Origin: Bacteroidales bacterium
Lineage (GTDB): Bacteria > Bacteroidota > Bacteroidia > Bacteroidales > P3
Direction: 5' to 3'
Length of the DNA: 64,000 nt
NCBI GenBank assembly: GCA_016292015.1
Contig: JAEEZY010000015.1
Coordinates: 1 to 64,000 of the forward strand
Shown here: positions 1 to 64,000 of the stretch, piece after piece
How the letters are laid out: each line of letters opens with the position of its first letter
Position numbering within the stretch: position 1 is the stretch's first letter
Notes under the pieces: generated by a model
What the model was told of the DNA's origin: nothing
The model's input: only the letters and a program-made list of their open reading frames with translations
The model's database searches: none
Position numbers and translations under genes: made by a program

Positions 1-1
1 G

Positions 2-325
2 GTGCGGTCGTTTGACGCGGTGGGGATGCCGATAGGGACGCGGTTTGTGAGGACGGAGGTGACGAGCGCGGAGCCGGTGCTGGTGACGCTGCCGATATCG
101 GAGGTGGCGGTGGCGAAGAGGTATGACCTGATGACGTACTACATGAGGGAGGACCCGCAGGCGGAGGACGCCGGGGCATACTCGCGGCTGACGAACCTGA
201 CGGTGGTGGACGAGGAGACGGGTGAGCTGCCGGCGGAGGAGTACACGCTGGATGTGCTGAGGGACGAGAGCGCGGGGAACGTGCTGATGTCGCGGCTGGC
301 TACGGGGAGTTTTGTGGTGAGTTAG
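2..325 (+). CDS. C-terminal end of an unrecognised protein (5' truncated)
   Basis: About 107 codons stay open from the window edge to a TAG stop. The first readable codon is an internal GTG, so the true start lies upstream of the window. The visible part has no membrane segment and is acidic and strand-like, ending in SRLATGSFVVS. I do not recognise a family. The plus strand here is very G-rich, like the genes just downstream. The final residues could be the last strand of a secreted beta-rich domain, but nothing confirms that. Confidence 0.6.
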   Translation: MRSFDAVGMPIGTRFVRTEVTSAEPVLVTLPISEVAVAKRYDLMTYYMREDPQAEDAGAYSRLTNLTVVDEETGELPAEEYTLDVLRDESAGNVLMSRLATGSFVVS

Positions 326-359
326 TGATTAGTGATTTTGGTGATTGGTGATTAGTGAT

Positions 360-432
360 TAGACAAATGATTTTTGGGCGCCTCTTTTTTGGGGGCGTCT
401 TTTTTGGGGGGCGTCTTTTTTTGGGGGGGGGG
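360..432. repeat. G-tract / T-tract imperfect tandem repeat
   Basis: Roughly three units of the form GGGGGCGTCTTTTTT follow one another and end in a run of nine or more G. They fill the gap between the partial gene and the end of the ClC gene. Four G-runs are separated by short T-rich spacers, so a G-quadruplex on the plus strand is possible. In the minus-strand transcript of the ClC gene the tract would be C-rich, and I see no classical hairpin terminator. Confidence 0.6.
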
Positions 433-2235
433 TTATTCGGCGCTGGATTCGGAGATGAAGCGACGGTAGGCTGAGAAGGTGTTGGCGCGGGAGAGGAAGC
501 CGACGTAGCGGTCGTGGTCGTCGAGGACGATGAGGTTGTAGCGGTTGGAGAGCTGGAACTTCTCGACGACGAGCTGGGGGGAGTCGCTGAGATGGACGAC
601 GTCGAGGTCGGAATAGGGCTGCATGAGGTCGGTGACCTGGTAGCGGTGGTAGAGCTCGGGTGAGAAGATGAGCTTGCGGACGTCGTCGAGGACGATGATG
701 CCGACGAAGCGGTCGTCGGGGTCGAGGACAGGGAAGAGGTTGCGCTTGGAGTATTTGATGGCTTCGACGAGGTCGGCGAGGGTGTCGCCGATGCGGACGA
801 TGACGAAGTTGGTCTCGATGAGCTCGCGCATGTTGATGAGCTGCCAGGCGGAGGCGTCCTTGTCGTGGGTGAGGAGGTCGCCGTGCTTGGCGAGGTCGCG
901 TGCGTAGATGGAGTGTTTCTCGAAGGGGTTTACGCAGATGTAGGTGACGGCGGAGGTGAGGAGGAGGGGGAGCATGAGCTGCCAGGAACCAGTGATTTCG
1001 GCGATGAGGAAGGTGGACATGAGAGGGGCCTGCATGACACCGGTCATGACGGCGGCCATGCCGATGAGGGCGAAGGTGGAGGGGGAGAGGCCGTCGAAGC
1101 CGGCGAGGGAGAGGAGGGTGAAGGCGAAATAGCCGGTGAGGCCGCCCATGATGAGGGAGGGGCCGAAGGTGCCGCCGACGCCGCCGGAGCCGATGGTGAC
1201 GGCAGTGGCGACGGCCTTGAGGAGGATGAGGAAGAGGAGGTAGGCGATGACGATGAGAGACCAGTGGGCGGAGATCGGAGAGGAGCCGGGGGAGATGAGA
1301 GGCTCGAAGATACTGTTTTGGAAGAGGGTCTCGACACTGCCGTTGAGGAGCTGGGTGAGGGAGGAGTAGCCCTCGCCGAAGAGGGGAGGGAAGAGGAAAA
1401 TCATGAGGCCGAGGAGGAGACCGCCCGTGACGAAGCGAGAGGTCTTGGACTTCATGGAGGCCATCCACTTCTCGACACGGTCGGTGATGCGGAGGAAATA
1501 GACGGAGGAGAGGGCGCAGATGACGCCGAGGACGAGGTAGTAGGGAATCTGGCTGACACTGAATACATCTTCGACCTGGAAGGAGAACTGGACGCCGTTG
1601 CCCATGAGGAAGTAGGCGACGGAGGAGGCGGAGAGGGCGGAGAGAAGCAGGGGGATGGCGGCGGTCTTGGTGAGGTCGAACATAAATACTTCGACGACGA
1701 AAAGGACGCCGGCAATGGGGGCTTTGAAGATGCCTGCGATGGCACCTGCGGCACCGCACCCGAGGAGGAGCCGGATGCTCTTGGTTTCGAGACGGAAGAG
1801 GCGGCCGATGTTGGAGCCGATGGCGCTGCCGGTGGAGGCGATGGGGGCCTCGAGACCGACGCTGCCGCCGAAGGCGACGGTGAGGGTGGAGGCGATGAGG
1901 GAGGTGTAGGTGTTGCGCGCGGGAAGGAGGGAGCCTTTGCGCGAGATGGAATAGAGGACCTCGGGGAGGCCGTGGCCTATCTGCCCTTTGACGACATATT
2001 TGACAAAGAGGATGGTGAGCAGGATGCCGACGGCGGGGTAGAGCAGCATGAGGATGTTGCCGCCGAGGACTGTTGTCCAGCCGACACGGAGGAGGCTCAC
2101 GTTGACGAAATGGACGAGATTCTTCAGCGCGACGGCAGCGAGGCCGGAACAGAGGCCCACAAGGACGCTGAGCAGGAGCACCTTGACGTGCTGGTTGAGA
2201 TGGACGGGCTGGGTATGTTTAGTTTTGAGTTTCAA
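433..2235 (-). CDS. ClC family chloride channel/transporter with CBS pair
   Basis: A 600-residue membrane protein of the voltage-gated chloride channel (ClC) family, which moves chloride or other anions, often in exchange for protons. The three selectivity-filter segments are visible: GHGLPEV near residue 88, GLEAP near residue 128 carrying the gating glutamate, and GGVGGTFGP near residue 350. About ten hydrophobic helices fill residues 18-435. The last 140 residues (IGDTLADLVEAI, then VVHLSDSPQLVVEKF) look like a pair of CBS domains, which often bind adenine nucleotides and regulate the channel. The ATG start gives a short basic N-terminus before the first helix. Third codon positions are strongly C-rich. 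No partner gene suggests the transported ion. Confidence 0.93.
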   Translation of the reverse strand: MKLKTKHTQPVHLNQHVKVLLLSVLVGLCSGLAAVALKNLVHFVNVSLLRVGWTTVLGGNILMLLYPAVGILLTILFVKYVVKGQIGHGLPEVLYSISRKGSLLPARNTYTSLIASTLTVAFGGSVGLEAPIASTGSAIGSNIGRLFRLETKSIRLLLGCGAAGAIAGIFKAPIAGVLFVVEVFMFDLTKTAAIPLLLSALSASSVAYFLMGNGVQFSFQVEDVFSVSQIPYYLVLGVICALSSVYFLRITDRVEKWMASMKSKTSRFVTGGLLLGLMIFLFPPLFGEGYSSLTQLLNGSVETLFQNSIFEPLISPGSSPISAHWSLIVIAYLLFLILLKAVATAVTIGSGGVGGTFGPSLIMGGLTGYFAFTLLSLAGFDGLSPSTFALIGMAAVMTGVMQAPLMSTFLIAEITGSWQLMLPLLLTSAVTYICVNPFEKHSIYARDLAKHGDLLTHDKDASAWQLINMRELIETNFVIVRIGDTLADLVEAIKYSKRNLFPVLDPDDRFVGIIVLDDVRKLIFSPELYHRYQVTDLMQPYSDLDVVHLSDSPQLVVEKFQLSNRYNLIVLDDHDRYVGFLSRANTFSAYRRFISESSAE

Positions 2236-2333
2236 GTTTCAGGTTTCAAAGTTTTGCGGGTTGCAAATTTACACATTCTTTGCAATAAAGAGATGTTTTT
2301 GGCGTTTTTTTGTTGATTAACAGGTATCGAACT

Positions 2334-3629
2334 ATGTTCCGATTGAGATATACAGCACTGATAACATTGCTTTTTTTGGCTGGTGCCGCCACGAGGGTGT
2401 CGGCCCAGATGTCTATAGACTCGCGACTGCTGAGGTCGGACTACAAGCTCGTGGGCACCGTGAAGTCGGTGACGGAAGCGCACTGGGACGAGGAGGGCAA
2501 CTTCATCGGAAGGCAGAACAACCTCTTCTCGCGCACGGGCAAGGTGCTGGAGGAGACGGTCTATTACGGCGAGGGGGAGCAGGATATTGCTTCGATGAAG
2601 CTGTATGACTATAATGCCGATGGGACGGTGGCGGCATACTACCACTATGCGAGGGGAGGGGAGGAGTACGCTGTGATGGAGCACTTCTCGCACTGGATCG
2701 CCTTCTACGACAAGAAGAACCGGCTGCTGCGCAAGACTACCTTCGACTTCCAGCCAAAGGCCGACAAATACGGCACGCCGATATGGGTGCGCTCGAGGGA
2801 GGAACTCTTCGTTCCAAGAGACGGGAAGAACGACACCTTATACACCTTCGACAAGAAAAGTGGCCGCACGACCTCGATGCGGTATGCTATAGCGGACCAG
2901 GAGGTCCCCACGGAAGGGCACGCTACCTTCGCCTACACCGCCAAGGGCGACACTCTCTCCATCGTCTTCGACGACCCCACGGGCACCAAGCCTCTGCGCA
3001 AGGACTACGACTACAAGTATGTGAGCACGAAGCAGCAGGCGGCAGCGGCCGGCGACGGGAAGGGTCGTGCTATCTCGCCGGTGCTGCAGAAACGTCAGCA
3101 GGAGGCTGAGAAGAAAGCCAAGAAAGAGGGGAGAGATGGCGACACGCTGAGGCTGGAGCTGAAGACGGTGACCACCCGCTACAAGGAGGACAACCGTGTG
3201 GTGGTGCGCACCGAGCGTTATGACGACAGCAGCAAGCTGGTGAACCTGAACATCACCGAGACCGCCGACGGCGGTAAGAAGCAGGTGGTGGAATACCGAT
3301 ATAATGCCAAATACCAGCTCTTCGAGTTGGAAACGACCCGCTATGAAGGGACGGAGATGGTGTACCAGATGAAAGACCGCTTCGCCTACGACCGCAACGG
3401 AAACCCGGTGACGCGGAACCGGAGCGGGATGACGGTGACACGGCCCGCGACGTGGAGGTTCAACTACCGCGACTTTGACAAGCAGAAGAACTGGACGACG
3501 AGGACATACGAGGGGCCGGCGACGGAGACGGTTTCGACATCGGTCAGCCCCAAGGGCAACACAATAGAAAAGATAACCTACGAGGGAGCGGCGAAAGAGA
3601 CCGACACCCGCGTGATAAAGTATTACTAG
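2334..3629 (+). CDS. secreted hypothetical protein with YD-repeat-like strands
   Basis: A 431-residue protein. I chose the ATG at 2334 because it begins a clear signal peptide (MFRLRYTALITLLFLAGAA, cleavage near VSAQ); the frame is open slightly upstream only from a TTG. The mature part repeats short units such as YNADGTV, YDKKNRLL and YDRNGNPV, resembling the YD strands of RHS-type proteins but without a recognisable RHS core. A Lys/Glu-rich linker lies near residue 270. It is 17 bp upstream of the M28 peptidase gene on the same strand, so the two are probably co-transcribed. Function is unknown; an envelope or periplasmic location is inferred from the signal peptide. Confidence 0.8.
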   Translation: MFRLRYTALITLLFLAGAATRVSAQMSIDSRLLRSDYKLVGTVKSVTEAHWDEEGNFIGRQNNLFSRTGKVLEETVYYGEGEQDIASMKLYDYNADGTVAAYYHYARGGEEYAVMEHFSHWIAFYDKKNRLLRKTTFDFQPKADKYGTPIWVRSREELFVPRDGKNDTLYTFDKKSGRTTSMRYAIADQEVPTEGHATFAYTAKGDTLSIVFDDPTGTKPLRKDYDYKYVSTKQQAAAAGDGKGRAISPVLQKRQQEAEKKAKKEGRDGDTLRLELKTVTTRYKEDNRVVVRTERYDDSSKLVNLNITETADGGKKQVVEYRYNAKYQLFELETTRYEGTEMVYQMKDRFAYDRNGNPVTRNRSGMTVTRPATWRFNYRDFDKQKNWTTRTYEGPATETVSTSVSPKGNTIEKITYEGAAKETDTRVIKYY

Positions 3630-3646
3630 AAAAAATCGTAATAGCC

Positions 3647-5128
3647 ATGAAAAAGATACTAGCGATAACTATGTTTTGCGTATGCAGCGTAGGCCTTATG
3701 GCCCAGACGCAGCAGAAACGCCTGGAGCAGCACCTCTATTACCTGGCGTCGGACACGCTGAGGGGACGATTTGCGGGGTCGGAGGATGCGATGAAGGCGG
3801 CGGAATACATAGTCAAACAGTATGAGGAGATGGGGGTGGAGCCGTTTTACGAAAGCGGATACATCCAGTCGTTCACCAACACGCTGATAGGCGACCGGAT
3901 GACGTTCAACAACGTGATAGCCTGCATACCGGGTGCGGACCCGGCGCTGAAGGACGAATATGTCATCATCGGGGCGCACTACGACCACCTGGGAGTGAAG
4001 AACGGCAAGGTGTATAACGGCGCCGACGACAACGCGTCGGGTACGGCTGCGGTCATAGAGATAGCGCGGCAGCTGAAGGCAAGGCAGAGCGAGCTGAAGC
4101 GGAGCGTGATTATCGTGAACTTCGACGGCGAGGAGCTTGGGCTTTTCGGCTCGAACGCCTTTGCACAGCGACTTTCGAAAGAGAAGAAAATCAAGAAGGT
4201 GTGCCTCATGATGAGCATAGACATGGTGGGTTGGTACCGTCAGAGTGGCAAGCTGATAGTCGAGGGTACGGGCACTATTGACGATGGCAAAAAGAAGATG
4301 AAGGAGCTGGCGGAGTTGCTTGGCATAAACCTGAAGACCAAGAAGTTCGAGCGCTCGGTGATGACTGCGACGGACACCGAGGGATTCGCCAAGAAGGGGG
4401 TGGCCACGCTGGCTGTGACCACTGGCTTGAAGTCGCCATACCATAAACCGGAGGACGATGCCGACCTGATAGACTACAAGGGGCTCAGCGACATAAGCGA
4501 CTACATCACGCGGTGGACAACGCAGGTGTCGTCGGACGAGCTTTTCCGCCCCTCGGGGCGAGTGGCGAAGAAGCACCAGTCGCAGGTGCAGCCGTTCGAC
4601 CTGGGCGTGAATGTTGAGCTCGGAGGCAGTAGGTTGCACTACCCGTACCGAGTTGCGGTGGACGGACGCAGCCGTTTCGCCTGGAACGCAGGCCTTACGG
4701 CTCAGGTGAATTTCAAGTGCAAATGGCTCGGGTTGAAGTTAACGCCGATGTACGGCTGGTCGTTTGCCAAATATCCCGACCTGACCAATCCGTTGGAAAA
4801 CAAGGCGATGACATACTATCAGGAGGGATTTACGTTGCCAGTGTACGTCGTCTTTCAGTTGAATACCGACTATGGGCTGTTCCATGCCGGAGTGGGGGCC
4901 TACTACACGAGGGTGTTCAAAGGCGGGCTGAAGAAGGTTGACCCTGTGTGGGGCTATCTTAATCGCAACCAGTTCGGTATAGCATGGGACCTTGGCTCGC
5001 GCTACCATGGATTCGACATCTCGGTCTATTTCCGCTACCAGCTCAACTCTATCGCCAGCGACTCGACAGTGCCGGCACATCTGCGAAACTTCTACGCTGG
5101 GCTCGGCCTCACATATTTCTTCTTCTAA
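3647..5128 (+). CDS. M28 family metallopeptidase with C-terminal putative outer-membrane barrel
   Basis: A 493-residue exported protein. A signal peptide ends at GLMAQ (residue 20). Residues 25-300 form an M28 aminopeptidase domain with the expected zinc ligands and catalytic residues: H111 in GAHYDHLG, D127 in GADDNASG, E162/E163 in FDGEELGLFGS, D192 in SIDMVGW and H266 in HKPEDDAD. Such enzymes remove N-terminal amino acids using two zinc ions. The last 170 residues are unusual: alternating amphipathic strands rich in Tyr/Phe/Trp, ending in GLGLTYFFF with a terminal aromatic, the pattern of a small outer-membrane barrel. The barrel may anchor the peptidase at the outer membrane; that is inference. 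It lies between two other exported genes at 17 and 15 bp. Confidence 0.88.
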   Translation: MKKILAITMFCVCSVGLMAQTQQKRLEQHLYYLASDTLRGRFAGSEDAMKAAEYIVKQYEEMGVEPFYESGYIQSFTNTLIGDRMTFNNVIACIPGADPALKDEYVIIGAHYDHLGVKNGKVYNGADDNASGTAAVIEIARQLKARQSELKRSVIIVNFDGEELGLFGSNAFAQRLSKEKKIKKVCLMMSIDMVGWYRQSGKLIVEGTGTIDDGKKKMKELAELLGINLKTKKFERSVMTATDTEGFAKKGVATLAVTTGLKSPYHKPEDDADLIDYKGLSDISDYITRWTTQVSSDELFRPSGRVAKKHQSQVQPFDLGVNVELGGSRLHYPYRVAVDGRSRFAWNAGLTAQVNFKCKWLGLKLTPMYGWSFAKYPDLTNPLENKAMTYYQEGFTLPVYVVFQLNTDYGLFHAGVGAYYTRVFKGGLKKVDPVWGYLNRNQFGIAWDLGSRYHGFDISVYFRYQLNSIASDSTVPAHLRNFYAGLGLTYFFF

Positions 5129-5143
5129 TTCTTCGTTTGCCCT

Positions 5144-5551
5144 ATGAAACGCTATGTCTTATTACTCATGCTTGTTTCCATCGCCTGCTTTTCGTTCACG
5201 AGCAGCGGTGTACGCAACTATCAATGCCGCAAGTGCGGCACCCTCGTGTGGCAGGACCGCACGCCGTCGTATAGCGGATGTCCCGCTGGTGGCAGCCATT
5301 CGTGGGTGAACCTCGGCGAGGTGGGCAACAAGAACTACCAATGCCGCAAGTGCGGCACATTGGTGCGTACGAAACAGACGCCCTCATATACCGGATGTCC
5401 GGCAGGCAACAGCCACTCGTGGGTGTCGCTGGGCAACGTGGGCAACAACGCCTACCAATGCAAGAAATGCGGCACGCTGGTTTACAGCGAGCGCACGCCG
5501 TCATACACAGGTTGTCCGGCAGGAAGCAGCCACTCGTGGAAAAAACTGTGA
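5144..5551 (+). CDS. secreted protein of three zinc-ribbon-like repeats
   Basis: A 135-residue protein with a signal peptide (MKRYVLLLMLVSIACFSFTS) followed by three near-identical repeats of about 38 residues. Each contains CRKCGTLV or CKKCGTLV, then TPSY.GCPAG and SHSW, giving C-x2-C-x14-C-x5-H, so each repeat could hold one metal ion, probably zinc. Nothing else is present: no enzyme domain and no anchor. It starts 15 bp after the M28 peptidase gene, so it may belong to the same transcript and the same envelope process. An exported metal-binding or structural role is inferred. The next gene is convergent and starts six bases after its stop. Confidence 0.8.
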   Translation: MKRYVLLLMLVSIACFSFTSSGVRNYQCRKCGTLVWQDRTPSYSGCPAGGSHSWVNLGEVGNKNYQCRKCGTLVRTKQTPSYTGCPAGNSHSWVSLGNVGNNAYQCKKCGTLVYSERTPSYTGCPAGSSHSWKKL

Positions 5552-5557
5552 TTATGT

Positions 5558-6106
5558 TCAGTCGTTGGCGCCAATCTCTTTGAGGTTCTCGCTAATCATC
5601 TCTTTGAGGTACTTGATTATCGAGAGGTCGTTCATCGACATCCCGCCCAGTGCTTCTTTTACCTCGTCGGTGTCGAAGACGAACTCGTCCTGGTCGGTGA
5701 TGTGCTTATAGACGAAATGAATGTCCTCGTGTTGCGACACGAGCATCACTATCGTTCCAGCCAAGTCACCCATAGGCGGACGGTCCCAGTGGTTGTGCTG
5801 GAACCAGAACTCAAGCCGAGTGCCTTTGCCCACCTCGCTGGTCAGCTTCATGCCTCCGCCGCAGTTCTCGGTGTTCATCTTTATGAGCGGCAGGCCCAGG
5901 CCCACCTTGCGGGTGGTGCGGGTGGTGGTGTAGGGGTCGGTTACCTTAGCCATGAACTCAGGCGTCATCCCCTTGCCGTTGTCCTCTATCACGAAGCGGT
6001 AGTCGTTCTTCAGGATGCTGTCGGTTATGGTGAGGTATATGTCTTTCGCATTGGCAGCGATGGAGTTCTCCATCAGGTCATAAACATGCAGCGAGAGTTC
6101 TTTCAT
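5558..6106 (-). CDS. GHKL-type ATP-binding protein (histidine-kinase-like ATPase)
   Basis: A 182-residue protein that is essentially only a GHKL ATPase domain. The N box is DLMENSIAANAKDI, the G1 box EDNGKGM, and the G2 box GLGLPLIKMNTENCGGG. There is no membrane segment, no dimerisation helix with a phospho-accepting His and no receiver domain. It is therefore not a classical sensor kinase and more probably phosphorylates or binds a partner, as anti-sigma kinases do. It is the last of six tightly spaced minus-strand genes with PHP, DRTGG and hydrogenase-like proteins, a set that accompanies [FeFe]-hydrogenases in anaerobes. The target is unknown. Confidence 0.82.
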   Translation of the reverse strand: MKELSLHVYDLMENSIAANAKDIYLTITDSILKNDYRFVIEDNGKGMTPEFMAKVTDPYTTTRTTRKVGLGLPLIKMNTENCGGGMKLTSEVGKGTRLEFWFQHNHWDRPPMGDLAGTIVMLVSQHEDIHFVYKHITDQDEFVFDTDEVKEALGGMSMNDLSIIKYLKEMISENLKEIGAND

Positions 6107-6141
6107 GATGATAGTTGTTGAATAAAACTAGTTACTAACGG

Positions 6142-6924
6142 CTACCTGATACCAGCTGCCCCTTCCCTAAAGGCCATCGTGTCGATCCACCGTCCATCTT
6201 CTCCTTTCAGCGCCTTGCGGAACTCGTCGAAGCTGCGGTGTGCCATGTGGATGACGTTGTACACGTCGCCGATGTTGTTGACGAAATGTGCGTCGCTGTC
6301 GGTGATGAAGCCGAACTTCTTCAGGTAGGCGTTCTTTTTCAGGAAGTCTTCTTTTGTGACGAATTTGTTTATCTCCAGGCCGTCGGCACGCAGGTCGGGT
6401 GGCACGAATCCCAACTGGCTGGTGAGCGACGTTGTCCCTTTGTTCACGTGTGCCGGGACGAAGAGTCCGCCTATGCGGTGCACCTCTTCGTAGATGCCGT
6501 CGATATCGACATCTATGCCGTTGAGCAGGTGGTATTCTTCTTCGCCAACAATCTCTTCGTTCTCGTCAACAATCAGTTGGTAGCCGAAGCGGTCTTCGTC
6601 GTTGGGTATTTTTGGAAGATGTTCATCCAAGAACACCTGGAATTCGTCCAGCTGCTCATCTGTCTCAAAAAACGAGAGGCAATGAGCTTCCTCTTGTGAT
6701 GTAACCTCCACTCCGCCCAGCACAAAGAGCCCTTTGTCTCGCCCGATTTTCTGCGTTACCTTCACCTGTCTTGTGGTGTTGTGGTCGGTGATGGCAATCA
6801 TGTCCAGCCCTCGCTCCAGCGCGCGGTTGACTATGTTGATGGGGCTCATCTCCAAGTCGCCGCACGGCGAGAGGACGGTATGTATATGCAGGTCGGCCTT
6901 GTATGGATGCAGTTCGTCAGCCAT
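6142..6924 (-). CDS. PHP domain phosphoesterase-like protein
   Basis: A 260-residue PHP (polymerase and histidinol phosphatase) fold protein. Metal-binding motifs appear in order: DLHIHT at residues 11-16, ITDHNT near residue 44, and DSDAHF near residue 215. PHP proteins bind two or three metal ions and usually cleave phosphoester bonds; the substrate here cannot be told from sequence. The protein is soluble, with no export signal. It lies between the GHKL ATPase gene and a DRTGG-like gene, the same order of families found near [FeFe]-hydrogenase genes in clostridia and Thermotogales. Its gap to the upstream gene is filled by GCATTCA-type repeats. Confidence 0.85.
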   Translation of the reverse strand: MADELHPYKADLHIHTVLSPCGDLEMSPINIVNRALERGLDMIAITDHNTTRQVKVTQKIGRDKGLFVLGGVEVTSQEEAHCLSFFETDEQLDEFQVFLDEHLPKIPNDEDRFGYQLIVDENEEIVGEEEYHLLNGIDVDIDGIYEEVHRIGGLFVPAHVNKGTTSLTSQLGFVPPDLRADGLEINKFVTKEDFLKKNAYLKKFGFITDSDAHFVNNIGDVYNVIHMAHRSFDEFRKALKGEDGRWIDTMAFREGAAGIR

Positions 6925-7004
6925 TCAAATATTCAAGCATTTAAGCATTAACGCACTAACGCATTAACACATTAACGCATTCAAGCATTCAGGCATTCAG
7001 GCAT
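6925..7004. repeat. short imperfect repeats of GCATT-type words
   Basis: The gap between two genes of the redox cluster consists almost wholly of variants of ATTCAAGCATTCAGGCATT and AACGCATTAAC. About eleven copies of a 7-10 base unit can be read. It looks like slippage-generated sequence. It may still be transcribed, as both flanking genes run in the same direction. Confidence 0.7.
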
Positions 7005-7340
7005 TCACGCATTCAATATCTGGTAGATTTTTCCTACCGTCTCGTAGGTTTGCATCGAGGTGCTGAGGAACGGGATTCCCTCTTCGTTGCTCTGTTCGAT
7101 GGTGTCTTCGGCTGCCTGCTGGTTCTTCACCAGTATCACGCATGCCAGCTCTTTCAGCGAGGCTATAGCCATCACGTTCTTGTGGGTTTGAAGGGTCACC
7201 CACACGTTGCCCATCTCGGCGTTGCCCATCACGTCGCTCAGAAGGTCCGACACATAGCAGCCCTCGATTTCCCTATCAAGTCCGCTCTCGCCCGAGAGCA
7301 CTTTCAGTTGCAGTTTTTCAACCAGTTCTTTTACTTTCAT
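7005..7340 (-). CDS. DRTGG-like domain protein, copy 1
   Basis: A 111-residue soluble protein. I use the ATG giving MKVKELVEKLQLKV because it aligns with the start of the second copy at 9318-9659 (MTLREIVKLLDAEV); the frame extends nine codons further. Shared features are a segment SDLLSDVMG / SDLMSDVLT and a second half of alternating strands and helices ending near KIYQILN. This matches the small DRTGG domain, a regulatory domain found near PHP and hydrogenase genes and in some phosphotransacetylases. Ligand unknown. Two diverged copies flank the hydrogenase-like gene and its ATPase, which suggests they work as a pair. Confidence 0.7.
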   Translation of the reverse strand: MKVKELVEKLQLKVLSGESGLDREIEGCYVSDLLSDVMGNAEMGNVWVTLQTHKNVMAIASLKELACVILVKNQQAAEDTIEQSNEEGIPFLSTSMQTYETVGKIYQILNA

Positions 7341-7393
7341 TGCGGTATTTGTTTTTTCTTGATTCAAAATTCAATGTTCATTTGACTCTCATT

Positions 7394-7455
7394 CACCAAG
7401 CTCACATTTGTCTAATCACTAATGTCTAATCACTAATCACTAATCACAATTCACT
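7394..7455. repeat. TCTAATCACTAA-type short repeats
   Basis: The gap before the hydrogenase-like gene holds about five copies of CTAATCACTAAT-like words. The reverse complement of the same word (TGATTAGTGATT) is found at about 325-360, and a diverged copy at about 59423-59440. It is thus a dispersed intergenic word rather than a local accident. Confidence 0.65.
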
Positions 7456-7459
7456 ATCT

Positions 7460-8833
7460 CTAATTCAGCTCTCCCGATATTCTGTCGTCGCCCCAGATGT
7501 TCTTCATCTTCTCCACGCACTCTTCGGGCGACATCTTGCCCAGTTTCTCCAGATGGCGTTGGTAGAACACGCAGTCTTCGATGCTGCCTTTGCCGCAAAC
7601 GTGGTCGGTTGCCAGCGAGTCGCATGTCGGTGACCCGCACAGGCCGCAGTCTATCTGGGGCAGGCACTCTTTCAGCTTGCGTATCTTTTCCATCTTCTCC
7701 AAGGCTTTCGATATGTCGGGGTCGAGCGTCATCACCGAACGGGGTTGCACGGCTTCCACGCCGCTGCATTCTATCAGGTATTCTTTCTGTGCGTCCATCT
7801 CCCTCTCGCGCGGCACTTCGCCGTTTCGCTCTCTCTCTGCCGCCTTGCGGGCTCGTCCGTACATGCGTTCGCTGCACAGGAAGCGGTTCTCGCACGACAG
7901 CGTCGCTCCGGCGCACGACTGGTCGCATGCCCTCAGCTCCAGGAACTGAACGCCCTCTATCTCGTCGTTCTCCAGCTTCTCCAGAAAGTCTATCACGTTG
8001 TGTATGCCGTCAATAGAGTAGGAACGTTTTGCCATGCAGATGCGCCTCTCGCCGTTGGTCAGCGTCGAGAGTATGGCGTCGGCCGAAAGGCGGGGTGTCT
8101 GCAGAGGCGGAAACACATAGTCTTTGCCTTGCTCTTTGATTTTCTTGAACACTATGTTGTACAGCGAATCCATGTTGATCACGCCGTCGATTATCGACTT
8201 CACCTCGCCCACAGGGCTCTTCACCGCCGCTATCTTCGCTGCGCACGGGGTTACGTAGAATATCCCTATCTCTTTTCGCGGCACTCCTTGGTCGGTGAGC
8301 TTCTTCAGCGCGTAGGTGGCCGAGATGTCGAGCGGTGCCTTCAGCGGTATGATGTTGTCCACCAGCGACGGGTATTTCACCTGTATCAACCGCACTATCG
8401 CGGGACAGAAGCTCGATATCAGCGGCTCCTTGTCCTTGTTCTCCATTGCGTAGCGGTTCTTGGCTTCGGCGTATATCAGCGCTGCCGACTCAACCTCGAA
8501 CACATGCCGGAATCCCAGGTCTTTCAGCGCCGCATATATCCGCGACACACGTATCTCGTCGGGAAACTGCCCCAGAAACACCGCCGGTATCAGCGCCACG
8601 CTGTGCGGATAGTTGTGTATCTCGCCGAAGTCGTCCTGCATGATGTATATCGCCTTCATCGGGCATTCCGAGAAGCACACTCCGCAGTCGATGCAGCGTC
8701 CTGCGTCGAGATGCGCCTTCCCGTCGCGGATGCGTATCGCCTCCGTCGGGCATATCTTCATGCAATGCGAGCATCCGATACATTTTTCGCCGTCTATGTC
8801 GAGCGAGTGGTAAAATCCTTGTTCCTTGTCCAT
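7460..8833 (-). CDS. [FeFe]-hydrogenase-like iron-sulfur protein
   Basis: A 457-residue protein. The ATG at 8833 is used because the codon 24 bases upstream is TTG. Residues 10-65 hold two ferredoxin clusters (CIGCSHCMKICP and CIDCGVCFSECP). The middle resembles the H-cluster domain: SSFCPAIVRLI, YVTPCAAKIAAV and ACDQSCAG supply four cysteines where HydA has TSCCP, MPC.KK and ACxGGC, but the surrounding consensus residues differ. The C-terminus has a third motif, DCGLCGSPTC near residue 400, as in RnfB-type FeS domains. It may sense redox state or hydrogen rather than make hydrogen; Nar1-like roles cannot be excluded. There are no hydABC or maturase genes nearby. The neighbours are regulatory domains. 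Confidence 0.8.
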   Translation of the reverse strand: MDKEQGFYHSLDIDGEKCIGCSHCMKICPTEAIRIRDGKAHLDAGRCIDCGVCFSECPMKAIYIMQDDFGEIHNYPHSVALIPAVFLGQFPDEIRVSRIYAALKDLGFRHVFEVESAALIYAEAKNRYAMENKDKEPLISSFCPAIVRLIQVKYPSLVDNIIPLKAPLDISATYALKKLTDQGVPRKEIGIFYVTPCAAKIAAVKSPVGEVKSIIDGVINMDSLYNIVFKKIKEQGKDYVFPPLQTPRLSADAILSTLTNGERRICMAKRSYSIDGIHNVIDFLEKLENDEIEGVQFLELRACDQSCAGATLSCENRFLCSERMYGRARKAAERERNGEVPREREMDAQKEYLIECSGVEAVQPRSVMTLDPDISKALEKMEKIRKLKECLPQIDCGLCGSPTCDSLATDHVCGKGSIEDCVFYQRHLEKLGKMSPEECVEKMKNIWGDDRISGELN

Positions 8834-8869
8834 ACGCGTGTTTTTTGTTTTGTTCAATCAATCAAACGG

Positions 8870-9286
8870 TCAAGCGTTGAAATTCACTTCCATCTCCACC
8901 GTCGTCCCAACGCCCACTTCCGACGTCACGTTCATCTTGTCCACGTTCTTCTGCATGTTCGGAAGCCCCATTCCTGCGCCGAATCCCATGTCTCTCACCT
9001 CAGGTCTCGCCGTCGAGTAGCCTTCCTGCATGGCGAGGGCTATGTCGGGTATGCCGGGTCCTTTGTCCGCCACCGTCATCTTTATCTTGTCCGACTCTAT
9101 GTCCACCAGCACCTTCCCGCCGTAGGCGTGCGCTATCGCGTTCACCTCGGCCTCATACAGCGCCACCACCACCCTCTTTATCACCGCCGGTTGCACATTC
9201 AGCTGTTTCAGGGTCTTCTTCACCGAGCTCGATGCCGTTCCCGCATTCACGAAATCCCCCTCCACCACAGTATATTCCAGATGCAT
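8870..9286 (-). CDS. anti-sigma-factor-like GHKL ATPase
   Basis: A 138-residue protein starting MHLEYTVVEGDF; an open frame upstream of this ATG consists of intergenic repeat sequence. The N box is EAEVNAIAHAYGG, the G1 box VADKGPGIPD, and the G2 box GFGAGMGLPNMQ, typical of the RsbW/SpoIIAB family of Ser/Thr kinases that act as anti-sigma factors. No cognate sigma or anti-anti-sigma gene is in the window. It sits between the hydrogenase-like gene (gap 36 bp) and the second DRTGG-like gene. It probably relays the state of the iron-sulfur protein; that is inference from the neighbourhood. Confidence 0.85.
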   Translation of the reverse strand: MHLEYTVVEGDFVNAGTASSSVKKTLKQLNVQPAVIKRVVVALYEAEVNAIAHAYGGKVLVDIESDKIKMTVADKGPGIPDIALAMQEGYSTARPEVRDMGFGAGMGLPNMQKNVDKMNVTSEVGVGTTVEMEVNFNA

Positions 9287-9317
9287 AATTCTTGAAACTT
9301 TAAACTTAAACTTGAAA

Positions 9318-9659
9318 CTAATACAGCGGCTGCAATCCTGCGTCATACAGCAGGCCGCATGCCTTGAACAGCGAGAAGGGGCAGGCAATGATGGTCATGT
9401 CGTTCTCCTCCGCCAGCTCCAGCATCTCCTCGCTCGGCTTTTTGTTCCTCACTATGATGGCCACCTCCAATCCCGCCATGTCGCAGGTTCTGATTGTCTG
9501 CACGTTGCACAATCCGGTTATCAGTATCGGTGTGTCCTTCAGCGTCAGCACGTCGCTCATCAAATCCGAGGCAAACGCTTTCGTCACCTCCTCGTCCAGC
9601 CGGCCTTCGCCGACGCACACCTCTGCGTCAAGCAGCTTTACTATTTCTCTAAGTGTCAT
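9318..9659 (-). CDS. DRTGG-like domain protein, copy 2
   Basis: A 113-residue protein, first gene of the six-gene minus-strand cluster. It aligns along its length with the 111-residue protein at 7005-7340: MTLREIVKLLDAEV at the start, SDLMSDVLT in the middle and a hydrophobic VAIIVRN strand. The two copies are well diverged, so the duplication is old. A cysteine-bearing TIIACPFSLFKACG segment near the C-terminus is absent from copy 1. A promoter of the Bacteroidota type lies about 80-110 bp upstream, consistent with this gene heading the transcript. Confidence 0.7.
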   Translation of the reverse strand: MTLREIVKLLDAEVCVGEGRLDEEVTKAFASDLMSDVLTLKDTPILITGLCNVQTIRTCDMAGLEVAIIVRNKKPSEEMLELAEENDMTIIACPFSLFKACGLLYDAGLQPLY

Positions 9660-9737
9660 GTTTTCTGTTTTCTTTATTGTTTATTAAGCTGATTACTTTC
9701 CATTTCCGCAAGAGGAAAACTCCCTCTTCGGAATTTG

Positions 9738-9768
9738 CAAATATACTAAAAAAAACGATATCTGTAAA
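9738..9768 (-). promoter_or_regulatory. promoter of the redox cluster
   Basis: On the minus strand a TATATTTG box (9738-9745) is preceded by TTTA (9765-9768) with a 19-base spacer. This fits the Bacteroidota pattern TTTG-N19-TAnnTTTG with one mismatch in the upstream box. It would start transcription about 75 bases upstream of the first DRTGG-like gene. Confidence 0.65.
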
Positions 9769-9968
9769 CGAGTTGCTTATAACCTCTCCAAAAACTCTGC
9801 CCTACCTCGCTTCTCCCTATCATCTCCCTACCATCTAACTCTCTTCTGACTCCCATCTCCCTCCCATCTGCACAGCAATGGAACAGCAGCTTTTGTCAGG
9901 CAGATGTCAGGAAAAAGTCAGACAAATGTCAGGAAAACTCAACCTTCTTACATCTTACTTCTTACATC
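9769..9968. other. pyrimidine-rich intergenic stretch with short repeats
   Basis: No gene is visible. The plus strand has a long C/T-rich stretch (CTCCCTATCATCTCCCTACC and similar) and then three or four copies of TGTCAGGAAAA-like words at about 9895-9945. It lies between the promoter of the redox cluster and the end of the transglutaminase-like gene. Confidence 0.5.
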
Positions 9969-11597
9969 TTACTTCGCTCCTCTCTTCTCCCTCACTAGCC
10001 TCACCGCCAGCCCGTTGCTCTTCCTGTCCGTCCCGTTGCTTATCGCCTCGGTCGAAAAGATGACAGCGTCGCCCATCGACTTGTCGTCGCTCGATGTCGC
10101 CGCCCAATAGCGTCCGTACGAGTTCCGGCCCCATTCCTTGTCTCCCGCGCTCAGGTTCCCCACCGCTGGCAGGAACACGGCTCCAATCTGTTCCATCTCC
10201 TTCCATTGTTTCTCGTCGTATATGTTGGTCTTGTAGCCACGTTTGTTGCCTGCCGTGAATGTGCAGCTCTTCGGCGTGTGCCACACGTCGGGCAGCAGCA
10301 CCAGCCCCGTGTGCCCGCACACTGTCCCTAGCCCTTGCTTCTGCCGGGCGTTGGCCCTCTTCGTCAGCACGTAGCGCCATTCCGCTTCCGTCAGCGTGCG
10401 CCACTTCCCTGGTCTTACATCCGCGCCCCAGTCGTTGAACTCTGCATATTTCCCGTCGTTTGCATCGGTCGTCTCGGGTGCCGTGCCAGTGCCCCATCTG
10501 AAGAACTCCACCTTGCCCGACCTCGAGCTTGGATGGTCGTACTGCCGTGCCGCAAACTGGTATTTCTTTCCCTTGATGTCGTATCTCAGGTTCCCTGGGG
10601 CGAAATACACCTGCTTCCTGTCGTCTATCGAGAATCCCGACACTTCCGATACATAGCTTATCGAGGCGTTACCCCCTATGTATATCGTCACCGTGTCCGC
10701 TTTCGTCGGCGTCACCTGTGCCGTGAAGTGGTTGCCCGTCTTCACCCATTTTGTGGCCTCTATCGTCGAATCCCCTGCGCTGCTCTTTATCCACAGCTCT
10801 GTCCCCGCCTTCGTCTTCTCTATCTCGAACGTGTAGGTCTGTCCGGCTATCAGCGTCCGGCTCTTCGGTATGTTCAGCAGCTGCACCCTCGTCCACGGGC
10901 GGTACTGGTAGTTGTCGTAGAAGATTGGCGGCCTCTCCCTCATCTGGCACAGGTCGTACATCTGCTTCCCGTCCAACCCGTACTGCCCCAGGTAGGGATA
11001 CAGCGTCGGAAGCGACTTGAACCGCTTCAGCTCTATCGGCTTCTCTATCAGCTGGTCCTCTTTCTTGTCCGCACAGTGTGTGAATATCATCCAGTATGGG
11101 TCCACGTCAAACCACTCCTCTCTGTTCTCATTCTGCACAAACACGCCCTCGTCCGTCACCCAGCCGGCTCCCCACATCGGGTCTATCAGCACCTCGCGCT
11201 TCTCTATCTTCACCGCCACCCAGTAGTGCACCGACGTCTTCTTGGTCGTGCTCTTCTTCGTAATCTTCAGCACGTTCTCGCAGCAGTTGCCCTTCACCAC
11301 TCTCGCCTCCAGCCCCGCCGCCATCGCCAGCTCCACATACAGCCGGGCATATCCCTCGCTCACTCCGCCCTTCGCCTCCCAGCATTCCTCTGCCGTCGCA
11401 GCCTTCTGTCCGCTGCCCTGTCCCACGTTCTCGCATTCCCAGTTGTATATCGCTCGCGCCTTCTGCAACGCAGTTGTTGCTCCTTTCGTCATTCCTGACA
11501 CGCGGCTCTTCCAGTCCGCTGTCTGTGCGCCTGCCGTCATCATGGCTGTCACCATCGCGACAATCGTTATTGCAAATCCAAGTCTTTTCATATCCAT
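9969..11597 (-). CDS. secreted transglutaminase-like protein with Cys-to-Ser change and C-terminal FGE/CTLD-like domain
   Basis: About 542 residues. The ATG at 11597 gives MDMKRLGFAITIVAMVTA, a signal peptide cut near TAGAQ; the frame upstream opens only from TTG. Residues 35-160 resemble a transglutaminase/KYP-type domain: GGVSEGYARLYVELA, then VHYWVAVKI and LIDPMWGAGW with the His and Asp of the triad. The position normally held by the catalytic Cys (GVC.GYA) is Ser80 (codon AGC at 11358-11360), so protease activity is doubtful. After a beta-rich middle, residues 330-540 match the domain seen in the genes at 22215 and 53703 (VYFAPGNLRY, EWRYVLTKR, GAVFLPAVG, GLAVRLVRE). Probably an envelope binding protein. 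Confidence 0.82.
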   Translation of the reverse strand: MDMKRLGFAITIVAMVTAMMTAGAQTADWKSRVSGMTKGATTALQKARAIYNWECENVGQGSGQKAATAEECWEAKGGVSEGYARLYVELAMAAGLEARVVKGNCCENVLKITKKSTTKKTSVHYWVAVKIEKREVLIDPMWGAGWVTDEGVFVQNENREEWFDVDPYWMIFTHCADKKEDQLIEKPIELKRFKSLPTLYPYLGQYGLDGKQMYDLCQMRERPPIFYDNYQYRPWTRVQLLNIPKSRTLIAGQTYTFEIEKTKAGTELWIKSSAGDSTIEATKWVKTGNHFTAQVTPTKADTVTIYIGGNASISYVSEVSGFSIDDRKQVYFAPGNLRYDIKGKKYQFAARQYDHPSSRSGKVEFFRWGTGTAPETTDANDGKYAEFNDWGADVRPGKWRTLTEAEWRYVLTKRANARQKQGLGTVCGHTGLVLLPDVWHTPKSCTFTAGNKRGYKTNIYDEKQWKEMEQIGAVFLPAVGNLSAGDKEWGRNSYGRYWAATSSDDKSMGDAVIFSTEAISNGTDRKSNGLAVRLVREKRGAK

Positions 11598-11750
11598 AGC
11601 TGTTTCGTTAATCAAAACTACCCCTTACTCTATATACGCAACATTGCTTTTTTTATTGTGTGTCACCCCATCGTTGTTGCCGCCCGCAACGTTTGCCGTT
11701 GCCGCCTGCGTCGTTTGCCGTTGCTGCCGAATCCGCCGTTGCCGCCTCTC

Positions 11751-11794
11751 TGGATAGACTCTCCGTTGGCCCTGGATAGGCTCTCCGTTGGCCC
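11751..11794. repeat. 22-bp tandem direct repeat
   Basis: TGGATAGACTCTCCGTTGGC and TGGATAGGCTCTCCGTTGGC follow each other directly, each unit 22 bases with one difference. Just upstream are several GTTTGCCGTTGCCGCC-like words. No gene is involved. Confidence 0.8.
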
Positions 11795-11810
11795 TCCCTG
11801 CTCTCTACTC

Positions 11811-11843
11811 AAAAGGGGACCAAAAGGATACCAAAAGGGGACC
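11811..11843. repeat. three 11-bp tandem units
   Basis: AAAAGGGGACC, AAAAGGATACC and AAAAGGGGACC are exactly adjacent. With the 22-bp repeat just upstream they occupy the gene-free 520-bp stretch 11598-12135. The rest of that stretch is C/T-rich and holds the promoter at 12051-12081. Confidence 0.8.
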
Positions 11844-12050
11844 AAAACCAATAAACTGCAAGTCTTTGTCTTTCAATCGTTTGTGTTGTGTATTCACGGA
11901 GCCTTTTCTCTAACTGTATAATACCTTGATTGTCATGTACTTCTTCCTTTTTTTCGCCCTTTCCACTTTCCCTCCGCTCGGCATCCGTTGCTCTTCCCGT
12001 TTGAAAATAAAGACAGCACACGCCTGTCAACTATTTTTAACAATCTCTCG

Positions 12051-12081
12051 TTTGCCGATTCTAATCTTTGTTGTATCTTTG
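12051..12081 (+). promoter_or_regulatory. promoter of the T9SS adhesin gene
   Basis: TTTG at 12051-12054 and TATCTTTG at 12074-12081 are separated by 19 bases, an exact match to the Bacteroidota housekeeping promoter. The leader to the ATG at 12136 is about 50 bases and A-rich, as usual for strongly translated genes in this phylum. Confidence 0.85.
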
Positions 12082-12135
12082 CCCCGCCAAGTTAAAAAAA
12101 AGAACAAAATTTTAATAACTTAAATTCAAAACATT

Positions 12136-14865
12136 ATGAAAAAAGTTCTACTTTTTGTGTTAGCAGCTATCTTCGCTTGCTACACTTCGAACGCCCAGGT
12201 TCTCATCAACGAGGGCTTCGAGAATGGTATCCCGGCAACGTGGACTACCATCGACAACGATGAAGACGGTCACAACTGGGACCGTGGTTCAACCATTCTG
12301 ACTTCATGGGAGGAAGATAATCCGTCGCAGTATGCCAATAGTGGTGCGGATTTCGCAATGTCTATTTCGTATGACAACGCAACAGAGGAATCTTACGATG
12401 CTGACAACTATCTTATCACCCCGCAGATAACTGTTCCTGCCAATGGTGCAACGCTGTCTTTTTACATTGGCTCGTGCTCTTCGAACTATAAAGATAGTTA
12501 TGCTGTAAAACTGTCAACTACTGGCAACGCTGTTGCTGACTTCACCGTCACTCTGAAAGCTCTGGCGCAGGCGGCTGTCGGTTGGAATGCTGTCGAACTC
12601 GACCTCGCCGCCTATGCCGGCCAGAACGTTTACATCGCATTCCAGCACCAGTCAAGCAATATGTTTGGCTTGTGGCTCGACGATGTTAAGGTTTATTCTT
12701 TCACAGCTGTCCCCGAGATTACCCTGAATTCGGTTACCCTTCCTTACTACACTTATGCTGGCGAGGGTTTCGAAGTGGGTGGCGTTGTTCTTAATGTTTC
12801 ACAGAACGCCCTTACCTCATTCGACGTGACCTATAATGTCGACGGCGGCGCCGAATCTGCTTCTTTCACTGTTTCTGGCATCAACGTTGCTTCTGGCGAG
12901 ACCTATGAGTTTGCTCACAACGTTCAGGCCGTTATCGCCACTGGTGGCACCCATACCGTCAATGTGACCGTCTCCAACCCCAACGGCACTGCCGACAACA
13001 CCGCCGACAACACAAATAGCGCCTCTATCACTATCTATGACTGCACCACCGCTATCTCGGAATTCCCCTATACCCAGAATTTCGAGGAGGGCATAGTCGC
13101 CACTTGCTGGCGCAATCCTGAAAACGAATTCTCAGCTTGGAACAACGCCAACTACTACATCCAGAACTACGGCCCCGAGTCGTTTTACGGTATGCCTTTC
13201 GAGGCTCACACTGGCAGCAACTCACTGATTTCCTCAGCCGATACCAACATCGCCGTGAACTGGCTCATTAGCCCGGCTATCACCATCCCCAACGACGCTC
13301 CCGCTGTCGGATTCAAATTCTTCGACTACCTGTCATACGACCCCGACGATGCTGGCTCCACCTCTTATTCCGTCATGGTTTCCACAACTGGTACCGACGA
13401 GGCCGACTTCACCACCACTCTCGCCACTTTCACCGTCTCACAGAACGCTTTCACCGAGCGTATCATCAACCTTGCTGCCTATGCTGGCCAGACCATCTAT
13501 GTCGCTTTCAAGCACACCACTAACGCTTGGCTCATCCTCGACGACTTCACCATCGAGGTTGCCTCCAACACTCCCGAAATCGCTCTCACCTCGCTCAATA
13601 TTCCTTCGATGGTGTCCGTCGGTGAGTCCTTCAATGTCTCTGGCGTTATCACCAACAACAGCGGCGTCGCCATCACTTCTTTCAAAGTTCAGTACACCGT
13701 CAACGGCACTGCATCCGAGGTTTACACCGTCACCGGTCAGAATATTGCATACGGAGCCACAGGCAACTTCACTCACAACGTTCCTGCATCCGTAGCCGAA
13801 GCTGGCAACGCAACCATCTCGGTCACCGTGAGCGAGCCTAACGGCACAGCCGACAACACTGCCGACAACACCCTCACTTCCAGCGTGGCCGTTTGCGGCG
13901 TCGTTTCCACACTTCCCTACAACGAGAGCTTCGAAAACGGCCTCGGCTGCTGGACAGCTATCTCCAACAACACCGAGAACGAAAATGTTGATGAAGATGG
14001 CTTTGGCGTTATCAGTGATTTCCCCTATGGCGGACATGACGGCAACTCTTGCTTCGTGTTCTCCAGCTTCACCGAAGCTACCGACTACACTCAGTACCTC
14101 ATCTCTCCCGAACTCAACCTCACCGACGCTTGCAACTTGACCTTCTACTACACTCAGCGTAGCAACACCTACCCCGAGTCTTGCGTCGTGATGGTCTCTT
14201 CCACCACCAACGACCCGGCCAGCTTCTCGCAGATTGGCGAGGAAATCGTTGCCGAGGATATTGCCGGCACTTGGACTGAAGCCACTTTCAACATCCCGGC
14301 CAACACCAAGTATATCGCCTTCAAATACACCTCCGACTATGCCTGGTACATGGCTATCGATGACATCACTCTCAACTCTGGCACCGCTACAATCAACTAC
14401 ACCATCACCGTCCTTTCCGACAACACCAACATGGGTACCGTTTCTGGCGGCGGCTCTTTCGCTGAGGGTTCTACCACCACCATCACCGCTACCGCCAACA
14501 ATGGCTACCGCTTCGTCCATTGGAACGACAACAACACCGACAATCCGCGCACCATTACCGTCACCGGCAATGCTACCTACACCGCCTTCTTCGAGGCCAC
14601 TTCGCCTTCTGATCCTTCTGATCCTACTCAGGGCATCGACGACGTCAACGCTGCCAGCGTGAAACTCTACCCGAACCCCACCTCCGGCAACCTCTATGTC
14701 GAGGTTGAAGGCCTCCAGAAAGTCGAAATCATCGACGCTGTCGGCCGCGTGGTTCTTTCTCAGAACAACGGCACCGTCAACATGAGCGCCCTCGCCAACG
14801 GCATCTACACCGTCCGCGTCTCAGCTAACGGCACCACCTCCATCAAGAAAGTTGTCAAGAAATAA
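12136..14865 (+). CDS. T9SS-secreted multi-domain adhesin (choice-of-anchor / cleaved-adhesin type)
   Basis: A 909-residue secreted protein with signal peptide MKKVLLFVLAAIFACYTSNA. It has three jelly-roll modules of the cleaved-adhesin / choice-of-anchor J type, starting at NEGFENGIPATW (about 25), YTQNFEEGIVATCW (about 313) and YNESFENGLGCW (about 595). Between them are two CARDB-like Ig modules (PEITLNSVTLPYYTYAGEG, PEIALTSLNIPSMVSVGES). Near residue 755 there is an InlB B-repeat-like module (GYRFVHWNDNNTDNP). Then the linker QGIDD and a T9SS type A sorting domain (KLYPNPTSGNLYVEV to IKKVVKK). The last domain directs transport by the type IX system and attachment at the cell surface. A strong promoter and terminator make it a single-gene unit. 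The ligand is unknown. Confidence 0.9.
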   Translation: MKKVLLFVLAAIFACYTSNAQVLINEGFENGIPATWTTIDNDEDGHNWDRGSTILTSWEEDNPSQYANSGADFAMSISYDNATEESYDADNYLITPQITVPANGATLSFYIGSCSSNYKDSYAVKLSTTGNAVADFTVTLKALAQAAVGWNAVELDLAAYAGQNVYIAFQHQSSNMFGLWLDDVKVYSFTAVPEITLNSVTLPYYTYAGEGFEVGGVVLNVSQNALTSFDVTYNVDGGAESASFTVSGINVASGETYEFAHNVQAVIATGGTHTVNVTVSNPNGTADNTADNTNSASITIYDCTTAISEFPYTQNFEEGIVATCWRNPENEFSAWNNANYYIQNYGPESFYGMPFEAHTGSNSLISSADTNIAVNWLISPAITIPNDAPAVGFKFFDYLSYDPDDAGSTSYSVMVSTTGTDEADFTTTLATFTVSQNAFTERIINLAAYAGQTIYVAFKHTTNAWLILDDFTIEVASNTPEIALTSLNIPSMVSVGESFNVSGVITNNSGVAITSFKVQYTVNGTASEVYTVTGQNIAYGATGNFTHNVPASVAEAGNATISVTVSEPNGTADNTADNTLTSSVAVCGVVSTLPYNESFENGLGCWTAISNNTENENVDEDGFGVISDFPYGGHDGNSCFVFSSFTEATDYTQYLISPELNLTDACNLTFYYTQRSNTYPESCVVMVSSTTNDPASFSQIGEEIVAEDIAGTWTEATFNIPANTKYIAFKYTSDYAWYMAIDDITLNSGTATINYTITVLSDNTNMGTVSGGGSFAEGSTTTITATANNGYRFVHWNDNNTDNPRTITVTGNATYTAFFEATSPSDPSDPTQGIDDVNAASVKLYPNPTSGNLYVEVEGLQKVEIIDAVGRVVLSQNNGTVNMSALANGIYTVRVSANGTTSIKKVVKK

Positions 14866-14887
14866 CTTTTCTTTCACTCTACAAAAG

Positions 14888-14916
14888 GGCGGCTCTTTGT
14901 GAGCCGCCTTTTTTTT
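14888..14916 (+). terminator. rho-independent terminator after the adhesin gene
   Basis: GGCGGCTC (14888-14895) pairs with GAGCCGCC (14901-14908) around the loop TTTGT and is followed by eight T. It is a strong canonical terminator 22 bases after the stop codon. Its loop also carries the TTTG box of the lysS promoter. Confidence 0.9.
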
Positions 14917-14925
14917 GTACCTTTG
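14896..14925 (+). promoter_or_regulatory. lysS promoter overlapping the upstream terminator
   Basis: TTTG at 14896-14899 (in the terminator loop) and TACCTTTG at 14918-14925 are 18 bases apart, matching the Bacteroidota promoter pattern. Transcription would start about 60 bases before lysS. Confidence 0.7.
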
Positions 14926-14994
14926 CATCCGCATCTGTGGGATATTTGTCCCGATATGGATGATTATCTTTCTGGAAATTAAACATTTAATAAT

Positions 14995-16713
14995 ATGGCA
15001 GAACTTACCGAACAAGAACAGATACGTCGCAACTCTCTCAACGAGCTCCGCAACCTGGGCATCAACCCCTATCCCGCCGCCCTCTACGAGGTCAACGCCA
15101 AATCCAACGAGATTCTCGAACAGTACCCTAAAGACAACACACTTTTCCAGAACGTCAGCATAGCCGGCCGCATCATGAGCCGCCGCATCATGGGTGCCGC
15201 CTCCTTTGTCGAACTGCAGGACTCCTACGGCCGCATCCAGCTCTACATCAAACGCGACGAGATATGCCCCGATGAGGACAAGACTCTCTACAACACCGTA
15301 TTCAAGCGCCTCCTCGACATCGGCGACATCATCGGCGTCACTGGCTACGTCTTCGTCACCCAGATGGGCGAGACCTCCATCCACGTCAAGAGCCTCACCG
15401 TACTCAGCAAGAGCCTCCGTCCTCTTCCTATCGTCAAAGAGAAGGACGGCAAGGTCTATGACGCCTTCACCGACCCCGAGCAGCGCTACCGTATGCGTTA
15501 TGTTGACCTCATCGTCAACCCGCAGGTGCGCGACACCTTCGTCAAACGAGCCAAGATAGTCAACACCATGCGCGACTATTTCAACGAGCAGGGCTATCTC
15601 GAGGTTGATACCCCCGTGCTGCAGAGCATCCCTGGCGGTGCCGCCGCCCGTCCTTTCATCACTCACCACAACGCTCTCGACATCGACCTCTACCTCCGTA
15701 TAGCCAACGAGCTCTACCTCAAACGCCTTATCGTGGGCGGCTTCGCTGGCGTATATGAGTTCAGCCGCAACTTCCGCAACGAGGGTATGGACCGCACCCA
15801 CAACCCCGAGTTCACCGCTATGGAGATATATGTCCCCTACAAGGACTACAACTGGATGATGACCTTCACTGAAAACATGCTCGAGCGTATAGCCGTCACT
15901 CTCAACGGCACCACTAAGGTCAACGTCTGGGGCAACGAGATCGACTTCAAACCGCCTTTCCGTCGCGCACCGATGTGCACTCTCATCAAGGAGGAAACGG
16001 GCATCGACGTGGCCAACATGGACGAGGACCAACTTCGTGAGGCCTGCAAGCAGCTCGATGTCGAAACCGACTCCACTATGGGCAAGGGCAAGCTTATCGA
16101 CGCCATCTTCGGCGAGAAATGCGAGCACAAGCTCATTCAGCCTACCTTCGTCACCGACTACCCCATCGAGATGTCGCCTCTCTGCAAGCGTCACCGCGAC
16201 AACCCCAACCTCACCGAGCGTTTCGAGCTCTTCGTCTGCGGCAAAGAGTTGGCTAACGCCTACTCCGAGCTCAACGACCCCATCGACCAGCTCCAGCGTT
16301 TCCAGGAGCAGCTCCGCCTCAGCGAGAAGGGCGACGACGAGGCCATGTTCATCGATATGGACTTCGTCCGCGCTCTCGAGTTTGGTATGCCGCCTACCTC
16401 GGGCATGGGCATCGGCATCGACCGTCTCGTGATGATGATGACCGGCGAGCAGAGCATCCAGGATGTCCTCCTCTTCCCGCAGATGAAACCTGAGAAGAAA
16501 GCCGCCGTCATCACCGACGAGGACTTCGTCAACCACGGTGTCGCTGCCGAGTGGGTGCCTATGTTGCGCAAGGCGGGCGTCAACACCCTCGCTCAGCTCA
16601 AAGAGGCCAACCCCAACAAGCTCTACAACGACCTCAACGGCCTCCGCAAGAAGAACAAACTCGACATACCGCCCGTCCAGAAAGAAGCTGTCGAAAACTG
16701 GATAAACAGCTAA
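14995..16713 (+). CDS. lysS: lysyl-tRNA synthetase, class II
   Basis: A 572-residue enzyme that charges tRNA-Lys. An OB-fold anticodon-binding domain covers residues 50-150. The class II core follows, with motif 2 ([19 protein letters not shown] near 260) and motif 3 ([13 protein letters not shown] near 470). The last 70 residues ([17 protein letters not shown] to AVENWIN) form an extension beyond the usual roughly 500-residue enzyme; it has a helix-hairpin-like look, and similar tails occur in Bacteroidota LysRS. Its own promoter lies within the preceding terminator. An MBL-fold hydrolase gene begins 5 bases after the stop, so the genes are probably co-transcribed. Confidence 0.97.
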
Positions 16714-16718
16714 TCGTT

Positions 16719-17360
16719 ATGCTTTCCGTCAAGCAGTTCGCCTTCAACCACTTCTCGACCAACTGTTATCTCCTTTGGGAGCAGGAGTCGAAGGAGTGCT
16801 TCATCATCGACCCCACCGCCGAGTATTCCGGCGAGGAACAGAGCCTGTCGCTCTTCATCACAAAGAACGCCCTCTCCGTCAAACGTATTCTCCTCACCCA
16901 CGCTCATATCGACCATATCGCTGGGTTGAAATGGGCTTGTGAGAAATATGCTCTCCCGGTGACTACTCATATCGACAGCAAGAAGATGATTGACCGCTCT
17001 GCCGCATACGCTGACATGATGGGCTTCGCTGCCAACGACTTCAGTTCTCTTGAGTACGACTATGTCAACGGTGGCGACAAACTTTCCATCGGCGCCGACT
17101 CCGTCGAGTGCCGATATGTGCCGGGCCATTGCATAGGCAGCCTTTGTTTTGTGACAGACAATCCCAAGATGGTTTTTACTGGCGATGCGCTCTTCCGTGG
17201 CAGCATAGGACGTACCGACCTCCCAGGGGGCGACCACAACCTCCTGATGGAGAAGCTCCGCTACGAGATCCTCTCCCTCGACGACGACACCGTCGTCCTC
17301 CCAGGTCACGGCGAATGTTCCTCCATAGGTGACGAGAAAAACTGGAACCCGTTTTTATAA
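16719..17360 (+). CDS. MBL-fold metallo-hydrolase (glyoxalase II-like)
   Basis: A 213-residue protein starting MLSVKQFAFNHFSTNCYL, with the start placed 5 bases after lysS. Metal ligands follow the metallo-beta-lactamase order: LTHAHIDHIAG near residue 60, VPGHCIGS near 133, TGDALFRGSIGRTDLPGGD near 152, and VLPGHGE near 193. The first motif reads HAHIDH, the normal form. Such short MBL proteins hydrolyse thioesters such as S-lactoylglutathione-like compounds; the real substrate is unknown. It is widely conserved in Bacteroidota as a soluble cytoplasmic enzyme. ung follows 35 bp downstream. Confidence 0.9.
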   Translation: MLSVKQFAFNHFSTNCYLLWEQESKECFIIDPTAEYSGEEQSLSLFITKNALSVKRILLTHAHIDHIAGLKWACEKYALPVTTHIDSKKMIDRSAAYADMMGFAANDFSSLEYDYVNGGDKLSIGADSVECRYVPGHCIGSLCFVTDNPKMVFTGDALFRGSIGRTDLPGGDHNLLMEKLRYEILSLDDDTVVLPGHGECSSIGDEKNWNPFL

Positions 17361-17395
17361 CTGCCCGATACCCACCGACCACTAACCGCCAACCC

Positions 17396-18079
17396 ATGCC
17401 CGTCAACCCCAAGATAGAACCTACCTGGCTCGATGTTCTCCGCCCTCAGTTCGAGGCTCCCTATTTCGCTCAGCTGAAAGACTTTCTTGTGGCCGAACGT
17501 CAGCAGTACGAGTGCTACCCCGCCGGTGGAAATATCTTCAATGCCTTCAACCTTACTCCCTTCGACAAGGTTAAGGCTGTCATCATAGGGCAAGACCCCT
17601 ACCACGAGCCGGGGCAGGCTCACGGGCTTTGTTTCTCTGTCCGAGACGGTATTAGAGTACCGCCATCGCTGGTTAACATAATAAAGGAGATAAACAGCGA
17701 CCTGGGCACGTCGGTTTCCACCGATAAGGGCGACCTTACGGGATGGGCCGAACAGGGTGTGCTCCTTCTCAACGCCACCCTCACCGTCCGCGCCCATCAG
17801 GCGGGTTCTCATCAGGGCAAAGGCTGGGAACTCTTCACCGACGCCGCCATACGCGCTCTCTCCGAGCAACGCAGCGGATTGGTGTTCCTCCTTTGGGGCA
17901 GTTATGCCATCGCCAAGTCGAAGATGATTGACCCAAGCCGTCACCTCATCCTCACGGCTCCGCATCCCTCACCACTCTCTGTCTATCGTGGTTTCTTCGG
18001 CTGCCGCCATTTCTCCCAAGCCAACGCCTACCTGCAACAGCAAGGCCTCCAGCCCATCGACTGGACGGACATCAGGTGA
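17396..18079 (+). CDS. ung: uracil-DNA glycosylase, family 1
   Basis: A 227-residue base-excision repair enzyme that removes uracil from DNA. The water-activating motif is GQDPYHEPGQAHGLCFSV near residue 65 and the DNA-intercalating loop is HPSPLSVYRGFFGCRHFS near residue 190. NATLTV and LLWGSYA are the other conserved blocks. Length and order match family 1 UDG. It is third in the lysS-MBL-ung run and is followed by a convergent TonB receptor gene with an AT-rich hairpin in between. Confidence 0.97.
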   Translation: MPVNPKIEPTWLDVLRPQFEAPYFAQLKDFLVAERQQYECYPAGGNIFNAFNLTPFDKVKAVIIGQDPYHEPGQAHGLCFSVRDGIRVPPSLVNIIKEINSDLGTSVSTDKGDLTGWAEQGVLLLNATLTVRAHQAGSHQGKGWELFTDAAIRALSEQRSGLVFLLWGSYAIAKSKMIDPSRHLILTAPHPSPLSVYRGFFGCRHFSQANAYLQQQGLQPIDWTDIR

Positions 18080-18119
18080 AAGAGAGTCGGGGAGTTTAAA
18101 AGTTTAATGGTTTAAGAAT

Positions 18120-18146
18120 TTAGTGGTTTAATAGTTAAACCACTAA
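18120..18146. other. AT-rich perfect hairpin between convergent genes
   Basis: TTAGTGGTTTAA (18120-18131) and TTAAACCACTAA (18135-18146) form a 12-bp stem with a three-base loop. Neither strand shows a proper T-run after it, so terminator activity is uncertain. The surroundings repeat the word GTTTAA several times. Confidence 0.5.
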
Positions 18147-18211
18147 CACATTCTTTCTACCAATCACCTTTAATCCTTTTCAACTTTCAAGCGAAGCGAA
18201 CCTTTTCAACT

Positions 18212-20542
18212 TCAATAAGAGAACGTGATTCCCAAGCATGCCAGTATCGGCAGCTGGTTTACGCGCTTGAACGTTGTCCGGTCGAAGTAGAAGATGTTCT
18301 CGCGGCTGTATATGTTCGTCGCGCTCAGGTTCAGGTCCAGCTGACAGCGCTTGCCCAGTGAGAACTTCCGCTTCACCCCCAAGTCAAGCCTGTGGTAGGA
18401 GGGAAGGCGTCCTTTGTACAACTCTGCATAGTGCAGGTTAAACTCGCCGTTGGCTCTCGTGTAGTCGGTGCCGATTCCCTCACCGTTGAACACTATGTTT
18501 TCGTAGGCGCCCTGCGTCTGGGTGAACGGGAATCCGCTACCGTAATTCCAGCGTGCACTCAGCTCCCATTCGCGTTGTTTCCCTAAAGCGTATGTCACCA
18601 GAAGGTTTATCGTGTGCCTACGGTCGTAGTGCGGATGGTATCTCCCGTCTCCGTCGTTGCTGCGCGTCACCCATCCCAGCGAGTACGTGCCCCACACATA
18701 CAGTCTCTCTATCTCATACCGCACGCTGAAATCCATTCCGTAGGCCATCCCTTTCTCATACACGAAGTCCGATGTCAGGTAGTCGGGTTTCTCGTATGCC
18801 CCTCCGTCTTGGTATGCGGCGTCGTGTTTGTCGAACATCTTGTTGTGGTTCATGTTCAGCAGCTGGCTGAAGTTCTTGAAGTAGCCTTCCAGGTTGAACG
18901 ACAAATGTCTGTTCAGGTCATATTCAGCGCCGATGATGACATGTTGTGCCTTCTGCAGGTAGCTGTCGTTCTCCTCTCCGTTCCGGCGTCCCAGGTCGAG
19001 GCTGCTCTTCCCCGAGAGAAATCCCGAAAACAGGTTCACTATGTCGTTGTCCGACCGTGCGTCGAGCAGCATCTGGCTGTACAACCCTCCCGCCAGTTTG
19101 AATCGCAGGTGATCGGTGGCGTTGTATTTCATCGCCAGGCGTGGCTCAGGGCTGTGTTCCTGTTGCGACGTGTAGTAGATATAGCGGAATCCTGGCTCTA
19201 TCAGCAACTTGTCGTTCACGTTGCATTTGAACGTGATATATCCCGAGATGTTGTTCGTGTATTGTGTCCCTGGGTCTTTTGTGATGCCGTATTGGTTTGT
19301 GAAGATATAGTCGGTGGCATATCCGTCGAACACGATACCGGCCTTCAGCTTGTGTTTGCCGAAGAAGTTGGTCACGTTCAAACTGGCGTTGAACCCGCTC
19401 ACTCCGCTGCGTTTAGGCTTGTCTGTGGCGTCTTCCATGTTTATTTTGTAGCTCGAGTACGCCACCGTGCCGTCCAGCAGCGCCGACGTGCCGGTCACCA
19501 GCACAAAGTTCGTCCCCACGCCCCAGTTCGTCCAGTGATAGTCGGCTATCGACTGGTACGCCGTCACCTTGTCGTCATAGCGGAATCCGAACAGGTTCCA
19601 CTTTGACCCCGTGCCCGAGTTGAGGCTCATCTTGGCATACACGTCCAGAAAGTCAAACGGCAGCCCTCCCTTGATGTATGGGTATATCCATTTCGACGTC
19701 TTGGACAGGTACGACCCCTTCGCCGCAACCAGATAGGTCAGCGTCGATTTGTCTTTTTCGCCTTTCTCTTTCTTCAGCGGCCCTTCCACTATCAGGTTCG
19801 CTCCGAAGGTGTTGATGCTCACCTTACCCGAATGGCGTTTCTTGTTGCCGTCCCTTGTCGTGATGTCCATCACCGACGACAGCCGCCCGCCATACTCCGC
19901 TCCGAATCCTCCCGTATAGATGTCCGCGTTCAGTATGACGTCTGTCTCGAATATCGAATAGAGTCCTATCGAGTGGAACGGGTTATAGACAATCATTCCG
20001 TCAATCAGGCAGAGGTTTTGTATCATCGACCCTCCGCGGATGTACAGTTGTCCTCCCTGATCTCCCGTCGAGTTCACTCCGGGCAGCACCTGCATGTATT
20101 GCGCTATGTCCGCCTGTCCGCCTATCGACGGCATCTGCTGTATCTGGGTCGCCGTCACCTTCTCCACCGACACCTGCGTCTCCACCTTCCTCTCCTCCAT
20201 GCGGTTGCTGGTGATTACCACGTCTTTCAGCAGCTGCACATTCTCCTTCAGTTTTATGTTCCTGTTCAACACCTGACCCCTCGTCAGCGTCACCTCTTCT
20301 CTATAGTCGGCATATCCCACATAGCGTATAAGTATGGTGTATGTGCCGTCAGGTATTTTGTTTATCAGGAAGAAGCCGTTTATGTCCGTCGAGGTGGCAT
20401 GCTTCGTGCCCTCCAGCAATACATTCGCAAATGGTATTGCCTCGCCCGATTCGTCGTCATATAGCACTCCCTTGATGGTGCTCTGCCCTATTGCCGCCGC
20501 TGCCATCATCACAAAAAACAACAAAGAAAATATCCGTCTCAT
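18212..20542 (-). CDS. TonB-dependent outer-membrane receptor
   Basis: About 776 residues from the ATG at 20542 (MRRIFSLLFFVMMAAAAIG, signal peptide). Residues 22-105 form a carboxypeptidase-D regulatory-like domain (TIKGVLYDDESGEAIPFANV). Next come the plug (TQVSVEKVTATQIQQMPS, with GGSMIQNLCLIDGMIVYNP) and a long barrel ending in LGITFSY. It imports a large nutrient or metal chelate using TonB energy. No SusD gene is adjacent, so it is not a typical polysaccharide-utilisation pair. It lies downstream of holA on the same strand with 116 bp between. The substrate is not evident. Confidence 0.92.
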   Translation of the reverse strand: MRRIFSLLFFVMMAAAAIGQSTIKGVLYDDESGEAIPFANVLLEGTKHATSTDINGFFLINKIPDGTYTILIRYVGYADYREEVTLTRGQVLNRNIKLKENVQLLKDVVITSNRMEERKVETQVSVEKVTATQIQQMPSIGGQADIAQYMQVLPGVNSTGDQGGQLYIRGGSMIQNLCLIDGMIVYNPFHSIGLYSIFETDVILNADIYTGGFGAEYGGRLSSVMDITTRDGNKKRHSGKVSINTFGANLIVEGPLKKEKGEKDKSTLTYLVAAKGSYLSKTSKWIYPYIKGGLPFDFLDVYAKMSLNSGTGSKWNLFGFRYDDKVTAYQSIADYHWTNWGVGTNFVLVTGTSALLDGTVAYSSYKINMEDATDKPKRSGVSGFNASLNVTNFFGKHKLKAGIVFDGYATDYIFTNQYGITKDPGTQYTNNISGYITFKCNVNDKLLIEPGFRYIYYTSQQEHSPEPRLAMKYNATDHLRFKLAGGLYSQMLLDARSDNDIVNLFSGFLSGKSSLDLGRRNGEENDSYLQKAQHVIIGAEYDLNRHLSFNLEGYFKNFSQLLNMNHNKMFDKHDAAYQDGGAYEKPDYLTSDFVYEKGMAYGMDFSVRYEIERLYVWGTYSLGWVTRSNDGDGRYHPHYDRRHTINLLVTYALGKQREWELSARWNYGSGFPFTQTQGAYENIVFNGEGIGTDYTRANGEFNLHYAELYKGRLPSYHRLDLGVKRKFSLGKRCQLDLNLSATNIYSRENIFYFDRTTFKRVNQLPILACLGITFSY

Positions 20543-20559
20543 AAATAAACTCAACTAAA

Positions 20560-20655
20560 AACCTAAAACCCCCAAAACTTGAAAATAGAAACTAAAAACT
20601 AAAATAGAACCCAAAAACTTGAAACTAAAAACTAGAAACTAAAAACTAATGAATA
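20560..20655. repeat. AACTTGAAACTAAAAACTAG-type repeats
   Basis: The gap between holA and the TonB receptor gene is made of variants of AAACTTGAAACTAAAAACTA, about seven copies. The same word recurs at about 9290-9317, 29880-29980 and 32695-32735, each time between two genes on the same strand. Confidence 0.75.
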
Positions 20656-20658
20656 AAA

Positions 20659-21687
20659 CTAATGAATAATCTTGAACACCAGTTCTTTCAGCAGCTCTCC
20701 GTCGGTCACTGTGCCTGTGTTCCTCACTCCTTTCGACCTCACGTCTGCTTCATGCAGGTATCCTATGCACGCCGCCAGCTTCGGCAGCGTGTAGTTCCGC
20801 GACGCACGCTCGTAGTCCTTCACAAAATAAGCGTTCACACCCATCGCCGATGCCGCCGCATACTGCGACTTGTCCGTCAGCTGGTGGTATATCATCACCT
20901 TCAGCAGAAATTCGTACAGGTTCGCCACCACCACTGGCATAGGCGCCGCCTTCGGGTTGTCGGCGAAGTAGTTCACTATCTTCGTGCATCGCACCACATC
21001 CTTGCGTCCTATCGCGTTCTGCAGTTCGAATATGTTGTAGTCCTTGCTTACGCCCACGTTGCGCTCTATCTCGGCGTCCGTAATCGCCTCCCCTTCCTTC
21101 ACCGTGACAAACAGTTTCTTCAGCTCGTTCGATATTTTCGACAGATTGTTGCCCAGGGCCTCGCTCATCAGCAGCGCGGCCTTCTCCGTTATTGTGCGCC
21201 CATTCTGTTTCACGTAGTTCAGTATCCATGTCGGCACCTCGTTGTCGTACAGTCGGTTCCGCTGATATATCACCCCTGCCTTCTTTATCGCGCTTGCGGC
21301 TTTTATCCTGCCGTCCAGCTTGTCTTTGCGGTAGCATAGCACCAGCACCGTCCGCTCTGTCGCCTTCTCAAGGTACGTCGCCAGCACGTCCCACTCTTTC
21401 AACGCTATGTCCTGCGCCTCCTTCACCAGCACCAGCCTATGCTCCGACATCATCGGAAACTGGCTCGCGCTACCCACCACGTCGGTCATGTGCACATCTT
21501 TGCCGTACATCACCGCCTGGTCAAAGTCGCGGTTCTCTTCGGGCACTACGTTGTTCTCGAAAAAATCCGACAGCATGTCTATATAATAGCCCTCCTCGCC
21601 CATGAGCAGATACACCGGCGCCATCTTCCCTGCCGTCACGTCTGCCATTATCTGGCTTTCTGTTATTGTTGACTCCTTCTTTGCCAT
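20659..21687 (-). CDS. holA: DNA polymerase III delta subunit
   Basis: A 342-residue clamp-loader subunit. I use the ATG giving MAKKESTITESQIM; the open frame continues upstream through a promoter-like region. Conserved blocks are the N-terminal PVYLLMGEEGYYIDM, FENNVVPEENRDFDQ, and the C-terminal helical lid with NIFELQNAIGRKD and KDYERASRNYTLPKLA. HolA opens the beta sliding clamp during replication. Upstream (21708-21715, minus strand) is a TATTTTTG box that could be its promoter. The TonB receptor gene follows. Confidence 0.9.
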   Translation of the reverse strand: MAKKESTITESQIMADVTAGKMAPVYLLMGEEGYYIDMLSDFFENNVVPEENRDFDQAVMYGKDVHMTDVVGSASQFPMMSEHRLVLVKEAQDIALKEWDVLATYLEKATERTVLVLCYRKDKLDGRIKAASAIKKAGVIYQRNRLYDNEVPTWILNYVKQNGRTITEKAALLMSEALGNNLSKISNELKKLFVTVKEGEAITDAEIERNVGVSKDYNIFELQNAIGRKDVVRCTKIVNYFADNPKAAPMPVVVANLYEFLLKVMIYHQLTDKSQYAAASAMGVNAYFVKDYERASRNYTLPKLAACIGYLHEADVRSKGVRNTGTVTDGELLKELVFKIIH

Positions 21688-22214
21688 AATCACCCGAAAA
21701 GAATATGCAAAAATACGTATTTTATTTGAATAACGAGATATTGGTTCCTCCTCCTCCTTGCTTGTTGGGCGAAATGCCTCCTCCGGCGTCATCCCGCTCA
21801 CTCTCAACCGCCGAATTCACGCTGCAAAATTACACCCATCCCTTTGCGGTTTACGAATAAAATGGCAAATATTTTTCAACTTTCCCGTAGCAGCCTGAAT
21901 TTAAGCAATTAGCCCCCCCCAAAAAAAAAGCCATATAAGTCCCGATACAAGCCGTCAGCCGAGTTCGGCTGACAGACACCCCACTGGGCGTTGGGTGGGC
22001 GTTAGGTGAGCGTTGGTACGGAGTAGGAAATGGCTAATTTTATTGTTTTTTATCTGGACAAGAATGACACATTTTATACCGAAGGAGATTTCAGTGCTCT
22101 TTTGTTAAAAATTAACCACTCCTCACGGTTTTTGCTTTTTTGTGCAACTAACTATGCAAAGAAAAGATCTTTCACTGTAGTGAATTCGTACATTAACCCT
22201 TAAAACCTGTCAAT
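21688..22214. other. 527-bp divergent intergenic region
   Basis: No gene is visible. It lies between divergently transcribed holA (minus) and the lipoprotein gene (plus). A minus-strand TATTTTTG box is at 21708-21715. A C9/A9 run lies at about 21912-21930. A GGGCGTT / GGTGGGCGTTAGGTGAGCGTT triplication is at about 21986-22015. No clear plus-strand TAnnTTTG box is seen ahead of 22215. Confidence 0.5.
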
Positions 22215-23252
22215 ATGAAAAGACTTTCATTCCTTTTAGTTGCGGTCGCTATGCTGGCTTTCTGCGCCTGTGACCCCGATGACGACACCGTGAACAACAA
22301 TCCTCAACAGTCGCAGTCTTCGGGCGGCGGCTCGGGCGGTTCGGGTGATACCCCCGGTGGTGCTACAACTCCTGGCGGTGATACCCCAGGTGGCGGCACC
22401 ACTGGCCCTGCCTCCTCTGTCGGCGGCTTCGACGCGAACGGGGCGTCCAACGCGCTCTTCTCTGTCGCCTCCGACCGTAAGGTGAGGTTTTCTTGTGGCA
22501 ACCTTCAGTATCGTGCGTCAACGTCCACATGGCGTTTTGCGGAAAATCAATATGATGTCGTCGGCTCTGACAACTCCAACATCGCTGCCGACTACAATGG
22601 TTGGATTGACCTCTTTGCTTGGGGCACCAGCGGCTGGAACAGCGGCGCCAACGCCTATATGCCCTATTCCATCTCCTCCGACGACCAGGATTACTGGGTT
22701 GGCGGCGCCCCCAACAACGGCCTCTTCGGTCAATATAGCAATGCCGACTGGGGCGTCTTCAATGCCATCGAAAACGGCGGCAACAGGGCTGGATTGTGGC
22801 GTGTGCTGACTCGCGACGAGGTGAACTATCTCATTTTCGTCCGCTCCGCTTCTACCGTGAACGGTGTCGCCAACGCTCGCTATGTCCTCTCTCAGGTGGC
22901 TGGCATCAATGGTCTTATCGTCTTCCCCGATATCTATGTCCATCCGAAGGATGTGCCCGCTCCCATAGGCATAAACTCTTTCGATGTGGCTTACTCCGAT
23001 AATGTCTATAGTCTCGAGCAGTGGACGCTTATGGAGAATGCTGGCTGTGCCTTTCTTCCTTCTGCAGGATATCGGCTGGGTTCTTCCGTGTCTGAAGTGA
23101 ACGAATATCTATACTATTGGACTTCGACTTCTTACTGTGACAACGCTGCCGGCGTTCTGATGGTGTCGTACAGCGGCTACATCTCACTCGCCTATCTCGT
23201 GGGGCGGGGCCGTGGCCATTCCGTACGCCTGGTGATGGATGTACTTCAATAG
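22215..23252 (+). CDS. lipoprotein with FGE/CTLD-like domain
   Basis: A 345-residue predicted lipoprotein. The signal peptide ends in a lipobox-like AFCAC with Asp at +2. A linker of Gly, Ser, Pro and Thr follows (about residues 30-70, GGGTTGP-like). Residues 75-345 form one copy of the domain found in three genes of this window: KVRFSCGNLQYR, YNGWIDLFAWGTSGWN, ADWGVFNAIENGGN, GLWRVLTRDEVNYL, AGCAFLPSAGYRLGS, HSVRLVMD. The fold resembles the C-type-lectin / formylglycine-enzyme family (DUF1566-like), used in Bacteroidota for surface binding. It has its own terminator. The ligand is unknown. Confidence 0.82.
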   Translation: MKRLSFLLVAVAMLAFCACDPDDDTVNNNPQQSQSSGGGSGGSGDTPGGATTPGGDTPGGGTTGPASSVGGFDANGASNALFSVASDRKVRFSCGNLQYRASTSTWRFAENQYDVVGSDNSNIAADYNGWIDLFAWGTSGWNSGANAYMPYSISSDDQDYWVGGAPNNGLFGQYSNADWGVFNAIENGGNRAGLWRVLTRDEVNYLIFVRSASTVNGVANARYVLSQVAGINGLIVFPDIYVHPKDVPAPIGINSFDVAYSDNVYSLEQWTLMENAGCAFLPSAGYRLGSSVSEVNEYLYYWTSTSYCDNAAGVLMVSYSGYISLAYLVGRGRGHSVRLVMDVLQ

Positions 23253-23271
23253 CATCTGTTGGAAAAAAACG

Positions 23272-23301
23272 AAGAGGGCTCTCAATGCTGAGAGCCCTCT
23301 T
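23272..23301. terminator. bidirectional terminator hairpin
   Basis: AAGAGGGCTCTCA (23272-23284) and TGAGAGCCCTCTT (23289-23301) make a perfect 13-bp stem with a four-base loop. A-rich sequence precedes it and T-rich sequence follows, so it can serve both convergent genes. Confidence 0.88.
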
Positions 23302-23324
23302 CTATTTTTACGTGTTACAGGTTC

Positions 23325-25010
23325 TTACTTGAATCGGCGTGCCTGCCAGCCTTCCTTGGCTTTGTTTCCAAGTATCATCTTGGGTTGCTGCAACTTGCCC
23401 TGCAGCGACGACTCGTAGTTCAACTGCTTGTCTATGTTCTCATACAATGTGCCGTAGTCGATGTTGCCGCGCGTGCGTTTCAGCTCTTTCAGCATGAAGT
23501 AGGTCAGGAATCCGTGGTGCTGCTGGTCAAAGCTATAGACGGCTTTGTTCCAGTCGGCGGCGGCGAACATGACAATGTCGTTACGGATTCGCATGCCTTT
23601 CATCTTCTTGGCTTTCTTCTTGATGGTGAACAGGGTGTGCCCGTTTCTCTGCGTGCCGTCGAAGCCGGCGTCCAGTATCAGCGTTAGGTTCTTGAACTTC
23701 ACTCGGTTGAACCAGCTGTTGCATATCGTGTCGAGGGCTATGCACTGCTTGATGAGGTTCTTGGCTTCGCATTTCTTCAGCATCATGTCGTCGGGCAGCG
23801 AGTTCTTGCCGTTGAAGGCTTTGATTCCTGTGGCGTTGATGTCGGTCGGGATGATGTAGGGGTTGTAGTTGGCGTCTGTGAATCCGTGACCGGCATAGTA
23901 GAGTATGATGTTGGCCTCGCCGTTGAGGGCTACGGTGATGTCCTTAAGCCAGTTGACGCCTTCGTTCTTGATGACCTCGGCGTTGGCGTTGCGCAGCAGC
24001 TTCACGTGGCGCTCGGGTATGCTCAGCGTCTTCACACAGTATTGATAGAATATCTCTCCGTCGTTGCTCGCAAAGGGCACGTTGGGCAGCGGCTTGGCGT
24101 AGTCGCAGTTGGTTATAATCAGCGCGAAGGTGGTCGTGTTCGTCCCGGCTTCGTTCACGGGGATGTTGAAATCCACATACTCGTCGTTGATGAGCTTGTT
24201 CGTCATCTCGGCCATTATCTCGTCGAAGGCGCCGTGCACGATTATCTCGATGCTGCTGCGGCGATATTGCGACCCCTCTTTGTCGTAGGTCTTGGTGATG
24301 AACTCATACTTGTTCGTGGCGCGTCTAAGCAGCGACACGTTGCTTTCCAGGTAGCCCTTCACGCTCTGCCCCCTCAGGTATGCCAGCTGGGCGTTGGTCG
24401 TGATGCCTTCCTCTTTGTTCACCGAGATGCGTATGTTCTCGCCGTTGTAGTTCGTGGGGCAGTATTTAAACTCGCCATACTCTCCGTTGTACGGTATGTG
24501 GCTTATCTCTATGTCGTCGGTGGTCGAGGTGATTCGCGTGGTGATCGACTTCCCTTCACGGAACAAATCTTTCGATATGTCCTCTACCATTATCTTCGTC
24601 AGGTTGCATATCGCGCGTGCCGAGTTCGAGGCGTTGTAGTCATACACTCCGATGGGGTAGTCGTCGGTCACACCCTCTATGTGCTTGCAGTTGTACGAGA
24701 TGTCGAAAACATAGTTGTACTCGCGGCGTCCGTCTTCGCGCAGCGCCTCGGCCACATCCGTCTTGATCGTGACGAATGTCTCGTCATACAGCTTCTCCTC
24801 GTTCGGCAGGTTTATCAGTATCTGCTCTGCCTGCTTGGCCATCGTCTGCTGTCGCTGCTGCACGTCCTGGCGCAGGTAGTTCATTATCGCGTCGCGATAC
24901 TGTGAGTTCACCGTGATTTCTGATGCCTTCTGTGCTCTGGCTGCGGTGGGCAGAAGGGCCACGATTGCCACTACCACCGCGATTGCTTTTACAAAGTAGA
25001 ATTTCTTCAT
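23325..25010 (-). CDS. exported caspase-like (C14) protein lacking the catalytic Cys
   Basis: A 561-residue protein with signal peptide MKKFYFVKAIAVVVAIVALL. Residues 30-285 are beta-rich and unrecognised. Residues 290-480 match the caspase/metacaspase p20 fold: FALIITNCDYAKPLPNVPFA at the start and YYAGHGF with the catalytic His375. At the place of the usual DACFSG the sequence is LILDAGFDG, so the nucleophile Cys is Gly449 (codon GGC at 23664-23666). A VMFAAADWNKAVYS block follows and the fold is otherwise intact, which suggests a maintained but non-proteolytic protein rather than a decaying one. A TAACTTTG box at 25078-25085 (minus) may be its promoter. Confidence 0.85.
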   Translation of the reverse strand: MKKFYFVKAIAVVVAIVALLPTAARAQKASEITVNSQYRDAIMNYLRQDVQQRQQTMAKQAEQILINLPNEEKLYDETFVTIKTDVAEALREDGRREYNYVFDISYNCKHIEGVTDDYPIGVYDYNASNSARAICNLTKIMVEDISKDLFREGKSITTRITSTTDDIEISHIPYNGEYGEFKYCPTNYNGENIRISVNKEEGITTNAQLAYLRGQSVKGYLESNVSLLRRATNKYEFITKTYDKEGSQYRRSSIEIIVHGAFDEIMAEMTNKLINDEYVDFNIPVNEAGTNTTTFALIITNCDYAKPLPNVPFASNDGEIFYQYCVKTLSIPERHVKLLRNANAEVIKNEGVNWLKDITVALNGEANIILYYAGHGFTDANYNPYIIPTDINATGIKAFNGKNSLPDDMMLKKCEAKNLIKQCIALDTICNSWFNRVKFKNLTLILDAGFDGTQRNGHTLFTIKKKAKKMKGMRIRNDIVMFAAADWNKAVYSFDQQHHGFLTYFMLKELKRTRGNIDYGTLYENIDKQLNYESSLQGKLQQPKMILGNKAKEGWQARRFK

Positions 25011-25238
25011 ATCGTTATTTTGGATTATCTGATGAATGTATATTCGGATTATCAGTTATATACGAATTTACAAACTGCAAAGTTACACAATATTGTAAAT
25101 ATAAACACCCTCGTTTGCGAAAGTTGTTAATAACCAATTGTGAATAACGTTGTCAAATGCATAGATTTCGAGCAATTATATAAGCATGGGCTCTAATACT
25201 GACTCTAGTTACCCATACTGATGCTGGTTTGGTAAAAA

Positions 25239-25315
25239 TGACAAAATAGCACCCTGATTTTATAGAAAAAGTGACAAAAATACCCGCTTGTTTTATAGAA
25301 AAAATGACAAAATAT
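25239..25315. repeat. 33-bp direct repeats in the left arm of the element
   Basis: TGACAAAA starts at 25239, 25272 and 25305, an exact 33-base period. The units also share TTTTATAGAAAAA before the next TGAC. They resemble iterons or protein-binding repeats. The opposite arm has only a single TGACA-like word in inverted orientation. Confidence 0.7.
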
Positions 25316-25378
25316 TGCGTAATTCAAACAAACAGAGTGACTTGTGAAAATACAATATCAAAGATGCGATAGCCTTTG

Positions 25379-25546
25379 CTCTAGTTTGTAATTTGACTGA
25401 TTTTTCAAAAGCCTCGAAGAGGCTGTACTTTAATAACTCCACACTGAAAATTCACTGAATTTTCAGTGTGGAGTCAAGAACATGACTTTTTTCCGCGTCT
25501 TGAAGAGACGCTATTTCAGAATAATCAGTCATTCGTTGAACTAGAG
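25379..25546. other. predicted branched structure: outer stem enclosing three hairpins
   Basis: An outer two-part stem (8+8 bp with an 8x8 internal loop) encloses three hairpins. Hairpin A is AGCCTC/GAGGCT (25410-25424). Hairpin B is an 18-bp arm pair 25437-25454 / 25456-25473, almost a perfect palindrome. Hairpin C is GCGTCT/AGACGC (25495-25511). Loops of A and C share GAAG. Whether it acts as RNA or as DNA cruciform is unknown. Confidence 0.6.
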
Positions 25547-25659
25547 CCTTTATCATTTGTAGTATTTTTTGTGTACTCTTATGTGAACCTATCTGGGTGC
25601 TATAAAAACAGAACCTAATTGTAACACTCTGTCATAATGGCATCAGTATGAGAAAAACA

Positions 25660-25689
25660 AATCGGGTCGCCAATGCCGGCGACCCGATT
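25660..25689 (-). terminator. terminator of the LRR gene
   Basis: AATCGGGTCGCC (25660-25671) and GGCGACCCGATT (25678-25689) form a 12-bp stem with a six-base loop. On the minus strand it is followed by TTGTTTTTC, so it ends transcription of the LRR protein gene about 25 bases after its stop. Confidence 0.88.
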
Positions 25690-25714
25690 CAACAAATGGG
25701 GGGAATACTAATTC

Positions 25715-27358
25715 CTATCTTCTCACTACAACCTTTTGAGGTTGAGTATCGCCCACTTTCACCATATAGACTCCAGCCGATGTGACAGGAATCTCAACCG
25801 CTGCCTGCTGACCGCTACCTGCTGCCTGCTTAATAACCCTCCCCATTACATCGCAAACAACGATGTTCTGATTGCAAACTGCCGCCTGCTGACCGCTAAA
25901 GTCTATTATAATCGTGTTGCCGCGAGTATATACTTTCATTCCGTCAGCGGAGGTCATGTCGTCGATACCCTGCGTGCCGCCGCCGTCAGGCACAAAGTAG
26001 CCTATTAGTTCGGTATCTTCAGTTACGGTGAGAGAATATGGGTTGGCGGTGTTGCCGTCGCTCCAGTGGTCGAAGCGGTAGCCGCTGTTGGCGGAGGCGT
26101 ATATGACTGCCTGCGGATTGGTGCAGGTCGGCATAGTGAGAATCTGCACCGCACCCATATTATTGTCAGCCGAGACGGCGGAGAAAGTGAAGGCACTCCC
26201 TTCGATAAAGTTGGAGAAATAGCTCCAACGTGAATAGTACGATGCCGATGCCCCGCAGGGGATATAGACAGGTATGGTGTTGGTAACGCCGTAGAAAGCA
26301 TTGCTCCCAAGTGTTGGGGCTACGTATGCATGAGAATGTATCTCGGTTATTCCACTGCAGCCATAGAAGGCACTGTAGCCAATGGAGGTGACGGAGCTTG
26401 GGATGTTTAACGCTCCCGTCAATCCTGTGCAGCCATAGAAGGCCCTGTAGCCAATGGAGGTGACGGAGCTTGGGATGTTTAACGCTCCCGTCAATCCTGT
26501 GCAGCCTTCGAAGGCGCTGCCGCCGATGGTTGTGACGGAGTTGCCGAGTATTACGGATGTCAGTCCGCTGCAGTTATAGAAGGCATAATCGACGATGGAT
26601 GTGACGGAATTTGGGATGATGGTGTTTTTGCAACCCAATAAGAGTGTATTTGTTGCAGTTTCAATTAAGGCGTTGCAGTTGTTGCGGCTGTCATATATGG
26701 TATTGTCGTTTTCTACAATAATAGCTGTTAGTCCGCTGCAGTCATAGAAGGCTCTTTCTCCGATGTAGGTGACAGAGTTTGGAATGGTAAGAGTACCGGT
26801 TAGTCCGCTGCAGCCCTTGAAGGCATATTCTCCGATGGAGGTGACAGAGTTTGGAATGGTAAGAGTACCGGTTATTCCACTGCAGCCATTGAAGGCACTG
26901 TTGCCGATGGAGGTGACGGAGTTTGGAATGGTAAGAGTACCGGTCAGTCCGCTGCAGTCACAGAAGGCACCCGGACCGATGGATGTGACGGAGTTGGGGA
27001 TGGTGACTGAGGTCAGGCCAGTGCAGCCTTGGAAGGCGTTGTATTCGATGGATGTGACCGAGTTGGGGATGGTGATGGAGGTCAGACCTGAGCACTGATA
27101 GAACGCATTATCGCCGATGGAGGTGACGGAGTATGTGGTGCCGTTGTATGTTACCGTTGAAGGAATAGTGAGGTCGCCGGAGGGGTAAGTGTTGTATGGG
27201 TTAGCCCAATTATTGTTTTGATTTGTCACCTCTGCATTGCCGCCAACGATATTGTAATATAAAGTCTGTCCCGACGGAGCGATGGCAGAGAAATCAAAAG
27301 CCCAAGACTGCAACGCAATTCCAAGAAGGAATGCCAGAAAAAGTAATGTTTTTTTCAT
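25715..27358 (-). CDS. BspA-like leucine-rich-repeat surface protein with T9SS sorting domain
   Basis: A 547-residue protein with signal peptide MKKTLLFLAFLLGIALQSWA. Residues 70-365 hold about a dozen LRR_5 (BspA / Treponema-type) repeats of 23-24 residues, consensus LTIPNSVTSIG..AF.GCSGLT. Two neighbouring repeats (SIGYRAFYGCTGLTGALNI and its neighbour) are almost identical in DNA over 72 bp, which indicates recent slippage duplication. An InlB-like module follows (SGYRFDHWSDGNTANP), then TQGIDD and a T9SS C-terminal domain (NIVVCDVMGRVIKQ to PQKVVVRR). BspA-like proteins mediate adhesion to host matrix or other bacteria. It starts 12 bp after the upstream DUF6884-like gene, so it may share its transcript. 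Confidence 0.92.
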   Translation of the reverse strand: MKKTLLFLAFLLGIALQSWAFDFSAIAPSGQTLYYNIVGGNAEVTNQNNNWANPYNTYPSGDLTIPSTVTYNGTTYSVTSIGDNAFYQCSGLTSITIPNSVTSIEYNAFQGCTGLTSVTIPNSVTSIGPGAFCDCSGLTGTLTIPNSVTSIGNSAFNGCSGITGTLTIPNSVTSIGEYAFKGCSGLTGTLTIPNSVTYIGERAFYDCSGLTAIIVENDNTIYDSRNNCNALIETATNTLLLGCKNTIIPNSVTSIVDYAFYNCSGLTSVILGNSVTTIGGSAFEGCTGLTGALNIPSSVTSIGYRAFYGCTGLTGALNIPSSVTSIGYSAFYGCSGITEIHSHAYVAPTLGSNAFYGVTNTIPVYIPCGASASYYSRWSYFSNFIEGSAFTFSAVSADNNMGAVQILTMPTCTNPQAVIYASANSGYRFDHWSDGNTANPYSLTVTEDTELIGYFVPDGGGTQGIDDMTSADGMKVYTRGNTIIIDFSGQQAAVCNQNIVVCDVMGRVIKQAAGSGQQAAVEIPVTSAGVYMVKVGDTQPQKVVVRR

Positions 27359-27369
27359 GATGTCAGGTT

Positions 27370-27825
27370 TTATTTGTTTTCAAGAAAATTGAGAATATAA
27401 CCAATGCCTTCCAACTCATTTTCTATGAACGGCAGCTCATAGTGCTTTATGGCACCGGATAGAGCATTCGGTTGGTCAGACAAAAGAAACTCGTAATGGT
27501 TTTTTCCCGTCAGGAAGATGAACGTGTCGTTTTCGGTGTCGCAACCTTTGGCTTTTAGGTTGTCCAGCCGCTTCTTGGCCAGTTTCAAACGGTCGGCTTT
27601 TGGTAGCTTGTCAATTAACAATCCTTCGTAATACGTTGCTGGATCGCTGAGTTCGTAAACTTCGGATTTGCAAACTCCGCCGATTACAAGAATGTGTTTT
27701 GCGTGATGGCGCTTGGCGTATGCGAGTCCTTTCACGAACATTGGCCCTGTGTAGAGCGTTTCGACTGTCTTGGCATCCTTGTCTTTGGTGGATGTGCAAG
27801 AAAGAATGTAAATTGTTTTGCCCAT
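27370..27825 (-). CDS. DUF6884-like small soluble protein
   Basis: A 151-residue protein. The N-terminus IYILSCTSTKDKDA, then ETLYTGPMFVKGLAYAKR and ILVIGGVCKSEVYEL, matches proteins annotated DUF6884, often described near YaaA-like or nucleotide-modification proteins. Conserved Cys, Thr/Lys and a FLTGKNHYEFL block suggest an active site, but no activity is established. No export signal. A good promoter about 320 bp upstream (28143-28174, minus) leaves either a long leader or a small ORF ahead of it. The LRR adhesin gene follows by 12 bp. The family assignment is from memory of the motif. Confidence 0.6.
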   Translation of the reverse strand: MGKTIYILSCTSTKDKDAKTVETLYTGPMFVKGLAYAKRHHAKHILVIGGVCKSEVYELSDPATYYEGLLIDKLPKADRLKLAKKRLDNLKAKGCDTENDTFIFLTGKNHYEFLLSDQPNALSGAIKHYELPFIENELEGIGYILNFLENK

Positions 27826-27848
27826 AGTGTTATGTTTTTTTGAGTTAG

Positions 27849-28094
27849 TTAAACTTCTATAATAAAATCAGACCCCCAAGTCTCCAACGGGACATATACG
27901 TACAAAAAGAAAGGCATGAGACTTATGTGCTCATGTCCGTCTGTATCTAGGTATCGCCAAACACCTTTGAGGAAACGGGGCCTTATGGAACATATCTCAC
28001 GCCTGTCGGTATGTGGATACATACACGCACAAGCGAAAGCATAAATGCTCAGTCCCTCCTCAATGAAACTTGGCGAATTTCGATACAAGGACAT
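27849..28094 (-). CDS. small hypothetical ORF in a leader region
   Basis: An 81-codon open frame, MSLYRNSPSFIEEGLSIYAF to WGSDFIIEV. It lies about 50 bases downstream of a good promoter and 23 bp upstream of the DUF6884-like gene, on the same strand. There is no recognisable domain and codon choice is not clearly that of the neighbours. The alternative is that this is untranslated leader. I include it only because of position. Confidence 0.3.
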   Translation of the reverse strand: MSLYRNSPSFIEEGLSIYAFACACMYPHTDRREICSIRPRFLKGVWRYLDTDGHEHISLMPFFLYVYVPLETWGSDFIIEV

Positions 28095-28142
28095 TTTAGC
28101 AATGCTTTTCTCGCATACTCACGTAACTCTCGTAAGCGGTTG

Positions 28143-28174
28143 CAAAGATACGACAAAAAACAATAGGTGACAAA
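28143..28174 (-). promoter_or_regulatory. promoter upstream of the DUF6884-like/LRR genes
   Basis: On the minus strand TTTG (28171-28174) and TATCTTTG (28143-28150) are separated by 20 bases, a full match to the Bacteroidota pattern. Transcription would run left through the 81-codon frame into the DUF6884-like gene. Confidence 0.75.
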
Positions 28175-28299
28175 TTATCTCCCTTACTTTTTCGTCATCA
28201 AAGAAAAAACGTCAACTCTAATCATTCTCATGCCACAAAAGTGACAACCGAAATCAGCAAACAACACTTTTTCGGCGAGTGCGAAGCACAAGCCTTTTT

Positions 28300-28660
28300 C
28301 GCTTTTTTCGTCTTTTTCGATGTTTAAAATAATTCGATGTTTAAAAAGAATTTTCGCAGTTTTTCGCCCTTTTCGCGAGTTTTCGCAATCCCCACCCATA
28401 AGGCAAGTGAAGCGTAGCCTTTTTCGTCTTTTTTCGTGTTTTTCGATGTTTAAAATAATTCGATGTTTATAAAGAATTTTCGCAAGATTTCGCAGTTTTC
28501 GCAATCTTTCGCAATCCCCACCCATAAGGCAAGTGAAGCGTAGCCTTTTTCGTCTTTTTTCGTGTTTTTCGATGTTTAAAATAATTCGATGTTTAAAAAG
28601 AATTTTCGCAAGATTTCGCAGTTTTAGCAATCTTTCGCAATCAATCCAGAAGAAACAGCG
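28300..28660. repeat. 126-bp tandem repeat array, about 2.8 copies
   Basis: The block TAAAATAATTCGATGTTT recurs at 28325, 28451 and 28577, a period of exactly 126 bases. Each unit also contains AAGAATTTTCGCA and (in the first two) CACCCATAAGGCAAGTGAAG. The units differ at few positions. TTTTCG-type words dominate between them. Because 126 is a multiple of three, one minus-strand frame stays open through the array, but its product is only the repeat translated. I treat it as a non-coding array. Confidence 0.85.
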
Positions 28661-28715
28661 AAGCGAGTTTCAATTTCGATTTTTTCGATGTTTAACTAAA
28701 GTAAGACAAAAGTAA

Positions 28716-28748
28716 GCACTAGCCTAGCACTAGCCTAGCACTAGCCTA
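28716..28748. repeat. three 11-bp tandem units GCACTAGCCTA
   Basis: Three exact adjacent copies are followed by a partial GTACTAG. Downstream to about 28885 the sequence is a degenerate series of AAAAGTAAGA words. No gene is supported across 28661-28928. Confidence 0.85.
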
Positions 28749-28928
28749 GTACTAGGTACTACCTGGCTAGGTCCAACGTAAGAACTGGCTAAGAGAAAAG
28801 TAAGAGACAGGTAAGACAAAAGTAAGAGCAAAGTAGGAGAAAAGTAAGATCTCGATTTAAAGAAAGTGGGATGAAAGTAAAACAAAAGTGGGATGAAGTT
28901 CATCCATCCCACCTCATCCATCAATTTT

Positions 28929-29239
28929 TTAGTGGTAGTTCAGACTGTGTATGGCATCGTGGACATAGACTATTTCCTCGCCTGAGGCATCGAATCCGGA
29001 CTCGTAGGCAAAATGAAAGTCCTCACAAATGAACTCTTGCCATCCGGCATCTGCCCATTCCTGTTTCATATAAGCCTTGGGGTATATTTTGTGATAGTAC
29101 CGCAGGTCGGCAATAGAATCGTACAGACGGTTTTTTTATTCTCCACCGTCTCAAATGTCAAAGTGATGTGATTGTGCATGGCGGCACGGTAGAAACTCTC
29201 GATAGACAAGTGTACAGTCTAGTCAATGATGATTCTCAT
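28929..29239 (-). pseudogene. broken small gene, candidate toxin of a toxin-antitoxin pair
   Basis: Reading left from the ATG at 29239, the frame gives MRIIID, an in-frame TAG (29219-29221), then TVHLSIESFYRAAMHNHITL to TVENKK. A shift at the seven-A run (29131-29137) leads to NRLYDSIADLRYYH, WQEFICEDFHFAYESG and ending HDAIHSLNYH with a TAA stop. Restoring one A gives exactly 104 codons. The ATG overlaps the stop of the small upstream gene (ATGA), the layout of type II toxin-antitoxin pairs. Length and charge suit a small toxin, possibly RelE/ParE-like, but I cannot prove the family. One lesion could be a sequencing error; two make real inactivation likely. Confidence 0.75.
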
Positions 29240-29421
29240 GCCTCCGTGTGGTAGAAATTATAAATCATTTCGCTGACACGCCGTCTCGACTCTTCCAACG
29301 AGATTCCGTTTGACAGCTCGTCTTCCGAGAAAACTCGTTTTCTCGCAACGGCGTCGTACACCGATACGGGTTCGTTAACCATCGGGTTCTCTGTCTCCTC
29401 GTGTGATTTATCGTTAGTCAT
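29236..29421 (-). CDS. small protein, candidate antitoxin partner of the broken gene
   Basis: A 61-residue acidic protein, MTNDKSHEETENPMVNEP to MIYNFYHTEA. The start at 29421 is preferred because a TATCTTTG box lies at 29443-29450, so the more upstream ATG at 29445 would fall before the transcript start. Its C-terminal half (ELSNGISLEESRRRVSEM) is helical. The stop overlaps the start of the pseudogene by four bases. Small size, acidity and overlap fit an antitoxin; this is inference from layout only. Confidence 0.55.
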   Translation of the reverse strand: MTNDKSHEETENPMVNEPVSVYDAVARKRVFSEDELSNGISLEESRRRVSEMIYNFYHTEA

Positions 29422-29442
29422 TGCAAATGTTTTTTGACGTTG

Positions 29443-29450
29443 CAAAGATA
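29443..29450 (-). promoter_or_regulatory. -7 box ahead of the small candidate antitoxin gene
   Basis: TATCTTTG on the minus strand, about 20 bases before the chosen ATG. No good TTTG box is found 19-21 bases further upstream, so this is a partial match. Confidence 0.5.
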
Positions 29451-29460
29451 CACATTTTTA

Positions 29461-29874
29461 CTAATCCGTCTTGCTGAGTTTGAAGGTGAACTGTCCCTGT
29501 AGGCGGTTGCGGCACAGCGCCAGTATGCCCCAATAGGCGGCGATGAAGGCCAAGGTGGCGATAGCGCTCCACAGGTCTCCCACATAATGGTTGAGAACTA
29601 TGAAGACGGCAATCATCAGGGCACCGGGAAGTATGTACGCTATGGCCGCTGCCTTAAGCCCCAGGCTTTTGTTGATGCCGACGCTTACGCGGTCGCCTGC
29701 CTTGTACTCTTGCCACTCTTTGGTGCGTATGGCTATCTCTTTGGCTTTGCTCTCGGCGAAACCGCATTTGCCGTGCGCCTCGCAGCTAGAGCAGGCCGAC
29801 TGTGCCTCTATCTGCACCGTCACCTCGCCTATCTCCGATTTTACCACTATCCCTTCGTGTTCTGCTATGGTCAT
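29461..29874 (-). CDS. rseC: RseC/MucC-type SoxR-reducing system protein
   Basis: A 137-residue inner-membrane protein. The N-terminal domain has the family's cysteine motif CSSCEAHGKCGF near residue 28, then GDRVSVGINKSLGLKAA, followed by two membrane helices (ALMIAVFIVLNHY and LAFIAAYWGILAL). RseC family members act with the Rnf electron-transport complex or in SoxR reduction. In Bacteroidales the gene usually leads the rnf operon; here no rnf gene follows, and downstream on the same strand lies the small antitoxin-like gene. Function is inferred from the family. Confidence 0.88.
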   Translation of the reverse strand: MTIAEHEGIVVKSEIGEVTVQIEAQSACSSCEAHGKCGFAESKAKEIAIRTKEWQEYKAGDRVSVGINKSLGLKAAAIAYILPGALMIAVFIVLNHYVGDLWSAIATLAFIAAYWGILALCRNRLQGQFTFKLSKTD

Positions 29875-29879
29875 TATTC

Positions 29880-29980
29880 GAAAACTAAAAACTTGAAACT
29901 AGAAACTAAAAACTTGAAACTACCCCCCAAAACCTGACCCCCAAAACTTGAAACTAGAAACTAAAAACTAGAAACTAGAA
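29880..29980. repeat. ACTTGAAACTAGAAACTAAA-type repeats
   Basis: The gap between rseC and batD consists of about nine variants of AACTTGAAACTAGAAACTAA. It is the same word family as at 20560-20655 and 32695-32735. Confidence 0.75.
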
Positions 29981-29981
29981 A

Positions 29982-32684
29982 CTAATCAACCCTCTCCACA
30001 TCCTTCTCTTCAACCCATCCTGTATTGCCGTCGGCGGCTTCGATTTTGAGCCAGCGGTCTATCTGGTCTTCTATGGTCACCTTGGTGCCGCTGTTCAGTT
30101 CAAACTTGTCCACGCTCCCTGCATCGGGCGACCCTTTCACGTTAATCATGGTGGTCATCACGATGGCTTCGTTGGGATGGCTCCAGTAGCGGTTCGATGC
30201 GATGGCAGTGTAGGCGAGGGGCACGATGGCGACGGCGGCCGCCACCGCCATCCAGAAGGCGCCTTTGCGCAACCCGTAGAGCGGCGTGAGCAAAAACACC
30301 ACTACCGCAACGGCCAGCAAGGCCGTCAACACAGCTATCCATATCAGCCAGAATCCGGCGGTATGGTCGCGTATGGCGTTGTCATGCCAGCGTGTGATGA
30401 AAAGCTTCGGCACGGGCGTGATGTTGTTGGCTATCTTTGTGTTGGCGAGTGCTATGTTCTCCTTGGTCTCGCGGTCGCCGGGTTTCAGCCGCAGCGCCTT
30501 CTCGTAGTAGAGTATCGCTTCGGGAAAGTCGGCGGTGCGGTACAAGGCATTGGCGTAGTTGTAGTACAGCTCATGGCTGCGGTTGCCCTCTGCCACCAAG
30601 GCTCCGTATATGGCTGCTGCGTCTTGGTAGCGTGCTGCTCTATAGGCGGCGTTGCCGTCGGCAAAACTGCCCGACAGTTGAGGCTCTTGCCCATCTGCCA
30701 ATTCAGATTGCTCTGAATAATCAGAATCCTCAGAATACTCAGATTTCTCAGAATCCTCATAATTCTCCAGTTGCGGCGAAGCTGTCGCCACCATCGCGAA
30801 AAGCATCGCTACTGCGAAGCTGAGTGTGCGTATCATGTCGAGCGCCTTGTTGTATATTGATTGTTTCTTTTGGCTGCTGTCGCCTGGTGCGAAGCGTGCA
30901 AAGTCAACCTCTTTAAGTGTGTCGTTTATTATCGCCTGCCGCTCTTCTGGCACTGATTTCTCCTTCAGGCAGTCCTGCACGGTGTCGCTGCTCAGTTTCG
31001 ACAGCGAGATGTTGAACTTGTCGGCCAGACAACCCCAGATGGCCTTGTATATCTCTTCATAGAACTTCTCGTCGTCGCCTGTGTGCATGTGCTTCTCTGC
31101 TCGGCGTAGGCGTTTCTTGGCTTCGCGAGTGGCTCGGCGCAGGCGCACTCCTGCAATGTCCTTGTTGGCCTCCTGACGGTGATGCCAGAAAAGATAGGTG
31201 GCGAGCGCCAGGATGAGTATCATCGCTTCGACAATCCAGAACCACAGGTTTCCTTTTGTCTGCCCTCCGGCCACTGGCCGCTGACCACTCTTGATATAAT
31301 TGATGTCATCCTTGACTCCGTGGTGGTCGCCGCTCGAGGCATTCTGCATCAGCTTCGGGTCGCCTTTCTCAATGGTGATTTTCTGGGCCTCGATGGTTCT
31401 CGTCTCGTACTTGTCGGTGGCGGGGTCGAAATAGGTGAATTGGAATTCAGGTATCTCATAAACTCCCTCGCTGCGCGGTATCAGCACCCACTTGAAAGTG
31501 CGGCTGCCGCTGATGCCGTTGGCATTGCGATTTATATTGTCCTCCACTTCGGGGTCGTAAGCTTCGAATATGTTAGGGAAATCCACCTGTGGGTTGTCTA
31601 TAAGCGTCAGGTTGCCTTGCCCTTTTATGGTGAGGCTGTAGGTGATGGCCTCGTTCACTCGTGTCTGGTTTTTGTCCACGCCGCCGCTTATGTCGAAGGT
31701 GCCTACCGCTCCGTCAAAGCTCTGCGGCGCACCGCCGGGCAGTTGCTTGACCTTTACGTTGAGCGGGTTTGTCTTCAGGGTTATCTGCTGTGGGTCGGGC
31801 CGGGAGGCCTGTATGGTGAAAAATCCTATGTTGATGGGTTGCGAGGTGTAGAAAACTGCCTGTATCGGCAGGTCCATAACGTCAATCTTCAGACTTCCGT
31901 CCTCTTGTGCATACAGCGCTTCTCGCCCCAGCTCGTAGGAAATGTAGCGTTTCCCGTTCAAGGTCTCTTGCTGGGGCTTTATGTATTTCTGGTCGAGCAG
32001 CAGGTTCTCTGACCAAAAGCCTTTCTTTTCGGGTGCATGAAAGCCGCTGGTCAAACTGAAATCCAAGCGTGTGTATATCTTGTAGGTCAGTATCACCTGT
32101 TCGCCTTTGTAGGGATTGGTCTTGTTGATACTGATTTTGGCGAAGATGGCGTCGGCGTCGTTCTTGCCGGCGGGGTCGTAGGTGGGCTGCTGGGCAGCGG
32201 CTCCGGCGTAGGGGTCCATCTGCTGCATCATCTGCTGCATCTGCTTGTGCATGGCTTCAAACGGATCTTCTTCATCGTCGTCGAACATGCTGCCGTATGG
32301 GCTTCTGCGGCGTTGCTGCTGTTGCGGACGGGCCGCCTCGATTTTCACCTGACGTGGCTGCGTGCTGTAGCGTTTCCCTTCTATAACGCAGCTGGCGGCT
32401 CCGATGGTGGCGGTGCCTTCGCTCTCGGCCATCACGGTGTAGGTGTAGCCTTGCGATTTCTTCCAGTTCACTATCTGGGTCATGCTTCCTCTGCCCAGGA
32501 CACGGAGGCCGCCGAACTGGGGGTCTTTGAATTCGCTGAAGTCGCCGCCGCTCACCATCACCTTCACTTGGAAGGGGGAGTTGGCGTATGCTGTGGAGGG
32601 TGCCTCCACTCGTATCTCCTGAGCATTGGCACTACCCAAGAGTAGCATTATTGCGCCTAATAAAAATATTCTTAACTTAAACAC
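29982..32684 (-). CDS. batD: BatD-BatE fusion: oxygen-tolerance protein with TPR and SH3 modules
   Basis: About 900 residues from a GTG start, which gives signal peptide FKLRIFLLGAIMLLLGSANA. Residues 22-490 are BatD (EIRVEAPSTAYANSPFQVKV, repeated beta domains), with an Arg/Gln-rich patch near 140 and a membrane helix near 500 (FWIVEAMILILALATYLFW). A cytoplasmic domain follows to about 640. Then comes a second signal-like helix (MIRTLSFAVAMLFAMVATA), an acidic Ser/Glu linker, TPR repeats (AAYRAARYQDAAAIYGALVA, ALRLKPGDRETKENIAL), two helices and a C-terminal SH3 domain (NVKGSPDAGSVDKFEL). The latter half corresponds to BatE. Bat proteins support aerotolerance. It is the last gene of the bat operon. 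Confidence 0.88.
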   Translation of the reverse strand: MFKLRIFLLGAIMLLLGSANAQEIRVEAPSTAYANSPFQVKVMVSGGDFSEFKDPQFGGLRVLGRGSMTQIVNWKKSQGYTYTVMAESEGTATIGAASCVIEGKRYSTQPRQVKIEAARPQQQQRRRSPYGSMFDDDEEDPFEAMHKQMQQMMQQMDPYAGAAAQQPTYDPAGKNDADAIFAKISINKTNPYKGEQVILTYKIYTRLDFSLTSGFHAPEKKGFWSENLLLDQKYIKPQQETLNGKRYISYELGREALYAQEDGSLKIDVMDLPIQAVFYTSQPINIGFFTIQASRPDPQQITLKTNPLNVKVKQLPGGAPQSFDGAVGTFDISGGVDKNQTRVNEAITYSLTIKGQGNLTLIDNPQVDFPNIFEAYDPEVEDNINRNANGISGSRTFKWVLIPRSEGVYEIPEFQFTYFDPATDKYETRTIEAQKITIEKGDPKLMQNASSGDHHGVKDDINYIKSGQRPVAGGQTKGNLWFWIVEAMILILALATYLFWHHRQEANKDIAGVRLRRATREAKKRLRRAEKHMHTGDDEKFYEEIYKAIWGCLADKFNISLSKLSSDTVQDCLKEKSVPEERQAIINDTLKEVDFARFAPGDSSQKKQSIYNKALDMIRTLSFAVAMLFAMVATASPQLENYEDSEKSEYSEDSDYSEQSELADGQEPQLSGSFADGNAAYRAARYQDAAAIYGALVAEGNRSHELYYNYANALYRTADFPEAILYYEKALRLKPGDRETKENIALANTKIANNITPVPKLFITRWHDNAIRDHTAGFWLIWIAVLTALLAVAVVVFLLTPLYGLRKGAFWMAVAAAVAIVPLAYTAIASNRYWSHPNEAIVMTTMINVKGSPDAGSVDKFELNSGTKVTIEDQIDRWLKIEAADGNTGWVEEKDVERVD

Positions 32685-32736
32685 CGCAAAATAACTTAAA
32701 ACTTGAAACTAAAAACTTAAAACTTGAAACTAAAAA

Positions 32737-33510
32737 TCACCAGTCTTTCTCTATCCTCGCACTTTGGGCTTGGACGGCTTTTGCCTGCTGCTCTTTCATG
32801 GTCTTCTTCTCGTTGTTTTCCATAGCCTTCAGCAGTCGCTCGGCGTCTTTCTTCTGTGGTTCGGATGGCTGTTGTTGTTTCTGTTGCTCTTGCTTGTCTT
32901 GTTGCTGCTGGTCTTGCTGTTGCTGCTGGTTTTGATTTTGCTGGTCCTGCTGCTGGTTCTGCTGGTCCTGTTTGTCTTGCTGGTCTTTGTTGTCGCTACC
33001 GCCTCCTCCTCCGCCTTGCTGCTGCGCTTTGGCAAGGAGTTTCTTGGCCAGCGAGAGGTTGTATTTTGTGTCTTTGTTTTTGGGGTCAATCTTTAAGGCT
33101 TCCTGATAGTCGCCGATGGCCTGCTGGAATTCCTGTTGTCCTTGTTCTTGGTTGGCAAGGCCTTTCTGCATGTGGCTGTTGCCGCGGTTGTGGTATGCGT
33201 GGCTTTTGTTTTTGTTGCTTATCTTGGGGTCTTCCAGGGCTGCGCTGTAGTGCTTTATCGCTTCGTCATAATAGGCTTCGTCTTTGGTCTTCTGCGATTT
33301 GCGATACAGCGCATTGCCGAGATTGTAGCGTGAGGTGCTCGATACGGTGTCTTGCGAGAGTGCCTTTCGATAGGATGTCTCTGCGTTGTCGTACTTTTCT
33401 TTCTTGTATTGTTTGTTGCCGCTGCGCAGCAGCTTCCGCGCGCTGCTGTTCTGCGCCTGAAGTGCCAGTGGCATCGCGGCAATCATTATGTAAATCAGAA
33501 GTCGCTTCAT
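32737..33510 (-). CDS. batC: BatC: TPR protein with Gln-rich tail
   Basis: A 257-residue exported protein (MKRLLIYIMIAAMPLALQAQ). Residues 25-165 are TPR repeats (AETSYRKALSQDTVSSTSRY, AIGDYQEALKIDPKNKDTKY). After a Gly run comes a tail of about 50 residues made almost wholly of Gln, Asp and Asn, then a Lys-rich end. BatC is thought to act as a scaffold for BatA/BatB in the cell envelope. Its start overlaps the end of batB by four bases. The Gln tail is encoded by CAG/CAA repeats and may vary in length between strains. Confidence 0.92.
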   Translation of the reverse strand: MKRLLIYIMIAAMPLALQAQNSSARKLLRSGNKQYKKEKYDNAETSYRKALSQDTVSSTSRYNLGNALYRKSQKTKDEAYYDEAIKHYSAALEDPKISNKNKSHAYHNRGNSHMQKGLANQEQGQQEFQQAIGDYQEALKIDPKNKDTKYNLSLAKKLLAKAQQQGGGGGGSDNKDQQDKQDQQNQQQDQQNQNQQQQQDQQQQDKQEQQKQQQPSEPQKKDAERLLKAMENNEKKTMKEQQAKAVQAQSARIEKDW

Positions 33511-34562
33511 TTGCGTTTCAGTATTTTGTCGAGGTTCAGTTTGTGGTTGGTGCGTTCGAATATCAGTATTTCAAGCAACAGGCAGAACAATGCGGCCAGG
33601 AGGGGGTACATATAACGGCTCTCGTATTCGGCAAACATGGCCTTGCCCATGTTGTCTTTCTCGAGGTGGTCGATACGGTTTATGATTTTGTCGATGCCGG
33701 CATTCACGTTGCCTGCGCGAACATACACTCCATCGCCGGCACTGGCTATCTCTTTGAGCGTCTGCTCGTCCATGCGTGTGGTGACGGTGTTCCCCGAACG
33801 GTCGTATTTGAATCCTGTGCGTACTCCGTTTTTGTATCTGGGTATCGGCGCTCCCTCTTCGCTGCCCATGCCTATGGTGCATACTACAATGCCTTCCGAC
33901 AGCGCCTTGGCGGCTGCGGAGCGCGCGTCATCCTCGAAGTTTTCTCCGTCCGAGATGACTATGATGGCTCGTGAATTCTTCTTCACCCATGTCTGGTTCT
34001 CGTCACCGTAGCCGAAGGTCTGCATCGCTTTCTCGATGGCGTCGCCGATGGCTGTGCCTTGTGTGGCTATGAGGTCGCAGCTCACCTGGTCGAGGAACAT
34101 CTTGGTAGCGCTGTAGTCGTTGGTAAGTGGCATCTGGATGAAGCTGGTGCCGGCAAACACAACCAGTGACACGCGGTCACCTCCAAGGCCGTTCAGCAGG
34201 TTGGCAACTATGCGTTTGCTGCGCTCCAGTCGGTTTGGCTGTATGTCCTCTGCCATCATGCTGTTGGAGATATCCAGGCAGATGGCTACGTCGCTGCCTT
34301 TCTGGTCGCCCTGCACCATCTTGCTTCCCACTTGCGGGTTTGCCCAGGTGATGATTAGCAGTGCCAACGCCAGCAGCAGCAGCGTCACCTTGATGACGGG
34401 GCGGGCCTTGGATTGGTCGGGTATCAGTCGCCCGAACATCGGACGGTCGGCAAACAGAAGTAGCTTTTTGCGCTTGCGGTATTCTATCAAAACCCAGAGC
34501 AACGCCAGCACGGGCACCGCTATGAGCAGGTAAAGTATGTCGGGATGTTGGAAGTGTATCAT
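33507..34562 (-). CDS. batB: BatB: membrane-anchored von Willebrand factor A protein
   Basis: A 351-residue protein with two N-terminal helices (YLLIAVPVLALLWVLI and VTLLLLALALLIITWA) and a VWA domain with a MIDAS metal site, CLDISNSMMAED near residue 95, followed by conserved TNDYSATKMFL and ISDGENFEDD. A C-terminal helix (MYPLLAALFCLLLEILIF) gives a third anchor. Part of the bat operon, overlapping batC by four bases. VWA domains bind partner proteins through Mg; here the partners are probably BatA, BatC and the MoxR ATPase. Confidence 0.93.
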   Translation of the reverse strand: MIHFQHPDILYLLIAVPVLALLWVLIEYRKRKKLLLFADRPMFGRLIPDQSKARPVIKVTLLLLALALLIITWANPQVGSKMVQGDQKGSDVAICLDISNSMMAEDIQPNRLERSKRIVANLLNGLGGDRVSLVVFAGTSFIQMPLTNDYSATKMFLDQVSCDLIATQGTAIGDAIEKAMQTFGYGDENQTWVKKNSRAIIVISDGENFEDDARSAAAKALSEGIVVCTIGMGSEEGAPIPRYKNGVRTGFKYDRSGNTVTTRMDEQTLKEIASAGDGVYVRAGNVNAGIDKIINRIDHLEKDNMGKAMFAEYESRYMYPLLAALFCLLLEILIFERTNHKLNLDKILKRK

Positions 34563-34606
34563 TGTAGTTTTTCGATTAAGGTTCTATGTTTCAAATTCAC
34601 ACATCC

Positions 34607-35593
34607 TCACGGTGTGGTTCTGAAATATGCCATTCCGAGCAGCAGTTCCAGTGCGAAGGCTATGACGGCTATCATCAGGAAGGGCATGAACTCGTCCTTG
34701 GTTTGGCGGTATTGGGTCACGTTTATCTTGGTCTTCTCCATGTCGTCTATCTGCGAGAAGATGCTCTTCAGCGTCTTCTTGTCTCTGGCACGGAAATATT
34801 GTCCGTCGTCGGTGGTGGTGGCCATCTGCTCGAGCAGTTTCTCGTCGATTTCGCAGTCAACGTTGTATCTTGTGCCGTCGGGTGCGTGTGCAATGGAGCG
34901 TCCGTTGGTACCCACTCCGATGGTGTATAGGCGTATGCCATACATGGCGGCCATCTCCGCCGCGCTACGCGGGTCGATGCTGCCTTGGTTGTTCACTCCG
35001 TCGGTGAGCAGGATTATAACCTTGCTCTTGGCTTCGCTGTTCTTGATGCGGTTTATGGCTACCGCCAATCCGTCGCCAAGGGCCGTGCCGTCGCGGATGG
35101 TGCCACTCCTGACGGCTCCTAGTTGCGAAAGGAGTATGTGGTGGTCGATGGTTACGGGTACTTGTGTGAACGCTTCTCCGGCGAAAACCACCAATCCGAT
35201 GCGGTCTTCGTTGCGACCGTTGATGAACTCGGCGGCCACGCTCTTCGCGGCTTCAAGACGTGTGGGTTTGAAGTCCTCGGCCATCATGCTGCCGCTCACG
35301 TCAATGGCGAGCACTATGTCTATGCCGTCAACGTTCATCTCTTCGCGGCTCAACTGGCTCTGGGGGCGTGCCAGCGCCACTATTATCGCCATCACGGCCA
35401 CCATCCGCAGCGCGTATGGCAGGTGGCGCAGCCGTTGGCGGAGGGTCTTGTTGAAGCCCTTGAACAACCCGATGTTGGAGAACTGCAGGGCTGCCTTCTG
35501 TTTGCGGTATCTGAATATATACCATGCCACGAGCAGCGGCACCAGTAACAGGAACCACAGAACCCACGGATGTTGGAATGTCAGATTGTGCAT
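34607..35593 (-). CDS. batA: BatA: membrane-anchored von Willebrand factor A protein
   Basis: A 328-residue paralog of BatB. N-terminal helices (LWFLLLVPLLVAWYIF, MVAVMAIIVALARP) lead to a VWA domain with MIDAS AIDVSGSMMAEDFKPTRLEA near residue 84 and LLTDGVNNQGS near 190. A final helix (FLMIAVIAFALELLLGM) closes the protein. It lies 44 bp upstream of batB and 67 bp downstream of the 35661 gene on the same strand. Known family role: aerotolerance and envelope integrity in Bacteroides and other bacteria. Confidence 0.93.
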   Translation of the reverse strand: MHNLTFQHPWVLWFLLLVPLLVAWYIFRYRKQKAALQFSNIGLFKGFNKTLRQRLRHLPYALRMVAVMAIIVALARPQSQLSREEMNVDGIDIVLAIDVSGSMMAEDFKPTRLEAAKSVAAEFINGRNEDRIGLVVFAGEAFTQVPVTIDHHILLSQLGAVRSGTIRDGTALGDGLAVAINRIKNSEAKSKVIILLTDGVNNQGSIDPRSAAEMAAMYGIRLYTIGVGTNGRSIAHAPDGTRYNVDCEIDEKLLEQMATTTDDGQYFRARDKKTLKSIFSQIDDMEKTKINVTQYRQTKDEFMPFLMIAVIAFALELLLGMAYFRTTP

Positions 35594-35660
35594 TGTTACG
35601 AATTGAAAAATTAACTAACTACTACAGTAAACTGATATCTATTAACTAAACTGATGTCTG

Positions 35661-36542
35661 TTAACTATTGTGAACTGACTGTTGGCCGTTGACCGCCTGC
35701 TGCCGGTTTTTCTCGGCGAGTGCATCGACAAACTCAACGGCGTGGCTCATAGCTTGGGTGTGCTCGTTGGGGAGCGGCTCGCCCTTGGCGAACTTCACCA
35801 TGTCGGCAGTGCGCAGCATCTGGCGCAGTTTGCTCTCGCATGTCTCGTCGTAGGCGTGGCTGTCGTGGTAGGCTTCGAGTGTCTCGTCGCTCGTCATGTC
35901 GGTGGAATTGATGTTCCATGCCTCTTCCAGGTAGTTCCGCACGATGTCTGTCAGGTCGGTGTAGTATTCCTTCACCTTGCCGGCCTGCCAGAGCTCCTTG
36001 CGTCGCAGCTCTTCGAGCGATTTCAGCGCCCGCTCGTCGGGGGGTATCACTGGTTCGGGGTGCAGCTCTATTATGGGTTTATGCGCCTTCAGCCGTTTCA
36101 CGACAAACACGATGGCAACTATCAGTGCGACTATGGCCAACCCGAGCAGTATCCAGCGGAATATCTCCCAGAAGGTATATCTCACTTTGATGATGGGCGC
36201 GATGTCTTTTATCTGCACGTTCACCGTATCGACGCCTTCCACGTCGTTAACGACCAGCACCAGCGAGTCTTCTGCTCCGAGCATTATGCTGTGGTCGCCT
36301 TCGTCGAAGCTCGTCAGGGTGGTGTACTGGATGTGCTTGACGGTGTCTTCCCACTGTTTCAACGCGACCACACCGTTCTGGTTCAGCTCTTCGAGTGTGC
36401 GGTAGTTCTCTACTCCGCTGATGCTCAGCGTCACCTGGTCGCCGATGGTGACGTTGTTGGTGTCGAGCTGATAGAGCGCCTGCGCCGAGGTGTACGTCCA
36501 AACCGCCAGGGCGGCTACAAGTAAAAAGATTCTTTTCATCAT
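35661..36542 (-). CDS. bat-operon membrane protein of unknown function
   Basis: About 293 residues from the ATG at 36542 (MMKRIFLLVAALAVWTYTSA, signal peptide); the frame is open further upstream to a GTG overlapping the DUF58 stop. The exported part is a beta domain (TNNVTIGDQVTLSISG). One helix (IFRWILLGLAIVALIVAIVF) near residue 150 is followed by a cytoplasmic helical part with a YYTDLTDIVRNYLEEAWNIN segment. Proteins of this shape occupy the place between DUF58 and batA in Bacteroidota. The function is not known. Confidence 0.85.
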   Translation of the reverse strand: MMKRIFLLVAALAVWTYTSAQALYQLDTNNVTIGDQVTLSISGVENYRTLEELNQNGVVALKQWEDTVKHIQYTTLTSFDEGDHSIMLGAEDSLVLVVNDVEGVDTVNVQIKDIAPIIKVRYTFWEIFRWILLGLAIVALIVAIVFVVKRLKAHKPIIELHPEPVIPPDERALKSLEELRRKELWQAGKVKEYYTDLTDIVRNYLEEAWNINSTDMTSDETLEAYHDSHAYDETCESKLRQMLRTADMVKFAKGEPLPNEHTQAMSHAVEFVDALAEKNRQQAVNGQQSVHNS

Positions 36543-36562
36543 TCGAAATACATAAATCATTA

Positions 36563-37426
36563 TCACCCTCGCATTTTGAACAGTTTCAGCAGTGGCTTCA
36601 CGAAGTCTTCGCCGGTCAGCACCTCGGTGTTGTCGATGCCGTAGCGTTTCATCACCGTCCGCACTCCGTTCTCGTATGCCGAGTAGGTCTTGGCGAACTG
36701 CTCGCGTGTCTCGCGGCTTGAGGTGTCAACCCACAGCGTCGTGGCGCTTTCTGGGTCGTAGAACTTCACAAGTCCCAGGTCGGGCAGCCGTTTCTCCTTC
36801 TCGTCGGCTATGCGTATCGCGACCAGGTCGTGCTTCTCGGCCGCAATCTTCAGCGCCTCGTCGTAGCCTTCGTCATAGAAGTCGCTCAGCAGGAACGCCG
36901 TGCAGCGTTTCTTAATCACGTTGGTGAAGTACTTCAACGCTGTGGTGATGTCGGTGCCGTTGCTTTCGGGGCGGAAGGTGATGAGCTCTCTGATGATGCG
37001 CAGTATGTGGGTGCTGCCTTTCTTGGGCGGGATGAACTTCTCGATGCGGTCGCTGAACATTATCACGCCCACCTTGTCGTTGTTCTGTATGGCCGAGAAG
37101 GCCAGCGTGGCCGCCACTTCGGCCACCAGCTCTTCCTTGAACTGGTGGTGAGTGCCGAATCGGTTGCTGCCGCTCACATCGACCAGCAGCATTACCGTCA
37201 TCTCGCGCTCCTCCTCAAAGACCTTCACATACGGGTGGTTCAGCCTTGCCGTAACGTTCCAGTCGATATCGCGCACATCGTCGCCATACTGGTACTCGCG
37301 CACCTCGCTGAACGCCATTCCGTGACCCTTGAAGGCACTATGGTACTCGCCCGAGAACATCTGCTGCGAGAGGCCTCGCGCCTTGATCTCAATCTTGCGT
37401 ACCTTTTTCAGTATATCTTGATCCAT
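36563..37426 (-). CDS. DUF58 domain protein of the bat operon
   Basis: A 287-residue soluble protein. The DUF58 signature is visible: FSEVREYQYGDDVRDIDWNV near residue 40 and ARLNHPYVKVFEEEREMTV. A VWA-like fold follows with LLVDVSGSNRFGT near residue 80 (a MIDAS variant) and LLSDFYDEGYDEAL near 175. DUF58 proteins are regularly encoded beside MoxR ATPases and VWA proteins and are probably their partners. It sits 62 bp downstream of moxR. Confidence 0.92.
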   Translation of the reverse strand: MDQDILKKVRKIEIKARGLSQQMFSGEYHSAFKGHGMAFSEVREYQYGDDVRDIDWNVTARLNHPYVKVFEEEREMTVMLLVDVSGSNRFGTHHQFKEELVAEVAATLAFSAIQNNDKVGVIMFSDRIEKFIPPKKGSTHILRIIRELITFRPESNGTDITTALKYFTNVIKKRCTAFLLSDFYDEGYDEALKIAAEKHDLVAIRIADEKEKRLPDLGLVKFYDPESATTLWVDTSSRETREQFAKTYSAYENGVRTVMKRYGIDNTEVLTGEDFVKPLLKLFKMRG

Positions 37427-37488
37427 AGCACTTTCTAGTTTCTAGTATGTCTAGTTTATCTAGTTTTACTAGCTCCACTAGTCCTTCA

Positions 37489-38484
37489 TCAAGGCACATC
37501 AACGCGGTTCAATATCTCGTTCACCATCTCTTCGCTGGTGATGTTTTCCGCTTCTGCCTCGTATGTAAGGCCGATACGATGACGCAGCACATCCATTGCC
37601 ACAGCGCGGACATCTTCTGGAATCACATACCCTCTGCGTTTGATGAACGCATACGACCGTGCGGCAAGCGCCAGATTGATGCTTCCACGTGGCGACGCTC
37701 CGTAGCTTATTAGCCCTTTCAGTTTCTCCAAGCCGTACTGCTCGGGATAGCGCGAGGCGAAGATTATATCGGTGATGTAGTTCTCAATCTTCTCGTCCAT
37801 ATAGACGTCGGCCACAACTTGGCGCGCCTTGATGATGTCTTCGGGTTTCAGTATGGGGCGCTGCTTCTCGAACTCGCCGTGGATGCTCTTGTGCAGTATC
37901 TGGCGCTCCTCGTCGCGCTGCGGATAGTTGATGACCACCTTCAGCATGAAACGGTCGACCTGTGCCTCGGGCAGGGGGTAGGTGCCCTCCTGCTCGATGG
38001 GGTTCTGGGTCGCCATCACCAGGAACGGCTCGTCCAGCTTGTAGGTCGCCTCACCTATGGTCACCTGTCTTTCCTGCATAGCCTCCAGCAGTGCGCTCTG
38101 CACCTTCGCCGGAGCACGGTTAATCTCATCCGCTAGGATGAAGTTCGAGAAGATAGGTCCTTTCTTCACCATGAAGTTCTCGTTCTTCTGGCTGTAAATC
38201 AGCGTACCGATCAGGTCGGCCGGCAACAGGTCGGGTGTGAACTGTATGCGGCTGAACTTGGCGTCTATCGCCTGTGCAAGACTTGTGATAGTGAGTGTCT
38301 TGGCCAATCCCGGCACACCTTCGAGCAGAATGTGTCCGTTGCTCAGCAATCCAATCATCATGCTCTCCACCATGTGTTTCTGTCCGATGATGTTTTTGCG
38401 CAGTTCCATGACCAGCGCATCGACAAAGGCACTCTCGCGCTCGATGCGCTCGTTGAGTTCCTGTATGTTCACTGTTTCGTTCAT
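37489..38484 (-). CDS. moxR: MoxR family AAA+ ATPase, first gene of the bat operon
   Basis: A 331-residue AAA+ ATPase. Walker A is GVPGLAKT near residue 58, Walker B is FILADEINRAPAKVQSALLE near residue 116, and sensor 1 is MATQNPIEQEGTYPLPEAQ near 157. The MoxR subclass acts as a chaperone that matures or activates complexes together with VWA proteins. It heads the operon that runs through DUF58, a hypothetical gene and batA-B-C-DE. A TATCTTTG box on the minus strand at 39069-39076 is about 585 bp upstream and lacks a good TTTG box, so the real promoter is uncertain. Confidence 0.93.
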   Translation of the reverse strand: MNETVNIQELNERIERESAFVDALVMELRKNIIGQKHMVESMMIGLLSNGHILLEGVPGLAKTLTITSLAQAIDAKFSRIQFTPDLLPADLIGTLIYSQKNENFMVKKGPIFSNFILADEINRAPAKVQSALLEAMQERQVTIGEATYKLDEPFLVMATQNPIEQEGTYPLPEAQVDRFMLKVVINYPQRDEERQILHKSIHGEFEKQRPILKPEDIIKARQVVADVYMDEKIENYITDIIFASRYPEQYGLEKLKGLISYGASPRGSINLALAARSYAFIKRRGYVIPEDVRAVAMDVLRHRIGLTYEAEAENITSEEMVNEILNRVDVP

Positions 38485-38644
38485 ATTGTATGATGTTTTA
38501 GTTTTGTTCTCCTATGTCTAAATCTTTTTTAGCAATCTTTTTTAGCAATCATTAAACGTTACACACGCTCGTTTATTGTAAAAAGTGTTTTTTTTCTTTC
38601 GTAAATTTTTTTCTTTCGTAAGGTCATTTTCTTTTGTAAAAAGT

Positions 38645-38800
38645 TAACCCTAATCCCACCCCCCCAACCCTAACCAACCCTAACCCCTAACACAAACCTC
38701 AACCCTAACCTCAACCCTAACCTCAACCCTAACCCCAACCCCCAAACCAACCCCCAAATCCAACCCAAACCCAACCCAAACCCAAACCATCATCCCCCCC
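38645..38800. repeat. C-rich telomere-like repeat (CCCTAA type)
   Basis: About 155 bases of AACCCTAACC, AACCTCAACCCTAACCTCA, then AACCCAAACCC units. The unit drifts from CCCTAACC to CCCAAA along the tract. The G-rich complement is on the minus strand and could form quadruplexes upstream of moxR. It is internal to a chromosome segment, so it is not a telomere. Confidence 0.85.
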
Positions 38801-39231
38801 CGTCAACCACATTGACAATACTAGGCCCATACTCGGACATACCTAATATGTAACAAGAAGGTGGTACGAACATGGTACGAACATGATACGTACCATATAC
38901 GGCGTTGATACGTATTTGATACGGAGGTGAAGGAATTTTATTGCTGTCTTTCAGTCTGTTGCAAAAGCTGTCTTTTTCCTTATCGCGTTGGGTGGAATTC
39001 CAAGTATGTCATTCAACCAACTGAACCATATCTCATTGCAAGATTCCACAATCTTCAATTCAACTCTGCAAAGATACGAAAAAAATCTTTTCCGAATGCC
39101 GTCGACATGTTAAATTTTCTTCAAATGTTTCCCTCTTCGACAAAAGATTCTGGCCGTTTTACGATTCATGTAAATAATCCATTTATTTGGAGTTTGTTAC
39201 GTTAAAATATAGACACTTTTTCGTAAAAAGA

Positions 39232-39261
39232 TTTGATAAACAAAAAAAAATAGTATCTTTG
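39232..39261 (+). promoter_or_regulatory. promoter of the beta-propeller gene
   Basis: TTTG (39232-39235) and TATCTTTG (39254-39261) with an 18-base spacer. The leader to the ATG is about 50 bases and AT-rich. Confidence 0.82.
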
Positions 39262-39314
39262 CTACCTATCGTATATATAATGTTTTTGAATAACAAATTA
39301 ATCAATAATAACTT

Positions 39315-42300
39315 ATGAAAAGTAAAGAACTACTTCTTGGGGTTTTTGCAGGTTTGATGGTTTGCTTTTCGGCTGTTGCAGGTGCACAGACAAAGGCCAA
39401 TTACAACGTTTCGAACTTGCAGGAAATCGGTCCCGACAACATCGGCGGTAGGGTTTCAGCCTTGCTGGTCGACGGAGAAACAATCTATGCTGGAACGGCA
39501 CTGGGCGGACTTTACAAGAAAATCGCCAACAACGCCTTTGACAAATGGAACTTTGTACCATGCTATCTGTCCGACGGCAGCCAGCTCACACTCCCCATCA
39601 CCACGATGGTGAAACGCGACAACGGAACCCTGTATATCGGTACCGGTGAGAAAGGTTATGTCAACGGTAACGACACCGCCGCCATGGCCTCGCGCGGTCG
39701 CGGCCTCTGGAAACTGCAGGGCGAAACTTTCACCCAGCTGGTTGACCCCGCCGACAACAGCGATTTCTACTTCATCAATGAGATCGCCATCTATGAGAGC
39801 GGCTCCATCCATCGTCAGTTCGCCGCCACCGAGAACGGCCTCTACACCACCTCCGACGACTGGGCAACCTACACAAAGATTTTCGACGGCGCGGTACGCG
39901 ACCTTGAGGTTGTCCCCACAAGAAAGATGCTCTATTTTACAATTCCCGGCGCAATTTACCGTATCTCGAATGTTGAGAACGAAGCCACTGTGCAGGATCC
40001 CGTTTGCATCACCACCAACGAGCCGCTTTTCGCACAAGCCGGTGGCAATGTGAAGATAGCTGTGGCTCCCTCTGACGCAAGATATTTCTATGCTCTGGTA
40101 TTCAAGGCCAGCGGCGCCTTCGACGGCGTTTACCTTTCACGCGACCAGCAGACTTGGCTGAAACTCAACACCTCGTCGGTCAGGCCTTTCTCAACGCTCC
40201 GCAATGGCGAGAACTGCGGCTCCATAACAGTCGATGCTGTTGACCCCAAGACCATCTATGTCGGCGGCGAGAACATCTGGACGGGACGTGGTTTTATTGA
40301 GAACTCCATCTTCCAGTGGACCAACAATTCCTACAGTGAGGCAACCCTCAACATGGGCGACTATATGTCCTATGTTTACAACAGCCCGATCGCTGTCCAC
40401 TCTGGCATCAAGCAGATTCTGCAGAGCGGTGAATCCTTTTTCATTGCAACCAACGGCGGTGTATATCACAGCACAACCATGAACTATTTTGAGAACATCT
40501 CGTATGGATTGAACACAGTGCCAGTCGTCGATTTCGCGGTGTGCCCCGACGGCTCGCTGATTATGGGCGCCACAGATTTGGCCTCTCCGTTCTTGGCCTC
40601 CCGTTCCGGCTCCAACGATGCCGAGGTTAACCACAGCGCCAATATCATCTTCACAGGTAGTGGTGCTGCTTGTGCTGCCTCCCGCTTCCAGAGAGCTCTT
40701 CCGACAGAGGCTCGCGGATTGATGGTTTCCGCTGAGGACCTGCAGTTTGGCCGTACTTACAAAGACTACAGCGACTACAACCAAACCCAGACTTGGACCA
40801 CCGGTGAGGGCTTTTTCAGCAATGTCCCGGCTATCGGTTACAGCAAACCCTCCCTCGTTTTGTGGGAAACCATGAATAATACCGAGATAAAGGATTCACT
40901 GACCGTACATATAGACACTTTGGGCGTTGTGATTCGTGGTGAGGAGAGAATCCAACTGAACAAAAAGGATTCTATGGATTTCTCTGGTAACATCATTGAC
41001 TCTGTCTTCAACAAGTTGCCGTTCACCATTCAGGCAGGCGACAAGATGGTGTTTTCGCATCCCTCGTTCTTCGGCTATCCGTTTGAATACACTTTCACTG
41101 AGGATTTTGTGCTCACTAACACCAACATGCATATCAAGGTCCGTTCGCCATACCATAGCAGAGCTATTCTTACGGCAAAATACAGATCTGGCGCCAAGAA
41201 CATTATGAGCACTGCACTGATGGCTTGGAATCCGATGGACTTCAGAAGGGTGTGGTCGTCCGAAGAACACGGAATGGGCAACTATAGCGCCTCAATGGAA
41301 TGGGCCAAGCTTTTCATCGTCAACGCTACCGAAGGATATGATATTCGTCACGTCGCTATGTCCCAAAATGGCGATGCAGCTTATGCAGTCGTTTCCGACA
41401 GTGCCAACAACGCATACTTCATCCTCCGCAATAGAGGTTTGAACAGCATTGAAATAAACGATACAAATAACGCTGTAGGTCTGTATTTCAACTACCTCTC
41501 CAACAGTTGTCAAATGATCAAGGACACTCTGATGTTCAACGGCAACAAGTATTTCTCCCGCCCGATTACATCTTTGTGCATCGATCCGCGTGACGGCGAG
41601 GATCGTTTGATTGTCACTTTTGGCGGCGAAGACGATTCCGAGCCGAACGTGATTCTCTTTGACAATGCTGGTCAGGCGAACTATACCGCACAGGCGAAAT
41701 CCGTTGCCAACGCCAAGATACCGGTTTATTCCGCTATGGTTGAATACACTCAGGGCGAAGTCTATGTCGGTACCGAAGACGGTGTCTTTGTGTCTTCTGA
41801 AAGCTCATTCGCCTCTACCCCTGATTGGCAGGTATATGGCGAGTTTAATGGGGTTATAGTGACGGCCATTCGTCAGCAGATAGACACGCTTAAGAGCATC
41901 GCCTTGCTTACCCACAACGGCATCAACGAGGAGAACAATGTCTTCGTGAAGACCAAATATCCTTATGCAATGTATTTCGGAACCTACGGTCGCGGCATAT
42001 TCAGAGACGACAAATATGTTACTGATACCAACAACACGGTTGTAGATCCCGAATTCCTTGGAGTTCCAGAGGTCGTGGCAGCTGGAAAAACCACTGTGTC
42101 AATCTATCCCAATCCTGCAACATCCTACACTACACTTGATATCAACCTCTCGGAGAGCGGCAACACCATCGTGCGTGTCTATGACATGAGTGGTAAGGTT
42201 GTGTCAACCGAGAACCTTGGTCACATCGATGCTGGCAGCTATAAGAAGCAGATCAACTGCCAGAACCTCCGCAAGGGTGTTTATCTGATTAATGTTGTTT

Positions 42301-42341
42301 GCGGCAAAGCCACCACTACTTCCAAACTCGTTGTCAAATAA
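39315..42341 (+). CDS. large T9SS-secreted beta-propeller-like protein
   Basis: A 1008-residue secreted protein with signal peptide MKSKELLLGVFAGLMVCFSA. Residues 30-450 show repeated four-strand blades typical of sialidase/YCF48-like propellers: NIGGRVSALLVDGETIYAGT, YIGTGEKGYVNG, YTTSDDWATYTKIFDG, YLSRDQQTWLKL. A further propeller-like part runs to about 900 (EVYVGTEDGVFVSSE). The C-terminus is a T9SS type A sorting domain (VSIYPNPATSYTTLDINLSE to TSKLVVK). No Asp-box or active-site set is clear, so binding rather than hydrolysis is more likely. It has its own promoter and terminator. Confidence 0.85.
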   Translation: MKSKELLLGVFAGLMVCFSAVAGAQTKANYNVSNLQEIGPDNIGGRVSALLVDGETIYAGTALGGLYKKIANNAFDKWNFVPCYLSDGSQLTLPITTMVKRDNGTLYIGTGEKGYVNGNDTAAMASRGRGLWKLQGETFTQLVDPADNSDFYFINEIAIYESGSIHRQFAATENGLYTTSDDWATYTKIFDGAVRDLEVVPTRKMLYFTIPGAIYRISNVENEATVQDPVCITTNEPLFAQAGGNVKIAVAPSDARYFYALVFKASGAFDGVYLSRDQQTWLKLNTSSVRPFSTLRNGENCGSITVDAVDPKTIYVGGENIWTGRGFIENSIFQWTNNSYSEATLNMGDYMSYVYNSPIAVHSGIKQILQSGESFFIATNGGVYHSTTMNYFENISYGLNTVPVVDFAVCPDGSLIMGATDLASPFLASRSGSNDAEVNHSANIIFTGSGAACAASRFQRALPTEARGLMVSAEDLQFGRTYKDYSDYNQTQTWTTGEGFFSNVPAIGYSKPSLVLWETMNNTEIKDSLTVHIDTLGVVIRGEERIQLNKKDSMDFSGNIIDSVFNKLPFTIQAGDKMVFSHPSFFGYPFEYTFTEDFVLTNTNMHIKVRSPYHSRAILTAKYRSGAKNIMSTALMAWNPMDFRRVWSSEEHGMGNYSASMEWAKLFIVNATEGYDIRHVAMSQNGDAAYAVVSDSANNAYFILRNRGLNSIEINDTNNAVGLYFNYLSNSCQMIKDTLMFNGNKYFSRPITSLCIDPRDGEDRLIVTFGGEDDSEPNVILFDNAGQANYTAQAKSVANAKIPVYSAMVEYTQGEVYVGTEDGVFVSSESSFASTPDWQVYGEFNGVIVTAIRQQIDTLKSIALLTHNGINEENNVFVKTKYPYAMYFGTYGRGIFRDDKYVTDTNNTVVDPEFLGVPEVVAAGKTTVSIYPNPATSYTTLDINLSESGNTIVRVYDMSGKVVSTENLGHIDAGSYKKQINCQNLRKGVYLINVVCGKATTTSKLVVK

Positions 42342-42360
42342 CAATGACTTGATAAGACAA

Positions 42361-42394
42361 AGGGGGTGCGGCTTTCCGACCGACACCCCCTTTT
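42361..42394 (+). terminator. terminator after the beta-propeller gene
   Basis: AGGGGGTG (42361-42368) pairs with CACCCCCT (42384-42391), extended by CGG-like pairs toward the loop, and TTTT follows. About 20 bases after the stop. Confidence 0.82.
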
Positions 42395-42436
42395 ATATTT
42401 AATTGTATCAACCTTTCTAAAGAGTAAATTCGTTAA

Positions 42437-43720
42437 ATGAATACAGATTTAGTCAAAGAACTTCAGTGGCGCAACATGATTCACACCATGATGCCTGGTA
42501 CCGAGGAACAACTCGCCAAAGAGGTGACCACTGCATACGTGGGAATTGATCCTACCGCTGATTCACTCCATATCGGTCACCTTGTGAGCATCATGCTTCT
42601 CAAGCATCTCCAGCTTGCCGGACACAAACCCCTCGCCGTTGTGGGTGGCGCTACCGGCATGATTGGCGACCCCTCATTCAAAGCTGCAGAACGTAAGCTT
42701 CTCACTCCAGAGGAGGTACAGCATAATGTTGACTGCATAAAGAAGCAACTTGAGAAATTCCTTGACTTCGATAACCCCGTAAACGGAGCAGAGATACTCA
42801 ACAACTACGACTGGATGAAAGATTACCTTTTCCTCGACTTTATTCGTGATGTAGGTAAGCATATTACCGTCAACTATATGATGGCTAAAGACTCTGTGCA
42901 GAAACGCATGGAGACGGGCATCTCCTTCACAGAGTTCTCCTATCAGCTCCTTCAGGGGTTCGACTACCTCACTCTGTACCGCACCAAGAACTGCCGCCTC
43001 CAGATGGGAGGTTCCGACCAATGGGGCAACATTACAACCGGCACCGAGCTTATCCGTCGTATGGAAGGTGGCGAGGCTTACGCACTCACCTGCCCCCTCA
43101 TCACCAAGGCCGACGGCACCAAGTTCGGCAAGACCGAAGGCGGCAACGTCTGGCTCGACCCCGAGAAGACTTCGCCCTACAAGTTCTACCAGTTCTGGCT
43201 CAACTGCTCCGATATCGACACCGCTCGCTATATCCGTATCTTCACTCTCCTCTCGAAGGAAGAGATAGAAGCCCTCGAAGCCGAACATGCTCAGGCGCCC
43301 GAACGTCGTGTGCTCCAGAAGGCTCTCGCGAAGGATATCACCTGCCGCGTCCACAGCGTCAAGGACTACGAGACCGCCGTCGCAGCCTCCGAACTCCTCT
43401 TCGGCAAAGGCACCACCGAGCAGCTCAACACCCTCGACCGCGCAACCCTGCTTTCTGTGTTCGACGGTGTCCCGCAGTTCACCGTCAGCCGCAGCCTTCT
43501 CGATCAGGGCGTCAGCGCCATCGACCTCTGCGCTGCCGAAACCGCAATGTTCGCCTCCAAAGGCGAGATACGTCGCGAGCTCAAGCAGAACTCCATCTCG
43601 CTCAACAAACAGAAGATAGGGGAGGACTACAAGGTGACTGCGAGCGACATCCTCCAGTCGGGACTTTTGCTTTTCCAGAAAGGCAAGAAAAACTATTATA
43701 TCGTGAATGTTGAGCAATAA
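42437..43720 (+). CDS. tyrS: tyrosyl-tRNA synthetase
   Basis: A 427-residue class I enzyme that charges tRNA-Tyr. The signature is [19 protein letters not shown] near residue 35 (HIGH), tyrosine pocket residues lie in [12 protein letters not shown], and the KMSKS-type loop reads [15 protein letters not shown] near residue 230. The last 80 residues form an S4 RNA-binding domain ([20 protein letters not shown]). The length matches TyrRS type 1. A zinc peptidase gene follows 53 bp downstream. Confidence 0.97.
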
Positions 43721-43773
43721 GTAAGTCATTTGTATTATTCACTGTCGCAATTTAATATTAAGAAAATTATTTT

Positions 43774-44625
43774 ATGGATCTCTCAGGTAGAAGAAAAAGT
43801 ACCAATGTTGAAGACCGTCGTGGAAAAGGCGGAAAGGTAGCCTTAGGTGGCGGTATCGGCGGCGCTATAGTCATAGCACTTATCGCACTCCTTATGGGCA
43901 AGGACCCGAGTTCAGCCCTTCAGCAAATTAGCAGCCAACAGGTGGAGGGAACCGAATTTGTCGCGACCGAGCAGGAAAAAGAGTTCGAGGAGTTCGCCAG
44001 CAAGGTACTTGCAAGCACCGAGGATGTGTGGTCGGAGCTGTTCAAGAAAATGGGACGCACCTACGAACCGCCCAAGCTAGTACTTTTCAAGGGTAGCGTA
44101 CAAAGCGGTTGTGGCGGTGCTTCTTCTTCGTCGGGACCGTTCTATTGCTCCGCCGACCGAAGCGTCTATATCGACCTCGACTTCTTTGCCGAGATGCACA
44201 AGACCATCGGTGCGGGCGGTGATTTCGCCTACGCCTATGTCATTGCACACGAAGTTGGTCACCACGTACAGAACTTGCTTGGAACCCTTAACGACGCCCA
44301 TCGCAAGATGGCCTCTGTATCAAAGGAGGAGAGCAATCAAATTAGTGTGCGTCTTGAACTGCAAGCTGACTTTTACGCAGGCGTTTGGGGCTATCACGAG
44401 AATAAGATGTTCGGCTCGCTCGAGGACGGAGATATAGAAGAAGCCATCAATGCCGCTGGCAAGATAGGTGACGACTACCTGCAGAAGAAGGCTCGTGGTT
44501 ATGCTACTCCAGAGACTTTTAATCACGGCACGTCAGCCCAGCGCACCCGCTGGCTCAAGAAGGGACTCACCACAGGAAACTTCAACCTCGGCGACACTTT
44601 CACCCCATCTTACAATAGCCTTTGA
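43774..44625 (+). CDS. neutral zinc metallopeptidase (YpfJ family)
   Basis: A 283-residue protein of the putative neutral zinc metallopeptidase family. A cytoplasmic N-terminus (DLSGRRKSTNVEDRRGKGG) is followed by one helix (GGIGGAIVIALIALLMG), so it is anchored with the enzyme outside. The zinc site HEVGHHVQNLLG is near residue 155 and the third-ligand region is SVRLELQADFYAGVWGYHE near 188. Other family blocks are GGASSSSGPFYCSADRSVYI and GTSAQRTRWLKKG. The substrate is unknown. A strong terminator follows. Confidence 0.92.
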   Translation: MDLSGRRKSTNVEDRRGKGGKVALGGGIGGAIVIALIALLMGKDPSSALQQISSQQVEGTEFVATEQEKEFEEFASKVLASTEDVWSELFKKMGRTYEPPKLVLFKGSVQSGCGGASSSSGPFYCSADRSVYIDLDFFAEMHKTIGAGGDFAYAYVIAHEVGHHVQNLLGTLNDAHRKMASVSKEESNQISVRLELQADFYAGVWGYHENKMFGSLEDGDIEEAINAAGKIGDDYLQKKARGYATPETFNHGTSAQRTRWLKKGLTTGNFNLGDTFTPSYNSL

Positions 44626-44644
44626 CAACAGAGTTTCCCAATAA

Positions 44645-44684
44645 GCCAGAGCGGGGCTTTCCTGACGGAAAGCCCCGCTCTGGC
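44645..44684. terminator. strong bidirectional terminator
   Basis: GCCAGAGCGGGGCTTTCC (44645-44662) and its exact complement (44667-44684) make an 18-bp stem with loop TGAC. It lies between the convergent peptidase gene and the PCMD-like gene, with short T-rich runs on both sides. Confidence 0.9.
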
Positions 44685-44703
44685 TTTATCTCTATGGAAC
44701 ATC

Positions 44704-45654
44704 TTAATACTCCAACGCTACATTGTCGATCCATATAGTGTTACCTAGCGTGCCCACCCATGCCTCGTGTACAGACGCTCCGATAATCATCATAGCGTGC
44801 GTGGGTGTTTCGTTTGGCTCTGCCCAGCCTTCCTCTTCAATCTTCACCACTTTGCCTTTGCTGTTCTTGGCATAGTAGGTGAGACCTTTGGGACCGAATT
44901 TCATATAATCTTTGTAGCCGGGATTCTTCGTGGCGTCGCCATAAATTACAGGTACGCGGAAGTTCTTTACCCAACCCGACGACGGATGCTCTATCCTGGT
45001 CATGGCTGTACCCACTCGCAACGCATGGATATGACCGTCTTCGTCTTCCCAACGTTTCTGCAACACAAATGTTATCTCATGGGCATCGTCTCCCGCAGAG
45101 GTACTGTGGGTGGTGATTTTGTATTTTGTCAGAGTGCCTTTGTTCGGCATGGCCGATTTGTAGTCAAGTACCAGAGCTTTGGGACGCTCGGTGAACGGCA
45201 CACCCCAATTCATCTTCGAGTATGGGTTGTTTGCTGTCGGTATTGGTTCAAAGATGTTGCCATAGAAGATACAACCGCTCACCAATATCTTGATGTTGAT
45301 GCCGAGTACTTTCAGCTCCTCGATTTTGGTCTCTAGCTTCGCACAGAGCGAGCCGTCCCAACTCTTGTCGGGTTCCACGGTGCACGATGTCTTAGTGACA
45401 CCTGATACCTTGGCGTAAGCATTTGACGAACTCCATGGGGTGTGGCCTCTGTATGGTTTATTTTCGCGAATGGTGTCGCCAGGGCCGATATTGTATATAC
45501 GCTTGGTCTTGCCACCTATGATGCCGCTCTCTTTGATGTCGCGCACACACCAGGTGTTCATCTTGCCATAGGGTACGTATTTCTTTGTCTGGCTGTTGGT
45601 TATAGTTGGCAAAAGCAGTAGCAGCGTCAAGGCTGCGATGTTCAATTTTTTCAT
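44704..45654 (-). CDS. secreted PCMD-like (putative carbohydrate metabolism domain) protein
   Basis: A 316-residue protein with signal peptide MKKLNIAALTLLLLLPTITNS. Its pattern resembles the Bacteroidota PCMD domain: TPWSSSNAYAKVSG, SCTVEPDKSWDGSLCAKLET, MNWGVPFTERPKALVLDYKS, and a jelly-roll-like second half ending VGTLGNTIWIDNVALEY. The role of PCMD proteins is not established; surface glycan binding is often suspected. It starts 50 bp after the 5-alpha-reductase-like gene with no promoter or terminator visible between, so it may be the last gene of that operon. Family call is moderate. Confidence 0.6.
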   Translation of the reverse strand: MKKLNIAALTLLLLLPTITNSQTKKYVPYGKMNTWCVRDIKESGIIGGKTKRIYNIGPGDTIRENKPYRGHTPWSSSNAYAKVSGVTKTSCTVEPDKSWDGSLCAKLETKIEELKVLGINIKILVSGCIFYGNIFEPIPTANNPYSKMNWGVPFTERPKALVLDYKSAMPNKGTLTKYKITTHSTSAGDDAHEITFVLQKRWEDEDGHIHALRVGTAMTRIEHPSSGWVKNFRVPVIYGDATKNPGYKDYMKFGPKGLTYYAKNSKGKVVKIEEEGWAEPNETPTHAMMIIGASVHEAWVGTLGNTIWIDNVALEY

Positions 45655-45704
45655 TTCAGTAGAGAGTTTGTGAATATCAAGATTCCGATTACCGTTTTTC
45701 TAAA

Positions 45705-46514
45705 TTACCATATATAAGGTATCATCCTTTTCCTGGGGTGAGCAGCCATCTCTTCGGGGAACTCGGCTTGGTAGCGTTTATAGATGCGGTGGGCGCGAGG
45801 ACCAAGGTTGGCGAATGTCCATATTGCGAACACCAATCCGCTCAACGACCATGTCAGAATCGCAAAACCGCACCACTCGGCGAACTCGCCATAGTAGTTG
45901 GCGCTGGTCACCTGGCGGTAAAGACCCTTGTTGGGGAGGTAGTGATTGGTGTCGCCAGGTTTGCGCAGGTGCCGTATTACGTTGTCGGAGTGCATGTTGG
46001 TCATCATGCCAGCGAAAAAGACGATGGTGCCGATGATGAACTGTGGTGATGTAAGCCATTCTGTGCCATAATTCATTGGCGATAAGTCAAACAATTGTCC
46101 AGATAGGCCTTGGGGAGCCAGATAAAACAGCCATCCCCCCTGCATGAAGGCGTTGAGGCTATTGAACACCATACCCATCAGCACTATGGCCAATGGCATG
46201 CGGCTGTTGCCTTTAAGCAGCAACGGGAATATGAACGACCTGTGGAAATAGTGCAGTTCAAAGAGGATAAGGAACACCAGCGGAACGAGGGCGGCTTTGT
46301 CGGCCCATGCGATGTAGAACGCCAGCATCAGGATAAACGACGGAGCTTCCATCAACACCCAACCCAGTTTGTTGTGTACGGCGGGCCCCCATTTGTTGGT
46401 ATAGAATTTGCCGTAGCCGGCATCCACAAAGAAGAGGCAAACAAATACTAAAACCGCGGTGGCGGTCATGCCTACGAGCAACCAGTCGAAGTGGTTAAGC
46501 AGATAATTGATCAT
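45705..46514 (-). CDS. steroid 5-alpha-reductase family membrane enzyme
   Basis: A 269-residue protein with about six membrane helices. The C-terminal third carries the family signature: PNKGLYRQVTSANYYGEFAE, then WCGFAILTWSLSGLVFAIW, GPRAHRIYKRYQ and a final RKRMIPYIW. The N...E pair in ANYYGEF is the NADPH-binding part of 3-oxo-5-alpha-steroid 4-dehydrogenases. These reduce the delta-4 double bond of 3-oxo-steroids, or an equivalent enone. Its start overlaps the stop of the upstream dehydrogenase gene (ATGA), so the two are translationally coupled. The steroid or bile-acid substrate is inferred from family and neighbours; lipid enones are an alternative. Confidence 0.88.
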   Translation of the reverse strand: MINYLLNHFDWLLVGMTATAVLVFVCLFFVDAGYGKFYTNKWGPAVHNKLGWVLMEAPSFILMLAFYIAWADKAALVPLVFLILFELHYFHRSFIFPLLLKGNSRMPLAIVLMGMVFNSLNAFMQGGWLFYLAPQGLSGQLFDLSPMNYGTEWLTSPQFIIGTIVFFAGMMTNMHSDNVIRHLRKPGDTNHYLPNKGLYRQVTSANYYGEFAEWCGFAILTWSLSGLVFAIWTFANLGPRAHRIYKRYQAEFPEEMAAHPRKRMIPYIW

Positions 46515-47284
46515 AATATTATACCCTTGATTTTTAGTTGGTTTTCTGTTTCATTCCAGAGCCACTCGGCCAGTTCGTGGTTCTGCCATTTGTGTGGAAT
46601 GTTTTTGTGTTTGTTCCCCCGGAACAGCTGCATGGTGCAGTCGGTGGTTACTGCGTTTATAGCTGGAGTGGCACCGCCTTCAGCACTTTTGCAGAAGGGG
46701 CGGAAGATGGCGTCAGCCAGTGGGTCGAACCAGCGATCCATGTGCAGCATACGGCTGTTCACCACACCCGGGTCGGTCATGTTCACTTGGTTTCCCGTAC
46801 GGCGCGCCAACTCTTGCGAGAAAAGCATGACAGCGTATTTGCTGTTACCGTAGGTGCCGAGCTGGCTATAGTTTTGTTCGGTCACGTTGAAGAAGTTCTT
46901 GTCGAACTTGGCGATATAGCAAGTCAGCGACACAGTGTTGGCCACGCGCAAATCTTTGCCCATCGCCTGTATCATAAGACGAGAGAGCAGGTATGTGCCT
47001 ATATAGTTGGTGCCTATGACGCGTTCGAAACCGTTGTCGTTCATGCCAAAGGTTTTCTCCATCGTTCCTGCATTGTTCAGGAGTCCGTCCACTTTTATGC
47101 CGTCGGCTTTCAGGTTCTCTACAAACTGCACTATGGATTGCAGCGAGCCGAGGTTCAAAGTGCGCTCACCTTCGCGTGGCTCACGACGGGTGGTACCTAT
47201 CACGTTGTAGCCTTTCTCCCGCAGCATCTTCACCGCTGCGCTTCCCACCGAACCGGTACATCCTGTTACAACGATAGTTTTCAT
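46511..47284 (-). CDS. short-chain dehydrogenase/reductase (SDR), copy 2 of the operon
   Basis: A 257-residue SDR. The cofactor motif is TGCTGSVG at residues 7-14, followed by TRREPR (Arg after the second strand favours NADP). NNAG lies near 88, the catalytic Ser in NTVSLTC near 127, and YGNSK near 156 provides Tyr and Lys. It resembles retinol-dehydrogenase-like SDRs more than classical FabG. It lies 26 bp downstream of another SDR and overlaps the 5-alpha-reductase gene, so the three form a tight unit. Candidate 3-hydroxysteroid dehydrogenase; inferred only. Confidence 0.88.
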   Translation of the reverse strand: MKTIVVTGCTGSVGSAAVKMLREKGYNVIGTTRREPREGERTLNLGSLQSIVQFVENLKADGIKVDGLLNNAGTMEKTFGMNDNGFERVIGTNYIGTYLLSRLMIQAMGKDLRVANTVSLTCYIAKFDKNFFNVTEQNYSQLGTYGNSKYAVMLFSQELARRTGNQVNMTDPGVVNSRMLHMDRWFDPLADAIFRPFCKSAEGGATPAINAVTTDCTMQLFRGNKHKNIPHKWQNHELAEWLWNETENQLKIKGIIL

Positions 47285-47310
47285 CAGTGTCTAATGATGG
47301 TGCGACCTTG

Positions 47311-48099
47311 TTATTTCTTCCTGAATTTGTTCCAAATCTTCATCTCCAGCCAGTTGGGCAGAAGCTTGATGAGCACAGGCAGGTAGTAGTTCATCGCGCC
47401 CGGTTTCACATAGTGGCGTTTGTGCAACATTCCGCTTATGGCTCGCTTCACCAACCATCTTGGAGTGCTGATAACTCCCACGTTCACTCCCAGCTTCATA
47501 AGGCTGGGCTTCAAACCGTAGAGCGGAGTGGCTATCGCGCCAGGCAACACGGTGGTGCATCCTACGTTGTAGTTGCGGAACTCGAAATACATCGACTTCG
47601 AGAAACTCTTCAGATAGGCTTTTGTGGCCGAGTAGAAGGTTATGCCCGGCACTGGCAGTTTGGCCGCCAGCGACGACACATGAATGATATAGCCTCTGCG
47701 TCGCTCCTTCATGGCTTCGCCGAACAGCATGACCAGGCGTGTGGGTGTCATGATGTGCAACTGCAGCATGGTGATGGCCTTGCCTTGAGTTTCGGGGTCG
47801 AGTTCGTGGAAGAAGAACATACCGGCATTGTTTATCAGTATGTCGATCTCTATTTTCTGTTCTTGGCAGTAGTCCCACACCTCGCGGGCCGCCGTGTCTT
47901 TTGAGAGGTCCATATACAGGCCCCACGCCTTCACTCCGTATCTTTCGGTCAGTTCTTTGGGTAGTTTTTCCAGTTGCTCTTGTTGGATTGACACCATCAG
48001 TATGTTGCAGCCTTTGGCGGCCAGTTGCTGACAGTATTCCCATCCCATGCCGGAGGTGCCTCCGGTAACAAGTGCGTTGTAGCCTTTGATGTCTTTCAT
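47311..48099 (-). CDS. short-chain dehydrogenase/reductase (SDR), copy 1 of the operon
   Basis: A 262-residue SDR of the 17-beta-HSD type 3/12-like group. The cofactor motif is TGGTSGMG at residues 13-20, INNAG near 93, the catalytic Ser in HVSSLAA near 143 and YSATK near 159. The C-terminus is hydrophobic and basic (MNYYLPVLIKLLPNWLEM to KFRKK), which may bind it to the membrane near the integral reductase. It differs clearly from the downstream SDR, so the two probably act at different positions or with different stereochemistry. Substrate inferred from context. Confidence 0.88.
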   Translation of the reverse strand: MKDIKGYNALVTGGTSGMGWEYCQQLAAKGCNILMVSIQQEQLEKLPKELTERYGVKAWGLYMDLSKDTAAREVWDYCQEQKIEIDILINNAGMFFFHELDPETQGKAITMLQLHIMTPTRLVMLFGEAMKERRRGYIIHVSSLAAKLPVPGITFYSATKAYLKSFSKSMYFEFRNYNVGCTTVLPGAIATPLYGLKPSLMKLGVNVGVISTPRWLVKRAISGMLHKRHYVKPGAMNYYLPVLIKLLPNWLEMKIWNKFRKK

Positions 48100-48183
48100 T
48101 TTATATTTTTTTTGTGACCTGTGATCTGTGACCTGAATGAGTGTCTTTTATTTACTTGTATCTGGTCACCGGGCACTATTCAC

Positions 48184-49428
48184 TCATTTATTGCTCTTCT
48201 TCACCTCGGCTTCCAGCACCTCCACCTCTTTTTCCAGCTTTTTCGGCAGGTTCTTCACGCAGGAGTGGCATTTCATCTCGAGGGTGTACATGCGGCCGAT
48301 GCAGTAGTTGGAGTGTCCGCATTCGCTGCATTTCTGCTCGCCGCTCTTGATTTTGTTCATGAAGTCGGTGTCGCGCACCAGGGTGCGAGCCATCTGGAAG
48401 GCCACAAAGCCCTCGTCAAGCACCTTCTGCATAGTGGCTTCCGACGTCACTCCGCCCACATATATCAGCGGCATTTTCAACGCTGCGCGGAACTTCTTGG
48501 CGGTCTCCAGGAAGTAGAGGTCTTTATATGGAACGGTCGGAACCATCATACGGCCAGCAACTGCCAATCCGGCTTTCAGCCACCAGAACTTGCACATGTC
48601 CATATAGTGTGCCATAGCTTTCAGGGGCATCGCGCCGTGCATCACCTCCATCGGGGCCTTGCTCACGAATCCGGCGGTCAGCACCAACGCGTCAACACCG
48701 AGACGCTCCAGCTCCTGGGCCACCTTGATGCAGTCGTCCACCTGCATGCCGCTCTTGAAACCGTCGTACATGTTAGTCTTCACCACAACGGCAATCTCTT
48801 TGTTGGCCACCTCGAGCACTTTCTTTATGACCAGCTGCATCAGGCGCATGCGGTTTTCGAGCGAGCCGCCCCATTTGTCGTGACGGTGGTTGGTGTAGGG
48901 CGAGAGAAACTGGCTTATCAGGTAGCCGTGGCCGGCATGTATCTCCACGCAGTCGAATCCCGCCTCTTTGGCGAGGCCTACGGCGGTTCCGAAGTCCTCA
49001 ATCAGCTGCATTATCTCGCTCTCCTTCATGCCGCGCACGACGGTGGGCGAGTAGAGGTTGAATCCCGTGCTGGCTCCGATGGGAGTTTGGCCGCAGGTGG
49101 CGCGGTGGGTCATGTTGCCGCAGTGACCCAGCTGTATCGAAGCTTTTGCACCCTCGGCGTGTATGGCGTCGGTCAGTTTTTTCAGTTCCGGCACAATCTC
49201 CTTCTTCATCCACAGCTGACCTTTGAACGAAAGGCCGCTCTGGCTCACGGCGGCGTAAGCCACGGTGGTCATACCGATGCCTCCGCGTGCCACGGCGGTG
49301 TGGTAGTCAAACAGCATCTGCGACGGACGATATTCTTCGCACATGTTCTCAAATGCCGCCGAGCGGATACTACGGTTACGGAGCTCAATGGGTCCGATTT
49401 TGCAAGGTGTAAAAATTGTATTTTCCAT
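48184..49428 (-). CDS. NADH:flavin oxidoreductase / old-yellow-enzyme family with FeS motif
   Basis: A 414-residue FMN enzyme. OYE-barrel signatures are IHAGHGYLISQFLSPYTN near residue 178 and WGGSLENRMRLMQ near 202, with IYVGGVTS near 328. The C-terminal cysteines (CSECGHSNYC and CHSC) could hold a 4Fe-4S cluster as in BaiCD/BaiH and 2,4-dienoyl-CoA reductases. The FAD/NAD(P) domain that makes those enzymes about 650 residues is missing, so a separate electron donor is needed. This family includes the bacterial 5-beta-reductases of 3-oxo-delta-4 bile acids. It is the first gene of the operon, with a full promoter 45 bp upstream. Confidence 0.9.
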   Translation of the reverse strand: MENTIFTPCKIGPIELRNRSIRSAAFENMCEEYRPSQMLFDYHTAVARGGIGMTTVAYAAVSQSGLSFKGQLWMKKEIVPELKKLTDAIHAEGAKASIQLGHCGNMTHRATCGQTPIGASTGFNLYSPTVVRGMKESEIMQLIEDFGTAVGLAKEAGFDCVEIHAGHGYLISQFLSPYTNHRHDKWGGSLENRMRLMQLVIKKVLEVANKEIAVVVKTNMYDGFKSGMQVDDCIKVAQELERLGVDALVLTAGFVSKAPMEVMHGAMPLKAMAHYMDMCKFWWLKAGLAVAGRMMVPTVPYKDLYFLETAKKFRAALKMPLIYVGGVTSEATMQKVLDEGFVAFQMARTLVRDTDFMNKIKSGEQKCSECGHSNYCIGRMYTLEMKCHSCVKNLPKKLEKEVEVLEAEVKKSNK

Positions 49429-49471
49429 ATTTATGTATATATACGTTGGTTAGGTTTCCAACAGAAAAGTG

Positions 49472-49501
49472 CAAAAATAATAAATCAAACTAAAATACAA
49501 A
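49472..49501 (-). promoter_or_regulatory. promoter of the reductase/SDR operon
   Basis: On the minus strand TTTG (49498-49501) and TATTTTTG (49472-49479) with an 18-base spacer. It lies directly after the terminator of the MFS gene, so the operon is transcribed separately from the transporter. Confidence 0.75.
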
Positions 49502-49503
49502 CA

Positions 49504-49538
49504 AAAAACGCCCGAAAAGTAAGCATTCGGGCGTTTTT
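49504..49538. terminator. terminator of the MFS gene
   Basis: AAAAACGCCCGAA (49504-49516) and TTCGGGCGTTTTT (49526-49538) form a 13-bp stem with T-runs on both strands. It ends the MFS transcript about 40 bases after its stop. Confidence 0.9.
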
Positions 49539-49576
49539 GTGATTGAATGTTAGCGATTTAACGCTTATTAAGCTTG

Positions 49577-51193
49577 CTATTTGATATTCGGTTCCTCGAG
49601 GCCTAGACCTTTCTTCTTGTCAACGGCTTTGAGGTAGATGCCGATGAGCAGGGCGGCGACACCGAGGCAGGCGAGCATGACCAGTGCCCATGTGTAGTTG
49701 AGCTCGTGGGCAGCGGTGCCTTCGGGGTTGGTCGAGGTGAGCACCTTGCCGATAAGCAGCGGGAAGAGCCAGAGGCCGATGTTCTGAATCCAGAAGATGA
49801 GAGCGTATGCCGAACCGATGATTTTCTCGTCAACGAGTTTGGGCACCGAGGGCCATAGGGCGGCGGGCACCAGCGAGAAGGAGGCGCCGAGCACCAGGAT
49901 GGTGACGTATGCCACGACGGTTCCGCCGACGGCGCTGCCTTTGCAGAGCGGCAGGATGAAGGCGAAAGTCAGGTGGCAAGCCACAAGCAGGATGGAGCCA
50001 ATCATAAGCATCGAGGCGGCTTTGCCCTTGTGGTCAACATAGTTGCCCAGTATCGGGGTGATGGCGACAGCCAGGAGCGGGAAGACGGCGAAGATGGTTT
50101 CGGCGGTGCCACGCATGTAACCCATGTAGCAGTAAACCACCAGGGCAATCACGGCGAGGCCCATAAGACCGTATTTCACGCCTTTCTTCTTGGAGAAGTT
50201 GCTGGCGAACGAGCAGACGGCCACCATAAGCATGACCACATACTGCACGATGGTCACCGAGCCGCTACCCCAGAAGGTGTTGGCGTCGGCGGGGGTGAGC
50301 GTCAGGTTGCACTGAAGCATGTTGACGGCATATTTCTGGAAGGGGAAGATGGCGGAGTAGTAGAGCACGCAGAGGAGAGCCACCAGCCAGAAACCGAGGC
50401 TGCTGAGTATCTTGCCGATGTCGGAGATCTTGAACGGGTCGTCTTTCTCTTCGGCTTCGCCCGTCTGGCTGTCCAGTTTCTTGTCCATGAAGAAGTAAAC
50501 CACGAACATGATAAGAGCTATGCAGAGCAGCACCACGCCGAATTTGACGGAGTTGTCAACGTGGACTTCGCCGCCAAGTTTGGCGAAGAAGGGCGAGAAG
50601 ATCATGCAGGTGGCCACACCGAGACGTGCGAGAGCCATCTCAGAGCCCATTGCGAGGGCGGTCTCGCGACCCTTGAACCATTTCACGATACCGCGGCTGA
50701 CGGTGATGCCGGCCATCTCGGCGCCGCATCCGAAGAACATGAAGCCGATGGCGGCCAGCTTGGCGCTGGCGGGCATGCCGCGGTAGAACGGGCTCACGCC
50801 CAGTTCGTCGAATCCGGGTATGTAGTTCAGGTTGTTGGTGAACCAGGTTTCAAGGCTTGTGCCCACGAAGGCGTCGCTCACGGCGTAGAACTTAATCAAT
50901 CCGCCGAAAAGCATCACGGCGCCGGAGAGTACGGCGGTGAAACGCACACCCATCTTGTCGAGGATGATGCCGGCGAAGATGAGGAAGAAGACGAAGACGT
51001 TGAGGAAGGTCTCGGCGCCCTGCATGGTGCCGAAAGCCTCGCTGTCCCAGCCACGCTGTTCCTGCATGAGGTCCTTGATGGGCGACAGGATGTCCATGAA
51101 AATGTAGGCGCAGAACATGGCCAAAGCCAAAAGCAGAAGCGCCGTCCAGCGCATTCCGGCGCTGTCACGTAAGGTTTTGATTTTGTCGTTCAT
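49577..51193 (-). CDS. MFS transporter (MFSD1-like Bacteroidota type)
   Basis: A 538-residue membrane protein with twelve helices. MFS loop features are visible: GIILDKMGVRFTAVLSGA between helices 2 and 3, and a repeat-like GNYVDHKGKAASMLM in the second half. A long outer loop (about residues 105-145) lies between helices 3 and 4. A charged cytoplasmic loop near 245-262 (SQTGEAEEKDDPFK) separates the halves. This type is common in Bacteroidales, with peptides or organic anions proposed as substrates. It has its own promoter and terminator, so its neighbourhood with the steroid-like operon does not prove shared function. Confidence 0.9.
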   Translation of the reverse strand: MNDKIKTLRDSAGMRWTALLLLALAMFCAYIFMDILSPIKDLMQEQRGWDSEAFGTMQGAETFLNVFVFFLIFAGIILDKMGVRFTAVLSGAVMLFGGLIKFYAVSDAFVGTSLETWFTNNLNYIPGFDELGVSPFYRGMPASAKLAAIGFMFFGCGAEMAGITVSRGIVKWFKGRETALAMGSEMALARLGVATCMIFSPFFAKLGGEVHVDNSVKFGVVLLCIALIMFVVYFFMDKKLDSQTGEAEEKDDPFKISDIGKILSSLGFWLVALLCVLYYSAIFPFQKYAVNMLQCNLTLTPADANTFWGSGSVTIVQYVVMLMVAVCSFASNFSKKKGVKYGLMGLAVIALVVYCYMGYMRGTAETIFAVFPLLAVAITPILGNYVDHKGKAASMLMIGSILLVACHLTFAFILPLCKGSAVGGTVVAYVTILVLGASFSLVPAALWPSVPKLVDEKIIGSAYALIFWIQNIGLWLFPLLIGKVLTSTNPEGTAAHELNYTWALVMLACLGVAALLIGIYLKAVDKKKGLGLEEPNIK

Positions 51194-51685
51194 TGTTTTC
51201 TTTTATTGTTGTTATTTTGTTTCCAGGAAATTGGCTCAATGGAGGTGCAAAGATAATAAATTTTATTGAAAGGTTGAAATAAAATCGAAAACCGCTTGTT
51301 TATTGCGAAAAAAATTATTATCTTTGCAAACAGAATATTAAAGCCGATGTTTGGATATAAGGTGCTATATATCAATCGTATGATGGTGTTATCGGGAAGT
51401 TCCGCGATGGCATCTGGTATTAGATGTGCTGCATGTAAGATGCACGCAATCAGCTGTTAAACAATATCATTTCCGTATTATTTCCGAATCACTACTGTAT
51501 CTCGGACGTATCTCTAACCGTTTAGCTCCAATGTCCCTCCGAGGTTTCTCCCATACCCCTTCAGTGCCCCTTCGATGCATCTTCGATATACTTCCGATAT
51601 TTCACTAGCCACAGCATTGCCAGCGTAGCATAAAGACAACAACATAAACCTTGAATCGAAGTAAACCTTTAACCATCAACCCAAT
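51194..51685. other. 492-bp divergent region with promoter boxes
   Basis: A minus-strand TATCTTTG box (51248-51255) lies 55 bases before the MFS gene. A plus-strand TATCTTTG box (51319-51326) with a weak upstream CTTG points toward the DUF6266-like gene, leaving a leader of about 350 bases. That leader contains several TTCCG-type words (TTTCCGTATTATTTCCGAAT, CTTCGATGCATCTTCGATAT) but no clear gene or known riboswitch. Confidence 0.5.
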
Positions 51686-52312
51686 ATGGCAACAATTACG
51701 AAAAACGGTTTGAAACACGGCACCATCGGCGATCAGGTCTTCTATGTGGTAAACGGGAAACAGCGGGTGCGCGCTGTGGCAAAGAAGTACACTGCGCCCA
51801 AGAAAGGGTCGAGAGTTTATGCCAGCCGCAGCAAGTTCGGCGTCCTGTCCACACTCGCCCACCATCTCCTTCCCGCCATCAAGATCGGCTTCCACAAGGA
51901 GGCGCTACGAGCCAAGAGCTTCGAGCACAATGTGTTCATCAGTGTCAACGGCAATAATCTCGACGGCGACAATATCGACTATCCCCGTCTTGTTGTCAGT
52001 CGTGGTATCGTCCCGGCACCGCGGTTCGCAAATCTCACCCTCAGCAAGGGGGGCGTGCTGCGAGTCGATTTCGACCCCACCCTGCGGAGCGACAAGGCCG
52101 AAGTCGTCTATCTCGCCGTCTTTTGTCCCGACAAGGAGGGGTTTCTGCTTTCCGATCCCGTCAATCGGACGGAAGGGCGCCTGAAGATGCGCATCCCCCG
52201 CAGCTGGCTCACGCACGCCGTACACGCCTACGGGTTTGCGCGGCGCACAGGCCTCCACACCTCGCCGACAGAGTATCTGCCGGTGGTGACGGAAACGCGG
52301 CCGCAAAACTGA
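51686..52312 (+). CDS. DUF6266-like protein
   Basis: A 208-residue soluble protein without signal peptide. The opening ITKNGLKHGTIGDQVFYVVN, then GKQRVRAVAKKY and KFGVLSTLAHHLLPAIKIGF, resembles the Bacteroidota DUF6266 family, where a short N-terminal GxxGxVVxxxxGxQxVR pattern is typical. Three beta-rich segments follow (PAPRFANLTLSKGG, AEVVYLAVFCPDKEG). The function of the family is unknown. It stands alone with a long AT-to-mixed leader. Assignment is by pattern recall. Confidence 0.6.
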   Translation: MATITKNGLKHGTIGDQVFYVVNGKQRVRAVAKKYTAPKKGSRVYASRSKFGVLSTLAHHLLPAIKIGFHKEALRAKSFEHNVFISVNGNNLDGDNIDYPRLVVSRGIVPAPRFANLTLSKGGVLRVDFDPTLRSDKAEVVYLAVFCPDKEGFLLSDPVNRTEGRLKMRIPRSWLTHAVHAYGFARRTGLHTSPTEYLPVVTETRPQN

Positions 52313-52402
52313 CCTCGGTGAACGCCCGTCAAACCTCAGGCATGGAGGTCGGCGGCGACAAGTTGAGCGGAAATGACATTAAAATAAATGGAAAAGAACG
52401 AT

Positions 52403-52948
52403 ATGAAGAAACTTGCAAGACAATGCGTGCTGCCGATTCTGGTTGCGGCGACGGTCATGGTGGCGTCGTGCGGCACAAGGCAGGCGGAGCCGCAGGTGGA
52501 GGGGCATTACACCTACAGCCATTCGTTTGACTACGACCTGAATGGCGACCACCTCGAGGTGAGCGAAACCGGCACCATGGATTTCGGCGCTGACGGCAGC
52601 GCCCTCGACTCGGCGAGGCAGACGTACACGGCGACCCTTCAGGAAGGCGGGGTGGCGACGATAGTGTTCGACTATGTGAGCCCCAGCGTTTGGCGGCTTG
52701 ACGGGAAGTCGTTCAGATTTGCCGGAGTGAAGGACGAGTTCCGTATGGAGGTGGTGGAGAGCGGCTGCGACGGATGCGACACGGCACGAGCGGCGCAGCT
52801 GGCCGAGAAGGTTATGGCAGTGGTGGGCGGCAGCATCGACCACGAATACGATTTCCATCTCGACACCCTTACGTCCGAACGCCTGCAATGGAGCTACACA
52901 TACAAAGACGGACACAGCGACACCTGGGAATTCGAGAGGGCGGAATGA
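52403..52948 (+). CDS. hypothetical lipoprotein
   Basis: About 181 residues from the ATG that begins MKKLARQCVLPILVAATVMV, followed by the lipobox VASC. An in-frame ATG five codons upstream also exists. The mature part is beta-rich with the paired cysteines SGCDGCD and a WRLDGKSFRF / LQWSYTYKDGHSDTWEFE pattern like small lipocalin-like or META-type domains, but I cannot assign a family. It follows the DUF6266-like gene by 90 bp. Confidence 0.75.
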   Translation: MKKLARQCVLPILVAATVMVASCGTRQAEPQVEGHYTYSHSFDYDLNGDHLEVSETGTMDFGADGSALDSARQTYTATLQEGGVATIVFDYVSPSVWRLDGKSFRFAGVKDEFRMEVVESGCDGCDTARAAQLAEKVMAVVGGSIDHEYDFHLDTLTSERLQWSYTYKDGHSDTWEFERAE

Positions 52949-53076
52949 GGGAAATAGCAATCGGAGGCCAACCACGGGTGAGGGAGAGGAGCGTTCTGTC
53001 GGGCGGGAGTGAATGTGTAATTGGTTGATTTTTAGAAAAGGAGTGGAAGTTGTGAAACTTTTTTTCAACAATTTTA

Positions 53077-53106
53077 TTGTTCATTAAAAAAATAGTAGTA
53101 CTTTTG
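53077..53106 (+). promoter_or_regulatory. promoter of rpmG
   Basis: TACTTTTG at 53099-53106, with TTG at 53077-53079 placed 19 bases upstream. It starts transcription about 65 bases before rpmG, so rpmG is not read from an upstream rpmB. Confidence 0.7.
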
Positions 53107-53174
53107 CACTCCGATTTGAGCAGAAAAAACAGATAAAAATAACGCTGAGAAGCGCATAAAAACGAAAGAAAGCT

Positions 53175-53363
53175 ATGGCAAAGAAAAACAAGGATGCAAG
53201 AGTACAGGTGATACTCGAGTGCACAGAGCAGAAAGCAAGCGGTGTTCCCGGTATGTCGCGTTACGTCACCACCAAGAACAAGAAGAACACCCCCGAGCGT
53301 ATTGAACTGAAGAAGTACAATCCGTACCTGAAGAAAGTAACCGTTCACAAAGAAATCAAATAA
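53175..53363 (+). CDS. rpmG: 50S ribosomal protein L33
   Basis: A 62-residue basic protein, [18 protein letters not shown], then [20 protein letters not shown] and [15 protein letters not shown]. This is the L33 family form without the zinc cysteines (only one Cys is present). It is followed after 15 bases by a DUF4295 gene, the usual Bacteroidota arrangement. rpmB (L28), which normally precedes it, is absent here. Confidence 0.97.
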
Positions 53364-53378
53364 TAGGAGAAAAAGACT

Positions 53379-53534
53379 ATGGCAAAGAAAGTTGTTGCAA
53401 CACTTAAGACAAGCACAGGAAAAAGTTTCGCAAAGGTTATCCGCATGGTCCGTTCTCCGAAGACCAACGCTTATATGTTCAGCGAGGAGATAGTGCCCGC
53501 CGACAATGTGCAGGAGTACCTGAAGAAGAAGTAA
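53379..53534 (+). CDS. DUF4295 small basic protein
   Basis: A 51-residue protein, MAKKVVATLKTSTGKSFAKV, then IRMVRSPKTNAYMFSEEIVP and ending EYLKKK. It is the short conserved protein found just after rpmG in Bacteroidota, probably ribosome-associated. Spacing of 15 bases and a shared terminator support co-transcription with rpmG. Confidence 0.93.
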   Translation: MAKKVVATLKTSTGKSFAKVIRMVRSPKTNAYMFSEEIVPADNVQEYLKKK

Positions 53535-53577
53535 TCCGCAAGGACAGTCATCATTTTTTTCATACGCTTTTGTTTTG

Positions 53578-53608
53578 GCTTCGGTTCGCAAGAACCGGAG
53601 CTTTTTTT
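53578..53608 (+). terminator. terminator of the rpmG-DUF4295 unit
   Basis: GCTTCGGTTC (53578-53587) pairs with GAACCGGAGC (53592-53601), one wobble pair, loop GCAA, followed by seven T. Confidence 0.92.
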
Positions 53609-53702
53609 ACATATATTCGCGACGAGCGCCCTTCGGTTAATGTATTTTTTGTATCTTTGCAATCTGTAATGTTGAATCATGAACATTAGCGTACTGAACT
53701 AT

Positions 53703-55412
53703 ATGAAAACCACAACTTTGTTTTTGGCGATAATGTGCCTCGTTTTTGGGGCCTTTGCGCAGGACAACGACTGGTACCGTCCAGGCGGATTTGACGCAAA
53801 CGGCTGTTCAAAGAAGCTTTTCTCGGTGTCGGACACCAAGAAGGTGCATTTCTCGAGAGGCAATCTGCAATACAACGCCGCGCAGGACAAGTGGCGATTC
53901 GCGTTGAGGCAGTACAACTACTCCTGCAATGAAAATGCCAGCATAGCGCAGAACTACGACGGGTGGATAGACCTGTTCGGCTGGGGGACGAGCGGCTGGA
54001 GCGAAAGCGGGGCCACGTACTACCAGCCGTGGAGCACAAGTATGACAGAGGATGACTATACCATAGGGGGTGACCACGCCATCAGTATCACGGGAGACTA
54101 CGCCAACGCCGACTGGGGTGTGTATAACAGGATCACGAACGGCGGCAACAAAGCTGGTATGTGGCGGACGCTGACCAAGGAGGAGTGGAGCTACCTGGTG
54201 GGTAGCAGCGCAGCCAGAAACCAAAAATGGGGTTTTGCGACGATACAAGGGATATATAAGGGGTTGGTGATACTGCCAGACGAGTGGACGACACCCAACG
54301 GCTTGAGTTTCACTTACGGTCGTTCAAATGTTTACGGCACTAACAAATACACGATGAGCGAGTGGCAGCAGATGGAGGCAGCGGGAGCGGTGTTTCTGCC
54401 CGCTGCGGGAAACCGTGCGAACAGGGCTATGTATGGTTTAGGTGAAGAGGGGCATTACTGGACGAGCAGCGCACGCGACGATTTGGTGAACTATTCTATG
54501 TCGTCAAGCGTCTGTTTTAAATCGACCACCTTCACCACGGCATCTACCAGCACACGTGGTAATGGTTATTCGGTACGATTGGTCCGCGACAGCCGAGAGT
54601 CGCGTGGTTTGGCGTTTGACGAGGATGGGGCTTCCTACAAGCGCTTCTCGGTGTCGGACACCTCGACGGTACGCTTCTCGAAAGGCAACCTGCAGTACAA
54701 TGCAGCAAAGAACGTCTGGCGGTTTGCGGCGAAGCAGTATTACCGCGTTGGCGAGGGAAATGCGAACATATCCCAATCCTACGACGGTTGGATAGACCTT
54801 TTCGGCTGGGGCACCTCTGGCTGGAACAGTGGGGCAAGTGCCTACCAACCGTGGAGTATAAGTACAGATGGTACCGATTATCAACCTGGAGGAAGTGAGA
54901 CAGCTAACCTCACTGGTGACTATGCCAATGCCGATTGGGGTCATTATAACCGTATCAACAATGGTGGCAACAAGGTGGAACAATGGCGAGTGTTGACGGT
55001 AGACGAGTGGGATTACCTGATAGGTAATAATGCGCAACGCATCGGCAAATACGGACTTGCGACGATTAATGGGGCTGCAAAGTCATATACGGGCATGGTG
55101 TTGCTGCCGGACGACTGGACTTTACCTAACGGCTTGACCTTCACGGCTGGATATGGTAATGAGTGGACCACTAACACATACACAATGAACCAATGGCTGA
55201 AGATGGAGGCGGCTGGAGCACTCTTTCTACCTGCCGCAGGATGGCGCTCTGGATCTAGTGTCAACTATGTGGGAACTGGTGGATACTATTGGTCTTCATC
55301 GATCGGTGATGAGCGGTATGCATGGGGGTTGTATGTGAGGTACGAAGTGTTCACAGATGCCGATGATTTCATTCGCTCTAGTGGTCGGTCGGTTCGCCTA
55401 GTAAAGGATTGA
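53703..55412 (+). CDS. secreted protein with two FGE/CTLD-like domains
   Basis: About 569 residues from the ATG that starts the signal peptide MKTTTLFLAIMCLVFGAFAQ. Two copies of the window's recurrent domain follow, about residues 25-300 and 305-569. Shared marks in both are VHFSRGNLQYNAAQ / VRFSKGNLQYNAAK, YDGWIDLFGWGTSGW, YANADWG.YNRI.NGGN, LPDEW / LPDDW, AGAVFLPAAG / AGALFLPAAG and YSVRLVRD / RSVRLVKD. No anchor or T9SS domain is visible. A TATCTTTG box at 53652-53659 is a likely -7 element. The role is probably binding at or outside the envelope. Confidence 0.85.
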   Translation: MKTTTLFLAIMCLVFGAFAQDNDWYRPGGFDANGCSKKLFSVSDTKKVHFSRGNLQYNAAQDKWRFALRQYNYSCNENASIAQNYDGWIDLFGWGTSGWSESGATYYQPWSTSMTEDDYTIGGDHAISITGDYANADWGVYNRITNGGNKAGMWRTLTKEEWSYLVGSSAARNQKWGFATIQGIYKGLVILPDEWTTPNGLSFTYGRSNVYGTNKYTMSEWQQMEAAGAVFLPAAGNRANRAMYGLGEEGHYWTSSARDDLVNYSMSSSVCFKSTTFTTASTSTRGNGYSVRLVRDSRESRGLAFDEDGASYKRFSVSDTSTVRFSKGNLQYNAAKNVWRFAAKQYYRVGEGNANISQSYDGWIDLFGWGTSGWNSGASAYQPWSISTDGTDYQPGGSETANLTGDYANADWGHYNRINNGGNKVEQWRVLTVDEWDYLIGNNAQRIGKYGLATINGAAKSYTGMVLLPDDWTLPNGLTFTAGYGNEWTTNTYTMNQWLKMEAAGALFLPAAGWRSGSSVNYVGTGGYYWSSSIGDERYAWGLYVRYEVFTDADDFIRSSGRSVRLVKD

Positions 55413-55422
55413 TCCGTTGTGC

Positions 55423-55466
55423 CGGATTTGCAATCCAGCACCTCTCTCTTTTCGGATTTGCAATCC
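55423..55466. repeat. two copies of the palindrome CGGATTTGCAATCC
   Basis: Identical 14-base words at 55423-55436 and 55453-55466, a 30-base period. Each can fold as GGATT-TGC-AATCC. The second copy extends to CGGATT/AATCCG and contains the TTTG box of the ileS promoter; T6 follows shortly after, so it may also act as a weak terminator for the gene upstream. Confidence 0.8.
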
Positions 55467-55487
55467 GCCACTTTTTTAGTATATTTG
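55457..55487 (+). promoter_or_regulatory. ileS promoter
   Basis: TTTG (55457-55460) and TATATTTG (55480-55487) with a 19-base spacer, an exact match to the Bacteroidota consensus. Confidence 0.85.
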
Positions 55488-55543
55488 TAACTTGCTTTCG
55501 TTGAACGAGGTGAGTGTAATGAATTGATATATATATAAATAAT

Positions 55544-58500
55544 ATGGCTTACAAGGAATATAAGCAGCTTAATTTGACTCAGATCGGCACGGATGTGCGC
55601 CGTCTCTGGGAGGAAAACAAGACATTCGAGAAAGGTCAGGAACTGTTGAAAGGACATCCGTCGTATGTCTTCTACGACGGCCCCCCGTCGGCCAACGGCA
55701 AGCCGGGCATACACCATGTGATGGCCCGCACGATAAAGGACGTCTTCTGCCGCTACAAGGCGCAGAAGGGATACTTTGTGGATCGCAAGGCCGGATGGGA
55801 CACCCACGGCCTTCCCGTGGAGCTGGGCGTGGAGAAGAACCTTGGCATCACGAAAGAGGACATAGGCAAGAAGATATCGGTTGACGACTACAACAAGGCT
55901 TGCCGCACCGAGGTGCTGAAATACAAGGACCTGTGGGACGAGCTCACGCGGCAGATGGGCTACTGGGTCGATTTGGAGCATCCATATATCACTTTCGACA
56001 ACGAGTATATAGAGACCTTGTGGTTCCTGCTGAAGAAGCTCTACGACAAAGGACTTCTGTACAAAGGCTACACCATACAGCCCTACTCGCCAGCTGCCGG
56101 CACCGGCCTCTCGAGCCACGAGCTCAATATGCCCGGCTGCTACAGGGATGTGAAAGACCTCACCTGTGTGGCGATGTTTAAGATAGTGTCGGGCTTGTCG
56201 GGCTTGTCGGACATGGACACTTACGCTATCGCTTGGACGACGACGCCGTGGACACTGCCTTCGAACACAGCATTGTGCGTCGGTCCTTCGATTGACTATG
56301 TGCTTATTGAAACGACGCACCCTTACAAGGAGACACCTTGCCGCATCATTATGGCGAAGGCTTTGGTGGGCAGCATGTTCCCCGAAGGGAATTCGCCGGA
56401 ATATAAGATAGTGGCCGAGTGCAAGGGCAAGGAGCTCGAGGGCGTCCGCTACGAGCAGCTTATCCCATGGGTGAAGCCGACGGGCGACGACGCTTTCCGC
56501 ATCATCTTGGGTGACTACGTAACAACCGAGGACGGAACGGGCATAGTGCATATAGCACCCACCTTTGGCGCTGACGACGCAAGGGTGGCGAAGAAGGCCG
56601 GCATCGGTGAACTGCTGCTCTTCGACCGCGACGGCAAGCAGATGCCTATGGTCGATAAGAAAGGCCGTTTTGCTCCGATTGAGGACCTCGACCCCGAATG
56701 GGTGAAGGCCAATGTGAATGCCGAACTCTATGCCCCGTATGCAGGCAAGTTTGTCAAGAACGCCTACGACCCGACGAAGACGGAGAAAGACCCGTCGCTG
56801 GATGTGGATATAGTGGTGATGCTGAAAGGCGAAGGCAAACTTTTCAAGAGCGAGAAGCATACCCACAGCTATCCCCACTGCTGGCGAACCGACAAGCCGG
56901 TGCTCTACTACCCGCTCGACAGCTGGTTTATCCGCACCACCGCCGTGAAGGAGCGCATGATAGAGCTGAACAAGACCATCAACTGGAAACCTGAAGCCAC
57001 AGGCAGCGGCCGCTTCGGCAACTGGCTTGAGAACATAGTGGATTGGAACCTCAGCCGCAGCCGCTACTGGGGCACGCCGCTACCGATATGGCGCACCGAG
57101 GATGGCAAAGAGGAAAAATGCATAGGCAGCGTCGAAGAACTCCGCAAGGAAATAGAGAAAGCTGTGGCAGCAGGATTGATGAAGGAGAATCCCTATGCTT
57201 CGGAAGACTATACCAGATTTGATCTCCACCGTCCGTATATCGATGGCGTGGTGCTGGTGTCGGACAGCGGCAAGCCGATGCGTCGCGAGCCCGATCTGAT
57301 AGACGTGTGGTTCGACAGCGGTGCCATGCCATACGCCCAGATACACTATATGGGCGAGCAGCTCAAGAAAGAGCAGTTCCCGGCCGACTTCATAGGCGAA
57401 GGCGTTGACCAGACGCGAGGCTGGTTCTACACGCTGCACGCCATAGCCACCATGTGTTTCGACTCGGTGGCGTTCAAGAACGTGGTGTCGAACGGATTGG
57501 TGCTCGACAAGAACGGCAACAAGATGTCGAAGCGACTCGGCAACGCCGTTGACCCGTTCGAGACGCTCGGCAAACAAGGTCCCGACGCCACCCGCTGGTA
57601 TATGATTACCAATTCGCAGCCGTGGGACAACCTGAAGTTCGACGTCGAAGGAGTCGATGAGGTTAGAAGAAAACTGTTCGGCACGCTGTATAACACCTAC
57701 AGCTTCTTCGCATTGTACGCCAACATCGACGGCTTCGAGTACAAGGAGGCCGACCTGCCGATAGAGAAGCGTCCGGAGATTGACCGCTGGATACTGTCAG
57801 AGCTCAACACCCTCACCAAGACCGTCGATGAGGCCCTGGCCGACTATGAGCCAACCCGTGCAGGGCGAGCCATACAGGAGTTTGTCGATGCATACCTGAG
57901 CAACTGGTATGTGCGCCTGAGCCGTCGCCGTTTCTGGAAAGGCGACTACTCGGACGACAAGATATCGGCTTATCAGACGCTTTACACCTGCCTTGAGACG
58001 TTGAGCCGCCTGATGGCACCAATTGCACCGTTCTTTAGTGAGCGGATGTTCATGGACCTGAACAGCGTGACACACCGCCTCGATGTAGAGTCAGTGCACC
58101 ACGCCGCCTTCCCGACGGTACACGAAGAGATGATAGACAAAGAGCTTGAGGAGCGAATGCAGCTGGCTCAGCAGATTTGCTCGATGGGACTCTCGCTCCG
58201 CAAGAAGAGCAACCTGCGAGTGCGCCAGCCGCTCTCGAAGATATCGATTCCGGTGCATGGAGAACATTTCCAGCGTCAGGTGGAGGCAGTAACCAACCTC
58301 ATCTGCTCGGAGCTGAACATCAAGGGTGTGGAGTTTCTGTCAGCCGACAACAACCTGCTGGTGAAGCGCATCAAGCCCAACTTCAAGACGCTCGGCCCAC
58401 GCTACGGCAAGATAATGAAAGCCATCAACGCCGAGGTTACGGCGTTCACGCAGGAGCAGATAAACAAGCTCGAAGCCGACGGCTGTTACGAGATGACCGT

Positions 58501-58885
58501 CGAGGGACAGCCGGTGGAGTTGACGCTGGCCGATGTGGAGATAGCCACACAGGATATACCCGGGTGGGTTGTTGCCAACGAGGGCAGCCTCACCGTAGCG
58601 CTCGACATCACCGTCACGCCAGAACTGCGAGCCGAAGGCATCGCCCGCGAGCTGGTCAACCGCATACAGAACATCCGCAAGGAAGGATTCGACGTCACCG
58701 ACCGCATAGAGGTGCAGCTGCAAAGCGGCGAGTGGGACGAGGCGGTGAAGATGCACATGGATTACATCTGCAACGAGACGCTATGCACCAAGTTGGATTT
58801 GGTGAAGGAAGTGACCGCTGCCAACAAGCAGCAGGTAGAGATTGTCGATGGTAGGAACTGCGAGATAGCTATAAAGAAAAACTAA
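55544..58885 (+). CDS. ileS: isoleucyl-tRNA synthetase
   Basis: A 1113-residue class I enzyme that charges tRNA-Ile and edits valine. The first signature is a HIGH variant, NGKPGIHHVMARTIKD near residue 50, in the eukaryotic-like IleRS form found in Bacteroidota. The editing domain contains WTTTPWTLPSNTAL near residue 228. The second signature is NGNKMSKRLGNAVDPF near residue 652. An anticodon-binding helical domain follows from about 740, then a C-terminal extension. Start: ATG with full promoter 60-90 bases upstream. Three further plus-strand genes follow closely. Confidence 0.97.
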   Translation: MAYKEYKQLNLTQIGTDVRRLWEENKTFEKGQELLKGHPSYVFYDGPPSANGKPGIHHVMARTIKDVFCRYKAQKGYFVDRKAGWDTHGLPVELGVEKNLGITKEDIGKKISVDDYNKACRTEVLKYKDLWDELTRQMGYWVDLEHPYITFDNEYIETLWFLLKKLYDKGLLYKGYTIQPYSPAAGTGLSSHELNMPGCYRDVKDLTCVAMFKIVSGLSGLSDMDTYAIAWTTTPWTLPSNTALCVGPSIDYVLIETTHPYKETPCRIIMAKALVGSMFPEGNSPEYKIVAECKGKELEGVRYEQLIPWVKPTGDDAFRIILGDYVTTEDGTGIVHIAPTFGADDARVAKKAGIGELLLFDRDGKQMPMVDKKGRFAPIEDLDPEWVKANVNAELYAPYAGKFVKNAYDPTKTEKDPSLDVDIVVMLKGEGKLFKSEKHTHSYPHCWRTDKPVLYYPLDSWFIRTTAVKERMIELNKTINWKPEATGSGRFGNWLENIVDWNLSRSRYWGTPLPIWRTEDGKEEKCIGSVEELRKEIEKAVAAGLMKENPYASEDYTRFDLHRPYIDGVVLVSDSGKPMRREPDLIDVWFDSGAMPYAQIHYMGEQLKKEQFPADFIGEGVDQTRGWFYTLHAIATMCFDSVAFKNVVSNGLVLDKNGNKMSKRLGNAVDPFETLGKQGPDATRWYMITNSQPWDNLKFDVEGVDEVRRKLFGTLYNTYSFFALYANIDGFEYKEADLPIEKRPEIDRWILSELNTLTKTVDEALADYEPTRAGRAIQEFVDAYLSNWYVRLSRRRFWKGDYSDDKISAYQTLYTCLETLSRLMAPIAPFFSERMFMDLNSVTHRLDVESVHHAAFPTVHEEMIDKELEERMQLAQQICSMGLSLRKKSNLRVRQPLSKISIPVHGEHFQRQVEAVTNLICSELNIKGVEFLSADNNLLVKRIKPNFKTLGPRYGKIMKAINAEVTAFTQEQINKLEADGCYEMTVEGQPVELTLADVEIATQDIPGWVVANEGSLTVALDITVTPELRAEGIARELVNRIQNIRKEGFDVTDRIEVQLQSGEWDEAVKMHMDYICNETLCTKLDLVKEVTAANKQQVEIVDGRNCEIAIKKN

Positions 58886-58897
58886 GAGACGATTGTT

Positions 58898-59410
58898 ATG
58901 AATACCGCATTGATTGTCATCGCCATCGTGTGTGTGGTTGTCGGGTTGATAGGTTCGGTTGTGCCCGCCCTTCCGGGGCCTCCGGTGAGTTGGGTGGGAC
59001 TGCTGGTCTTTGCCTTTACCACACAGGCGTGGAGTCACATCTGGTGGGTGGTAGGGATAACAGGGGCAATCACGTTGTTCCTCATCCTGCTCGACTACCT
59101 AATGCCAGGATGGACAGCCAAGCACTTTGGCGGTTCCAAGCGAGGGATGCATGGCGCCAATCTCGGCGCCCTTGTGTCGCTTGTGGTGTTTCCGATACTG
59201 GGTGTGGTCATAGGGCCGGCCAATATTATCGGCATAATACTGGGGCCGTTTGTGGGAGCGTATATCGGAGAACTCACAACCGGAGCCGACGGAGCGGTGG
59301 CGCTCAAGGCCGCTTTCGGTTCATTCCTGGGTCTGCTGGGGAGCACCCTGGTGAAATTCTTCTTCGCACTCTTCCTTTTCATCTACGTAATAGTCGATAT
59401 CTTCGTATAA
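58898..59410 (+). CDS. DUF456 membrane protein
   Basis: A 170-residue protein with four or five helices and little else. GSVVPALPGPPVSWVGLL near residue 18 is the recognisable DUF456 signature, followed by FFFALFLFIYVIVDIF at the end. A Gly-rich GPANIIGIILGPFVGAYIGE segment lies in the middle. The function is not known. It begins 12 bases after ileS, so the genes are probably co-transcribed. Confidence 0.9.
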   Translation: MNTALIVIAIVCVVVGLIGSVVPALPGPPVSWVGLLVFAFTTQAWSHIWWVVGITGAITLFLILLDYLMPGWTAKHFGGSKRGMHGANLGALVSLVVFPILGVVIGPANIIGIILGPFVGAYIGELTTGADGAVALKAAFGSFLGLLGSTLVKFFFALFLFIYVIVDIFV

Positions 59411-59447
59411 CGAACACTATTGTCTAATCGCTAATCACCAACTGATA

Positions 59448-60653
59448 ATGCCAACTATCGAAGAAATAAAAAAACTTGCACACGACAATATAGAGTCGGT
59501 CATAGAGATGCGGCGGTGGCTGCACCGCCATCCCGACCTCTCGCAGCAGGAGTATGGCACGATGAACTATGTGGCGGAGAGGCTGCGAGAGATGGGGCTC
59601 GAGCCCAAGACAGGCATAGGCAAGACAGGATGTATGGCTATGATACGCGGAGGCGTTGAGCCCGACAGCTACTGTGTGGCCCTGCGCTCCGACTACGACG
59701 CGCTGCCGCTGCAGGAGGCTACGGGATTGCCGTTTGCGTCGGAGAATCCCGGTGTGATGCACGCCTGCGGACACGATATGCACACCAGTTCGCTGCTCGG
59801 CGCAGCCAAGATACTGGTGGCGATGAAAGAGCAGTTGCACGGAAGCATCATGCTCATATTCGAGCCGTCGGAGGAGATGTATCCAGGCGGCGCAAGGATG
59901 ATGATGGACGATGGGCTTTTCGACGAGGTGACGCCAAACGAGATATATTCGTTCCATTGTCTGCCCGAGATGGATTATGGTTACGTGGGTATGCGCAAGG
60001 GCAAGTATATGGCATCGACCGACGAGCTCTACTGGACGGTGAAGGGTAGGGGAGGGCATGGTGCCACCCCGCACCTGAGCGTCGATCCCATACTTATCGC
60101 CAGCCATATAGTGGTGGCGTTGCAGCAGATTGTGAGCCGCAACGCAGCTCCGATGATGCCGACAACCCTCTCATTCGGAAAATTTATCGGCAGCGGCCGC
60201 ACCAACATAATACCCGACGAGGTGAAGATGGAGGGCATCATACGCACCTTCGATGAGAAATGGCGTCTCGAATGCCACGAGAAGATACGCAAGATAAGCT
60301 GCGGTATAGCCGAGAGCATGGGCGGCGAATGCGATCTCTTCATCGACTACGGCTACCCATACGTGTTCAACGACGACGAGTGCACCCAACAGGTGCACGA
60401 CAACGCCGTCGCCTTCCTCGGCGAGGACAAGGTGAAGTGGCTCGACCTGAGGATGACGGCAGAGGATTTCGCCTTCTTCGCACAGAAGATACCCGCCTGC
60501 TACTTCCGCATAGGGATACACGAGCCGGGAACGCCGTTCTGCAACCTACACCGCCCCAACCTGATGGTGGATGAACGTAGCATTGAGTTGGCAAACGGCT
60601 TGATAGCGTACAACGCAATAAGGGCGCTGGAGAACAGAATAAAAAACAAGTAA
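59448..60653 (+). CDS. M20 family metal-dependent amidohydrolase
   Basis: A 401-residue cytoplasmic enzyme of the hippurate/IAA-amino-acid hydrolase group. Metal ligands are visible: MHACGHDMHTSSLLGAAK near residue 105, the catalytic Glu pair in FEPSEEMYPGGARMM near 142 (the usual QPAEE is PSEE here), FHCLPEM near 173 and the C-terminal FCNLHRPNLMVDE near 365. The dimerisation domain contains GRGGHGATPHLSVDPI. It splits N-acyl amino acids; the exact substrate cannot be read. It starts 37 bases after the DUF456 gene. Confidence 0.93.
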   Translation: MPTIEEIKKLAHDNIESVIEMRRWLHRHPDLSQQEYGTMNYVAERLREMGLEPKTGIGKTGCMAMIRGGVEPDSYCVALRSDYDALPLQEATGLPFASENPGVMHACGHDMHTSSLLGAAKILVAMKEQLHGSIMLIFEPSEEMYPGGARMMMDDGLFDEVTPNEIYSFHCLPEMDYGYVGMRKGKYMASTDELYWTVKGRGGHGATPHLSVDPILIASHIVVALQQIVSRNAAPMMPTTLSFGKFIGSGRTNIIPDEVKMEGIIRTFDEKWRLECHEKIRKISCGIAESMGGECDLFIDYGYPYVFNDDECTQQVHDNAVAFLGEDKVKWLDLRMTAEDFAFFAQKIPACYFRIGIHEPGTPFCNLHRPNLMVDERSIELANGLIAYNAIRALENRIKNK

Positions 60654-60669
60654 AACGAAAACGAATCCA

Positions 60670-63000
60670 ATGAGGAGGGTTTTGGTCATAGCGACATTGT
60701 GTCTGATGCTGACGGCGTCGGGTGAGGTTTATGGCCAGGAGGTTGGACATCCACGAGTTGGCTTGGCCCTCAGTGGAGGAGGCGCGAAGGGAGCGGCACA
60801 TATCGGAGTGCTGAAATATTTGGTTGAGCAGGGTGTGCCTATCGACTATATTTCCGGCACCAGCATGGGCTCTATCGTTGGAGGACTTTATGCCATCGGC
60901 TATACCGCCGACCAGTTGGATTCGCTGATAAGCAATCTTGATTGGTCACAGTATATCACCGGAGGGCTTGACCGTCGTTACCGTTCGGCTTCGTCGCGTA
61001 TGGAGCGGAGCGCCTATCTTCTTTCGGTGCCGTTCAACCTAGGTACCCTCGACTCGAACATCACCGAAGCGCGGCGTCGAGGCAATGGGTTCATCGCATC
61101 GCTGCCAGGCTCGTTCATGGGCGGCAACAACATAACCAACCTCTTCAATAACCTAAGCCTTGGTTATCAGGATTCGATGGATTTCAATGATTTCCCGATA
61201 CCGTTCGCCTGTGTGGCAACGGATGTGATAAGCGGAGAAGAGGTGGTGATGCGTAGCGGTCGATTTCCGACAGCCATACGTGCAAGCATGGCCATTCCCG
61301 GAGTGTTTTCACCAGTGGAACTGGGAGGTAAGGTGCTTATTGATGGAGGTATGACCAACAACTTCCCTGTGGATGTGTGTCAAGACATGGGAGCCGATTA
61401 TGTGATAGGCGTGGAAGTGTCGGATGCGATGGCCACCGACGCATCGCAGCTGCGATCGTTGCCACAGATATTCAACCAACTGATAAGTGTGACGGTGCAA
61501 GCCAAGTCGGCAAGAAACCGTGGCGGATGCAAGATATATCTGCATCCCGACATCAGTGGCTTCGGCACGATGAGTTTCAACAAGTCAGCCATAGACAGCT
61601 TGGTAAGACGAGGATACGAGTGTGCCAAAGAACATGCAGCGGAGATAGAGGCGTTGAAACAGGAACTATTGGCCAGAGGACGAAAGGTGGCTGATGAAGA
61701 AAGAGAAAGGAATGGGAGACGAGAGTCGAGCGTTGAAAACGACCGGCTGGCACTGATGTCGATAGATATGGGAACGATGTCAGAATCAGATAAAAAATGG
61801 CTGCTTTCCAAGACGAAGTTAAAGACAGGAGTTCCAATATCAGGCGGAGATATAATAGACGCAATCAATATTTTCAAGGGAACAGGAGCTTATTCGGCAG
61901 TGAGTTACAGACTATCGGATGTCAAAGGTCAATCATCGGTCAGTCAAGATTCAATAAAGAGCTATGACCTGATATTCAACTTCGAACCGTCACCGCGACA
62001 CGCCTTTGCGATAGGAGCCCGATTCGATTCAGAGGAGGCGGCTGCGGTACTGCTCAATGTTGGATTCAACCGTAACACGCTCAGAGGGTTCAAGGCCGAT
62101 GTGTCGCTACGATTGGCGCAAAACTTTCATTTGGATTTGGTCGGGACATACGCAGCCAGGAGGTTTGCCAAGATTAATCTAGCCTATCGTTTGTACAACA
62201 GCCGGTTCGACATGGGGAGTCTGCTGTCGCAGAGATATTATTCGACGCATTTTTACAGGCATGACATAAGTTTCTTCTTTTCGGAATTTTATCTGTACCG
62301 ATTCTCGGGTACGGCGGGAGTGGATGAGGAGTTTCTGCTGTTCGACCGTCTGCAGGGCGGCAACGCACTCCTTTTTGGTGACGACAATCTAAGGACAGGA
62401 AGTTTGGGCGTATTTGGGACGTTCAAATATGATTCGCGAGATGACAGCTATTTTGCCCGCAATGGGGCCAACGTTGATTTGGACGCACGCTGGAGGATAA
62501 CTAACCAGTCGCTTGCAGCTCCAGATTCGATAAAGGTTCCGGGTTTCGCAGACATAAGTGCAGCATACCAGCATTATATCACTCCGATGGAAGGGCGATT
62601 CACGTTGATTCCACAGCTGTATACGAGGTTTATCATAGGGTCGGACTACCATTTTGCGTATAGAAACCTCGTGGGAGGCGAGATGTCAGGGCGATATATA
62701 GCACACCAGATACCGTTTGTTGGAGTGCTGACACCTCAGCAGACAGACAGATGTGTTACTGTGGTACGGTTTGATGTACGATGCAATGTAATAGGGAAGC
62801 ATTATATTACAGCGATGGCCAACTATATGGCTTCGGCCGATGCCTATTGGCACTATTTTGGAAAGGAATATGAAGACAGGTATGGTTTCGGGCTTCAATA
62901 CGCCTATGACAGTCCTGTCGGACCTTTGTCGCTGACAGGATTCTGGTCGAATGTGTATAAGCGTTTCGGAGTGTACCTATCGTTGGGCTACGCGTTCTAG
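60670..63000 (+). CDS. patatin-like phospholipase with POTRA/BamA-type barrel
   Basis: A 776-residue exported protein (MRRVLVIATLCLMLTA, cleavage near VYGQE). The patatin domain covers residues 25-310: oxyanion loop GLALSGGGAKGAAHIG, nucleophile ISGTSMGSIVGG and catalytic Asp in DGGMTNNFPVD near 230. A Lys/Glu-rich linker near 340 leads to a POTRA-like region, then a barrel of the surface-antigen type with many Tyr/Phe strands ending LSLGYAF. This is the PlpD-like (type Vd) design common in Bacteroidota: a lipase delivered to or through the outer membrane. It follows the M20 gene by 16 bases. Confidence 0.92.
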   Translation: MRRVLVIATLCLMLTASGEVYGQEVGHPRVGLALSGGGAKGAAHIGVLKYLVEQGVPIDYISGTSMGSIVGGLYAIGYTADQLDSLISNLDWSQYITGGLDRRYRSASSRMERSAYLLSVPFNLGTLDSNITEARRRGNGFIASLPGSFMGGNNITNLFNNLSLGYQDSMDFNDFPIPFACVATDVISGEEVVMRSGRFPTAIRASMAIPGVFSPVELGGKVLIDGGMTNNFPVDVCQDMGADYVIGVEVSDAMATDASQLRSLPQIFNQLISVTVQAKSARNRGGCKIYLHPDISGFGTMSFNKSAIDSLVRRGYECAKEHAAEIEALKQELLARGRKVADEERERNGRRESSVENDRLALMSIDMGTMSESDKKWLLSKTKLKTGVPISGGDIIDAINIFKGTGAYSAVSYRLSDVKGQSSVSQDSIKSYDLIFNFEPSPRHAFAIGARFDSEEAAAVLLNVGFNRNTLRGFKADVSLRLAQNFHLDLVGTYAARRFAKINLAYRLYNSRFDMGSLLSQRYYSTHFYRHDISFFFSEFYLYRFSGTAGVDEEFLLFDRLQGGNALLFGDDNLRTGSLGVFGTFKYDSRDDSYFARNGANVDLDARWRITNQSLAAPDSIKVPGFADISAAYQHYITPMEGRFTLIPQLYTRFIIGSDYHFAYRNLVGGEMSGRYIAHQIPFVGVLTPQQTDRCVTVVRFDVRCNVIGKHYITAMANYMASADAYWHYFGKEYEDRYGFGLQYAYDSPVGPLSLTGFWSNVYKRFGVYLSLGYAF

Positions 63001-63050
63001 AATTCCAAGTAGGTCCAGATTATACAGGTAGTCTGGGGTTTCTAACAATT

Positions 63051-63851
63051 CTATCTCCGATAAATTTCACAAGGCAAATTCTCATCAGGAAGCTCTTTGA
63101 AAAAACCGTAGAGAGCGCTGCCGCTGCCAGACATACTGGCATAGACAGCACCTTTGTCGTAGAGCTGTCCCTTCAGGTCGCCGATAATGGGGTACTTGGG
63201 GAATACGGTGGCTTCGAAATCGTTCACTATAAGGTCGCGCCAACTTTCGATTGGCTCTTTTAAAGCCTCACGGAGGTCGATGGTTGACGGGTGTGGTTTG
63301 ACTCCACGGTAGGCATCGGCAGTGGAAACTGATACAGGAGGTTTCAATAGAACAATCTTATAGTTGCGGATCGGAGATTGACAGACGATTGGCTCCAGCT
63401 GGTCGCCGATGCCGGAGGCGTAACATGGACGGTTTTGTATGAAGAACGGACAGTCTGCACCTATTCGTTTAGCCAATCTGCACATTGTATCTGTGTCAAG
63501 ACCCAGGTTGAAAACCTCGTTGACCATAGTGATAACATGGGCGGCATCGCTGCTACCGCCGCCGAGTCCAGCGCCAAATGGAATCTTTTTGTCGAGATGT
63601 ATGTGAACATCGCCAATCTGAGGGTATTCAAGGCGCATCATACGATAGGCCTTGACGCAGATGTTTTCTTCATCAGGACAGTCAACTACAATACCATCTT
63701 GAGAGAAACGGAAATCGTTGGCGAGATCAATGGAGAGAGTGTCGCACAGCATTATGGGGTAAAACACGGTCTCCAGTTCGTGATATCCGTCGGGGCGACG
63801 AGAGGTCACGTGAAGACCGATATTTATCTTGCAGTTAGGATGGGTGATCAT
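63051..63851 (-). CDS. ispE: 4-diphosphocytidyl-2-C-methyl-D-erythritol kinase
   Basis: A 266-residue GHMP kinase of the MEP isoprenoid pathway, which phosphorylates CDP-ME at the 2-hydroxyl. The ATP loop is KKIPFGAGLGGGSSDAAHVI near residue 90, the substrate region begins CKINIGLHVTSRRPDGYHEL, and the third GHMP motif is YASMSGSGSALYGFF near 245. Start and stop fit the normal length. Its ATG overlaps the stop of the phoH-like gene by two bases (ATGA). Confidence 0.96.
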   Translation of the reverse strand: MITHPNCKINIGLHVTSRRPDGYHELETVFYPIMLCDTLSIDLANDFRFSQDGIVVDCPDEENICVKAYRMMRLEYPQIGDVHIHLDKKIPFGAGLGGGSSDAAHVITMVNEVFNLGLDTDTMCRLAKRIGADCPFFIQNRPCYASGIGDQLEPIVCQSPIRNYKIVLLKPPVSVSTADAYRGVKPHPSTIDLREALKEPIESWRDLIVNDFEATVFPKYPIIGDLKGQLYDKGAVYASMSGSGSALYGFFKELPDENLPCEIYRR

Positions 63852-64000
63852 TGCTCTATGGAGGAATAGGCTTTTATGATTTCGGTCACCAGGCGGTGAC
63901 GCACTACATCGGTCTCGTCGAGTTCTATCACTTCGATTCCTTTGATTCCTCCAAGCAGTTGTGTGGCTTTCAGTAGCCCTGACTGTTGATGTCGAGGAAG
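63848..64000 (-). CDS. PhoH-like ATPase, C-terminal end (partial)
   Basis: The last 50 codons of a gene that continues beyond the window edge. The readable part, QQSGLLKATQLLGGIKGIEV, then IELDETDVVRHRLVTEII and KAYSSIEQ, matches the C-terminus of PhoH family ATPases. The stop overlaps the ispE start, so the two genes are translationally coupled. The ATPase core is outside the window, so the full domain cannot be checked. Confidence 0.85.
   Translation of the reverse strand, partial: LPRHQQSGLLKATQLLGGIKGIEVIELDETDVVRHRLVTEIIKAYSSIEQ

Follow-up and report, generated by a model that had tools for sequence, protein, structure and literature searches.

A probable worn MITE with IS1595-type ends around a REP-like three-hairpin unit in an intergenic gap of a Bacteroidales genome

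The window analysed here, a stretch of 64,000 nt from a Bacteroidales bacterium (contig JAEEZY010000015.1, positions 1 to 64,000), contains a symmetric segment of 437 bp at 25214-25650. Two minus-strand genes border the gap in which it lies, one at 23325-25010 and a leucine-rich-repeat-like one at 25715-27358. According to a preliminary description the segment consists of nested inverted arms, internal hairpins and 33-bp direct repeats, lacks a coding gene and is more symmetric than expected by chance. All arms, hairpins and repeats were located at the claimed sites, and an ORF scan of 25214-25650 yielded neither a long ORF nor a coding gene. The symmetry was indeed beyond chance: the MFE of the segment was -131.8 kcal/mol compared with -84.6 for shuffled sequences (z = -8.8; 0 of 100 shuffles were as low), and between the 200-nt flanks 9 inverted 8-mers were counted where 0.94 were expected (P = 0.0005). 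For the 11-bp outer pair by itself, shuffled flanks gave a P of about 0.0125; the outer arms are modestly above chance. Folded alone, the inner 172 nt reached a z of -10.1 and account for most of the signal; with this part removed and the flanks joined, z was -3.1. Because of this imbalance the two layers are treated apart: the 437 bp are two nested layers of very unequal strength, not one element. Just beyond the segment, at 25660-25689, a perfect 12-bp hairpin (AATCGGGTCGCC/GGCGACCCGATT) was observed, a possible terminator for the leucine-rich-repeat-like gene. The features are:

25214-25224 (+) and 25640-25650 (-): outer inverted arms CATACTGATGC, perfect over 11 bp, 88% over 16 bp
25234-25314 (+): 33-bp direct repeats containing TTTATAGAAAAARTGACAAAA (repeats at 25234-25299 plus a third partial unit), from the sequence
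25246-25258 and 25591-25603: inverted pair, present in the sequence
25377-25548 (+): inner element, 172 nt, probable IS1595-type MITE frame with three-hairpin REP-like core; from family copies and fold (z above)
25378-25386 and 25539-25547: inverted pair GCTCTAGTT, perfect
25394-25406 and 25519-25531: inverted pair TGACTGATTTTTC, present in the sequence
25378-25405 (+): left terminal inverted repeat GCTCTAGTTTGTAATTTGACTGATTTTT; matches the end CGCTCTAGTTTGATTTAGGACTGATTTTTT of an IS1595-family IS in genome G028
25519-25548 (-): right terminal inverted repeat, read as GGCTCTAGTTCAACGAATGACTGATTATTC; aligned with the G028 IS end
25410-25511 (+): three-hairpin core, REP-like unit; matched by covariance model R2, the unit flanking Y1 genes elsewhere
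25410-25424 (+): hairpin 1, AGCCTCGAAGAGGCT; compensatory changes across 48 copies
25436-25474 (+): hairpin 2, perfect arms of 19 bp each, separated by 1 nt; from sequence and covariation
25495-25511 (+): hairpin 3, GCGTCTTGAAGAGACGC; foot on the complementary strand ATAG here, GTNG in most relatives; from covariation and foot count

The outer layer, of which the direct-repeat block is a part, was searched for in 119 genomes of the genus. The outer left arm had only three other matching places, all confined to the region of the 33-bp repeats. The window's own genome had no outer repeats other than those in the window, and a plasmid search with these repeats gave no match. IS21-like ends had been suspected for this layer and were not supported. 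One of the three matches (L300, genome G245, contig C8) is located directly upstream of an AAA_14/DUF4143 gene; another of the three (L298) had the repeats, with no such gene seen, and a gene-less relic is present in genome G236. At L300 (1495-1577) a repeat of about 33 bp that contains CTTGGAAAAGTGACAAA is present three times; the array ends at the start codon of the gene and is possibly an operator or promoter array. The outer layer probably is a separate, older feature in which the inner element landed. That it once lay upstream of an AAA_14/DUF4143 gene, since lost, is a guess, because the single gene-linked case is thin.

The excess of outer arms and inverted 8-mers over chance would agree with the whole 437 bp being the remnant of one larger transposon with ends CATACTGATGC. 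We consider this highly improbable. Arm and ends had no full second copy in the 119 genomes, a target duplication was not seen and most of the symmetry is explained by the inner element alone. The pair CATACTGATGC/GCATCAGTATG, previously proposed as terminal inverted repeats, does not form the ends of any repeated element that was found.

The inner 172 nt belong to a family of repeats interspersed in the genomes of an uncultured genus of ruminant-gut Bacteroidales. The preliminary description had suggested looking for copies in the same and in related genomes, for target duplications and for covariation. Copies of the inner element were found in 48 of 59 genomes of the genus, dozens of them in some, and species carried between 0 and about 70 copies. 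The window's own genome contained further copies, full and half. Among the matches listed in a pattern scan of public genomes were only uncultured Bacteroidales/Bacteroidetes, mostly from ruminant gut. Full copies with the frame were mostly 172-184 nt long (window copy, 172 nt). The diversity of the family is underestimated because most copies were gathered by their similarity to the window copy; the pattern behind many of them favours one version of hairpin 1. Assemblies of the congeners are fragmented, and contigs break at repeats. The inner element had one weak 40-nt phage match, which was taken as chance. Several variants were noted. A half copy with an identical flank is present in two species (L005, own genome, C30; L019, genome G034, C38); therefore it is an old insertion, probably vertically inherited. 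At three loci of G028 (L031, L056, L057) an extra insert of about 50 nt splits hairpin 3. A second three-hairpin type, unframed and mostly with GTGCC..GGCAC hairpins, was observed in the own genome (G000) at C30:50057 (L264), C20:1201 (L265) and C27:54669-54829 (L266).

Forty-eight diverse copies aligned over the three hairpins, with a conserved linker of approximately AATCTCAATAAC joining hairpins 1 and 2. In this alignment 98.4% of the cells were paired and 9 of 21 pairs had two-sided changes; 0 of 500 shuffles scored as high and slid controls were far lower. Covariation in the three-hairpin core thus was found. The window core matched covariance model R2 with 74.7 bits (E = 3e-16), the window sequence itself being among the model sequences. 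The strong conserved fold and the covariation could mean that a structured RNA, i.e. a regulator, an attenuator or an RNA stabiliser, has spread through the genomes and that the covariation reflects RNA function; the mostly intergenic location of the copies is compatible with this (65 of 71 framed copies did not overlap a long ORF). We regard an RNA as very unlikely. Hairpins recognised as single-stranded DNA predict covariation equally, and an Rfam search gave no match above the gathering score. Position relative to neighbouring genes was inconsistent (10 convergent, 7 divergent and 19 tandem), and the wide span of copy numbers between species also argues against an RNA. As an explanation of the covariation the large structured RNA, which had been put forward initially, is superfluous.

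Framed copies start with GGCTCTAG or GGCTCTTA and end with AGAGCG. In copies with anchored ends (n = 61) the 8-bp TSDs were exact in 35 and had at most one mismatch in 43; shuffled pairs gave 0.65 and 1.5, respectively. A+T made up 90% of the exact duplications. Such duplications are a further point against a structured RNA. A search with the end sequence alone retrieved two elements from G028 which share these ends, are 1,118 bp long and code for a transposase of the IS1595 family (NF033547, E = 2.3e-54; PF12762, E = 1e-12). The window ends TGCTCTAGTTTGTAATTTGACTGATTTTT and GGCTCTAGTTCAACGAATGACTGATTATT align with the ends of these elements and are closely similar. At the two G028 copies (L303 and L304, identical transposase) a target duplication was not visible at either site, and in G030 and G064 the surroundings of the IS1595 genes contained no matching ends. 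ISL3 had been suggested as the source of the frame by the GGCTCTT-like ends. The ends of an ISL3 element of the genus are GGTTC, with an apparent duplication of 8 bp; ISL3 was dropped because the IS1595 insertion sequence matches the ends far better. The family has ends in common with an IS1595-family IS and is short, non-coding and multicopy, as is typical of IS1595-type MITEs. The initial suggestion of a MITE or transposon remnant holds for 25377-25548, given the copies, the covariation and the TSDs in relatives; it fails for the whole 437 bp.

Ends and duplications as such would equally fit a plain IS1595 MITE in which the inner hairpins are mere filler; any likeness to the flanks of Y1 genes would then be due to insertion of the MITE, or of its hairpins, at such places. 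However, the core was also found outside this frame: it occurs between different end sequences and forms tandem or mirrored arrays.

Y1 genes (PF01797) were present in 40 of 59 genomes of the genus. In 166 kb of Y1 loci the model built from the 48 copies had 86 matches at E<0.001; in 70 kb around the ISL3 genes of the genus none was significant (a single match, E = 0.43). The E-values of the covariance model are rough and the model is not wholly independent of the Y1 loci because one of its 48 sequences (L140) adjoins a Y1 gene. Among 58 Y1 ORFs the unit was within 250 bp on both sides in 22 (20 converging), on one side in 10 and on neither in 26. In a sample of the order the model matched 22 of 149 genomes, including that of the window. 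Three loci picked from these matches, belonging to two other genera, had the arrangement unit-Y1-unit at distances of 6-19 bp (L277, L278) or 6 and 66 bp (L279). Other genera also had inverted unit pairs close together without a gene in between, REPIN-like. In a Y1 tree, a quick tree with some open forks, the unit was found in 21 of 24 rows of one clade compared with 8 of 28 of the other large clade; 0 of 500 shuffles were as low. The unit thus stands beside one Y1 clade in several genera. In G030 the dispersed copies and the Y1-side units have the same hairpin 3 (GCGTGTCGAAGACACGC) and agree in most of the loop of hairpin 2 (TAAGCGACCAA); in some genomes (G012) the Y1-side hairpin 3 is unlike that of the dispersed copies examined. 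On the complementary strand the tetranucleotide before hairpin 3, its foot, reads GTNG in 36 of 48 dispersed units and in 21 of the 30 units next to Y1 genes (8% in the background). The commonest foot is GTCG; GT[AG]G is the tetranucleotide of REPs and REPtrons.

The inverted position of the unit on both sides of Y1 genes is at odds with a structured RNA. Symmetric flanking at short distance, also in other genera, and the tracking of one Y1 clade leave a plain IS1595 MITE very little room. The tie of the three internal hairpins to Y1 transposase genes is beyond what the reading of a single sequence could show.

Most of the Y1 proteins have about 150 amino acids and carry the motifs DH[VI]H and YIxxQxxHH. 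Three were scored: two passed the IS200/IS605 cut-off, one just missed it and all missed the RAYT cut-off (NF047646). The nearest solved structures are IS200/IS605-type transposases. Judged by their motifs, and not by the published profile, the proteins appear to fit TnpA_Y1 subclass 1.2.

We propose, with a probability of roughly 0.8, that the inner layer (172 nt) is a worn, non-autonomous element in which an IS1595-ended MITE frame surrounds a REP-like three-hairpin unit, the presumed substrate of a Y1/HUH transposase. The unit would be recognised as single-stranded DNA, cut and spread by the Y1 protein; position, symmetry, foot and clade point to such a putative action. The framed version would have been moved by an IS1595 transposase. 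In relatives the frame inserts into AT-rich spacer DNA, presumably by a DDE transposase, which would generate the 8-bp duplications. Target duplications are not expected from a Y1 enzyme. Mobilisation by either enzyme is what we infer from these features. A more general version is tentative and of rather low probability: a Y1/HUH substrate may repeatedly have gained double-strand transposon frames, here of IS1595 type and elsewhere with other ends, be spread by either enzyme and be the dedicated repeat of a Y1 clade thought to be repeat-less.

The window copy retains both frame ends and all three hairpins. As to target duplications, which the preliminary description had suggested checking at empty sites, they exist in relatives, yet none was present at the window copy in the expected register (ATAGCCTT versus TTTATCAT). 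The window genome had no Y1 transposase and no IS1595 transposase at E<=0.001; because the genome is 97.6% complete their absence is likely, not certain. The window copy has the foot ATAG. Since a TSD is missing, the foot is changed and neither transposase was detected, the copy is probably dead, a relic.

REPs, REPINs and RAYT-associated REPtrons (PMC3733652, PMC6006769) likewise comprise many extragenic palindromes, inverted around a Y1/HUH gene, with a GT[AG]G-like foot, arrays and inverted doublets. Here, repeats on both sides of the Y1 gene were found for the 22 of 58 ORFs (20 converging), three of them in other genera, not in the window's genome. However, the present unit has about 95 nt, three hairpins and mainly a GTCG foot, and its Y1 protein reaches or nearly reaches the IS200/IS605 cut-off but not that of the RAYT model. 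Unit and Y1 gene are a REPtron-like arrangement, which we do not file as a classical RAYT REP. With IS200/IS605 insertion sequences the system shares the Y1 transposase family and hairpins near the ends; yet the flanking units are inverted with respect to each other, whereas the end hairpins of IS200/IS605 have the same orientation. IS1595 insertion sequences and their MITEs share the ends, the AT-rich 8-bp duplication in relatives and, in the MITEs, the absence of a coding gene; the cargo, in contrast, belongs to another transposition system, being a REP-like unit. Joining of REPs to unrelated inverted repeats, in hundreds of copies, is reported from P. putida and P. fluorescens; the sections of that report which deal with these fusions describe no IS-ended frame with target duplication (PMC3733652).

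TnpA_Y1 subclass 1.2 is characterised by the motifs DH[VI]H and YIxxQxxHH, and the survey lists no REP for it (PMC6006769). The proteins studied here share the motifs, the size and the occurrence in Bacteroidetes, yet one clade has an apparent cognate repeat. If this holds, a cognate repeat for a subclass-1.2-like Y1 and the packing of such a repeat in an IS1595 MITE would be new, a provisional statement given the partial coverage of the literature. The unit is a concrete candidate for the DNA partner of Y1 proteins beyond IS200 and the classical RAYTs. Possibly, a REP-like unit between the ends of an unrelated transposon has a route into genomes without a Y1 gene. Another Y1 clade (L213, L215, L216, L221, L222) is flanked by different palindromes, CCAGCCnnnn..GGCTGG, often after GGTAG, apparently a second REP family.
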